Positions 1-35,282 of a stretch of 35,282 nt of DNA are shown in pieces. Where the stretch lies: positions 1 to 35,282 of IMG/VR virus record IMGVR_UViG_3300025879_000005. One strand, written 5' to 3'. The position numbers were made by a program, and so were the translations under genes. Every line of letters begins with the position of its first letter. Position 1 is the first letter of the stretch. The stretch is from a virus. Below the pieces are notes generated by a model. It ran no database searches. It saw only the letters and a program-made list of their open reading frames with translations, and had not been told where the DNA came from.

Positions 1-127
1 GGGTCCATTTCAACCATCTGCGCCTGCTGCTGGGTCAGGCCAGTGTATTCGTCAAATTCCACATCAGGGTTTTCATCGTAATAGACTTTTGCGATGCCAA
101 CCTTTTTGACCAGCGCATCATGGAACA
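1..127. repeat. Terminal direct repeat (left copy), assembly overlap
   Basis: These 127 bases are identical to positions 35156-35282, as seen by direct comparison of both ends. The repeat lies inside the portal gene and the reading frame continues through it when the ends are joined. A length of 127 equals a common maximum k-mer of short-read assemblers, so it most likely marks a circular contig rather than a biological terminal repeat. Confidence 0.95.
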
Positions 128-482
128 CGTCCGAGATTACGTCGAAACCATTGTTGCGGTTGAAGATGTAGCTTGCGTATTTGGTTGCTTGCTCCGCCGC
201 CATGACAGCCTGCGGGGTGCGGGGGATAAATTCAACAGGCTTGTCAGACTGCAGAAATACCCGCATCAGCGCAGGCTTAATCGCACGGATGGTGTCACGC
301 ACCTTTGTGGCGACTACCTTGCTGCGGCCATCTTCGTAGCCCAGATCACATTTGCCGTCGAAATATCGCTGGGCTTTGATGCGGTCAGGCGCAATTTCGC
401 TTTCCACGAAGTCAATGGCCTCGCGCACCGCAAGGGAAACCGCGTCGTTGATTTCTTCGTCTGTTAGCCGTTTCGGTTCCAT
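1..482 (-). CDS. Portal protein, N-terminal part (gene crosses the contig join)
   Basis: This frame begins with ATG at 482 and stays open to the window edge, giving residues 1 to about 160. It starts MEPKRLTDEEINDAV and contains an alpha-helical segment with VRDTIRAIKPALMRVF, typical of the N-terminus of podovirus portal proteins. When the ends are joined (position 1 = 35156) it continues in frame into the gene ending at 33541, giving a 698-residue protein. The portal is the dodecameric ring at the capsid vertex through which DNA is packaged and ejected. It starts 9 bases after the stop of the upstream ejection-protein gene, so the two are probably co-transcribed. Confidence 0.9.
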   Translation of the reverse strand, partial: MEPKRLTDEEINDAVSLAVREAIDFVESEIAPDRIKAQRYFDGKCDLGYEDGRSKVVATKVRDTIRAIKPALMRVFLQSDKPVEFIPRTPQAVMAAEQATKYASYIFNRNNGFDVISDVFHDALVKKVGIAKVYYDENPDVEFDEYTGLTQQQAQMVEMD

Positions 483-491
483 CTTACGCCC

Positions 492-2738
492 TTATCGTTG
501 AGTTTCTTGCGATGATTGCCGACGCTCTGCTGCTGCACCCCTTGTGACGCCAGTTGTGGCGCCAGAGAACAAAGCACTAGAAATCAATTTTGACAGAGTA
601 TCTGTCTGCGCATCAGTCAATGATTGACCCTTCATTGCTTGGTCAAGAACACGTAACGCAACCATAGCATCTTTGCCACGCTTTTGCGTCAAGGCGCGGG
701 CAATGTCTTCATAAATGCGCTGTCGCTGGGCTGCAGTGTATTCTGCCGTTTGGCCTGTTACAGCCTGAATGAGCGCCTTGGTCGTGTTTACAGCCTCACC
801 CTGCATTGCTTGGCCAACAGCGCCCGGAGCGGTCAACTCATCAACAGTCCCTTGGATGGCTTGCCGACCTGCTGTCTTACTGTTCTGGGCCATTGCCGCG
901 CGAACAGATGCAGACTGGGCGGCTTCATCAATCTGCGCAAGCAGTGCATCTGCCTCTGCGCCCATTAAGTCACGGATTTTCTTGCGGGCGTTGCCGCTGC
1001 TCATATCTGTGACAGCCTTAATGACCTGACGCGCCTCAAGGCTTTCTGCTGTCGGGTCAGAAGCAATGGCACGAACATTCCCTAGGGTTTCTTCAATGTA
1101 TGTGCGAAGGCCCCTTTTAGCCGACTCAATTTGCGCTTGGGACGGGTTTTTGCCCAACTCAAAACCAATGTCTTCTACCCGAGTGCTTGGACGCAGCAGG
1201 CTTTCACCAAAAGAAAACGCTCTTTCTTCGGAAATCTTGTCGCCACCAAGAGCAACCGCTGCACCATAAGGCTCTGCGGCGTCTGCAGTGGCATCACGCA
1301 ACTGCCGTGCCAGATCGTTATACCTGCGCCCTTTGCCTGTCAGCCGGCCAAAGTTGTCTACATTTTCATAGGCGATTGACTGCAAGGCTTTCTTAATTTC
1401 GTCAAGCTGCTGCACGTTTGGCATCTCATCATAGACAACTTTGCCAGCGTCATCGATGCGCGCCATAATCTGCATATTTCTGACGTTACGTGCAGCCATG
1501 TCGGCGTTAGCCTCATCAATGGCGCTTTTCAGTATGCTTGGCTCAATGCGTGAAAGCACATCTTCAATGTTTCGGCCCTGATCTGACGCATAGTTGATTG
1601 GCGTGCGATAAGCCAAGTCATAAGCCCGAGAACGATCGCCAGACGTTTTTGCCGCAATTTCTTCTACTGCGGTGCGCGGGCCAGCGGCGGGGGTGCCGAG
1701 AGCATCGTCAAGTGCGCCCGTAACCGCTTGGTTCGTGCGCGACATACGCTCATCAACAGCGCCGCGCACAATCGTGCCAGCCCGACCACCTGACGCAGCA
1801 GTGGCGTCAAGCAATGCTTGAGCCGCAGGCCCAGCATCAACTAGCATGCCTTCACTTCCAGCGCGGCGCAAATTTACCACTGCAGCGTCAATGTCGCCGC
1901 CTTGGTCAAACGTGTTTTTAATAACCCGAGCTGCGTTTTTAGAGATGTCAAACTCACGGGCAATCTTGTCAATGTCGCTGCGGCGGAAAAGGCCAATGAC
2001 GTTTGAAGAAACCTCAGAAACAATAGATGCTGCGCCGCCAAATACAGCGCCACCAGTGGCGCCAATAGCTGCGCCACGTCCAGCTTCTTGCATGCGCTCC
2101 TCGGCTGTAGTGCCTTCGCCTGCGCCGTAAACCAAGCCCTCAAGCGCACCTGCAGTGGCACCCGCAGTGGCCCCGCGTGCAATTTGCGCAGCTCGGCTAC
2201 CTTGGCCAACTATGTTCGTCAAACCTGCCGCTGCCGCCTGCGGCGCTGCAGCCATCATGCCTGCAGTTCCAGTCAAGCCGCCTGCCAAGTTTAAACCAAG
2301 CGTTTCGCCGGGACGCTGGCGCTGCATCGCGCCTGATAGCGCACGCATGCCTGTAGCCGCTTCTGGCCCTGCAATGGCACCAACCAATTCGTCAGCATAT
2401 GACCCAACAAAAGGTGCGCCTCGCGTGAACTCACCAGCACGCGCAGCAATCGGGTATTGCTCAATCAGGCTTTCATCTATGGACTTGCGGGAAACCTCGC
2501 CACCGGTCATGCCAGACAATGCTTGATTGACCTTTTCTTGGTCGGTCGTGCTGTATCCCGGAGAAACAAGATAACGCTGGCCATTGCTCCGCTCAAAAAT
2601 GCGGGTGTCGCCTTGCTTGGCCACAATGCGTGGCATTGACTGCCAGCTTTCCTTGGCTTTCTGAATGGCCTCGCCTTCGTCCTTTGCAGATACTTCAACC
2701 TCATACCCGCCCGGCGTCATTATCTGATATTTTGCCAT
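492..2738 (-). CDS. Putative internal virion / DNA-ejection protein
   Basis: This is a 748-residue protein whose start overlaps the stop of the upstream transglycosylase gene (TAATG). Residues about 1-60 form a small mixed domain. Residues about 120-250 hold several Gly/Ala-rich hydrophobic stretches with GxxxG spacing, which could insert in a membrane. The rest (about 255-740) is predicted mostly alpha-helical and rich in Ala, Gln and charged residues. Long proteins with such stretches placed between the transglycosylase and the portal in podoviruses are usually ejected with the DNA to build a channel across the envelope (T7 gp14-gp16 or P22 gp7/gp16/gp20 type). No specific family was recognised; the role rests on composition and position. 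Confidence 0.6.
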   Translation of the reverse strand: MAKYQIMTPGGYEVEVSAKDEGEAIQKAKESWQSMPRIVAKQGDTRIFERSNGQRYLVSPGYSTTDQEKVNQALSGMTGGEVSRKSIDESLIEQYPIAARAGEFTRGAPFVGSYADELVGAIAGPEAATGMRALSGAMQRQRPGETLGLNLAGGLTGTAGMMAAAPQAAAAGLTNIVGQGSRAAQIARGATAGATAGALEGLVYGAGEGTTAEERMQEAGRGAAIGATGGAVFGGAASIVSEVSSNVIGLFRRSDIDKIAREFDISKNAARVIKNTFDQGGDIDAAVVNLRRAGSEGMLVDAGPAAQALLDATAASGGRAGTIVRGAVDERMSRTNQAVTGALDDALGTPAAGPRTAVEEIAAKTSGDRSRAYDLAYRTPINYASDQGRNIEDVLSRIEPSILKSAIDEANADMAARNVRNMQIMARIDDAGKVVYDEMPNVQQLDEIKKALQSIAYENVDNFGRLTGKGRRYNDLARQLRDATADAAEPYGAAVALGGDKISEERAFSFGESLLRPSTRVEDIGFELGKNPSQAQIESAKRGLRTYIEETLGNVRAIASDPTAESLEARQVIKAVTDMSSGNARKKIRDLMGAEADALLAQIDEAAQSASVRAAMAQNSKTAGRQAIQGTVDELTAPGAVGQAMQGEAVNTTKALIQAVTGQTAEYTAAQRQRIYEDIARALTQKRGKDAMVALRVLDQAMKGQSLTDAQTDTLSKLISSALFSGATTGVTRGAAAERRQSSQETQR

Positions 2739-4249
2739 TAGTTGCCGACCTTCCCGGTTACGCTAAAGCCACCTTCTTGGGACTGAGATTGACCGCTTTG
2801 AGCGCCTGTGAAGCCGTTATAATAATAATTGCTGGCAACAGGATCATTCTCAATCTTGGTCATAATGCGCTTAATTTCTTCCAAGTTTTCGCGCAGAATT
2901 TTGGGGCTGCTTGATTGCTGCAAGTTGCCATATGCAGAAATCAACAAGTCAAGCTCCCTTTCGCTGACGGCACCAAGAGCGCCGCCAGTTTTGGATGCTT
3001 CGCGCATTTGCTGCAGTCTATCAAAAGCCACATTTGATTGAACTGTCATCAGCTCGTTTCTAAAATCTACAGCTTCTTGGTTGATGCCAAGACCGCCTAA
3101 TGTGCTTCCAACAATGCCCGCCTCTGGCAAGTTAAAGATGCCTTTAGTGTCCAGCATACCAATCAGGCGATCAATGCTCTTAGTGACAATGCTTTCTTTT
3201 TGCGCCTTTGTTTTCTGAGATGTCGCCAATCTCTGAGTTTCTGCCTCTGCTGCGAGGGCTGTCTTGCCACCGGGGATCGGCACAAAACGAACACCTGCTG
3301 GCGAGTTTGGATCAGGAACAACAACTTGGTCGCCAACAACTTTGTAATCTTCACCACCAATGTTAATGACGCTGCCGCCGCCGCCGCCAGATTTGAGGAA
3401 ATCTTGGAAGCTGCCCGGGTATCCTTGCTCTTTGGCAAATTGAAAATTCTTGATAAGCGCAGTGCGATCATCTTTAGCCGTCGCAGTCGCCATCTTCAAA
3501 GCGCCAGCAATGTCGCCAGTGCCTTCAGCGTAACGGATAGCCTGCATAGCCTGCGGCGTCCCAAGACTGCGCAAATAATCTAGTGTGCGGTTTTGCTTCG
3601 CAGTGGCTTTCCGCTCCTCACGACGATCCTTCATCTGCGCGGTCAACACGGCGCCGAGGTTGGGGTCAGGGTTCAGGCGCATGCTGTTGAACGCCAGCGC
3701 GAGGTTGGCCATTGTGTCAGGGTTGCCAAACAAGCCGCCAAGCAAGCCGCGTGGCCGCTGTTCGTCCTGCATTCCGGTGGATTGTGCCTGCGCACCTTGC
3801 GCGATTTGATCGGGCGTCACGGCGCCACCTCCTTTACCTAGTGCGGCCATTGTGTCGGCTGCGACACCCTGCCCGAGCGCACGATTAAATTTCTCAACAT
3901 AACCGCTGCCGGTTGTGCCGAGAATATCCTTGCGGTTGGCCCCGCTGGACCTTGGCTGGCCGGTAAACCATGCAGATGCTGCATCTTGCGGGTTTCCGTA
4001 TTTCTGAACGTAAGAGCCAAACTCACCACGAAACACAGCGTCTTGAGCTTCTGGGCTAGCAAGGAACTCATCAGGCGTCATACGGCGGCCAAGATACTTT
4101 TCAGTCCATGGGCCGATGTTGAAGTCCATGACCTGATACTTGCCGTAGGCACGGTTGCCGCGCTGCGTAATTGGACCAAGCGCGGAATAGCCACCGCTAC
4201 CCGCGCTTTCAATGCTTGCAATAGCGTTGGCCCAATCGTTGATAGCCAT
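2738..4249 (-). CDS. Virion-associated transglycosylase / internal protein
   Basis: This 503-residue protein starts at the ATG overlapping the previous stop (TGATG); an in-frame TTG just upstream is less likely. Residues about 1-125 resemble phage lysozyme/transglycosylase domains: Glu14 in IASIESAGSGG is the candidate catalytic acid, followed by NRAYGKYQVM, MTPDEFLASPEAQD and DAASAWFTG. The remainder is helical and low in recognisable motifs, with a Gly run near residue 290. By family knowledge such enzymes cut peptidoglycan locally while DNA enters. It sits between the S74 protein and the large ejection protein. The catalytic assignment is moderately sure; the C-terminal function is unknown. 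Confidence 0.7.
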   Translation of the reverse strand: MAINDWANAIASIESAGSGGYSALGPITQRGNRAYGKYQVMDFNIGPWTEKYLGRRMTPDEFLASPEAQDAVFRGEFGSYVQKYGNPQDAASAWFTGQPRSSGANRKDILGTTGSGYVEKFNRALGQGVAADTMAALGKGGGAVTPDQIAQGAQAQSTGMQDEQRPRGLLGGLFGNPDTMANLALAFNSMRLNPDPNLGAVLTAQMKDRREERKATAKQNRTLDYLRSLGTPQAMQAIRYAEGTGDIAGALKMATATAKDDRTALIKNFQFAKEQGYPGSFQDFLKSGGGGGSVINIGGEDYKVVGDQVVVPDPNSPAGVRFVPIPGGKTALAAEAETQRLATSQKTKAQKESIVTKSIDRLIGMLDTKGIFNLPEAGIVGSTLGGLGINQEAVDFRNELMTVQSNVAFDRLQQMREASKTGGALGAVSERELDLLISAYGNLQQSSSPKILRENLEEIKRIMTKIENDPVASNYYYNGFTGAQSGQSQSQEGGFSVTGKVGN

Positions 4250-5349
4250 CAAGCAGCCTCCGCAAGCTCTTTGCTAAGCTGAGCATAGTTGACACGCAGG
4301 TAGCCATCTTTGCCCTTGCTGACCAAGTGCGGATGAGTTTTCTGCAGTTCGTCTGCCATGACGCCAAACTTAGGCTGGCCGGGCTGCGCGATCTTTTCGC
4401 CTTCCTCGTTCCATTCCCAAGTGTAGAACTTGACGCCCTTGAACTCGCCTTTCGGCTGCACGTTGGTTTTCAGGCGCGGGTCTGAGCTATATGCAGTTGC
4501 CGCCATAGTCAGGTAGTCAAACAGGCCCGGCTGGCGAGATTGCGTTGTGGTCTGCGGGACGGGCGCTTGACCCAGCGCCTGCAACGGCAGTGCCAACGAC
4601 TGCTGCGGCGCTCCAACAGTTGCTTGATACTGTGAGCGGGCATCATCAATCAAGCGCTGCTGCAGTGCCTGCTGCATTGCGCCCTGCATCATCTGCTGCT
4701 GCGTGATCTGCTGGCCGAAGCCGAAGCCAAGGTTAGACAAGTTGCCCATCTGACCTGCTGCCGACAAACGCTGCTGCGCACCAGCAAGACCTGCTTGCTG
4801 GTTTGCTTGCTGCGCCTGCAGTTGCGCTGCCTGATTTGCCAAAGCCGCCTGCTGCGCTGTTGCAACGTCCTGCTGCGCTGCGCCAAGTGCAGTCTGATAG
4901 CCCTGCTGACGCAAGCCAGCGGCAAGCTGGCCACCCTGACGCGCAAATGCCTCGTTGGTCAACGCCTCTGCAACACCCTGACGCGATCCGCCAAATGCAC
5001 GGGCAGCTTGTGCCTGCGCTCCAAGCTGGTTCATCTGCATCTGACGCTGACGCTCAAGGTCAGCCATCGACGTGTCAATGACCTGCTGCGTGTATGGGTT
5101 CATGTATGTGCCGATGCCACCAGCCGCTTGCTGCGCCTGAACATTCTGCGCAGCCACTTGCTCTGGCGTGTAAGCCATGCCAGCCTGAGTGCCGCCAAGA
5201 GCCTGCTTGTAAGCCTCAGAAGATTGCTTGTAGACGTTCTGCGCCGCAGCAGGCGTTGCCATTGGCAGCGCTTCCTGTGTTCTCATTTGAGCATTAGGCG
5301 CCGGCGTCATGCCAGCCATCACTGCGTTTTGGTTTCCTGCGCCTGCCAT
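4249..5349 (-). CDS. Gln/Ala-rich virion protein with C-terminal S74-type chaperone domain
   Basis: This is a 366-residue protein. Residues about 20-270 are very rich in Gln and Ala (QAQQAxxQAG-like runs) and probably form long helices or coiled coil. Residues about 288-362 match the intramolecular chaperone/autoprotease family (Peptidase_S74): SDPRLKTN, with Ser289 and Lys294 spaced as the Ser-Lys pair of endosialidase chaperones, then WEW, FGVMADEL and LRVNYAQLS. In that family the domain trimerises a fibre or spike and then cuts itself off at the Ser. Here the body is helical rather than beta-helical, so the partner fold is unusual. It starts directly after the stop of the upstream gene and overlaps the next one. 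Confidence 0.75.
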   Translation of the reverse strand: MAGAGNQNAVMAGMTPAPNAQMRTQEALPMATPAAAQNVYKQSSEAYKQALGGTQAGMAYTPEQVAAQNVQAQQAAGGIGTYMNPYTQQVIDTSMADLERQRQMQMNQLGAQAQAARAFGGSRQGVAEALTNEAFARQGGQLAAGLRQQGYQTALGAAQQDVATAQQAALANQAAQLQAQQANQQAGLAGAQQRLSAAGQMGNLSNLGFGFGQQITQQQMMQGAMQQALQQRLIDDARSQYQATVGAPQQSLALPLQALGQAPVPQTTTQSRQPGLFDYLTMAATAYSSDPRLKTNVQPKGEFKGVKFYTWEWNEEGEKIAQPGQPKFGVMADELQKTHPHLVSKGKDGYLRVNYAQLSKELAEAA

Positions 5350-5835
5350 TTACTTGCCCCCTGAGAGTATTTGTCTGGCCATTGTTCCAGCGGCGTTTGC
5401 ATCTTCATCGCCGTAAATTGATCCGCCAGCACCAAATGGTGGGTTTGGCTGCTGACCAGTAACAGGGTCAATAAACATGCCGCGAATGAAGTCATACTGG
5501 GCAGGCGCACGCTGCTGTAGCTGGCCAAGAGATGCCTCATAGATCGGTGCGGCGCTGTAGCCATACCCACCGCCAGCCATTGGCTGTGCCTGCGGCATGC
5601 CTTCCATGCCAGTCATGCCGCCGCCACCCAGACCAAATGCTTGCGCCGCTTGGCTAGTGTTGCCAAACGCTGCCTGCTGCATTGGGGAAAAAGCGGCAAC
5701 GCTTGGACCAAAGTAGGGCGTGTAACCAATCTGTGCGATCTGGTTTGCACGCTCCAAGTTAGCCTTGGACGCTTCTTCAATGTAAGCAGGGATTGTTACC
5801 TGACTTGTTTGCGATCCGCCTTTGCCGCCGCTCAT
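5350..5835 (-). CDS. Small Gly/Gln-rich virion-block protein, function unknown
   Basis: This 161-residue protein has an N-terminal SxxTxxVTIPAYIEEA motif, then ANQIAQIGYTPYFGP and FSPMQQAAFGNT, and a Gly/Met-rich middle (about 70-90). Similar short proteins with the GYTPYFGPxVAAFSPMQQ pattern occur in the structural modules of aquatic podoviruses, by my recollection of that group, but no function is established. Its start overlaps the end of the GNAT-like gene (ATGA) and it is followed without a gap by the S74 protein, so the three are probably translated together and may act in one virion substructure. Confidence 0.6.
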   Translation of the reverse strand: MSGGKGGSQTSQVTIPAYIEEASKANLERANQIAQIGYTPYFGPSVAAFSPMQQAAFGNTSQAAQAFGLGGGGMTGMEGMPQAQPMAGGGYGYSAAPIYEASLGQLQQRAPAQYDFIRGMFIDPVTGQQPNPPFGAGGSIYGDEDANAAGTMARQILSGGK

Positions 5836-6188
5836 TGACTTTTCTCCATCACATAAAGGGTCGGCTTGAAGCCAAACTTGCCCATCAATTTCATCCAGCC
5901 CCTACGGCCTGCTAGTGTCATTCCGCTGCATCCGATGCTTTGGCCCCATTCCCACGCGCTGTCTATCATCTCAAACAGCTCTTTGCGTTTGCCAGACCCA
6001 ATGAAAACATGCAGAACTTTTTTGCGAGGGTAACATATTACTTCCGTAATGGCCACTGTTTCGCCATTTGACCACATCTGCATGCGGCCATCGTGAACAG
6101 CATGCACAACGTCCTCAAACAGATGCGTGCCACCGCTGTATTTCAGGGCGGCTTCAATCTGCTTTCTGTAGTCGTGAATGTTTGGCAT
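5832..6188 (-). CDS. GNAT-fold-like phage protein (T7 gp13-type position)
   Basis: This 118-residue protein has the layout of a small GNAT acetyltransferase fold: NGETVAITEVICYP and KKVLHVFIG as central strands, ELFEMIDSAWEWGQSIGC as the helix, and GRRGWMKLMGKFGFKP as the C-terminal motif. Phages often encode such a protein next to nozzle and ejection genes, and T7 gp13 is a related-position virion protein. The usual acetyl-CoA loop (Q/RxxGxG/A) is not evident, so it may be structural rather than an enzyme. Its start overlaps the previous stop (TAATG) and its end overlaps the next start (ATGA). Confidence 0.6.
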   Translation of the reverse strand: MPNIHDYRKQIEAALKYSGGTHLFEDVVHAVHDGRMQMWSNGETVAITEVICYPRKKVLHVFIGSGKRKELFEMIDSAWEWGQSIGCSGMTLAGRRGWMKLMGKFGFKPTLYVMEKSQ

Positions 6189-6835
6189 TAACCGTGAAGC
6201 CTTGTGATTGCGATAGTGGATGCCGGGGCCGCTGGTGCAAACGCAGTTGCCGCAGCAGCATCAAGATAGCCAGATGTGCTGTCAACAGCCCACATGGCTT
6301 CTAAATAATCGCCTGCGTTAAAGTTAAAGATTGCTGACCGGCTTACAACCAAAACTGAGCCGTTTTGATGTAGTGCGTTCTTCATCGTTGACCCAGTGAC
6401 ATCTACGCCATTCACCCTTGGCCAAAACCAAAAATTAACCGTGCTGCTAGACGTTGACGCAATCTGCGCAGAAAACGAAACCATATACTCGCCAGCTTCC
6501 TCAAAGACCAAACGAGATGCAGGCGTGCCGTTTGTAATGCCCTCAGACACACCGGCAGTGTAGGTCAGGACATAGGCCGTGTTTGCACTTGCTGCGTTTT
6601 GGTTTGACGATACAGCGCCAGCATATTGGCCATCCTCTAAAACGATCTGCCGCCACTCGCCGTTCTTGGAGACAACAGGATAGCCGTTGGTGTTATCCCA
6701 CAGCAGAACGCCGTTCTCACTAGCCGACGCGCTGGCGTCTTTAAAGCCAAGCTGGTCTAACGCACGGCCCAGAAAGCGCCGCACGTTTTCTGCCCATTGC
6801 CGCAGGTCTGGCGTGATGGGTGGGACAGTCCTCAT
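6188..6835 (-). CDS. Tail fibre-like protein with C1q/TNF-type jelly-roll domain
   Basis: This is a 215-residue protein. Residues about 1-30 are helical (RQWAENVRRFLGRALDQLGF). A short strand segment follows (VLLWDNTNGYPVVSKNG). Residues about 85-212 alternate strands in a pattern like C1q/TNF jelly rolls: RLVFEEAGEYMVSFSAQI, VNFWFWPRVNGVDV, AIFNFNAGDYLEAMWAV. Such trimeric domains are common at the tips of phage fibres. It follows the nozzle gene with an ATGA overlap, which fits a protein attached to the tail tip. The jelly-roll call comes from pattern only. Confidence 0.6.
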   Translation of the reverse strand: MRTVPPITPDLRQWAENVRRFLGRALDQLGFKDASASASENGVLLWDNTNGYPVVSKNGEWRQIVLEDGQYAGAVSSNQNAASANTAYVLTYTAGVSEGITNGTPASRLVFEEAGEYMVSFSAQIASTSSSTVNFWFWPRVNGVDVTGSTMKNALHQNGSVLVVSRSAIFNFNAGDYLEAMWAVDSTSGYLDAAAATAFAPAAPASTIAITRLHG

Positions 6836-8310
6836 CGACGCCCACCTGCCACCGCATCCAGCCGCATAATGCCAACGCGCCAGTCAGATGCCGCATCGCC
6901 GGTTACACGCATCCTGATTTGACGCCCGGTAAACCGCAGGTCGGTCGGGTTTGCCATGCTGTAAGGCCCATATGACCGCTCTGTGTCTGTCGGGTAAAAG
7001 CGCGTTTTGAATGTGGCGTTTACGTCACCAAGCGTGCGCTCATCAGGTATCATGCCCGTGACAGACATAACTTGCTCACCGCTGCCAATGGCAATCGGGC
7101 CAGTCTCGGCATATGGCGCTTGGCCGCCGTAGTTGTAGCCGATTTCTTGCTCGTAAAGCACGCCATCGGCTGCAACCCACAGTGGCTGGCGGAAAACACC
7201 ACGGTCAACGCCAGCGGTGCGGTCAATCTCGCCAGTCATCCAAATGTTTTCAGCGTAATCAAACACAACGTAGCGGTCACATTCAGTGCTACCGCCGCTT
7301 GGATAAAACCAGAAGATTTCATTGAACCGGCTGTTTACAACAGCATGGATTTTTGACTTCTGGTCTGTGTTCAGGTCGCTAAATACATAGTCGGCCACGT
7401 CACATGGAATTGGCTGCACAGCGCCGCCGCTGTAAATAAAGAAGCTGCGGTTGCCCATCCATACAACACCAGCATCAACAGATGCAGCCGCGTTGGCAGC
7501 AATCAAGCCACATGACGTGCCGACACGCTCAAAGCCATAGACGAAGGGCGGCCCTTGGTAGGTGGCCGAATGCGCGTCTTGGTCCGTCAGGATCAGTGAC
7601 TGCCCGCGTGTGCGCAAGCCTTTCAAGATTACGCCATTCGTCTGGATTTGAATATCACCAGCCTCGTTAGTAGCCGCTGCTGTCCATGTGTTGTTATCTT
7701 CACGATCAGACCAAGCAACAGTGCGTGGATCGCCGTTTGCGCCAAATGCAAATACGAACCGCTCCTCTGTCACCATCATGCCAGAGCATCCAGTAGGCGC
7801 GTTTGACAAGACGGCAGCAGGGGTGGCGCTATCTAGCTGCCACTCGTAAATCTTGCCATCGTCCGGCGTCATGGCCAGCAGATATTCACCCCAGTTTTCA
7901 AGGCACCAAGTTGTGGCGCGCAGAATGCTTGCGGTGTCTTGCACGGGCAAGCCATATAGACCATTGCCATATGTGCCTGCGCTGTAGCCTGTGAATGCCG
8001 TAGCGTCCACGCGGCCAGCGGTGAAGCCAGCAGGCGTGATGTCGCTGACAGTGTTGCCAGATGTCATGGCGAACAAGCTGTCATGCGTGCCAAGCGCCAA
8101 GCGACGGTTGCCGCTGTTGTCTTCCCACGCAGCCATTGATCGCACAACGCCAGCAATGTCTACATTGCCACGCTGACGCCAGCCGCCAATCGGGCGCAAT
8201 GCACCCTCATGCCAGCGAATTAAGTTGGCATCACGCCAGCGGCCCTGTGACTGGTATTCCGTGCCGTTGCGATACTGCCCCGGCGGAATATTAAGAGGGA
8301 TCAGGGGCAT
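6832..8310 (-). CDS. Tail nozzle / P22 gp10-like tail hub protein
   Basis: This 492-residue protein starts MPLIPLNIPPGQYRNGTEYQSQGRWRD, the characteristic opening of the phage stabilisation/nozzle family (P22 gp10, T7 gp12-like): a short segment, then NLIRWHEGALRPIGGW. The body consists of repeated beta strands of propeller type, with WCLENWGEYLLAM, RTVAWSDREDNNTW and WMGNRSFFIYSGG. The protein forms the hexameric nozzle at the tail end below the adaptor. Strand-rich C-terminal residues (about 400-490) may bind fibres. It lies 15 bases after the chaperone-like gene and overlaps the fibre gene. Its length is usual for the family. Confidence 0.8.
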   Translation of the reverse strand: MPLIPLNIPPGQYRNGTEYQSQGRWRDANLIRWHEGALRPIGGWRQRGNVDIAGVVRSMAAWEDNSGNRRLALGTHDSLFAMTSGNTVSDITPAGFTAGRVDATAFTGYSAGTYGNGLYGLPVQDTASILRATTWCLENWGEYLLAMTPDDGKIYEWQLDSATPAAVLSNAPTGCSGMMVTEERFVFAFGANGDPRTVAWSDREDNNTWTAAATNEAGDIQIQTNGVILKGLRTRGQSLILTDQDAHSATYQGPPFVYGFERVGTSCGLIAANAAASVDAGVVWMGNRSFFIYSGGAVQPIPCDVADYVFSDLNTDQKSKIHAVVNSRFNEIFWFYPSGGSTECDRYVVFDYAENIWMTGEIDRTAGVDRGVFRQPLWVAADGVLYEQEIGYNYGGQAPYAETGPIAIGSGEQVMSVTGMIPDERTLGDVNATFKTRFYPTDTERSYGPYSMANPTDLRFTGRQIRMRVTGDAASDWRVGIMRLDAVAGGRR

Positions 8311-8324
8311 ATGCTCTCCCTCCC

Positions 8325-8783
8325 TTACGGCTTAACTGGCCAGTCGGCTTCGTCTAGGTGCGGGAAGTTTGCGTGGGATGTAATGTCGCGCAAGGCTTGG
8401 CGGTAGGCTGCCATCTCAGTGGTTAAAGTGTTGTCTGACAATGCTAAGTAATCAGTCTCTGCCAAAAGCTTGCTACGCTGCTCACGCACTTCTTTGGCCT
8501 TTGCTGCATCACGATCTGCAATTTGTTCAGCAGTCAGGGCAACTACAGTCTTAGTCAGCACCCATTCGCCATCCTTTAACTCAGGCAAGTTGCTGTTCTG
8601 AATGCGGTGCGTCATAGGGTCAAACGCAGGCGCACCTTCATAGCCCACCGGATACATGCCGAATGCAGCCATCGTGGCTTCCGGCACTTGCTTGGGGAAG
8701 CTGGTGTTGGGATTGTCACGACGCAGATCGCCAACCGTGTATGGGTAGGTTGCGACTTGGCCGTTTGTGATTTTTACGAACAT
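8325..8783 (-). CDS. Tail fibre assembly / chaperone-like protein
   Basis: This 152-residue protein has an N-terminal strand-rich half (MFVKITNGQVATYPYTVGDLRRDNPNTSFP) and a helical C-terminal half ending in LLAETDYLALSD, YRQALRDITSHANFP and DWPVKP. The C-terminal pattern R-x-x-L-L-x-x-T-D-x then AYRQALRD then FP and WP is shared by many phage tail-fibre assembly proteins and short fibre-associated proteins (DUF4376-like). It lies directly downstream of the large repeat protein, so it may help fold or attach it. A Shine-Dalgarno-like GAAAGGAC precedes the ATG. Confidence 0.6.
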   Translation of the reverse strand: MFVKITNGQVATYPYTVGDLRRDNPNTSFPKQVPEATMAAFGMYPVGYEGAPAFDPMTHRIQNSNLPELKDGEWVLTKTVVALTAEQIADRDAAKAKEVREQRSKLLAETDYLALSDNTLTTEMAAYRQALRDITSHANFPHLDEADWPVKP

Positions 8784-8807
8784 TGTGTTAGTCCTTTCTG
8801 TTCGTGG

Positions 8808-10412
8808 TTATTCTTGGACGCCGAGACTGTAGGTGAAAACTTTGTCTTTACTATCACCAATAACGAACATTTGCGTTCCGTCATCTTTAAAGAAAATACC
8901 GGTTCCATTTGTCGCCTGAATGCCAATATAAAAATTTTGAACATAAGAAGATGTTGCTATATTCCAATCGGTGCTTAGAGCGTATTCGCTTACGTAATCG
9001 GAACCTCTATCTATGACATAGAATTTAGTGCCATCAGGTTTGAAGAATAAATCTTCAGGTGATGACCCTTGAGCCAAAACGCTAAAGTTTTGAACATAAG
9101 ATGCAGTTGAAATATCCCAAGCTGTGCTTAAACTGTATTCATTTACGGCATCGCTGGAGTATCCAATAACATACATCTTTATTCCATCGCTGCTAAATGA
9201 AACTCCGACAGGGTCGGTGTCCTGCGAAATAACAGAAAAACTTGCAATATAAGAAGCCGTGGATACACTCCATGCAGTGCTTAGGGAATACTCATACACA
9301 GAACGATTAGTTCGCCCCACCACATACATTTTTGTTCCGTCTGGCTTAAAGAACATGCCCTCTGGGTTGCTGTCCTGAGATGACACCACAAACCTTCCGG
9401 CATAGGCTGCTGTTGACGTATCCCAAGCTGTGCTTAAATTATATTCGTTTACATCATCACCAGCTAGACCAATAACATACATCTTTGTGCCATCAGCCTT
9501 GAATGACAATCCTTGAGGGGATGCCTCCCGCGCAGCAACACTAAACCCGCCGAGGGTGTATTGGTATACGGTGTCAGAGTCTCGCCCGACCACAAAAAAA
9601 GAACTGCCATCAGGTTTGAAGAATATTCCTTTCGGCTGCACTTCTTGAGCAAAAACACTAAAGCTTTGAATATAGCTAGCAGTTGAAACATCCCAAGCTG
9701 TGCTTAGGGTATATTCAAAAACATTGATGGTATTTTCGCCAACGACATACATCTTAGTGCCATCAGACTTGAAGAATACAGCTTGTGGCTCGACGTCTTG
9801 AGTGGCGACACTAAAGTTTTGAAGATATGAAGATGTAGATATGTCCCAAGCTGTGCTTAGGTCATATTCGGCTACGGCATCTGCACCAAGCCCAACAACA
9901 TACATCTTGGCTCCGTCAGGCTTGAAGAACACACCTTTTGGATTGCCTTCTTGAGCATTAACACTGAAACTTTGCAAGTAAGATGCCGACGATATGTCCC
10001 ACGATGTGCTTAGGTTATATTCATTTATGTCATTTCCAGCATCACCAACAACATACATCTTCGCCCCATCAGGCTTGAAGAACACGTCTGTTGGAAGTGT
10101 GTCTTGAGCAGAAACACTAAAGCTTTGAATATAGCTAGCACTTAAAATATCCCAAGCTGTGCTTAGGCTGTATTCATTTACGTCATCACCAGTAGACCCC
10201 ACAACATACATTTTAAGGCCGTCAGGTTTAAAGAATACACCTTCTGGGACTGATTCCTGCGCACCAACACTAAAACTTTTGCTGGCATAAACCGCAGTAG
10301 AAATATCCCATGCAAACGGATCGTCATAGTAAGCATACGATAAATCCCATGCACCTTCCGGCACACCACCAACACCAGCCGCAGCCTGCAACATCTTTTT
10401 CTTAGTAGCCAT
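8808..10412 (-). CDS. Ten-repeat beta-propeller-like protein, candidate receptor-binding protein
   Basis: This 534-residue protein is almost wholly built from ten copies of a repeat of about 51 residues, starting near residue 35. The consensus is WDISTASYxQSFSVxAQ then xxPxGVFFKPDGTKMYVVG then xxDxVxEYxLSTA. Such strand-rich repeats with a DGxKMYVVG core resemble seven-strand or WD-like propeller blades. Repeat 5 ends early in YTLGG and repeat 6 lacks its first 11 residues; repeat 10 ends similarly (YSLG), which suggests two five-repeat modules. It lies between tail fibre and assembly genes, so a surface or receptor-binding role is likely but unproven. GGAGG precedes the ATG. Codon use looks more AT-rich than its neighbours, a sign of recent acquisition. 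Confidence 0.65.
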   Translation of the reverse strand: MATKKKMLQAAAGVGGVPEGAWDLSYAYYDDPFAWDISTAVYASKSFSVGAQESVPEGVFFKPDGLKMYVVGSTGDDVNEYSLSTAWDILSASYIQSFSVSAQDTLPTDVFFKPDGAKMYVVGDAGNDINEYNLSTSWDISSASYLQSFSVNAQEGNPKGVFFKPDGAKMYVVGLGADAVAEYDLSTAWDISTSSYLQNFSVATQDVEPQAVFFKSDGTKMYVVGENTINVFEYTLSTAWDVSTASYIQSFSVFAQEVQPKGIFFKPDGSSFFVVGRDSDTVYQYTLGGFSVAAREASPQGLSFKADGTKMYVIGLAGDDVNEYNLSTAWDTSTAAYAGRFVVSSQDSNPEGMFFKPDGTKMYVVGRTNRSVYEYSLSTAWSVSTASYIASFSVISQDTDPVGVSFSSDGIKMYVIGYSSDAVNEYSLSTAWDISTASYVQNFSVLAQGSSPEDLFFKPDGTKFYVIDRGSDYVSEYALSTDWNIATSSYVQNFYIGIQATNGTGIFFKDDGTQMFVIGDSKDKVFTYSLGVQE

Positions 10413-10426
10413 GCGTCAAGCCTCCC

Positions 10427-11059
10427 TTAGCCGAGTGCCTGCCCAGCCGTAAACCCATACCAAGTAGTGCCGCCATCACGGGTAGTGAACACAAACACAT
10501 CCTTAGCCGATGCAGTTGCAGTCAGCGTTGGCGCAGTTGCGTCAGGCCAGTCAACCGATGCAGGCCACGTTACAGTGTAGCCGCTAGCCAATGCGTCCTG
10601 AATAATCTCAATCGACATTGTGTAAGCTGTGCCGCTTGCAGGCGGGTTGCTGAATGTGAACGTGGTGTTCTCGGTCAGCGTGTGGCTAAACGTGTTGCCA
10701 GCCTCGCAGTCAACGGTCGTGGCGTTAGTGGTCGATGTTACCGCTGCATAAGTCTCGTTGTAGCTATCAACGATCAACTCACCTGTGATGTTTACGTCGC
10801 CAGTGTAGGCCGTCAGGTCAACCGCTTCCAGCTTCGCATCAAGTTGCGTCTGAATAGCCGATGTGACGCCGCTGACATAATTCAGCTCAGCAGTCGTAAC
10901 CGTTGCACCATCCAGAATAGCAAACTCAGTGGCATTCGTGCCGCCAAGAAGCGTATCAAGCGCATCCCAATTGGCATTCAGCTTGGTCCCCCAAGTATCT
11001 TCGGACGCGCCAACCTCTGGTTTAGTCCACGAATAATTCGTTGTTGTAGTGTCAGCCAT
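10427..11059 (-). CDS. Tail fibre protein
   Basis: This 210-residue protein starts [24 protein letters not shown], the common opening of short phage fibre proteins, with [14 protein letters not shown]. The segment [19 protein letters not shown] is a widespread fibre motif that builds trimeric shafts. Residues about 100-208 form a strand-rich C-terminal domain ([37 protein letters not shown]). It probably forms part of the adhesion apparatus. Its start overlaps the previous stop (TAATG). Confidence 0.75.
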
Positions 11060-11433
11060 TATGCTGCCCCTTCTCGATAGTCAGCGTCCACCCAGTTTAC
11101 AGACGCAATAGACGTGTCTACCCACTTATAGCGCGCATCAATTACATTGTCACTTTCCGACGCATCAGCGGCAGCAAACGGACGCACGCGGTTCCAATAC
11201 AAGGCAACAGACGATGTTGCAGATGTTGACGCCGCGCCAGCATATGCCGTGTAGCCAAGCGCCGTGCCTGCGCCTGCAGAGCTTGCAGATGCAGAAAAGC
11301 TAACAAGACGCACGCCGTTAGCAGTTGCCGCACCAGCAGCCGAGCCAGAAGACGCACCAAGCACCAACTTGCTGTCGATGCCATACTGGTCTGCGCTATA
11401 AAGCCCGACGCCATATCCGGTGCGAAATGCCAT
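11059..11433 (-). CDS. Ala/Ser-rich tail or fibre-associated protein
   Basis: This is a 124-residue protein rich in Ala, Ser and Gly, with alternating short strands such as [13 protein letters not shown] and [13 protein letters not shown]. It ends in [20 protein letters not shown] do not recognise the family. It lies between two fibre-type genes, overlaps the downstream fibre start and is separated from the upstream gene by 5 bases, so a minor tail component is the best guess. Confidence 0.5.
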
Positions 11434-11438
11434 TCAGA

Positions 11439-11819
11439 TCAATCCAGCGTGAAGTCTAGATCGCCAGTCGGGATGCGGAAAACGTCACCGTCGGTGATAG
11501 CTTTTGCAACAGTCAGCGGCGAATGGAAAATCAAGTTGCCAGCAGTCGATGCGTCGTAAACACCAATGTGCGAGACTGTCCCCCAGTTGGCAGTTGCCGC
11601 AGGAAATTCAACACCGCCAGTGTTCGTTGCGGCATTGCCAGTAACCGAGAATGTTACCGCAGTGCGGGCATACGAGCCACCAGACACCTCAGTGCCAGTG
11701 TCTGCATCTGTCGGGTCTGTGGTGAACAGCGCAACATACCACGCGGTCGGGCGCGTGGCTGCGTTGGCGGTGAGAACCCAGTTAAGCAACAGGTTCTCTG
11801 CGTTATTAGAAAAAGACAC
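11439..11819 (-). CDS. Phage tail fibre-like protein
   Basis: This 126-residue protein matches a recurrent small phage family: a helical N-terminus ENLLLNWVLT, then WYVALFTTDPTDADTGTEV, SGGSYARTAVTF, FPAATANWGTVSHIGVYD and GDVFRIPTGDLDFTLD at the end. The pattern is found in minor tail or fibre proteins of many phages; its exact role is not established. The start is GTG at 11819, supported by a strong GGAGG five bases upstream of it. A 63-base gap before it contains no other gene. Confidence 0.6.
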   Translation of the reverse strand: MSFSNNAENLLLNWVLTANAATRPTAWYVALFTTDPTDADTGTEVSGGSYARTAVTFSVTGNAATNTGGVEFPAATANWGTVSHIGVYDASTAGNLIFHSPLTVAKAITDGDVFRIPTGDLDFTLD

Positions 11820-11882
11820 GGAGCGTCCTCCAATCAGAAGTTTAGGTCAACCTGTGCAGCATCATACACCAAAATTGGTAAC

Positions 11883-12503
11883 TTAGTAAGCCCACACGCG
11901 CATACGGATGCCAGAGCCGCCATACTTGGCCTTGTTGGCCTGCTTGTTGACAGCAGCCACAGCGCCAGCATACAGCGCGCCCCAAGTCTGTATGCGGGCG
12001 TCATCTTTCAAGTAAGGCGCCGAATGCACCAGCGCGCCATACAGATAAGCCTCGGGGGCAACCTCAAGCAGCCAGTTCGACGTGTTGCTGTCGCTCAGGC
12101 GTGCAATCTTTTCGTAATACATCAGCTCAATGTCATATTCGCCATCTGGTGTTGGGAATACTTCAATGTTTTCGCCAAAGTGTGCGTAATGCGTCGGTTG
12201 GCCAGCAACACCATCATTGCGCTCACGCAGTTGCAGCATGTCATCCAAGCTGGTTAGCTGCAGGCGGTAGCTTTTAGGGCCAGCAATGTGCAGCCGGATT
12301 GTTTCCAGCCATGTGGGCGGCACTGGCGAATAGCGGCTATCGATCTGGCCTTCCGACCGACGCATCATGCGGTGATGCCGGATTTCCTTTTCCATCTGGC
12401 TTTCGGCAGCGGAAATGAAAGTTGGGATAGCCGCCGTCAGGTCTTGGCGGTCAAGAAAGTCAGCAATGGCCGACTTCAGTTCTGCGTATGTTGTAATAGC
12501 CAT
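11883..12503 (-). CDS. Head-tail adaptor protein (P22 gp4 / T7 gp11 type)
   Basis: This 206-residue protein starts MAITTYAELKSAIADFLDR and has PTFISAAESQMEKEIRHHRM, a mainly helical N-terminal half, then YRLQLTSLDDML, then FGENIEVFPTPDGEYDIELMYYEKI and LYGALVHSAPYL. This is the usual pattern of podovirus adaptor or tail accessory proteins that join the portal to the nozzle. Position in the structural block before the fibre genes agrees. The start follows the stop of the small basic gene without a gap. Confidence 0.7.
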   Translation of the reverse strand: MAITTYAELKSAIADFLDRQDLTAAIPTFISAAESQMEKEIRHHRMMRRSEGQIDSRYSPVPPTWLETIRLHIAGPKSYRLQLTSLDDMLQLRERNDGVAGQPTHYAHFGENIEVFPTPDGEYDIELMYYEKIARLSDSNTSNWLLEVAPEAYLYGALVHSAPYLKDDARIQTWGALYAGAVAAVNKQANKAKYGGSGIRMRVWAY

Positions 12504-12707
12504 TTAGCCCACCGATTTCTTGCCCTTGCAGCCCCATGCGCTGCGGCGCGCCTTCACCTTGGCCGTTTTCTTCTGGCCGCTAGACCGAGCGCAGTAATTG
12601 TCGCCACGTTTGGTTCCGGGGTAGGATACACGTTTGCGCGTCTTTCCGCTACCATCCTTGTAGGTGGTGCCGTCCGCATACTTTTTCGAGGCGGGCTGCT
12701 TAGCCAT
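12504..12707 (-). CDS. Small basic phage protein with conserved Cys residues
   Basis: This 67-residue protein is very basic (many Lys/Arg) with KRGDNYCARSSGQ and SAWGCKGKK. The RGDxYCARSxGQ pattern followed by a WGC is found in small structural-region proteins of aquatic phages (DUF6321-like by recollection). The role is unknown; high charge suggests nucleic-acid contact in the capsid or assembly. Its start overlaps the stop of the upstream microprotein gene (TAATG). Confidence 0.65.
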   Translation of the reverse strand: MAKQPASKKYADGTTYKDGSGKTRKRVSYPGTKRGDNYCARSSGQKKTAKVKARRSAWGCKGKKSVG

Positions 12708-12862
12708 TACTTCTTGCCCTTCTTGGCAGTCTTGGCAGCCTTCTTGAACGCGCTTGCAGTCGGCGCACCCTTGGCACCGGGCTTGCGCATTTTTTCGCCA
12801 GAACCTTCGGCAATGCGTTTGCGTTTTGCATGGATGTTTGCATACAGACCTTTGCCGGGCAT
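12707..12862 (-). CDS. 51-residue basic microprotein [16 protein letters not shown]
   Basis: This 51-residue gene begins [20 protein letters not shown], continues GSGEKMRKPGAKGAPTASAF and ends in a Lys/Ala tail. The sequence is very like a small conserved protein found near terminase and structural genes in many aquatic phages; its function is unknown. It is linked on both sides by TAATG overlaps, which is strong evidence that it is translated. The positive charge (about 17 Lys/Arg) suggests binding of DNA or an acidic virion partner. Confidence 0.75.
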   Translation of the reverse strand: MPGKGLYANIHAKRKRIAEGSGEKMRKPGAKGAPTASAFKKAAKTAKKGKK

Positions 12863-12966
12863 TATTTTTTCCCCTTAGCTAAGCAACGGCCAGCGCGCTT
12901 GCATGCCGCTGGTGTCGGGCAACCCTTGCAGGGCTTGAATGCGGGTTTCTTCATCGGTTTCTTCAT
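12862..12966 (-). CDS. 34-residue four-cysteine microprotein
   Basis: This small gene encodes [19 protein letters not shown] followed by [15 protein letters not shown]. Four cysteines at residues 13, 16, 22 and 28 (C-x2-C-x5-C-x5-C) could bind zinc; the rest is Lys-rich. It is joined by overlapping stop/start codons both to the upstream gene (ATGA) and the downstream gene (TAATG), so translation is likely. I do not know a function. Confidence 0.65.
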
Positions 12967-13100
12967 TTCTTTTTCCCTTTCGATTTGCCTGCCTTGCTCA
13001 GCGCAATAGCAATGGCCTGCTTCTGCGGCTTGCCCGCCTTCATCTCTGTGCGGATGTTAGCAGATATTGTCTTTTTTGATTTGCCTTTTTTCAGCGGCAT
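12963..13100 (-). CDS. 45-residue basic microprotein (DUF6496-like)
   Basis: The gene encodes [20 protein letters not shown] followed by [20 protein letters not shown] and a Lys tail. The pattern SKKTIxxNIxxxxxxGxPQKQAxAIALxKAGKS is a widespread small phage family (DUF6496-like by recollection) without known function. Its start overlaps the stop of the transglycosylase gene (TAATG) and its end overlaps the next start (ATGA). Confidence 0.75.
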
Positions 13101-13630
13101 TACACACCCCCAGACAGCAAGCCTTCTGGGCGTGCCTTCGGGCGAACAAGCTGCTTCAAGTCCATAGTCTCAGGCAAATCTTTACCAGTCTTTTCACGAA
13201 AGATTTTATTGATGTGGTCAAAGTAATCTCTCGCTTCGCTGCTTGCAAAGTCATCTGGCCCTTTGCCAGCCCCTAGCATGTTTTTCATGGCATCGGGGCC
13301 AGCGTTGTATGCCGTCAAAGCGTTTTCAATGTTTCCGTCAAATGCGCGAACAAGGTCTCTAAAATATGGATCGCCTAGCGCATAATTGATTTCAGGGTCC
13401 ATCAGCAAACCGCGCGCCGTGTCAACGCTTTCATTCGGCACGTCATAACCACGGCGACGGGCCTCATCAAAAACCGATGGCGCGCTGCTGCCATACAGAT
13501 CGTGCGCATGCTGCGGCATAATCTGCATCAGCCCAACGGCACCTTTTGGCGATACCGCAGACGGGTTGCCACGGCTTTCACGCTCAATCAATGAGTCGAT
13601 AAGGTCTTGGAATATAAATCCATCCGCCAT
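13100..13630 (-). CDS. SLT-type lytic transglycosylase
   Basis: This 176-residue protein has a soluble lytic transglycosylase domain: Glu18 in [19 protein letters not shown] is the catalytic acid, followed by LMQIMP, then [13 protein letters not shown], the usual second motif. No signal peptide is seen, so it is likely a virion-bound enzyme that opens peptidoglycan at infection or a partner in assembly. The C-terminal tail (about 145-176) is Pro/Lys/Arg-rich. Overlaps on both sides (TGATG, TAATG) tie it to its neighbours. This is one of three peptidoglycan enzymes in the genome. Confidence 0.8.
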
Positions 13631-14748
13631 CAGAAACCTCTAAACGCACGACGCGGAACAGTGAAACCCTGCATCTGCTTCTTTATCTCAGCTTCGGCAG
13701 GCGTTTCGGTTGTCATAATGTCATCGAGGCTACCAGCCCCTTGCGCCTCTGCGCGCGCTGCTGCCTCACGCGCAATAGTCGCGTCAGTGCGGCCAAAGTA
13801 GCCTTGGATTTCAGCTTGACTGTAGCCCTTAGCTGCAAGCTGCGCAGCTTGGTCTTCACGGCTAGCAAATGGGTTTATTGAAAAACCCATTGCCAAATCT
13901 TGCGCAATCTTACCAAGCAAACCCTTTTCACTGTATGCTGTCGGCGCAGTCGTTGTTGTGGCCGGCGCTGTAGTTGACCGCGAAATATCCTGTGCGATTG
14001 TGGCAGGTGACACGTTGGTTGCTGGCGCCACGCTGATCGCTGGGGATGTAGCCGACTGCGCTTGCGAAACCGCCGCTTGCGTTGCCTGATCTGTAAGCCC
14101 AAGCAAACCGGGCGCTGGCGCCGCTGGCGCTGCTGGCGCTGCACTGATTGATGGCGCTGTCGATATTGAAACAGAAGGAATACCCATCTGAGCTGGATTG
14201 ATAGAGGGCGCAAGCCCACTCAAGCCATACTGCGCACCTTGCAATCCAAACTGGCCACTTGTGCCTGAAATGTCTGACATTGCTGATGGAGATGAGTTTG
14301 AAATGCCAGTCACATCAGGCATACCAAAGCTGGATGCATCAGCAGTCGGTGCAGTGTCGGGCGCGGCCATGCCCATAAAGCCACCCGTGCTGGGGTTTAA
14401 GCCGGGCGCCATCATTCCAAAAGCTGCCTCTGGGTCAAAACCCGGTGCCAAGCCCGGCGCTGTAGGCGCATGCGATGCCGACAAGTTTGCCGCCATGCCA
14501 AGTAAGCCCTGCTGAACGCCAGTATTGCCGAATATCCCCTGCGCCACGGAAACAGCGTTAGATGCTGCCTGCGCTTGGGCTGCAGGGTTGCCGCCGCCAA
14601 AGTCACCGCCCCCAAAGTCAGCAGCAGTGCCGCCGCCAAATGCGCCGCCAACAGCACTTGCGCTTACGCTGCCCGTGCCAACACCACCGCCAAACGCTTC
14701 ACCTGCGCCTAAACCAAAGCCACCTTCGGCTGCTGCATTTTCTGGCAT
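13630..14748 (-). CDS. Gly/Ala/Pro-rich virion-associated protein, unknown
   Basis: This 372-residue protein is of low complexity. Residues 1-60 are Gly/Phe-rich (GGFGLGAGEAFGGG), followed by Ala/Ser/Met-rich segments and, around 190-290, an Ala/Pro/Thr-rich region. The C-terminal 90 residues are more ordered, with GYSQAEIQGYFGRTDATIAR. It has no recognisable domain. Such proteins are common in aquatic podovirus structural blocks. It starts two bases after the previous stop region and overlaps the transglycosylase start. Confidence 0.55.
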   Translation of the reverse strand: MPENAAAEGGFGLGAGEAFGGGVGTGSVSASAVGGAFGGGTAADFGGGDFGGGNPAAQAQAASNAVSVAQGIFGNTGVQQGLLGMAANLSASHAPTAPGLAPGFDPEAAFGMMAPGLNPSTGGFMGMAAPDTAPTADASSFGMPDVTGISNSSPSAMSDISGTSGQFGLQGAQYGLSGLAPSINPAQMGIPSVSISTAPSISAAPAAPAAPAPGLLGLTDQATQAAVSQAQSATSPAISVAPATNVSPATIAQDISRSTTAPATTTTAPTAYSEKGLLGKIAQDLAMGFSINPFASREDQAAQLAAKGYSQAEIQGYFGRTDATIAREAAARAEAQGAGSLDDIMTTETPAEAEIKKQMQGFTVPRRAFRGF

Positions 14749-14749
14749 A

Positions 14750-15253
14750 TCAACGCCTCCGGTAATTCATCATTGCTTGAATTTGCTGGTCACGGGTCAT
14801 GCTGCGGAACATGGACTGATCCTGCGGCGCAAGGCCCGATGCAAACTGCATCAATTCAACATCAGTCACAGGCTGGTATTCCGCTGGCTGCTGACCACCA
14901 AACATTTGCATTGGCGACTGGCCTAAAAGACCTTTTTCAGCCTCCAAAACAGGCTTAACAACATCAGGCTTCAAGGCAACACCGGCGGCTGCATTTGCCG
15001 CCAGTTCAAGGTCACGCTCACGGGCTGGGCCGCTAGGCGCAATGCCGATTGCATTTGCCAGCATAGATGCAACGCCGCCGCCTTGGAATGTGTCGCCAGA
15101 TCGACCAGCGCCGCCGCCATCGAACATGTCCCGCACGCTGCTGTAGTCACTCAGCCCACGGCTCTTGTTCATCACGTTACCAGCAGCGTCACGTGCAGCG
15201 CCGCTTTGCAGAATTTGCTGCATGTTCATAGAACGGCCACCACCAGCGCCCAT
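14750..15253 (-). CDS. Hypothetical virion-block protein
   Basis: The ATG at 15253 (MGAGGGRSMNMQQILQ) is preceded by a strong AGGAG and is chosen over an upstream in-frame start. The 167-residue product is Ala/Gly/Gln-rich with helical segments LANAIGIAP and LELAANAAAGVAL and a C-terminus FRSMTRDQQIQAMMNYRRR. I do not recognise the family. It is the first gene after the large terminase, and resembles its downstream neighbour in composition, so both may be virion or assembly proteins. Confidence 0.55.
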   Translation of the reverse strand: MGAGGGRSMNMQQILQSGAARDAAGNVMNKSRGLSDYSSVRDMFDGGGAGRSGDTFQGGGVASMLANAIGIAPSGPARERDLELAANAAAGVALKPDVVKPVLEAEKGLLGQSPMQMFGGQQPAEYQPVTDVELMQFASGLAPQDQSMFRSMTRDQQIQAMMNYRRR

Positions 15254-15300
15254 GTCCAATCTCCTATCCAGTTGCGCGCAGGTTAGCATATATCAATATA

Positions 15301-16596
15301 TTATGCTATGCCTTGCAGTTTTCTACGCATTGGCTGGCGCGCTGTCTGCCGCACAGCCATCTTTTGATACAACGCAACAGCGCCAAAAGCATCAGCGCAA
15401 TGGCTTGACCAGTCGTGATCTGGGCCAAGACCAATGCCGCGTATCTCATCTCGTTTTTCGTGATACCAGCCCAGCGCCTCGCGGCCACCTTCTGTTGTCT
15501 CGGCGTTGAAGCGGCAAAACGGCATGATATTTCGCACAGCCTCAATACGCTGCAGCGCAGCACCTTTACCTTGGTTTGGTATCAGGTCAACGGTAAAGCC
15601 CGCCTGCCGCAAGTAACCCTCCGGCGTGACCGAGAACACGGTATCATGCTTGCGCCCATCGTGCGGCAGCACGCAAAGCGCATCCTCGTAACCGCTCGAC
15701 CGCAGCCAGTAAACGTGCGCGTCAAATGGCTGGCCAACGGCTTCGTAGTAATCCAACACCCGCACCTCGGTGCCAATAAACTGCACAATCCAGATCGCAG
15801 TTGCGTCAGACCTGCCAGATGTGCCGCCGATGTCCCAACAAGCGTAAACCTTGGCCAGCGGGTCACGAGCCACAAAGCCAATACGCCCCTCTAACTGCGC
15901 CTCGGTCAGGTGCTTGGCGAAGTAAGCGCCTTCTAGGACAGTTGCATACTCGCCTTCCCAAATGTTGCCATAACGCTCAGGCGTGGCCGCCAGACAGTCC
16001 CTGCGCTCTTGCTCAAGCACGCTTGGCAGCCACGGGTTGTCTGACCAGTTAGCACGCACCACCTTGGCCCCAGTGGGCGTTGTGGCGCCTCTCAGCATCA
16101 TGTCAACAGGATCGTTGGCGCGCTGCGGGTTCCAGCTAAACCACAGCTCAGACCCCTCTTTACGGATTGTCGGGCGCAGAAGCGACATAGAGCGGTCTGA
16201 AAGGCTTTGGGCTTCTTCAACCCATGCCCTGTCAAAGCCTTCAAGCGACTTCACACTGTCGGCTGTGTGGTCCTGCATACCGGTAAACGTGATGACGCCA
16301 TCCCCCGGCGTTTCAATCACCTCACGAAACACCTTGAAGCCATGCGCCTCGCCAAGCCCAAAGTCTTGCAGCTTATCCTCTAGCAGGCGCTTTGCCGATT
16401 GTTTAAGCGACTTCTGCACCTCGCGGATACAGACAGCCCTGTAGCCCGGCGTCATCAGGGCTTCTTCAATCATTAGACCTGCGAAGAAATGCGACTTGCC
16501 AGAGCCGCGACCACCCCATGCGCCCTTGTATCGGGCAGGATGCAGCAGAGGCTCGAAAACCTCTGCCGTTGGTATGCGTAGCTTATTCGCTGGCAT
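15301..16596 (-). CDS. terL: Terminase large subunit (ATPase and nuclease)
   Basis: This 431-residue protein packages DNA into the prohead. The ATPase has a Walker A at residues 28-35 (GGRGSGKS) and a Walker B with catalytic Glu at about 121-128 (FDRAWVEE). The nuclease has an RNase H-type acidic start at Asp255 (CWDIGGTSGRSDATAIW) and a later Asp402 in HCADAFG. It belongs to the PBSX/Terminase_3-like group. Its start lies inside the end of the small-subunit gene (14-base overlap), the usual coupling. A 47-base AT-rich gap follows before the next gene. Confidence 0.92.
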   Translation of the reverse strand: MPANKLRIPTAEVFEPLLHPARYKGAWGGRGSGKSHFFAGLMIEEALMTPGYRAVCIREVQKSLKQSAKRLLEDKLQDFGLGEAHGFKVFREVIETPGDGVITFTGMQDHTADSVKSLEGFDRAWVEEAQSLSDRSMSLLRPTIRKEGSELWFSWNPQRANDPVDMMLRGATTPTGAKVVRANWSDNPWLPSVLEQERRDCLAATPERYGNIWEGEYATVLEGAYFAKHLTEAQLEGRIGFVARDPLAKVYACWDIGGTSGRSDATAIWIVQFIGTEVRVLDYYEAVGQPFDAHVYWLRSSGYEDALCVLPHDGRKHDTVFSVTPEGYLRQAGFTVDLIPNQGKGAALQRIEAVRNIMPFCRFNAETTEGGREALGWYHEKRDEIRGIGLGPDHDWSSHCADAFGAVALYQKMAVRQTARQPMRRKLQGIA

Positions 16597-16951
16597 CTGG
16601 CTTCACGATGACGCGCTCAATGACTGTTGGCGTCATTGTGCCATCGCTAGACGTGTGGTCGATTTGGTTTGTCTCACGCCAACCAGCTTGGGTTTTTAGG
16701 TAAAACATAGCCGCAGCTTTGTCACCATTTCGCGCCTGCTGCAGCAAGCCTTGGGCCACAACAGCAATAGCTTTAGCCTTACCTCTTTTATAGCGTTCTG
16801 AAATGTCCTCATCTCTTTGCATCATAGCAAACCAAGTTGTCTTACCGATACCAAAGTAATCAGCTATTTGCTCTTGGCTTAGATATGCTGCAAGGGCTTC
16901 AACTTGTGCGCGCTGTTCGTCGTTCAGGGTTTTCGGTGGTCGGCCTGCCAT
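16583..16951 (-). CDS. terS: Terminase small subunit
   Basis: This 122-residue protein begins MAGRPPKTLNDEQRAQVEAL and has a helix-turn-helix SQEQIADYFGIGKTTWFAMM at about residues 25-44, followed by a helical oligomerisation segment (KAIAVVAQGLLQQARNGD, then FYLKTQAGW). This is the standard layout of small terminases, which recognise phage DNA and feed it to the large subunit. The TAATG overlap with the methyltransferase and the overlap with the large subunit support the call. Confidence 0.88.
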   Translation of the reverse strand: MAGRPPKTLNDEQRAQVEALAAYLSQEQIADYFGIGKTTWFAMMQRDEDISERYKRGKAKAIAVVAQGLLQQARNGDKAAAMFYLKTQAGWRETNQIDHTSSDGTMTPTVIERVIVKPDASE

Positions 16952-18141
16952 TACGATGCCTCCCTTTCGGACTGTAGTTTGGCATAAGTTTTTTCCGTGC
17001 CTTCAAGCACAGCCTCTTGACCGGTGAAGTCTTGCCAGCGTTTGATGATTACGTCGCAATATTTGGGGTCGAGTTCCATAACAAAACAGTTTCGACCAGT
17101 TTGCTCTGCTCCAATCAGCGTTGAACCAGAGCCACCAAAAAGGTCAAGAACGTTAAGCAATTTAACATGATTACCAAACGCTCTTACCGATAACTCAACA
17201 GGCTTTTGCGTAGGATGCATATACTTGCTATCTTTTTTAATTGACCAAAGGTCGCTTTCATTTTTTATGACCTCGTCAATCTTGCCATTAAACAGGCAAA
17301 ACTCATGTTGATGTCTATATCCAACACCCATGCCAAAAACGTTTTTGGCCCAAACAATACAAGACCTGTATTCTAGCTTACCTTGCAAAATTCCGTAAAA
17401 ATCCCAGTTGCACCAAATGTAGTAAGCCTTTGGGTCAACAGCTTTTATTGTTGCAATCGTTCCATCAATAAAATCAGCAAAATCTGCATCAGACAAGTTG
17501 TCGTTTTTGATCACATCATGCTTTCCGCTGCGACCATTAAATGCCACGTTATAAGGTGGGTCGGTGAACACCATATCCACTTTGACGTTATTCATCAACT
17601 TGCCCACCGCATCAATGCTAGTGCTATCACCGCACATAAGCCGGTGGCGCCCCAGCACCCAAACATCGCCTTCAACAGTAACCGGCACGGCTGGCGCCTC
17701 TGGCACCGCGTCCTCGTCTGTCAATCCCTCTGTTGGCTCTTGCGCTAAAAATGCATCCAGTTCTTTTGGATCAAAGCCAGTAAGCGAAAGGTCGAAGTCC
17801 AAACCTTCAAGCTCTTGCAGCTCAATTTTCAACATTTCGTTATCCCATCCAGCATCTAATGCCAGACGGTTATCGGCAATAACATAAGCGCGCTTTTGAG
17901 CATCCGTTAGATGTGCAGCCTCAATGCAGGGAACATCTTTCAACCCCAGTTTCTTTGCAGCCATGACGCGGCCATGCCCGGCGATGATGCCGTTGTCACC
18001 GTCAATAATGATGGGGTTTAGAAATCCAAACTCTTTGATGCTGGAGGCGATCTTTGTCACCTGTTCATCTGAGTGTGTGCGGCTGTTGCGCGCGTATGGT
18101 ATCAGACTTTCAACAGATACCGTAATAAACTCTGGTGTCAT
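16951..18141 (-). CDS. ParB-like domain fused to beta-class DNA methyltransferase
   Basis: This is a 396-residue fusion. Residues about 5-100 are a ParB/sulfiredoxin-like nuclease domain with GIIAGHGRVMAAKKLG (51-66). Residues about 155-385 are an S-adenosylmethionine-dependent DNA methyltransferase: TDPPYN at 193-198 is the catalytic motif, HPTQKP at 309-314, and FGGSGST at 335-341 binds the cofactor. DPPY before FGGSGS marks the beta class, as in CcrM and HinfI. It may modify phage DNA against host nucleases or mark DNA for packaging, as it lies directly before the terminase genes. Target sequence is not visible. No matching restriction enzyme is adjacent. Confidence 0.88.
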   Translation of the reverse strand: MTPEFITVSVESLIPYARNSRTHSDEQVTKIASSIKEFGFLNPIIIDGDNGIIAGHGRVMAAKKLGLKDVPCIEAAHLTDAQKRAYVIADNRLALDAGWDNEMLKIELQELEGLDFDLSLTGFDPKELDAFLAQEPTEGLTDEDAVPEAPAVPVTVEGDVWVLGRHRLMCGDSTSIDAVGKLMNNVKVDMVFTDPPYNVAFNGRSGKHDVIKNDNLSDADFADFIDGTIATIKAVDPKAYYIWCNWDFYGILQGKLEYRSCIVWAKNVFGMGVGYRHQHEFCLFNGKIDEVIKNESDLWSIKKDSKYMHPTQKPVELSVRAFGNHVKLLNVLDLFGGSGSTLIGAEQTGRNCFVMELDPKYCDVIIKRWQDFTGQEAVLEGTEKTYAKLQSEREAS

Positions 18142-18197
18142 GGTTCCGCCTTCTGCGTGACGCCTCGCCCCGCTCTGGTTAGGTTTGCCGATGCCGC

Positions 18198-18226
18198 ATA
18201 ATATAGGAAGGCGTGCGCTTACTCAA
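18198..18226 (-). promoter_or_regulatory. Candidate sigma70-type late promoter
   Basis: On the - strand TTGAGT (18226-18221) and TATTAT (18203-18198) are separated by exactly 17 bases, matching -35 and -10 elements at 4 and 5 of 6 positions. Initiation would fall near 18191, about 50 bases before the methyltransferase start. It lies downstream of the strong terminator at 18428-18458, so it would drive the packaging and structural genes. Confidence 0.55.
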
Positions 18227-18411
18227 TGCAGAGTTTCCTGCGGCATATTTTGCTCGACTATCATTCGCAGCGCAATCGCCATGCCAGTGATTGCCTGCGT
18301 CCTGTCAACGCCTTCCTCATCAACCAGCTCATCGATAAGCAAGAAGAATATCGTTACGATGTCCTCCATCTCATCCTGATCGTATTGCGTCGGGTCGATC
18401 TTGATTTCCAT
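18223..18411 (-). CDS. Small acidic protein, function unknown
   Basis: This 62-residue protein (MEIKIDPTQYDQDEMEDIVT onward) is strongly acidic, with about 15 Asp/Glu and only three or so Lys/Arg. It contains a hydrophobic stretch IFFLLIDELV and TQAITGMAIALRMI, so it is probably a small helical protein. It sits alone between a terminator and a promoter, so it may be expressed weakly by read-through. AGGG precedes the ATG. Small acidic phage proteins sometimes mimic DNA or inhibit host factors, but nothing here shows that. Confidence 0.55.
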   Translation of the reverse strand: MEIKIDPTQYDQDEMEDIVTIFFLLIDELVDEEGVDRTQAITGMAIALRMIVEQNMPQETLH

Positions 18412-18427
18412 GCTAACACCCTACACG

Positions 18428-18458
18428 AAAAAATGGCCCGCGCACAGTGCACGGGCCA
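18428..18458 (-). terminator. Rho-independent terminator ending the replication operon
   Basis: On the - strand TGGCCCG (18458-18452) pairs perfectly with CGGGCCA (18440-18434); the 11-base loop can pair further (GCAC/GTGC). It is followed at once by six T residues (18433-18428). It lies about 50 bases after the stop of the DUF6378-like gene. This is the clearest terminator in the window. Confidence 0.85.
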
Positions 18459-18506
18459 GTCAGAGGAGGAAACAAGACTGCGCTGGGAGGATACGCACTT
18501 GCACGA

Positions 18507-18773
18507 TCAGTCTAACCCCAATTCATGGCCCAGCGCAAGGTATCCTGCACCATCAACGGCACTGTCCCGATGATTTGACAGGCGCAGGCGGGCGATCTTC
18601 AGCAGGGCCATCATGTTAGCTACATCACGCGGCTCGATGTCAGTGCCGAGATATGCCTCCCACATTTCAGCAATAACGCCAAAATTTTCACGCGGCGTCC
18701 CGTAGTCTTCCTGCCGCTGGCCGTTGATAAGTTCGTTGGCCTCTTCAAGCACCCGTGTGCGTTCTGTGGTCAT
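18507..18773 (-). CDS. DUF6378-like small phage protein
   Basis: This 88-residue protein has the pattern LEEANELINGQRQEDYGTP, ENFGVIAEMWEAYLG, DVANMMALLKIARL and HRDSAVDGAGYLALG, the hallmark of a widespread phage family (DUF6378). The arrangement of acidic residues in helices recalls MazG-type nucleotide pyrophosphohydrolases, but this is only a resemblance. It is the last gene of the replication operon before a strong terminator and overlaps the HNH gene (ATGA). Confidence 0.75.
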   Translation of the reverse strand: MTTERTRVLEEANELINGQRQEDYGTPRENFGVIAEMWEAYLGTDIEPRDVANMMALLKIARLRLSNHRDSAVDGAGYLALGHELGLD

Positions 18774-19333
18774 GTCTGCCTTCCGTGGTTTGCATGAAAT
18801 CCATATTTATCCTCAGCCTCCTTGCGGGCGGCTATAGCGTCGGATTTTTCAATAAAGAACCCGAGGTGCTTCCTCACATTATTGATATTAATCTGAGCAT
18901 GCCATTTATGCGACCTCTTATTCCAATAGACGCCGCAAGCACCACTACTGCTGTCTACTCGAAGTTTTTGGTTTCTACCATTTTCAGCGTGCGAAACTGA
19001 TCTTAGGTTTTCTATTCTATTATCGCAACGATCACCGTTGATGTGATCTAATTGCTCACTTGGCCAGTCTCCACTCCAAATTGCCCAAATCACGCGGTGC
19101 GCAAGATAAGGTTTCCCAAATACAGGACCGCATTGATACCCTTGAACCAGTGAAGTAAGAGCCTCTTTTCCGGCATGCTTGCCGTTCCACGCTTTGCACG
19201 ACCATTCAGAACTGCGCTTCCCACCAACAAACATATCAGGCGTTCTTTCACGCCAATACAGCTTGCCAGTGTTTGGCTCGTAACGAAGCAACTTGCGCAG
19301 CAGTTCCGGTGAAGGTAGATTTTTGGCAGTCAT
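18770..19333 (-). CDS. HNH homing-type endonuclease with AP2-like DNA-binding domain
   Basis: This 187-residue protein has an HNH nuclease core: LAHRVIWAIWSGDWPSEQLDH, with the metal-binding DHINGDRCDNRIENLR segment at about residues 95-110. It then has a C-terminal AP2-like DNA-binding domain, GVYWNKRSHKWHAQI then HLGFFIEKSDAIAARKEAE. This two-domain layout is typical of free-standing mobile endonucleases. No interrupted gene or intron is seen around it, so it sits as a plain operon member. A long hairpin (19361-19395) lies in its leader. The end overlaps the next start (ATGA). Confidence 0.85.
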   Translation of the reverse strand: MTAKNLPSPELLRKLLRYEPNTGKLYWRERTPDMFVGGKRSSEWSCKAWNGKHAGKEALTSLVQGYQCGPVFGKPYLAHRVIWAIWSGDWPSEQLDHINGDRCDNRIENLRSVSHAENGRNQKLRVDSSSGACGVYWNKRSHKWHAQININNVRKHLGFFIEKSDAIAARKEAEDKYGFHANHGRQT

Positions 19334-19360
19334 CTTGCGAACCTCTCTCGCTAGGTGGTA

Positions 19361-19395
19361 GGGCGAGGTCGAGTGCGGCTAACACTCCCTCGCCC
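19361..19395 (-). promoter_or_regulatory. Strong leader hairpin upstream of the HNH gene
   Basis: On the - strand GGGCGAGG (19395-19388) pairs with CCTCGCCC (19368-19361), and the inner GAGTG pairs with CACTC, with a 2-base bulge and 7-base loop. It ends 27 bases before the HNH start. There is no T-tract after it, so it is not a standard terminator; RNA processing, mRNA stabilisation or translational control are possible. The gap 19334-19433 holds no other gene. Confidence 0.6.
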
Positions 19396-19433
19396 GATCA
19401 GATTACTATCAATCGGCATTCCGCGCAACACTG

Positions 19434-20006
19434 CTAGAACTTGATCTCATCATTGAGGCTATCATCACTTATGCCGATGACTTCCGATTTGGGGAAGTGA
19501 TGTTTTATCTCTGCCGTCATGATGCCAAGCGCGTGCTTGCGGTAGAATGTCAGCGCAACCGCCGCTTCCCGTCTGGTGACGAATGTGCGGCCCGGGTATT
19601 GGTCTTCAAGTTGCGTCCAACTGCGCCCGTCATCCATGATGGAATAAATGCTACCATTCCCGTCTTCAATCTCGAAGAAGTCCAGAGAGGCCCGTAGCGC
19701 GCCGCTGGCTGCCACTTCCGCTTCAAGGTAGGCCAGCCCGCGAATGGACGCTCCCACCCACTTAGCAACCTCATCCACGTCACCTGCATCCATCGCATCA
19801 TTCAGCTTGCCGAGGCACATGCCCCACTTGGCCGCCGTATCGGGCTTCACAAGCTCAGGCAGCACGTCGATGCCATATTTCCGGTCGGCCAAGTCAATAG
19901 CCCGCGTGAGTGGCGCCAGCATCATGTCGATCTTTTGCTCATCGACCGTCGCCTTTTGCGAGATGAGGCGGTCAGACTTTTTCTGGCGTGTTGGCTTTTT
20001 GACCAT
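19434..20006 (-). CDS. Hypothetical protein downstream of the iteron region
   Basis: The ATG at 20006 (MVKKPTRQKKSDRLISQ) follows a strong GAGGGGGG and is preferred to an upstream in-frame start. The 190-residue product has a basic N-terminus, then a helical region (LAPLTRAIDLADRKYG, AAKWGMCLGKLNDAMDAG, WVGASIRGLAYLEAE) and a C-terminal part with REAAVALTFYRKHALGIM. I do not recognise the family. It is the first gene after the repeat-rich non-coding segment in the replication operon, so a link to replication is possible. Confidence 0.55.
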   Translation of the reverse strand: MVKKPTRQKKSDRLISQKATVDEQKIDMMLAPLTRAIDLADRKYGIDVLPELVKPDTAAKWGMCLGKLNDAMDAGDVDEVAKWVGASIRGLAYLEAEVAASGALRASLDFFEIEDGNGSIYSIMDDGRSWTQLEDQYPGRTFVTRREAAVALTFYRKHALGIMTAEIKHHFPKSEVIGISDDSLNDEIKF

Positions 20007-20025
20007 TGTTACCCCCCTCAGATTT

Positions 20026-20172
20026 CCACACCTAATTCCACACACACACTTGCATCTAAATCACACCACACCACACCCCACACCCCTAAAGGGGTGGTGG
20101 TGTGGATGTAGGTTTTCAGTGATTTTACCACACCTACCACACCTATCCACACTAGCAGGTGTGGAAGTGTGG
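20026..20172. repeat. CCACAC iteron cluster, candidate replication origin
   Basis: Eight direct copies of CCACAC start at 20026, 20038, 20066, 20071, 20078, 20128, 20137 and 20147, and three inverted copies (GTGTGG) start at 20100, 20159 and 20167. A perfect palindrome arm pair CACCCC/GGGGTG flanks TAAA (20081-20096). CTATCCACA at 20144-20152 differs from a DnaA box (TTATCCACA) by one base. The segment 20046-20202 carries no gene and lies in the replication operon. Iterons plus a near-DnaA box are typical of origins, but a repressor-binding region is also possible. Confidence 0.6.
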
Positions 20173-20202
20173 TTGCATATTTATCACAGTAAAAATAGCC
20201 CC

Positions 20203-20625
20203 TCATGGCAGCACCCGAAACTGGTCAATGTTGATGTAAGCCATCGGTTCCATGTCTTGTGGATCGCCACGAGATGTCAGCCCACCCCAGCCGATTGTCA
20301 CGCCGTCTTCGCATGGCATTTTGACGATGCCGAGACTGTCTGCCCACTGCACCGCCAGAAAGCATGGCAGGCCGGTGGTCTGCGTTATGCTGGACGCCAT
20401 CATGTATTTATAGAGTGACACCATGTAGGTCGGATATGCCATCCTGCCGTTTTTGCGGTTGCGCACCTCAATGAAAGACACGGCCACACCGTCTCGCATG
20501 GCCATGAAGTCTAGGCTCATCTTGATCGGCATCTTTTTCAACTCGCAGTTATAGAGTTGCTCGAGCGTGTCTGCGGTGCTGCGCTCATCTGCCAGCGTTT
20601 TCTGGTTTTCGTAAGTTGGCCTCAT
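20203..20625 (-). CDS. PD-(D/E)XK nuclease-like protein
   Basis: The ATG at 20625 overlaps the helicase stop (TAATG) and gives 140 residues. The region around Asp39 (KMSLDFMAMRDG) followed by FIEVRNRKNG (Glu53-Val-Arg55) and then a helix (YMVSLYKYMMASSI) and GLPCFLAVQWAD has the strand-helix layout of small PD-(D/E)XK nucleases. The usual catalytic Lys of ExK is an Arg here, so it may be inactive or a binding protein. It sits between the primase-helicase and the iteron cluster, which suggests a role in replication or recombination. Confidence 0.5.
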   Translation of the reverse strand: MRPTYENQKTLADERSTADTLEQLYNCELKKMPIKMSLDFMAMRDGVAVSFIEVRNRKNGRMAYPTYMVSLYKYMMASSITQTTGLPCFLAVQWADSLGIVKMPCEDGVTIGWGGLTSRGDPQDMEPMAYINIDQFRVLP

Positions 20626-22937
20626 TAGTCCATTTCCTCTGGCTTGATCCACTCACCGACAACAACGCATGGCACCTCTCGGCCTGTGCGGCTGTCTGGT
20701 ATGGCTTCCACGCGCAGCACATCGGTTTTGATCCACTGCTTGATGACGGTGGCCATGCGCGCTTTTCCTGCTTTATCTTCGGTATCGATATTTAGCAGAT
20801 GGGCAACAGCATGGCCGACCCAATTCTTTGCCTGCGGATTTTGACGGTATGGCTTTTCGTTTTCAGCAGCACCGCCGACAATATCTTGACACTTGCGGGC
20901 TAAGCGCGGCGTGATGCCAGAGAATGCATCGGGCATTTCAAACGGCACCGCAACGCCAATCCATTCCTCGTTGTCGATCTGCACGCCAATCATGCGGCGA
21001 TAAACTGCCTTGTCAGCGGGTGGCGCGAGGTTTGCTTTGCCATCGTCCACACGAAAGATGCCGCGTGCCTGCTTTTCGTCAACGCCCATTTTCATCGCGT
21101 CATCTTCGCTTATGCGGTTAATCACACGGGCTGCCCGCGCAGCGCCGATCAGGGCGCCAGCACCCCGAACGCTGTCTATGCCTGCATCATCGCCATTGCC
21201 TTTGCGCACATGGTGAACAAGCTGGACGCTGCAGTTGGCTTCACGGGCAATGCGGCGCACCATTGCGACAACGGCCTGTATGCCGCTGTTGGAGTTTTCG
21301 TTGACGGTGTGCAGGCCGATGAATGGATCGAGTATGACAACGCCGATGCCATTCTCTTTGATTTTCTGTATCATCAGGTCGGCCATTGCGTCGTTAAGCT
21401 GTAGCCCGTCCCGGTTCTCGGCGGCCAGTGTGACGCTGAATGTATCTTCGCCATCCATGAACAGCCTGCCGCGCACATCTTTCGGCTTGATGTCATAGTG
21501 CTGCATGGCGGCCAGCGTGCGCATTTCAATCTCGCTGCGCGGGTCTTCTAGGTTGACCACCCACACATTCGTTTGATCTCTTACATGCGTGCCAAGCAGA
21601 TCACGGCCAGTGACAATTGCCAGCGCCTCAACAACAGTCAGCGAAGTTTTGCCTATGCCACCTGCCGACGCAATGACGCTGACATATTTGCGGATGTAGT
21701 CGTGGCCATAGACCCACTCACGGCGGGGTAGCAGGCTGCTATCGAACTGCGTGACGGGTGTTGGCCACATGTCTTCTTCTGGCAGGTCAGCAGTTGGGTC
21801 TGGCAGCGCCTCTGCATCATCAAACGAAATTTCTGTTTTCACCTCATCAAAATCGGCAAGTGGATCGCTTGGCGGCTCAAACGCCGGCGGGCGCAGTTCA
21901 GCAGCATATTCGCGGATGGCTTTGGTCATGTCGCCATCATGCTCAAAGTGCGCGTATATGTCGAAAGCATCGCCCCAGCAGTATGCGATCTCGCCCAGCG
22001 ACTTTTGCGCACCAATGCCTGCCGCCGCATCTGACCCTGACAGGCTCACCCAATGGTCGCCAAAATCTTTTGTCGCATAGCTGCCTGTGGATTGATACGG
22101 GCTGCGGTATTGCTTGCTGGCACCCTGCCGCTCGTAACCGTAGCGCAGAAGCGTGTCAGCGACGCTGTGGCGGGCGTTAAACTCCGCGATAGGGTCTAGG
22201 TCATCTTGGCGGTCAGCACGCCTCTGTGCACGCTCTGCTGCGCGTTTTTCTGCCAGCCTGCGCGCTTCTTCTTGCGCTTGCTCTTCCTGCTTGCGCTTCC
22301 ATTCGGCATGCTCCTCAATGGCGCTGCCGTAATATTCAAACGGGCTGCGGCGGTGTAGGTAGCTTTCGTAAAATATAGGCTCACCGTCGAAGCGGCGATC
22401 TGGCGGCACGTTGGGAAGGTAGACGGGCTGGCCGGGGCGTGACAGCGCGTCATCGCACTTGATGCCGCTTGACGTGCGCATCAGCTCGTAAGCGGCTAAC
22501 TGTGCCTGCGTGAAGTCGCGGCCATATAGCGGCGTGGCGACTGGCACGAGAATGCGCCATTTCCTGTTGTCGGCGGATGCGCTGGCCGATGAGTAAATCA
22601 TATAAGCGTGATTGCCGACCAGCTTTTCAATGGCGTCTTTAACTTGGTCTAGGCTGGGGTTGCCTTCATCAATGTCGAAGGTCATCAAACGAAAGCTGCC
22701 CATGTCACGCTGGATTTCGTGTGAGCGGCCATCGTGATAGTTATAGCTTGATGGTATAATGAAGTGCGCGTGTTTTTTCTCGACTGCCTGCGGAGTTTCA
22801 ACGAGGCGCGCGATTTCTGCCAGCGTGATAGTTTTATACTGCTTACCGGGCTGGTCTTTTAGCGTGTCATATGCGCCCTCACACAACATAACGTGGGGCT
22901 TGTCATTGTTGCGCGGCATATGTAGTATTTCGGCCAT
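20625..22937 (-). CDS. Primase-helicase fusion (AEP-like primase plus RepA/DnaB-type ATPase)
   Basis: The ATG at 22937 has an AGGAG and is preferred to an upstream in-frame start, giving 770 residues. The N-terminal region has FRLMTFDIDEGN (Asp88, Asp90) and YSSASASADNRKWRILVP (about 115-132), as in archaeo-eukaryotic-type primases. A highly charged linker (about 210-245) follows. The C-terminal RecA-like ATPase has GGIGKTS (426-432), a Walker B with Asp537 (GVVILDP) and VQLVHHVRKG. It would prime and unwind DNA; with no phage polymerase present, host enzymes must extend. The AEP call is from motifs only. Confidence 0.75.
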   Translation of the reverse strand: MAEILHMPRNNDKPHVMLCEGAYDTLKDQPGKQYKTITLAEIARLVETPQAVEKKHAHFIIPSSYNYHDGRSHEIQRDMGSFRLMTFDIDEGNPSLDQVKDAIEKLVGNHAYMIYSSASASADNRKWRILVPVATPLYGRDFTQAQLAAYELMRTSSGIKCDDALSRPGQPVYLPNVPPDRRFDGEPIFYESYLHRRSPFEYYGSAIEEHAEWKRKQEEQAQEEARRLAEKRAAERAQRRADRQDDLDPIAEFNARHSVADTLLRYGYERQGASKQYRSPYQSTGSYATKDFGDHWVSLSGSDAAAGIGAQKSLGEIAYCWGDAFDIYAHFEHDGDMTKAIREYAAELRPPAFEPPSDPLADFDEVKTEISFDDAEALPDPTADLPEEDMWPTPVTQFDSSLLPRREWVYGHDYIRKYVSVIASAGGIGKTSLTVVEALAIVTGRDLLGTHVRDQTNVWVVNLEDPRSEIEMRTLAAMQHYDIKPKDVRGRLFMDGEDTFSVTLAAENRDGLQLNDAMADLMIQKIKENGIGVVILDPFIGLHTVNENSNSGIQAVVAMVRRIAREANCSVQLVHHVRKGNGDDAGIDSVRGAGALIGAARAARVINRISEDDAMKMGVDEKQARGIFRVDDGKANLAPPADKAVYRRMIGVQIDNEEWIGVAVPFEMPDAFSGITPRLARKCQDIVGGAAENEKPYRQNPQAKNWVGHAVAHLLNIDTEDKAGKARMATVIKQWIKTDVLRVEAIPDSRTGREVPCVVVGEWIKPEEMD

Positions 22938-22978
22938 CGCCTTCTCCTCTTCGGGCGTGTTTCTGCATGATGAAAATT

Positions 22979-23016
22979 GACCCCGGCACCGTCCCACAGG
23001 CGCCGGGGTCTTTTTT
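22979..23016 (+). terminator. Strong hairpin with T-tract, terminator for + strand (weaker on - strand)
   Basis: GACCCCGGC (22979-22987) pairs perfectly with GCCGGGGTC (23002-23010), with two more inner pairs and an 8-base loop, followed by six T (23011-23016) on the + strand. On the - strand the hairpin is followed by AATTTTC, a weaker tract. All neighbouring genes are on the - strand, so it would stop antisense transcripts and may partly attenuate the leftward operon between the ssDNA-binding and helicase genes. Confidence 0.7.
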
Positions 23017-23017
23017 A

Positions 23018-23659
23018 TTAGAACGGAACGTCGTCTCCGCCAAGGTCATCTACAGCAGTTGGCTTTGGCGCTGCCTGCTGCGCCGGTGCGCCGAATGGAT
23101 CATCGGCTGGCGCTGCCACAGCTACAGCATCAAAGTCATCCAGACCGCCGCCGCCGTATACGGGTTCTGTCACCTGCACGGCGTCGAAAAACAGGCTGAT
23201 GCCGCCTTTGCCATCGGGATCGGTCACGGGTGCTGCCCAGCAACGCACAGTGCCTTTGCTGCCGCCCCAGATGTTTACATCGGCCAGCGGCTGCTTGTCA
23301 GCGCCGATTACCATTGGCGGCTTGTTGACTTCACCACTGCTGCCTCTGGTGCCGTTGCGTTTGGCACGGAATTCGACATTGCCATTCTCTAGTTTTTTCA
23401 TACCGAAAATGGTGCCAAATGGTGCCTTGACGCGACCAGCTGCGTGGCGTGCATCGTAGTGCGCTTTTAGGCTTTCATAAATCGGCTTTGCCTTTTCGTA
23501 TGGCATCTCCCAGTTGATGGTCCATGCAGCGCCGTTAGCCGTTGGCGGGCAAGGCTCTGACTGGCGTGTGCTGGTGTTAAAGCGGAACGTGTCGCCAAGA
23601 CGCGGGTATTTGAACTCAACGTCTTTAAAGATCACTTTTGCGAAATCTTCGTTTGCCAT
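23018..23659 (-). CDS. ssDNA-binding protein (DUF2815-like)
   Basis: This 213-residue protein begins with a strand-rich OB-like region (KVIFKDVEFKYPRLGDTF), with WTINWEMPYEKAKPIYESL, DVNIWGGSKGTVRCWA and LFFDAVQVTEPV. It ends in an acidic tip DDLGGDDVPF preceded by an Ala/Pro linker, the typical C-terminus by which ssDNA-binding proteins recruit partners. The layout matches the phage DUF2815 family. It lies between the exonuclease and the primase-helicase, where it would protect and present single strands. Confidence 0.82.
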   Translation of the reverse strand: MANEDFAKVIFKDVEFKYPRLGDTFRFNTSTRQSEPCPPTANGAAWTINWEMPYEKAKPIYESLKAHYDARHAAGRVKAPFGTIFGMKKLENGNVEFRAKRNGTRGSSGEVNKPPMVIGADKQPLADVNIWGGSKGTVRCWAAPVTDPDGKGGISLFFDAVQVTEPVYGGGGLDDFDAVAVAAPADDPFGAPAQQAAPKPTAVDDLGGDDVPF

Positions 23660-23680
23660 GATATATCTCCTCTTCTGGCG

Positions 23681-24481
23681 TTATTCGAAGTCTTCTGCGT
23701 CGGTTGCGTCGTGCAGCCAACGGGGAAGGTCAATCACATTCACCTCGGGCCAGCCGGTGGTGAAAGTGCCACTATCCTGTGCGCGTTTAATTTGGTCAAG
23801 GGTGACCATCATTTGGCCGCGCGCCCAGTCAATGTATTCGTGTGTGAGAACATGCACGCCGACTGCGTATGGCGGCTGCTTTTCCACGCAGGCAAACACA
23901 AAGTTTTCTGCTTTGTGGCCGCCCAGTTTAAGCACATGCAGATAGAATGCTGCCTGCAGTGCGTAATTGTATTTCTGCACCTCGCGCGCAAAGCCTGCCG
24001 GGCTGGCGGTTTGCGTTGTCTTGATGTCGTAGATCACGCCGCGATCTGGCCAATAGCTGTCGGGGCGTGTTTTCAGGTCGATGCCAATGTCAGGGTCGGT
24101 GGCAAAGAATGACACCTCGTTCATGGTGCTTTCGTCAGCCATCCGGCGACCGATGTCAGTGGCCAGCAGGCTTTCTGCCATTGCCTCTGCAACGTCATAG
24201 TCGCTTTCTGTCAGCAGCAGTTGACCTGATAGATCAGCAGCAGCTTTGGCGTCTGTCCACGCCTTCCCACGGCGCGTTTCCGGGCCTTTGGCGACCAAGT
24301 TAAGGTCACGCTCCAGCACCATTGCATGCACGGCGGTGCCGAGGTCGAAGGCACTGGAAGTTTTGTAAACTTTATTTTTCCAGTGCAGCAGACTTGTGCT
24401 GGCCACCATCTTAACGTCGCTGCTGCTGATTGCAGGGTGCGCGTGATATTCCTCGTTTGTCATTGTCTTGTCGATTGTCAT
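23681..24481 (-). CDS. RecE/RecB-type PD-(D/E)XK exonuclease
   Basis: This 266-residue protein has the motif series of RecB-family phage exonucleases: GTAVHAM with His52, DLKTRPD with Asp141, YDIKTT with Asp152 and Lys154, and QAAFY (Gln176 to Tyr180). It begins MTIDKTMTNEEYHAHPAISS, as is usual in this family (DUF3799/PDDEXK_12-like). It would resect double-stranded ends for recombination, with the adjacent ssDNA-binding protein. No classical annealing protein (RecT, Beta, Erf) is seen nearby. ATGA overlap with the resolvase-like gene. Confidence 0.85.
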   Translation of the reverse strand: MTIDKTMTNEEYHAHPAISSSDVKMVASTSLLHWKNKVYKTSSAFDLGTAVHAMVLERDLNLVAKGPETRRGKAWTDAKAAADLSGQLLLTESDYDVAEAMAESLLATDIGRRMADESTMNEVSFFATDPDIGIDLKTRPDSYWPDRGVIYDIKTTQTASPAGFAREVQKYNYALQAAFYLHVLKLGGHKAENFVFACVEKQPPYAVGVHVLTHEYIDWARGQMMVTLDQIKRAQDSGTFTTGWPEVNVIDLPRWLHDATDAEDFE

Positions 24482-24861
24482 GTCATCCTCTCTCTTGTGA
24501 TGTAGCAGAAGGCCTCAAACGAAACGTCAACGATGTGTCCATCTGTGTCATCGATCAGCGCGCCGAGTGGTATGGCAACGCGGATCGGCTTGCGGTCAAA
24601 TTTATAGATCACGCAAGGTAGCTTGTTCTGCGCCTGTGCAGCGGCCACCGACTGGTCCCACCAAGCAGGATTAAAAGAACCGCCCGCATACCTCTTGCAC
24701 TCGATTGACCACGGGAATGTATCGTCATCGGGCGTCAGGTCATCGTGATAACCAGCGCGGTATTGCTCAAGGTTACGCTTAAACGAAATGCCCAATTCTG
24801 CGTGCAGCAGCTTGGCCACCTCGCGCTCGAATGCAGCGCCCTTTGCACGACCATTGACCAT
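24478..24861 (-). CDS. Holliday-junction resolvase-like PD-(D/E)XK nuclease
   Basis: This 127-residue protein begins MVNGRAKGAAFEREVAKLLH, where Glu12 is the first catalytic residue of Hjc-like enzymes, then has DDLTPDDDTFPWSIECKRYAG (Glu54-Cys-Lys56 as the ExK motif) and YKFDRKPIRVAIPLGAL. This is the pattern of Hjc/VRR-type phage resolvases. It would resolve branched DNA before packaging. Start and stop overlap those of its neighbours (TGATG, ATGA). Confidence 0.75.
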   Translation of the reverse strand: MVNGRAKGAAFEREVAKLLHAELGISFKRNLEQYRAGYHDDLTPDDDTFPWSIECKRYAGGSFNPAWWDQSVAAAQAQNKLPCVIYKFDRKPIRVAIPLGALIDDTDGHIVDVSFEAFCYITRERMT

Positions 24862-25022
24862 CAGTCCACCTTCGGTTGCTCTGGGTGGATACCGTCGCGG
24901 GCCATCCGTTCAATCAGCGCCATGCGGGTGTAGGCCGTGGTTGTCAGCCCGAGGCGCTCGGCAGCAAGGTCGGCGGCATCGGCCACCTCGTTGCTGCATT
25001 TAAGTCTAATTTCACGTTGCAT
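24861..25022 (-). CDS. Small ribbon-helix-helix-like protein
   Basis: This 53-residue gene starts at ATG 25022 after a good GGAGG and ends in a TGATG overlap with the next gene. The sequence REIRLKCSNEVADAADLAAE followed by RLGLTTTAYTRMALIERMAR has the strand-helix-helix layout of Arc/CopG-type DNA-binding proteins. As the first gene of the leftward operon next to the divergent promoters, it may act as an autoregulator. The family call is from pattern only. Confidence 0.65.
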   Translation of the reverse strand: MQREIRLKCSNEVADAADLAAERLGLTTTAYTRMALIERMARDGIHPEQPKVD

Positions 25023-25048
25023 TGTTAGCCTCCATTTGTGCTGCCATG

Positions 25049-25077
25049 TTTATTGGTGTAAAAAAAGTGTATGTCAA
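25049..25077 (-). promoter_or_regulatory. Leftward promoter of the replication operon
   Basis: On the - strand a perfect TTGACA (25077-25072) is followed after 17 bases by AATAAA (25054-25049), a 4 of 6 match to TATAAT. Initiation would fall near 25042, about 20 bases before the ribbon-helix-helix gene, whose GGAGG follows. This is the best sigma70-type promoter in the divergent gap 25023-25147. Confidence 0.65.
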
Positions 25078-25091
25078 GCGTAATTTTGTGG

Positions 25092-25120
25092 TTGACGGTG
25101 TTGGGGGGTTTTCGTAAGGT
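25092..25120 (+). promoter_or_regulatory. Possible rightward early promoter
   Basis: TTGACG (25092-25097) matches a -35 element at 5 of 6 positions. At 17-base spacing the -10 would be TAAGGT (25115-25120), only 3 of 6. A promoter is expected here because the + strand operon starts at 25148, but the -10 is weak; an activator or a different sigma factor may be needed. Confidence 0.35.
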
Positions 25121-25147
25121 GGGTGCATAACAAGAGGAGATACACAG

Positions 25148-25351
25148 ATGACCACCTACGAACACAAAGCAGCAACCTTTAACGGCAACGTTGTAATCGG
25201 CAAAGGCGCCACTGCAGAGATGGCGCGCGAAGACGCAATTAATGCTGCCGCTGCGCTGGGTAGCTGCATCCGAAAAACCATCAGCGTGCATGAGTGTCAT
25301 GCCTCTTACGCGGAAGGCAAAAAAGCCTTCACTTGGAAATTCCATGTATAA
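25148..25351 (+). CDS. Small early protein, unknown
   Basis: This 67-residue protein (MTTYEHKAATFNGNVVIGKG onward) is the first gene of the rightward operon, with an AGAGGAGA site upstream. It alternates a strand-rich start, a helix (AEMAREDAINAAAALGS) and a strand-rich end (KAFTWKFHV). I do not recognise it. A perfect hairpin begins 6 bases after its stop codon. Confidence 0.65.
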   Translation: MTTYEHKAATFNGNVVIGKGATAEMAREDAINAAAALGSCIRKTISVHECHASYAEGKKAFTWKFHV

Positions 25352-25517
25352 CCAACAGGGGGCTTCGGCCCCCATCCCCCCACACCTTGATCTCGTGCTG
25401 CGGGCGCTGGGCGTTCTACCGCCAAATCCTCCCTCCACAACGGTAGAACATCGCACCGGCCCAGCGTCCACACCACCAGATCGCTGGTGGGAGCGCGGCG
25501 AAGACTGCCCGTTCTAA
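25344..25517 (+). CDS. Possible Pro-rich 57-residue protein overlapping a hairpin cluster
   Basis: This frame starts at an ATG inside the end of the previous gene and ends at 25517. The product begins MYNQQGASAPIPPHLDLVL, is rich in Pro, and ends DRWWERGEDCPF, an acidic-hydrophobic tip. No convincing ribosome-binding site precedes it, and three strong inverted repeats lie inside it, so the segment may instead be a structured RNA. Both readings are possible. Confidence 0.4.
   Translation: MYNQQGASAPIPPHLDLVLRALGVLPPNPPSTTVEHRTGPASTPPDRWWERGEDCPF
25358..25490 (+). ncRNA. Cluster of three strong RNA hairpins
   Basis: Three inverted repeats follow one another. First, GGGGGC (25358-25363) pairs with GCCCCC (25368-25373) around a TTCG tetraloop. 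Second, GTTCTACCG (25413-25421) pairs with CGGTAGAAC (25441-25449), and outside it CGCTGGGC (25405-25412) pairs with GCCCAGCG (25459-25466), leaving a 9-base bulge. Third, CCACCAG (25473-25479) pairs with CTGGTGG (25484-25490) around ATCG. No T-tract follows, so ordinary termination is unlikely. A structured RNA, a processing site or a protein-binding site are candidates. Confidence 0.5.
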
Positions 25518-25547
25518 AGCGACTAAAAATCAAGTTAGGAGAGAGAC

Positions 25548-25742
25548 ATGACAATCGAAGAAGAGATTAACCTATATCGCAGCATGATACAGTTTCACGA
25601 GAAAAGCTGCAGCGACCTTCTGCAGCGATACGGAACCGGAGTAAGGCCGAGCTGGGTCTCAGAGGACTTGGCATTGGCAGGTCACCAAATTCGCCTATAC
25701 AAGCAGAGGTTGTCAGAGCTAGAGGGCCAGAACGATGCGTGA
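25548..25742 (+). CDS. Small helical early protein
   Basis: This 64-residue protein (MTIEEEINLYRSMIQFHEKS onward) looks wholly helical, with a C-terminal amphipathic segment IRLYKQRLSELEGQ. A strong AGGAGAGAG precedes its ATG. Its end overlaps the 29-residue membrane peptide gene by 8 bases. I do not recognise a family. Confidence 0.65.
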   Translation: MTIEEEINLYRSMIQFHEKSCSDLLQRYGTGVRPSWVSEDLALAGHQIRLYKQRLSELEGQNDA

Positions 25743-25824
25743 CTTTATCTGCGATCTGATCGGCGTAATCTGCCTGTTCGCCACCATGTATATCCTGCTG
25801 TTCATACCGGTGGTCGTCCAATGA
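25735..25824 (+). CDS. 29-residue single-span membrane peptide
   Basis: This tiny gene encodes MRDFICDLIGVICLFATMYI followed by LLFIPVVVQ. About 20 hydrophobic residues in a row make one membrane helix, with a short charged N-terminus. Its start lies inside the end of the previous gene and its TGA overlaps the next ATG (ATGA), so it is probably translated by coupling. It may alter the host inner membrane early in infection; its function is unknown. Confidence 0.6.
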   Translation: MRDFICDLIGVICLFATMYILLFIPVVVQ

Positions 25825-26045
25825 ATTACCTCACCATGCTGGTATTCATCGCCAATATAAACGGTGAAGACATGCCATTCCCGATACCGTTCACCAGTGA
25901 GCAGGTATGCGAACAAGCGCTGCGCACAAATGAAATATACGAAATCTTCGACGCCGACTGGAAAGACACGATGGTCGGCTGCGTTAAGACCGAAGTAGTC
26001 ACAGGCTACACAATCAGACCGAAAGCACGTCCATGGAGCAAGTAA
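25821..26045 (+). CDS. Small early protein, unknown
   Basis: This 74-residue protein starts MNYLTMLVFIANINGEDMPF with a hydrophobic N-terminus, then PFTSEQVCEQALRTNEIYEIF, and two Cys residues (about 30 and 54) that could form a disulfide. The end is basic (IRPKARPWSK). It could be exported, but no clear cleavage site is seen. Its start and end overlap neighbours, supporting translation. Confidence 0.6.
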   Translation: MNYLTMLVFIANINGEDMPFPIPFTSEQVCEQALRTNEIYEIFDADWKDTMVGCVKTEVVTGYTIRPKARPWSK

Positions 26046-26509
26046 TGCAATCGCAAATGCAGACAGAGAAACTAACAATCGTAAACATCATCGTATCAGG
26101 CAGCGGCTTCGGCGTGACGGCTGACGGCACCAGCGTTTTTGTGCCGCCGCGTGTTGTCTCCGCAGCCAACGCGGAGATTGGCGACGTATTCACCGCAAGC
26201 CTGATCCAGAACGACCTTAACCCGTCAGGTCGCACCCCGTTTCTGGCTGTGCGCTTGGAGCGCGAAGAACAGCAGCAAGCAGAGGCCGATACTGGCCACC
26301 GTTCTCACATTCTTGAGATGCTGAAAGACGGCTACATGACCAGCGCAGAGGTTGGCAAAGAAATCGGCATGGATGCCATCGGCGCCAAAGGAATTTTGAA
26401 AGGCATGTGGGAGAAGGGCGATATTGCGAAAGCGCTGATTTACTCTCGTGCCGACCAAAAGCGCGCTACGCATGTGCTGTGGGCGCTGAATGCTGACGAT
26501 TTTCTGTGA
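26045..26509 (+). CDS. OB-fold (cold-shock-like) plus winged-helix protein
   Basis: The ATG at 26045 has GGAG six bases upstream and overlaps the previous stop, giving 154 residues; an ATG at 26033 is an alternative. The N-terminal half (KLTIVNIIVSGSGFGVTADG, SVFVPPRVV, GDVFTASLI) resembles a cold-shock/OB fold that binds single-stranded nucleic acid. After a Gln-rich linker, residues about 85-150 look like a winged helix (HILEMLKDGYMTSAEVGKEI, AKGILKGMWEKGDI). The pairing suggests a regulator binding DNA or RNA. Exact role unknown. Confidence 0.65.
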   Translation: MQSQMQTEKLTIVNIIVSGSGFGVTADGTSVFVPPRVVSAANAEIGDVFTASLIQNDLNPSGRTPFLAVRLEREEQQQAEADTGHRSHILEMLKDGYMTSAEVGKEIGMDAIGAKGILKGMWEKGDIAKALIYSRADQKRATHVLWALNADDFL

Positions 26510-26517
26510 GGTGTGAT

Positions 26518-27069
26518 ATGGGTGAGCGTTGGACTGAGCGTGAGGAAAAAATCCTCATGCAGATGGTAGAAGACAAAACAGATTACGAAGACATTGCTGT
26601 CAGGCTAGGGCGCAGCAAAGGTAGCGTCGTCTCGAAGGCGAAGGATATGCGCCGCCGCGCGAACATGCCGCCAAAGGAGCCGAAGCAGCGTTCGGATGCG
26701 TGGAAGGCTCACGAGATTGAAACGCTTATCAACATGTTTGGCGATGGCTTCAAGACGTCAGAGATTGCCGAGCATCTTGGTCGCGGTCTGGCGGGGACAC
26801 GGTTCAAGCTGGTGAAGCTGCGCCAAGAAGGCCATCGGATCGACCGCCGCCGCACTATTCGTGAGAACGCCGAGGTGATGCGCAAGGCAAAAGGCATCAA
26901 GCTGGGCCGCATATCAACCTCGCTATTCAGCGATCAGGACACTAACGTGTCTCGTGAGGCGGTGGACTGGATTGTGAATTACGCGGTCAGCAACGGCTAT
27001 CCCACGCTGGCTGAGTGCTTGGTTGATATAGCTTTGGAGCAATATTTTCAGGAGATGGCTGATGGCTAA
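26518..27069 (+). CDS. Two-domain Myb/GcrA-like DNA-binding protein
   Basis: The ATG at 26518 follows GAGG, giving 183 residues. Residues 4-47 (RWTEREEKILMQMVEDKTDY, EDIAVRLGRSKGSVVSKAKD) and about 62-103 (DAWKAHEIETLINMFGDGFK, TSEIAEHLGRGLAGTRFKLV) are two helix-turn-helix units like Myb/SANT or GcrA. GcrA is a cell-cycle regulator of alphaproteobacteria. The C-terminal 70 residues look helical (VSREAVDWIVNYAVSNGYPT, then ECLVDIALEQYF). It may control phage or host promoters. The GcrA link is a resemblance only. Confidence 0.65.
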   Translation: MGERWTEREEKILMQMVEDKTDYEDIAVRLGRSKGSVVSKAKDMRRRANMPPKEPKQRSDAWKAHEIETLINMFGDGFKTSEIAEHLGRGLAGTRFKLVKLRQEGHRIDRRRTIRENAEVMRKAKGIKLGRISTSLFSDQDTNVSREAVDWIVNYAVSNGYPTLAECLVDIALEQYFQEMADG

Positions 27070-27256
27070 CGAGGGGCGTGGACTGGGTGAATACCAGAAG
27101 CGGCAGCGCAAGCCAGTGATAATTCGTGGCGTGCGCTATGAGAGCCACGTTGCTGCAGCCAAGGCGCTGGGTGTTAGCGACCGGACGATCAGCATGGCGG
27201 TAAAGCGCGGGACACTGGACAGGGTGGCGATGAGCAAGGAGAAAGCCGATGACTGA
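27062..27256 (+). CDS. Stand-alone NUMOD1-like protein, copy 1
   Basis: This 64-residue protein has GEYQKRQRKPVIIRGVRY, then ESHVAAAKALGVSDRTISMA and VKRG. The pattern K-P-V-x-I-x-G-x-x-Y-x-S then an AAxxLGVSxxTI helix-turn-helix resembles NUMOD1, a small DNA-binding module usually attached to homing nucleases. Here no nuclease is joined to it. Two related genes follow at 27593 and 27783. Starts and ends overlap neighbours by 8 bases each. Confidence 0.65.
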   Translation: MANEGRGLGEYQKRQRKPVIIRGVRYESHVAAAKALGVSDRTISMAVKRGTLDRVAMSKEKADD

Positions 27257-27449
27257 CGACCTACGCAGCACCCTACTGGCGTATTTCGCCATAGTGCCAT
27301 CGGCCTGCGCCGACATGGTGGCAAGCGATCTCGGGCTAGGCCAGCGTGAGGTGCAAGAGGCGCTGATCCAGATGGATGATGACGGCGATCTGCTGATGAA
27401 AAACGGCTGGTATCGCCTTAGCGAGAGGGCGAAGAAAAATGCCAAATGA
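27249..27449 (+). CDS. Small winged-helix-like protein
   Basis: This 66-residue protein (MTDDLRSTLLAYFAIVPSAC onward) has the layout of a winged helix: a first helix, ADMVASDLGLGQREVQEALI as the helix-turn-helix, and GDLLMKNGWYRLSE as the wing. It may bind DNA. It lies among other DNA-binding genes of the operon with 8-base and 11-base overlaps with neighbours. Confidence 0.6.
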   Translation: MTDDLRSTLLAYFAIVPSACADMVASDLGLGQREVQEALIQMDDDGDLLMKNGWYRLSERAKKNAK

Positions 27450-27615
27450 GGAAGGCTTTTTTAAACTTGACCCGTGGCCAGACAACAAAGGCCGCAAACC
27501 GAAGCCAAGCGATCTGCAGAATTTCAGCCTGCATTACCGGAAAGACATTCCGGTGACGCTGGCAAAGTCTCCACCATGGGAGAAAGAGAGCGATGAAACG
27601 CAAAACGATGGGTGA
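27439..27615 (+). CDS. 58-residue early protein, unknown
   Basis: This gene (MPNEEGFFKLDPWPDNKGRK onward, then PSDLQNFSLHYRKDIPVTLA) starts inside the end of the winged-helix gene and ends inside the start of the next, which is strong context for translation. The product is polar, rich in Pro and Lys, with no recognisable domain. Confidence 0.55.
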   Translation: MPNEEGFFKLDPWPDNKGRKPKPSDLQNFSLHYRKDIPVTLAKSPPWEKESDETQNDG

Positions 27616-27883
27616 TTTTCAACGCGCACAGCGCAAGCCGGTGACGATACGTGGCATCACGTTTCTGAGCCAAGCAGATGCCGCACGGCACTTTGGCCTG
27701 AAAAAGCACACCGTATGCGCCGCCATTGCGCGGGGAAAACAAAACAACATTGGGCTTGGAACTGGATATAAGGAGAAACGAGATGCCACAAGGGCGGGGC
27801 GAGTATCATCGCAAGGTCAGCAAGCCGGTGACAATCCGCGGCATCACATACGCCAGCAGGGGCGAGGCGTCACGGGCGCTTGA
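27593..27883 (+). CDS. Stand-alone NUMOD1-like protein, copy 2, with out-of-frame tail
   Basis: The ATG at 27593 follows GAGAAAGAG. Residues 1-56 carry the module: FQRAQRKPVTIRGITFLSQA, then DAARHFGLKKHTVCAAIARG. The last 34 residues run in another frame through the start of the next paralogue (101-base overlap), so this tail is probably a by-product of a lost stop codon or a duplication joint. Function as for copy 1: probably DNA-binding; target unknown. Confidence 0.6.
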   Translation: MKRKTMGDFQRAQRKPVTIRGITFLSQADAARHFGLKKHTVCAAIARGKQNNIGLGTGYKEKRDATRAGRVSSQGQQAGDNPRHHIRQQGRGVTGA

Positions 27884-28076
27884 CGTGTCGCACACATGCA
27901 TCTCAAGCGCGGTCAAACGCGGCATGCTGGATTTTGTCGGCCTGCGCAAGGCGAACAACAACCGCAAGCCAGTTATCGTAAACGGCGTCTGGTATCCTAG
28001 CGTTTTGCGGGCGTCAGTGGAGACAGGCATCGGCATAAAGAAAATCAGAAAGATTGCGGTGCCTGCTAGTAAGTAA
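27783..28076 (+). CDS. NUMOD1-like protein, copy 3, with a second degenerate module
   Basis: The ATG at 27783 follows AAGGAG and gives 97 residues. The first module is GEYHRKVSKPVTIRGITYAS, then GEASRALDVSHTCISSAVKR. A second, more divergent copy follows: RKPVIVNGVWYPSVLRASVE, then TGIGIKKIRKI. It is the last gene of the rightward operon and its stop overlaps the end of the oppositely directed nuclease gene by 11 bases. Confidence 0.65.
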   Translation: MPQGRGEYHRKVSKPVTIRGITYASRGEASRALDVSHTCISSAVKRGMLDFVGLRKANNNRKPVIVNGVWYPSVLRASVETGIGIKKIRKIAVPASK

Positions 28077-28464
28077 CGTCACCGCCAAGCTCACGTTTCA
28101 GCCAGCGGAGATCGTTTATCATCGCTGGCTGTGTAAACTCGCGGTCAGGCAGAAACAACTCTTTTCTGTCTCGCCAGATGTCGCCAGCAAATATTCGCAT
28201 CATGCCAATATCAATCGCAACACAGCAGTAATAATCAGCCAGCACTGTCATACGGGGCCGCTGGAACTTGTAGCCACCGCTTGCCCGATTTCGCCTGCTG
28301 CTTGTCTTTACCTCAACACGGGCCAATGTGCCGTCGCCTGCATGCACAACCAAATCAAACGCCCCGTCAATTCTTGATGCCTCTAAGCCAGCGTAGGCTT
28401 CCAGCAGGTAGCAGGCGAGGTATTCACCAGCCCGCCCGTGGCGTATATTGATCGTGCGGGCCAT
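28066..28464 (-). CDS. PD-(D/E)XK nuclease-like protein
   Basis: This 132-residue protein has the nuclease pattern: GRAGEYLACYLLEAYAGL with Glu14, then GAFDLVVHAG with Asp37, then RVEVKTSSRR with Glu51-Val-Lys53, followed by a mainly strand and helix part (YKFQRPRMTVLADYYCCVA). This is the usual layout of small group I intron-type or Hjc-like endonucleases. It is the last gene of the leftward transcript. Possible roles are resolution of branched DNA or attack on host DNA. Its start overlaps the previous stop (TAATG). Confidence 0.7.
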   Translation of the reverse strand: MARTINIRHGRAGEYLACYLLEAYAGLEASRIDGAFDLVVHAGDGTLARVEVKTSSRRNRASGGYKFQRPRMTVLADYYCCVAIDIGMMRIFAGDIWRDRKELFLPDREFTQPAMINDLRWLKRELGGDVTY

Positions 28465-28652
28465 TATTCGTGATAGTGCCTGTAGCTTTTCTGGCAGTGG
28501 TCACGCCCGAAAACACGCACCCATGCGCGCCAGAACCTGCTTTGATGTTGTAAGCGCCAAGCACGCGAACAGAGGCTTTCAGACGTATCACGGAATGATA
28601 CATCGTGCATGCAGCGGCTAGATGACTGGATTAATTGCAGAGCGCGTTCCAT
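28464..28652 (-). CDS. Small basic aromatic-rich protein, unknown
   Basis: This 62-residue frame (MERALQLIQSSSRCMHDVSF onward) is rich in Arg, Trp and His, with RFWRAWVRVFGRDHC. It starts inside the o-spanin gene (22-base overlap) and its TAA overlaps the nuclease start (TAATG), which supports translation. The ribosome-binding site is weak. No family recognised. Confidence 0.5.
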   Translation of the reverse strand: MERALQLIQSSSRCMHDVSFRDTSESLCSRAWRLQHQSRFWRAWVRVFGRDHCQKSYRHYHE

Positions 28653-28834
28653 TTTTCGTTTGCCACCACTGTGTCTGTCAGAAACTGTCGGTCATTTGCT
28701 GACAGCCATAGCAGGGTTTCTTCACTGAAATATAACGGTGATGCAATATCGCAGTATTCGGTGCCTTTAATCTTTGCGCACCCACTGGCCAGCACGGTCA
28801 ACAAAAGCGGGATCATCCAGCGACTTAATTTCAT
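28631..28834 (-). CDS. o-spanin (Rz1-like outer-membrane lipoprotein)
   Basis: The ATG at 28834 follows AAGGAG and gives 67 residues: MKLSRWMIPLLLTVLASGCA. A hydrophobic signal is followed by the lipobox ASGC, so Cys19 would be lipidated. The mature part contains YCDIASPLYFS and ends KWNALCN, as in Rz1-like proteins of this type. It starts inside the i-spanin gene in another frame, the classic Rz/Rz1 arrangement. It would join the i-spanin to fuse inner and outer membranes in the last step of lysis. Confidence 0.8.
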   Translation of the reverse strand: MKLSRWMIPLLLTVLASGCAKIKGTEYCDIASPLYFSEETLLWLSANDRQFLTDTVVANEKWNALCN

Positions 28835-29000
28835 CTTCAATCTCCTTGGCCTGCCGCAAGGTGTCCAGCCTATTTTCGTTGATGTCGGCTTTTACGGCAG
28901 CGGCCCCGTCGCGTCTTCCGCTCCAGTAGATGCCGAGCAACGCCAGAACGAAGGCGGCTACGCCAATGGCGTATAGTTTCAATCGACCCAGCAAAAACAT
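28767..29000 (-). CDS. i-spanin (Rz-like inner-membrane protein)
   Basis: The ATG at 29000 overlaps the previous stop (TAATG) and gives 77 residues. MFLLGRLKLYAIGVAAFVLA begins an N-terminal membrane helix (about 8-25), followed by a charged periplasmic helix (LDTLRQAKEIEDEIKSLDD) fit for coiled coil. The overlapping lipoprotein gene supports the i-spanin call. It is short for the family, but such sizes are known in aquatic phages. Confidence 0.75.
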   Translation of the reverse strand: MFLLGRLKLYAIGVAAFVLALLGIYWSGRRDGAAAVKADINENRLDTLRQAKEIEDEIKSLDDPAFVDRAGQWVRKD

Positions 29001-29185
29001 TACGCATCCTCGCCCCATGCAACGCACTTAGCATTTTTCACGATCAGATGCGGGTAGCCTTCTTCGATCATCAGCCAGCCGTTGGGGATGTCTCGCATGC
29101 AATCATCTAACGTGGGCCATGCTGGCCCTGCTATTCCCATGCATTGGCCATCAAGCGAACACGCTAGTAGGATTGCAGTGAACAT
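29000..29185 (-). CDS. Small Cys-containing protein of the lysis region
   Basis: The ATG at 29185 follows GGAGATAG and gives 61 residues (MFTAILLACSLDGQCMGIAG onward, with MRDIPNGWLMIEEGYPHLI). It has a hydrophobic N-terminus and four Cys, so it may be secreted to the periplasm with disulfides. Its family is not recognised. It sits between the amidase and the spanins. Confidence 0.6.
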   Translation of the reverse strand: MFTAILLACSLDGQCMGIAGPAWPTLDDCMRDIPNGWLMIEEGYPHLIVKNAKCVAWGEDA

Positions 29186-29189
29186 TGGT

Positions 29190-29864
29190 CTATCTCCAGC
29201 CAGAACTCCAAGCGCGCAGACGCTCACGCATAATGAATAGCGCCAGCCCACCTATCAGGATGCAGCCGACCAACGCCACGATCTGCGCAGTGCCGTCTAG
29301 CGCATTTAACGCACCTACAGCGCCGCCTACAGCCGATGCCCCCTGCACGACCGACGCCTGCACAGTCTTGCTCTGTGTGGGCTTAGAGCGCTGCTGAGCG
29401 CCAACTACGCCGCTAATCTCGGGCGCAGGCTTGCGGGCATACCATGCCGATGCGTTAAAGCACGGGCAGGCTTTCGCAGCATACTGGTTGTGGCCGCTGA
29501 CCTTTTCGATAGTCGGGTATTCGCGTTTTAGGCCAGCAATCAGCGTGCGCAGTGCATTGTCTTGTGCTTGCGTGAAGTTGTCGCCAAACACATCATTGGC
29601 AGTGCCACCTTGGCCGCCAACAAGGCTGACGCCGATGCTGTTAGCGTTGTGGCCCTTGACGTGCGCACCTGCCTTGCTGACAGGCCGACCAGTGGCAACG
29701 GTGCCGTCCCTGTCCACGATATAATGATAACCGATGTCAGACCATTTTCGTTCTTCCACATGCCAGCGGCGGATTTCATTAACTTTGGCATAAGTTTCAT
29801 CGCCGGCCATCCAGCCAACAGGCGTTGCCGTGCAGTGGATGATGATTTCGTCAATGTGGCGCAT
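29190..29864 (-). CDS. N-acetylmuramoyl-L-alanine amidase (T7 lysozyme type) with C-terminal membrane helix
   Basis: The ATG at 29864 overlaps the previous stop (TAATG), giving 224 residues. The amidase part shows Zn ligands His10 (IIIHCTAT), His125 (VSGHNQYAAKACPC) and Cys133, with Tyr46 (GYHY) and Lys131 at T7-like positions. It cleaves the amide bond between sugar and peptide in peptidoglycan at lysis. Residues about 145-190 are an Ala/Gln-rich linker and about 193-212 a membrane helix (IVALVGCILIGGLALFIM). A C-terminal anchor is unusual in T7-type amidases and may hold the enzyme inactive or link it to a membrane protein. Confidence 0.88.
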   Translation of the reverse strand: MRHIDEIIIHCTATPVGWMAGDETYAKVNEIRRWHVEERKWSDIGYHYIVDRDGTVATGRPVSKAGAHVKGHNANSIGVSLVGGQGGTANDVFGDNFTQAQDNALRTLIAGLKREYPTIEKVSGHNQYAAKACPCFNASAWYARKPAPEISGVVGAQQRSKPTQSKTVQASVVQGASAVGGAVGALNALDGTAQIVALVGCILIGGLALFIMRERLRAWSSGWR

Positions 29865-30331
29865 TACCATTTCCCTTGTGATCTGCCGAGAAAATATACC
29901 ACAAAAGCAAGGCCTGCGAAACCTGACAGAACTATCATGGTTGTTACTGACCAGAAGATCAGCGCTTCCTTTAGTTCTTCTTGGCGATATTTGGTTTTCT
30001 GCCGTTCTGCTTTGACGCGGCGCAGCGTTTCTTTGTAATCCTCTAGGCCCTTCTGGCCGTAGGTGTAGCTAATCATAGTCTCTACATCGCGGCGCATAGC
30101 CTGCAGCTTCTTCTGTGCTGCGAAGATTTGTATAGCTTCTTCTTCTGCCGAGCCTGTAAGTGATTTCCAGATCGACGGGTCTTTTGCTTTTTCGGCTGCA
30201 CGATTAACGTCAGAAACCGCGCCAGCAAACTTTGCCAGCGCACCGCCAATGTCTCGGCCATCGTTGAGTAGTTTCTTGATCTGCCCAACAGCCGTTGCCG
30301 CAACAGACAAAGCTGTGAGCGGGTCAATCAT
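29864..30331 (-). CDS. Conserved lysis-region protein with C-terminal membrane helix
   Basis: This 155-residue protein begins MIDPLTALSVAATAVGQIKK and has IGGALAKFAGAVSDVNRAAE, WKSLTGSAEEEAIQIFAAQK and a coiled-coil stretch (YKETLRRVKAERQKTKYRQE). A single membrane helix is at about 126-148. The sequence closely resembles a protein common in aquatic phages next to lysis genes; its role is not established (holin-related or membrane-bound accessory). Its start overlaps the previous stop (ATGA). Confidence 0.65.
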   Translation of the reverse strand: MIDPLTALSVAATAVGQIKKLLNDGRDIGGALAKFAGAVSDVNRAAEKAKDPSIWKSLTGSAEEEAIQIFAAQKKLQAMRRDVETMISYTYGQKGLEDYKETLRRVKAERQKTKYRQEELKEALIFWSVTTMIVLSGFAGLAFVVYFLGRSQGKW

Positions 30332-30558
30332 TTGCCAACCTTCGATATCAACGCCTTTATGTCATCGCGGATTTCGGCCAGCATGGCGTTGGTGTCTTCA
30401 CGCGCTTGACGAGATGCTTCAAGGTCTTCACGTCGCTGGTTCCAGAGGCGCTTAATCTCTTTGCTGTTCTCAATAGAGCGGGCCTCAAGCCGGATTAACC
30501 AAGCCAGAAATGCAACAAACGCCACGCCAATAGGCCAAAATGCTTTCAACAATTCCAT
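30328..30558 (-). CDS. Small holin-like protein (one N-terminal membrane helix)
   Basis: This 76-residue protein has MELLKAFWPIGVAFVAFLAW as an N-terminal membrane helix and then a highly charged helix (SKEIKRLWNQRREDLEASRQ, and DDIKALISKVGK). One membrane span and a coiled-coil tail are compatible with a class III holin or pinholin-like protein, or an antiholin. It lies just before the amidase block. The call is from topology and position. Confidence 0.55.
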   Translation of the reverse strand: MELLKAFWPIGVAFVAFLAWLIRLEARSIENSKEIKRLWNQRREDLEASRQAREDTNAMLAEIRDDIKALISKVGK

Positions 30559-30570
30559 CGGCGCCTGCCC

Positions 30571-30711
30571 TCATTTCTTCATCGCATCGTCTAGCAGGAT
30601 AATTTCCAGACGCTGCACTGCCATCTTCAATTCCAATGTGGTGTTTGCCATCCACGACATAACGGCCATCACAGCCGCCACTAAAGCACCTATGACAACC
30701 CGGCTTTCCAT
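30571..30711 (-). CDS. 46-residue membrane microprotein of the lysis region
   Basis: This gene starts at 30711 in a TGATG overlap with the previous stop and ends 12 bases before the next ATG. It encodes MESRVVIGALVAAVMAVMSW followed by MANTTLELKMAVQRLEIILL and a short charged tail. There is one hydrophobic segment (about 5-21). A second holin/antiholin-like component is possible. The neighbouring gene has the same type of topology. Confidence 0.6.
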   Translation of the reverse strand: MESRVVIGALVAAVMAVMSWMANTTLELKMAVQRLEIILLDDAMKK

Positions 30712-31004
30712 CAATACTTACCTTCCCAAACACGCAGATGCGCATTGTCGCTGCTGTTCAATTCACGGGCAACGACTTCACGCATGGCCTTTGTATCACC
30801 GGGTGAGACACCCCATTTCTTGGCCCACTCATGCCACATCTTCATTGGCACCAAGCCAACCAGCTTGCTTTCACCCATGCCATCCAAGCCAGCAGATTTG
30901 AGCGCCTTGGCTTGCTCCATGACAGGGGTGAAGTCGTGGGTTTGCTGAACGATGATGCGGTCATCGCTTTCGTCGTAATGAATTGTCTCTTTGATCTTTG
31001 TCAT
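30711..31004 (-). CDS. Conserved small phage protein, unknown
   Basis: The ATG at 31004 overlaps the previous stop (ATGA), giving 97 residues. The pattern MTKIKETIHYDESDDRIIVQ, then THDFTPVMEQAKALKS and WHEWAKKWGVSPGD is recurrent near capsid genes of many phages. No function is established. It may be a minor head or assembly protein. Confidence 0.65.
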   Translation of the reverse strand: MTKIKETIHYDESDDRIIVQQTHDFTPVMEQAKALKSAGLDGMGESKLVGLVPMKMWHEWAKKWGVSPGDTKAMREVVARELNSSDNAHLRVWEGKY

Positions 31005-31276
31005 TTCACTTTCACCCAAGCCTCATTTACGTCAGGCGTTGCAGGGTCATCTGCCTGAAACTTGCCAGCGTCAGTGCGTGCGCGTTTGCGCTTCGGTGCA
31101 GCCTTTTTGACAACCTCTTTTGGCGCCTCTGCTTTCGGCTGCGGCATAATCTCAACGGCCTCAGGGCGCAGTGAAATAATCTTTTTGACCTCATCTTCGG
31201 GCAAATCAACAACATCGCCATTGCGCTTGAAGCCAAGGGACGTGGACATAGACCGAATGCGAATTTTAACTAGCAT
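31001..31276 (-). CDS. Small basic protein downstream of the capsid gene
   Basis: The ATG at 31276 follows GGAGG and gives 91 residues. The N-terminal part (MLVKIRIRSMSTSLGFKRNG, then VVDLPEDEVKKIISLRPEAV) looks like a small strand-helix domain; the second half is Lys/Ala/Pro-rich and ends PDVNEAWVKVK, a tail motif seen in small head-region proteins of related phages. Probably a minor head component; not certain. Confidence 0.6.
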   Translation of the reverse strand: MLVKIRIRSMSTSLGFKRNGDVVDLPEDEVKKIISLRPEAVEIMPQPKAEAPKEVVKKAAPKRKRARTDAGKFQADDPATPDVNEAWVKVK

Positions 31277-31288
31277 GCTTTCCTCCAG

Positions 31289-31316
31289 AAAAGTGAGGGC
31301 CATTACAGCCCCCACT
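31289..31316 (-). terminator. Weak intrinsic terminator / attenuator after the capsid gene
   Basis: On the - strand AGTGGGGGC (31316-31308) pairs with GCCCTCACT (31300-31292) with one G-T pair and a 7-base loop, followed by a short TTT (31291-31289). It lies just after the capsid stop and could lower expression of the downstream small and lysis genes relative to capsid. Confidence 0.5.
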
Positions 31317-31336
31317 ATAACACACCATTTCTATAA

Positions 31337-32299
31337 TTACGAAGTGGTGTTGTCTGCGATGATGCCCGAAGCGGCTTCGTTGCGGCAAACCAAGGTCAGC
31401 TCGGTTACAACCTGACGCTTTTCGCTGTCGCCGGTTTTGGCCAGTGCTTCGTTCTTGGTCGGGCGCAGAGTTGCCACGGCCCACATGTCATCTTGCATGA
31501 TGAACACGTCACGCGAACGGTTTTCACGCGAAGGCTTGAATTCTACGGTGCCCCAAGGGGTGACGTAGACAGCCATCGACTTCACAACACGCTCATCGCC
31601 AGCCTGAACAGTCGAACGCTGGTTGTTGTTGCCTGCAAAGGTCAGCGCTTTGTTCATCTGGAATGCCGACAGATACACGGTGTCGGGGTTGCCGCCGTTT
31701 TCCCAGATCGACTGCATTACGTTGTCGAACTTGGTCTGCGAGAAAGCAGTGGGCGTGCCATCGTCAGTGCGTGCATCGGTGCCATCGCCAGTCGGGTTTG
31801 CGCCCGATGGGGTGCCACCGGTTGCGAAATCGACGTTGGTGATGAGCCATGCAGGCGCACCGGCCAGCTCACGGGCAGTGGTCGAGTTGCCAGCAACACG
31901 AGCGTTGTTGTCGAACAGAGCTTTTTCGATGTCCAGCTTCTGTTCCTTCGCAACCTTCATGATCTGGTATGCCATCTCTTTGGCGCGACCAGCTTTGTTC
32001 AAGCCATTGTCGGTGCCGGGGATGGATACCGCGTTCTTGAAGATTTGGGTGTAGTTGCCCAAACGCGAAGTTGCCGAGCGGGCCTCTGCAGTGGTGTCAT
32101 CGCCTTCAACGTGAGCGTTGGAAGCCGACGAACGCAGCGCATCGGTCTGCCATTCGTGGTAGGTGTTCGACGCGCTTACTTTCGCGCATGCCGTGTAAAA
32201 CGGGGTTTCGTCGGGCGATACGTCATAGATCACATCGCTCAGGTCTTCACGGATGCCGACTGCATCATAGCTGTCGAAGGTATTGGTGGGTTGTGCCAT
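31337..32299 (-). CDS. Major capsid protein (SU10/DUF5309 type)
   Basis: This 320-residue protein starts MAQPTNTFDSYDAVGIREDL, then SDVIYDVSPDETPFYTA, the characteristic opening of the SU10-type major capsid family (HK97 fold). It continues with ARSATSRLGNYTQIFKNAVS, EYxMAYQIMKVAKEQKLDIE-like spine helix and a C-terminal part RDVFIMQDDMWAVATLRP. It assembles the icosahedral shell on the scaffold. GGAGA precedes the ATG. Position after scaffold and portal agrees. Confidence 0.88.
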   Translation of the reverse strand: MAQPTNTFDSYDAVGIREDLSDVIYDVSPDETPFYTACAKVSASNTYHEWQTDALRSSASNAHVEGDDTTAEARSATSRLGNYTQIFKNAVSIPGTDNGLNKAGRAKEMAYQIMKVAKEQKLDIEKALFDNNARVAGNSTTARELAGAPAWLITNVDFATGGTPSGANPTGDGTDARTDDGTPTAFSQTKFDNVMQSIWENGGNPDTVYLSAFQMNKALTFAGNNNQRSTVQAGDERVVKSMAVYVTPWGTVEFKPSRENRSRDVFIMQDDMWAVATLRPTKNEALAKTGDSEKRQVVTELTLVCRNEAASGIIADNTTS

Positions 32300-32323
32300 T
32301 GGTTTATCTCCTATGCTGGCGGT

Positions 32324-33307
32324 TTACCCTTTACGTGGCTGCAGCAGGAGCGATGCAAAATCTTCGATCTTGCCTGAACGCTTTGCCTTAGCCACTTCTT
32401 TCTTTCGAGTAACAGCCTGCGGGGTCATGCGGCGCGCTGTCGGCTTGATTGCTTTCTGGGGCTGGTTGGCCTTCTTGGCCTTAGCTTTACCAGATTGCAG
32501 TTCGCGCCATCTCATCGCGTCATAAAGCACATCGATATACCGACCATCATAGACCTGTTCCATTTCCTGCGGAGAAAAGCGATATTGTTCAATCGCTGTT
32601 TTCGCCAGCTTTTCACGGAGTTGAGGCCCCTTCTGTGGGTCTGCGAAATCAGGAATACGTTGCGCTACGGCCTGTGCCTCACGCTGTAAGTATTCCTTTT
32701 GCGCCATCTGCTGCATGTAAGTTTGCTGCTGCTGCATTTGATGTAACTGCTGCTGTTGGGCAGAATATTCAGCCATCTCTTGCTCGTAGCGGGCATTTTC
32801 TTGCATGTAACCGATGGGGTCGTTTTCCAACAGATCGATGCTTGGTTTTACCGGTGGCTGTTTCAGCCCCGTTTGCTGTAGTTGCTGGACAGTCTGTAAA
32901 AACTTAGCCTGTTCAGCTTCGAGGGCGCGATACAGTTGCTCCGATTGCTTGCGCATCTCGGCTGCTTCCTGCATGCCCTTCTGGATTTTGGCATCCCCAG
33001 CATAGGCGCGCTTTAGATCGTCAAGGGTGACCTCTTTCCACTCTCCATCGGCTTTCACCCGGAAAGTTTCAACTTGAGGTTCCTCGTCGTCTTCGTCCTC
33101 GTCGGTTGCCTCATCCACGTCCTCATCATCTTCGGACGTATCGGCCTCTTCTTCGTCTACCTCAGCCTCGGTAGCCTCAGCTTCAACAGCGTCCTCATCA
33201 GGTTCGGGCGCATCTTGCGTTACCTCATCCTGTTCGGCCTCTGCCTCTACTTCGGTCGGTTGCAGCAATTTTTCTGCTGCGAGAGTAAGTTCATCAGTCG
33301 ATGACAC
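32324..33307 (-). CDS. Scaffolding protein
   Basis: The start is GTG at 33307 after AAAGGA. The 327-residue product has a very acidic N-terminal third (residues about 18-80, Glu/Asp runs), then FRVKADGEWKEVTLDDLKRA, a long Gln-rich coiled coil (about 110-215) and a basic C-terminus rich in Lys/Ala. This charge layout, between portal and major capsid, is typical of podovirus scaffolds, whose basic end contacts the coat protein. Start overlaps the upstream gene by 14 bases. Confidence 0.8.
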   Translation of the reverse strand: MSSTDELTLAAEKLLQPTEVEAEAEQDEVTQDAPEPDEDAVEAEATEAEVDEEEADTSEDDEDVDEATDEDEDDEEPQVETFRVKADGEWKEVTLDDLKRAYAGDAKIQKGMQEAAEMRKQSEQLYRALEAEQAKFLQTVQQLQQTGLKQPPVKPSIDLLENDPIGYMQENARYEQEMAEYSAQQQQLHQMQQQQTYMQQMAQKEYLQREAQAVAQRIPDFADPQKGPQLREKLAKTAIEQYRFSPQEMEQVYDGRYIDVLYDAMRWRELQSGKAKAKKANQPQKAIKPTARRMTPQAVTRKKEVAKAKRSGKIEDFASLLLQPRKG

Positions 33308-33539
33308 GGTGCTGATCCTTTGCCTCTAAGATTTTGCCATCCGTCACATATGAACGGAGATTGGCCTTCACCTGCTCCAGCGCAAAGAACATGAGCCGGG
33401 CCTCTAACACATCGTCAGAGGTTGCCGACGCATCTCTAAAGGTGCGCTGGTAGCGTTCTGAAACAGCATTGAAAGCTGCCTCAAGAACATCGTCGGAAAG
33501 CAGACGTTCCGCATGCTGCGCTCTTGCCCGCTTATCCAT
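33294..33539 (-). CDS. Small helical protein between portal and scaffold
   Basis: This 81-residue protein (MDKRARAQHAERLLSDDVLE onward) is helical, with AFNAVSERYQRTFRDASATS and FFALEQVKANLRSYVTDGKI. Its pattern is found in small phage head-region proteins. It starts one base after the portal stop and overlaps the scaffold start, so it is part of the head-assembly set. Function unknown. Confidence 0.65.
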   Translation of the reverse strand: MDKRARAQHAERLLSDDVLEAAFNAVSERYQRTFRDASATSDDVLEARLMFFALEQVKANLRSYVTDGKILEAKDQHRVID

Positions 33540-33540
33540 A

Positions 33541-35282
33541 TCACATCATCCCTTGCATTGGCATAAATTGCCGTGGTGCGTTTTGTTCAGCTTTAATCCG
33601 CTCAACATCAACGCTTGTGCCATATTGCCCTAAAATCTTCGCCGCTTCAATCAGCAGGTCTTGCGCCATGCCATCGCGGTCTAGGTCATTTTTCTGGGCC
33701 ATCTCAAGCAGCTTGCGCTGATGCTCCATCGCCGCTTTCTGCATATCTACCTGCGCACGGGTCTGGGCTTTCATTTGCTCTGTCTGCATGAATGCCATGT
33801 TGGGGTCGGATTGCTGGCCCTGCTGCTGCGCCATCATTTGCTGTTGCTGCTGAGCCATCATCAGTTGCTGTTCAATTTGCGGGTTCATCGGCTGAATGTA
33901 GCGGTCAGCATTATGAACGCCAGCAAGGCCCATCAGGTCAGCAACAGTGTTACGAATGTTGGTCATCGTTACCAAGCCATTCATCGCACCATACTGGCCA
34001 AACACCTGCATCTGTAGCTGCAGCGCCTGCTGCATCATTGCAATCCGCTGGTCGTGCGCACCATTGCCGAGGCCCACGTTAGTCATCATATCTAGGTCGG
34101 CACCCCAAGATGTGGGGTCTACAGGCACAAACTGCCCGTCAATGCGCATCATCTCATTCGGATTGGGGTTAGCGCGGGCCAGCTTCGCAATAGTGCGGAA
34201 AAGTTGCTTCATGCCGCCCTCGGCCAACGTGCGTGCAATCAACTCTGAGACAGCCGTAGCAGCCTGCACAGCGGCGTTTACGCCTGCTGCTGTCTGAGAC
34301 TGCAGAGCGTCTGCATCAAGCCCCATAGCGGCCCCAGATACGCCAGTTTTAGCCCGCACAACCTCATCATAGAATTGGATTGCAGGCAAAGCCGCAGTTG
34401 CCGTTGCGCCGACCGAGATTTCACGCACAGCGCCCATGTCAGTGGTGCGAATGATGCCGCCAATTTCTGCGTTTAACACATCATCCATTTCCACTGCCTG
34501 ATCGTTTACAATCAGGCGCGGGTTATTCAGCATGGCGATGTTGTCTAGCAAACCCCGCATGAGCGACGTTGCCACGTTCTGGTCTTCAATGATGATGTCG
34601 GCCAATGAACGACCAAAGAATGTGTGCGGCTCTGGGTCAACCTCAAACACCGCAAACGGGTTGTAGTCGCAAAGCTCGTAATCCAGCACCTCGTAGTCCT
34701 GACCAGCACACAGGAATTTATACAGCTTTGGAACACCAACGCCATCGATGTCCATGCGCATGTAAGCCTCGGTAATCAGGATTTTGCGCATTGACGGGTC
34801 AATGTGGCTGTCGCTGGTATCGTCATCATCCCAGCCACGGCGGATAAAATCTTCTTCTTGGTCGGTTGCGCTATCAACGTCGCCAGACAATTCATAGACG
34901 CGCTCAAAGTCAAAGCCCATCTCAACCAGATCGCCAACACGGCCTTCGCTGGAATGACCGCACACATAGCAGTCATCAATCGAAACTGCGCCGCGATCCA
35001 CAAAGAAATCTTCTGGTGCAACAGACTTGATTTTGATTTCGCCGCGGCGGCTGGTTTTGGCCACCTTCATATCATATAGCGCAGGCATGATTTCCATGCC
35101 CATTGCGTCAATCTCGGCCTCTTGGGTGATGGTCATTTCGACAACATCAACCTCGGGGTCCATTTCAACCATCTGCGCCTGCTGCTGGGTCAGGCCAGTG
35201 TATTCGTCAAATTCCACATCAGGGTTTTCATCGTAATAGACTTTTGCGATGCCAACCTTTTTGACCAGCGCATCATGGAACA
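33541..35282 (-). CDS. Portal protein, C-terminal part (gene crosses the contig join)
   Basis: The frame is open to the window edge and, with the ends joined, starts at ATG 482 of the left end, giving a 698-residue protein. This part holds the portal core (SVAPEDFFVDRGAVSIDDCY, then FAVFEVDPEPHTFFGRSLAD, IIEDQNVATSLMRGLLDN and AKTGVSGAAMGLDADALQSQ), typical of P22/SU10-like portal proteins. The C-terminal 130 residues are rich in Gln and Met (QQQQMMAQQQ) and helical, the barrel end inside the capsid. Confidence in the call is high. Confidence 0.9.
   Translation of the reverse strand, partial: FHDALVKKVGIAKVYYDENPDVEFDEYTGLTQQQAQMVEMDPEVDVVEMTITQEAEIDAMGMEIMPALYDMKVAKTSRRGEIKIKSVAPEDFFVDRGAVSIDDCYVCGHSSEGRVGDLVEMGFDFERVYELSGDVDSATDQEEDFIRRGWDDDDTSDSHIDPSMRKILITEAYMRMDIDGVGVPKLYKFLCAGQDYEVLDYELCDYNPFAVFEVDPEPHTFFGRSLADIIIEDQNVATSLMRGLLDNIAMLNNPRLIVNDQAVEMDDVLNAEIGGIIRTTDMGAVREISVGATATAALPAIQFYDEVVRAKTGVSGAAMGLDADALQSQTAAGVNAAVQAATAVSELIARTLAEGGMKQLFRTIAKLARANPNPNEMMRIDGQFVPVDPTSWGADLDMMTNVGLGNGAHDQRIAMMQQALQLQMQVFGQYGAMNGLVTMTNIRNTVADLMGLAGVHNADRYIQPMNPQIEQQLMMAQQQQQMMAQQQGQQSDPNMAFMQTEQMKAQTRAQVDMQKAAMEHQRKLLEMAQKNDLDRDGMAQDLLIEAAKILGQYGTSVDVERIKAEQNAPRQFMPMQGMM
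35156..35282. repeat. Terminal direct repeat (right copy), assembly overlap
   Basis: This is identical to positions 1-127 and continues the portal frame. Removing one copy leaves a circle of 35,155 bp. Confidence 0.95.

Follow-up and report, generated by a model that had tools for sequence, protein, structure and literature searches.

Homing-endonuclease-type modules encoded without a nuclease in a phage operon and a wider family of small, predicted DNA-binding phage proteins

What do modules that normally guide homing endonucleases to DNA do when a phage encodes them as small, separate genes with no nuclease attached? The question is raised by a 35 kb viral record of a marine phage, analysed over its whole length of 35,282 nucleotides (the window), with a podovirus-like gene set: portal, major head protein, terminase, DNA ejection protein, primase/polymerase, exonuclease and endolysin. 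Its portal, head, terminase, ejection, replication and endolysin genes all lie on the minus strand; the three genes considered here, A, B and C, belong to a short plus-strand operon that runs from about 25548 to 28076 and whose 3' end abuts a convergent gene (28066-28464). A preliminary description had presented them as a tandem array of NUMOD1-type genes with a winged-helix gene among them. Three module genes do share one operon, but two unrelated genes separate A from B and C, so that the array is not strictly tandem; the supposed winged-helix gene is indeed one of the two, but its label depends on weak matches (E 0.06-0.11). GGAG-type ribosome-binding sites stand at the starts of A, B, C and this gene, and the last codons of A (KEKAD) double as the GGAG-GATG start signal for it (Table 1). 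Elsewhere in the window, on the minus strand, are a ParB-like domain in apparent fusion to a DNA methyltransferase (16951-18141; phrog_498 E 1.7e-139) and a free-standing HNH endonuclease with an AP2-like region (18770-19333; HNH_3 E 1.5e-16; AP2 E 1.2e-4, under its cut-off), which is likely to be a homing nuclease of the same phage.

Table 1. Features of the plus-strand operon, in window coordinates
Feature	Position	Strand	Evidence or remark
D5-like transcriptional regulator, upstream operon gene, 187 aa	26506..27069	+	two HTH/Myb-like regions; phrog_323 E 1.7e-17; homologues in relatives
Left copy of 16-nt imperfect direct repeat flanking A (ribosome-binding site and start codon)	27051..27066	+	12/16 identical to right copy
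Gene A, 64 aa: leader GRGLGEYQKRQRKPV and one beta-hairpin/HTH module	27062..27256	+	profile E 1.8e-16
Right copy of 16-nt imperfect direct repeat flanking A	27238..27253	+	12/16 identical to left copy
Operon partner between A and B, 66 aa, weakly winged-helix/MarR-like	27249..27449	+	77-82% identity in L158, L159, L161, L162, L164
Operon partner between A and B, 58 aa, no function assigned	27439..27615	+	67-75% identity in L158, L159, L161, L162, L164
Gene B, one module at about residues 14-60	27593..27772, frame open to 27883 (96 aa)	+	profile E 2.6e-13
Gene C, 97 aa: leader and two modules, C1 at about residues 14-54 and C2 at about 62-93 (degenerate)	27783..28076	+	profile E 5.5e-19, 2 domains

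That the three genes carry one and the same module was established with a profile built from annotated-phage modules only, the window sequences being left out so as to avoid circularity. Among the 834 open reading frames of the window it recovered exactly A, B and C, the only ones with E below 1, and the best value among 33,360 shuffled control frames was 0.026. The motif reads KPVIIRGVRYES...VKRG in A, KPVTIRGITFLS...IARG in B and KPVTIRGITYAS...VKRG in C1; the additional degenerate module that had been proposed for the last gene is present as C2 (KPVIVNGVWYPS; profile E 1.9e-4 for C2 alone). A leader of the form GE[YF]QxxxRKPV, or close to it, precedes the module in A, B and C1, and a motif search of the collected proteins found it elsewhere only in their orthologues, which suggests local duplication. 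The B frame overlaps C out of frame by about 100 bases because the window lacks the stop codon of its relatives; the six B orthologues (L158, L159 and L161 to L164) end at ...ATRAG or similar, and in the window its loss lengthens B by about 28 residues, translated from gene C sequence in another frame (27773-27883, plus strand). At the other end, the C-terminus of gene C (28040-28080) is unlike that of all relatives, which have several hundred or more additional bases between C and the convergent gene at 28066; it looks as though a deletion clipped the end of gene C in the window.

As to what the module is, the sequence matches of the window proteins to I-TevI_DNA-bd and NUMOD1 are weak but consistent. 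Against NUMOD1 (PF07453, cut-off 22.8 bits) A scores 16.2 and C 16.3, with no match for B; against the I-TevI DNA-binding domain (PF20987, cut-off 27 bits) C scores 21.1, B 19.8 and A 15.4, so that all three lie below both thresholds. Relatives with the same module do exceed the NUMOD1 cut-off, namely R4C gp045 (33.0), Tedan gp47 (32.4), L042 (52.8), L022 (89) and the L056 protein, and GIY-YIG nucleases of the Burkholderia phages BcepSaruman and FLC6 carry the module at their C-termini. A Pfam search found no GIY-YIG or HNH catalytic domain in A, B or C.

Structure prediction agrees with the sequence matches. AlphaFold2, run on gene C with 25 sequences, yields the hairpin-HTH unit twice (E16-18 E21-23 H26-33 H37-46; E64-66 E69-71 H74-81 H85-91), with a mean pLDDT of 78 and values mostly of 77-87 inside the modules; on the four-module relative of L056 it yields four such units at a spacing of 44-45 residues. 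The predicted fold of the module is thus a beta-hairpin followed by a helix-turn-helix, a DNA-binding fold of the HTH type. Its best matches in the PDB are I-HmuI (C-terminal module, PF22083, 1u3e; Z 5.3), the I-TevI DNA-binding domain (1i3j; Z 5.3, 43 residues, rmsd 2.6 A) and sCTP-23166 of Paulinella (8b6e; Z 5.2, rmsd 1.6 A over 42 residues, 29% identity), the next lying at 2.2, where a Z of about 5 may reflect a common arrangement only. Foldseek against the PDB gave E-values of 1.2 and 1.4 (the latter for I-TevI), neither significant, so the case for the fold rests on the agreement of sequence and structure. Among predicted viral structures the closest are stand-alone proteins, one of them named 'Nuclease-associated modular DNA-binding 1', followed by homing endonucleases; matches to the AbiEi antitoxin and to excisionase were set aside as generic HTH similarity. 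Taken as a claim about kind, the earlier assignment to multiplied, nuclease-free modules of the NUMOD1 type therefore holds by weak matches, predicted fold and relatives above the cut-off, with A, B and C themselves remaining below it.

Comparison with related contigs separates a stable pair from a variable neighbour. A leader-specific scan found the B-C pair in the same six contigs as above, all viral, with gene neighbours and their order preserved. Five of them cover the junction, and in these gene A is absent between the homologues of the 26506 and 27249 genes; all six records were searched (L158 spans 39.5 kb and L161 37.8 kb) and contain B and C modules only. L040 resembles the window in having gene A after the homologue of the 26506 gene; in L017, L050 and L067 gene A stands in other operon contexts. 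Gene A thus behaves, as far as such comparisons of sequence indicate, as a movable cassette. Its borders carry the repeat copies GGAGATGGCTGATGGC and GGAGAAAGCCGATGAC, of which relatives devoid of A have a single one at the junction. This fits gain or loss of the cassette through recombination at start junctions, a mechanism that we can only infer, since the repeat is also what translation requires.

The genes are real proteins under purifying selection. For A, dN/dS between the window and its orthologues in L067, L006, L017, L050 and L040 is 0.07-0.26; for B it is 0.02-0.39 overall and 0.09-0.23 between the window and five orthologues; for C it is 0-0.45 overall and 0.35-0.45 between the window and its relatives. 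Most pairs lie well below 0.3, and although single values are rough because synonymous distances are large in many pairs, the direction is uniform. This bears on whether A, B and C might be remnants of homing endonucleases after loss of the nuclease, either functionless or persisting as passive decoys, as one might suppose from a module shared with GIY-YIG nucleases and from a gene A that resembles an accessory cassette. Ratios well below 1 in all three genes, good ribosome-binding sites, the retention of B-C in six contigs with operon order intact and the regular 44-45-residue spacing in multi-module relatives all argue against such decay, which we consider highly improbable; nothing was found in favour of the decoys that the preliminary description had also entertained.

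Over 108 distinct modules the hairpin/helix scaffold is conserved, and the presumed recognition-helix positions rank with the most variable. A, B and C1 share 23% identity in this region and 61% elsewhere in the module; within orthologues the figures are 64% and 84%, a comparison that is descriptive because the positions were picked after the entropy profile had been seen. A recognition helix that differs so much among paralogues but stays largely the same among orthologues suggests specific targets, and it is plausible, as had been surmised, that A, B and C have different, individually maintained DNA targets.

From these observations we think it probable that all three genes encode small regulators that bind DNA sequence-specifically and are related to the tails of homing endonucleases, with binding, targets and regulation inferred. 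Each protein has a basic N-terminal arm and carries one or two predicted beta-hairpin/helix-turn-helix modules, the same type that GIY-YIG and HNH homing endonucleases use as DNA-binding tails. Encoded in one operon with a D5-like regulator, they may serve as repressors or activators at phage or host promoters. The I-TevI DNA-binding domain, which alone is a transcriptional repressor (PMC2988022) and acts without cleavage, offers an analogy: the phage proteins might work as that domain does when it represses its own promoter, for which the nuclease is not needed. Evolution of the set would involve duplication, recognition helices that drift apart, and whole-gene cassettes acquired or lost at junctions of ribosome-binding site and start codon. 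A comparison of the DNA upstream of the operon revealed no convincing promoter or conserved operator.

Against regulation it must be said that a small DNA-binding protein can have other uses, and the main rival reading gives A, B and C an accessory part in replication or in coating the genome, for which modest specificity would be enough. Psul1_p21, a NUMOD1 protein, has been proposed to help replication (PMC6536676), Pyei1_p22 and R4C gp045 adjoin replication genes, and the relatives in Paulinella form an expanded family reported to bind double-stranded DNA (PMC12176269). The recognition helices, divergent between paralogues and largely kept in orthologues, speak for dedicated targets instead, and the window genes are grouped with a regulator and not with the replication genes of the minus strand; we therefore regard a replication or coating role as rather unlikely. 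Another conceivable role is that of shields, the free modules occupying homing-type sites in phage DNA and so blocking cleavage by rival mobile nucleases. The module is the same as that by which homing endonucleases find their targets, both its copy number and its recognition helices vary, and the window does encode the HNH-AP2 nuclease mentioned above; that nuclease, however, bears AP2 and not the module of A, B and C, and such a shielding function seems to us very improbable. Regulation remains the reading we prefer.

Free modules of this kind are found well beyond the window, in many other phages, where they too are probably small regulators of genes. A survey of viral contigs and annotated phage records, using a degenerate DNA pattern followed by the profile, gave 57 distinct module proteins (two Burkholderia phage nucleases and the annotated-phage proteins included) with one module in 18, two in 28, three in seven, four in two and five in two; these counts are not frequencies, since proteins with the motif are favoured by the pattern and the contigs form a convenience sample. 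The variation in copy number that one would look for in related phages is therefore there, at one to five modules per protein. No nuclease domain occurs among the 25 commonest Pfam families of the 59 module frames from the window and the viral contigs, and nine rarer families outside these leave room for a single nuclease-bearing exception. Named phages of Dinoroseobacter (R4C gp045, with three modules), Ruegeria (Tedan gp14 and gp47), Paracoccus (Pyei1_p22) and Rhodobacter (RcTiptonus gp12) encode stand-alone members with the same PV-x-I-x-G-x-x-Y-x-S/HTH module. Strict peptide patterns taken from C and from the 26506 gene had retrieved no relatives from the viral contigs, and looser searches later did; plasmids gave no match to the four-module relative. 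Among 50 records with the same major capsid protein (about 80% identity), two had marginal matches at best, so that the modules look rare in this group, many of whose records are fragments.

Some members of the survey are unusual in their architecture. The largest neighbouring set of free modules found is in L056, where two four-module genes adjoin (2189-3342, minus strand). In one 47,370-base contig five modules exit at one end (L031, 7207-8073) and three enter at the other (L028, 2-385); were the contig circular, the two stretches could join into a single gene of eight modules. Pyei1_p22 (L011, 2776-3354) has two modules behind an N-terminal HGTIRGYVTHGCRCDVC segment that looks like a small metal-binding domain, and its gene is placed between a CI-like repressor and a replication initiator.

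How much of this was known before? Stand-alone NUMOD1 proteins of phages (Psul1_p21, PMC6536676; UniProt A0A6J5KGX7, 'Nuclease-associated modular DNA-binding 1') have the same beta-strand and HTH motif without a nuclease, and R4C gp045, Tedan gp47, L022 and L056 pass the PF07453 threshold that the window proteins do not; the window differs further in that a common leader marks three separate genes of a single operon, B-C forms a conserved pair and A is apparently movable. The multi-module proteins of the roseophage type carry two or three copies on one nuclease-free protein, lack the leader and are annotated only as hypothetical or HTH proteins, whereas the window spreads its modules over three genes. 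I-TevI and I-HmuI may resemble A, B and C in predicted fold, with a weak sequence match, and differ in that the window proteins have no catalytic domain and show no association with an intron. At least as annotation, then, the module was known already, both free-standing and in multi-module proteins, which qualifies the earlier statement that such an array had not been described. In the open-access papers searched we found no description of stand-alone multi-gene NUMOD1 arrays, of an operon in which a conserved B-C pair is accompanied by a movable A, or of the breadth of the family.

The link to Paulinella chromatophora reaches outside phages. Its DNA-binding sCTPs, reported to bind double-stranded DNA, consist of a single stand-alone module, which in sCTP-23166 the phage-module profile matches at E 3.3e-4; unlike the phage proteins they are eukaryotic, imported into an organelle and limited to one module. 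The match to sCTP-23166 may possibly be a viral link for that expanded family. One might go further and speculate that phages keep evolving nuclease-free NUMOD1 sets, as separate genes or as one to five modules per protein, with cassettes exchanged at start junctions and diversifying helices, and so rewire transcription or cover rival homing sites, the Paulinella family possibly being descended from them; taken as a whole, we hold this to be unlikely.

What emerges is a widespread, mostly unannotated family of small phage proteins, predicted to bind DNA and built from the targeting modules of homing endonucleases. Since a protein may hold one to five modules, and a fixed scaffold bears varying recognition helices, the family is well suited to tests of how specificity builds up module by module. 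It would equally allow one to ask how the targeting domains of selfish nucleases come to serve as regulators, and the match to Paulinella gives a lead on the origin of an organelle-targeted family of DNA-binding proteins.
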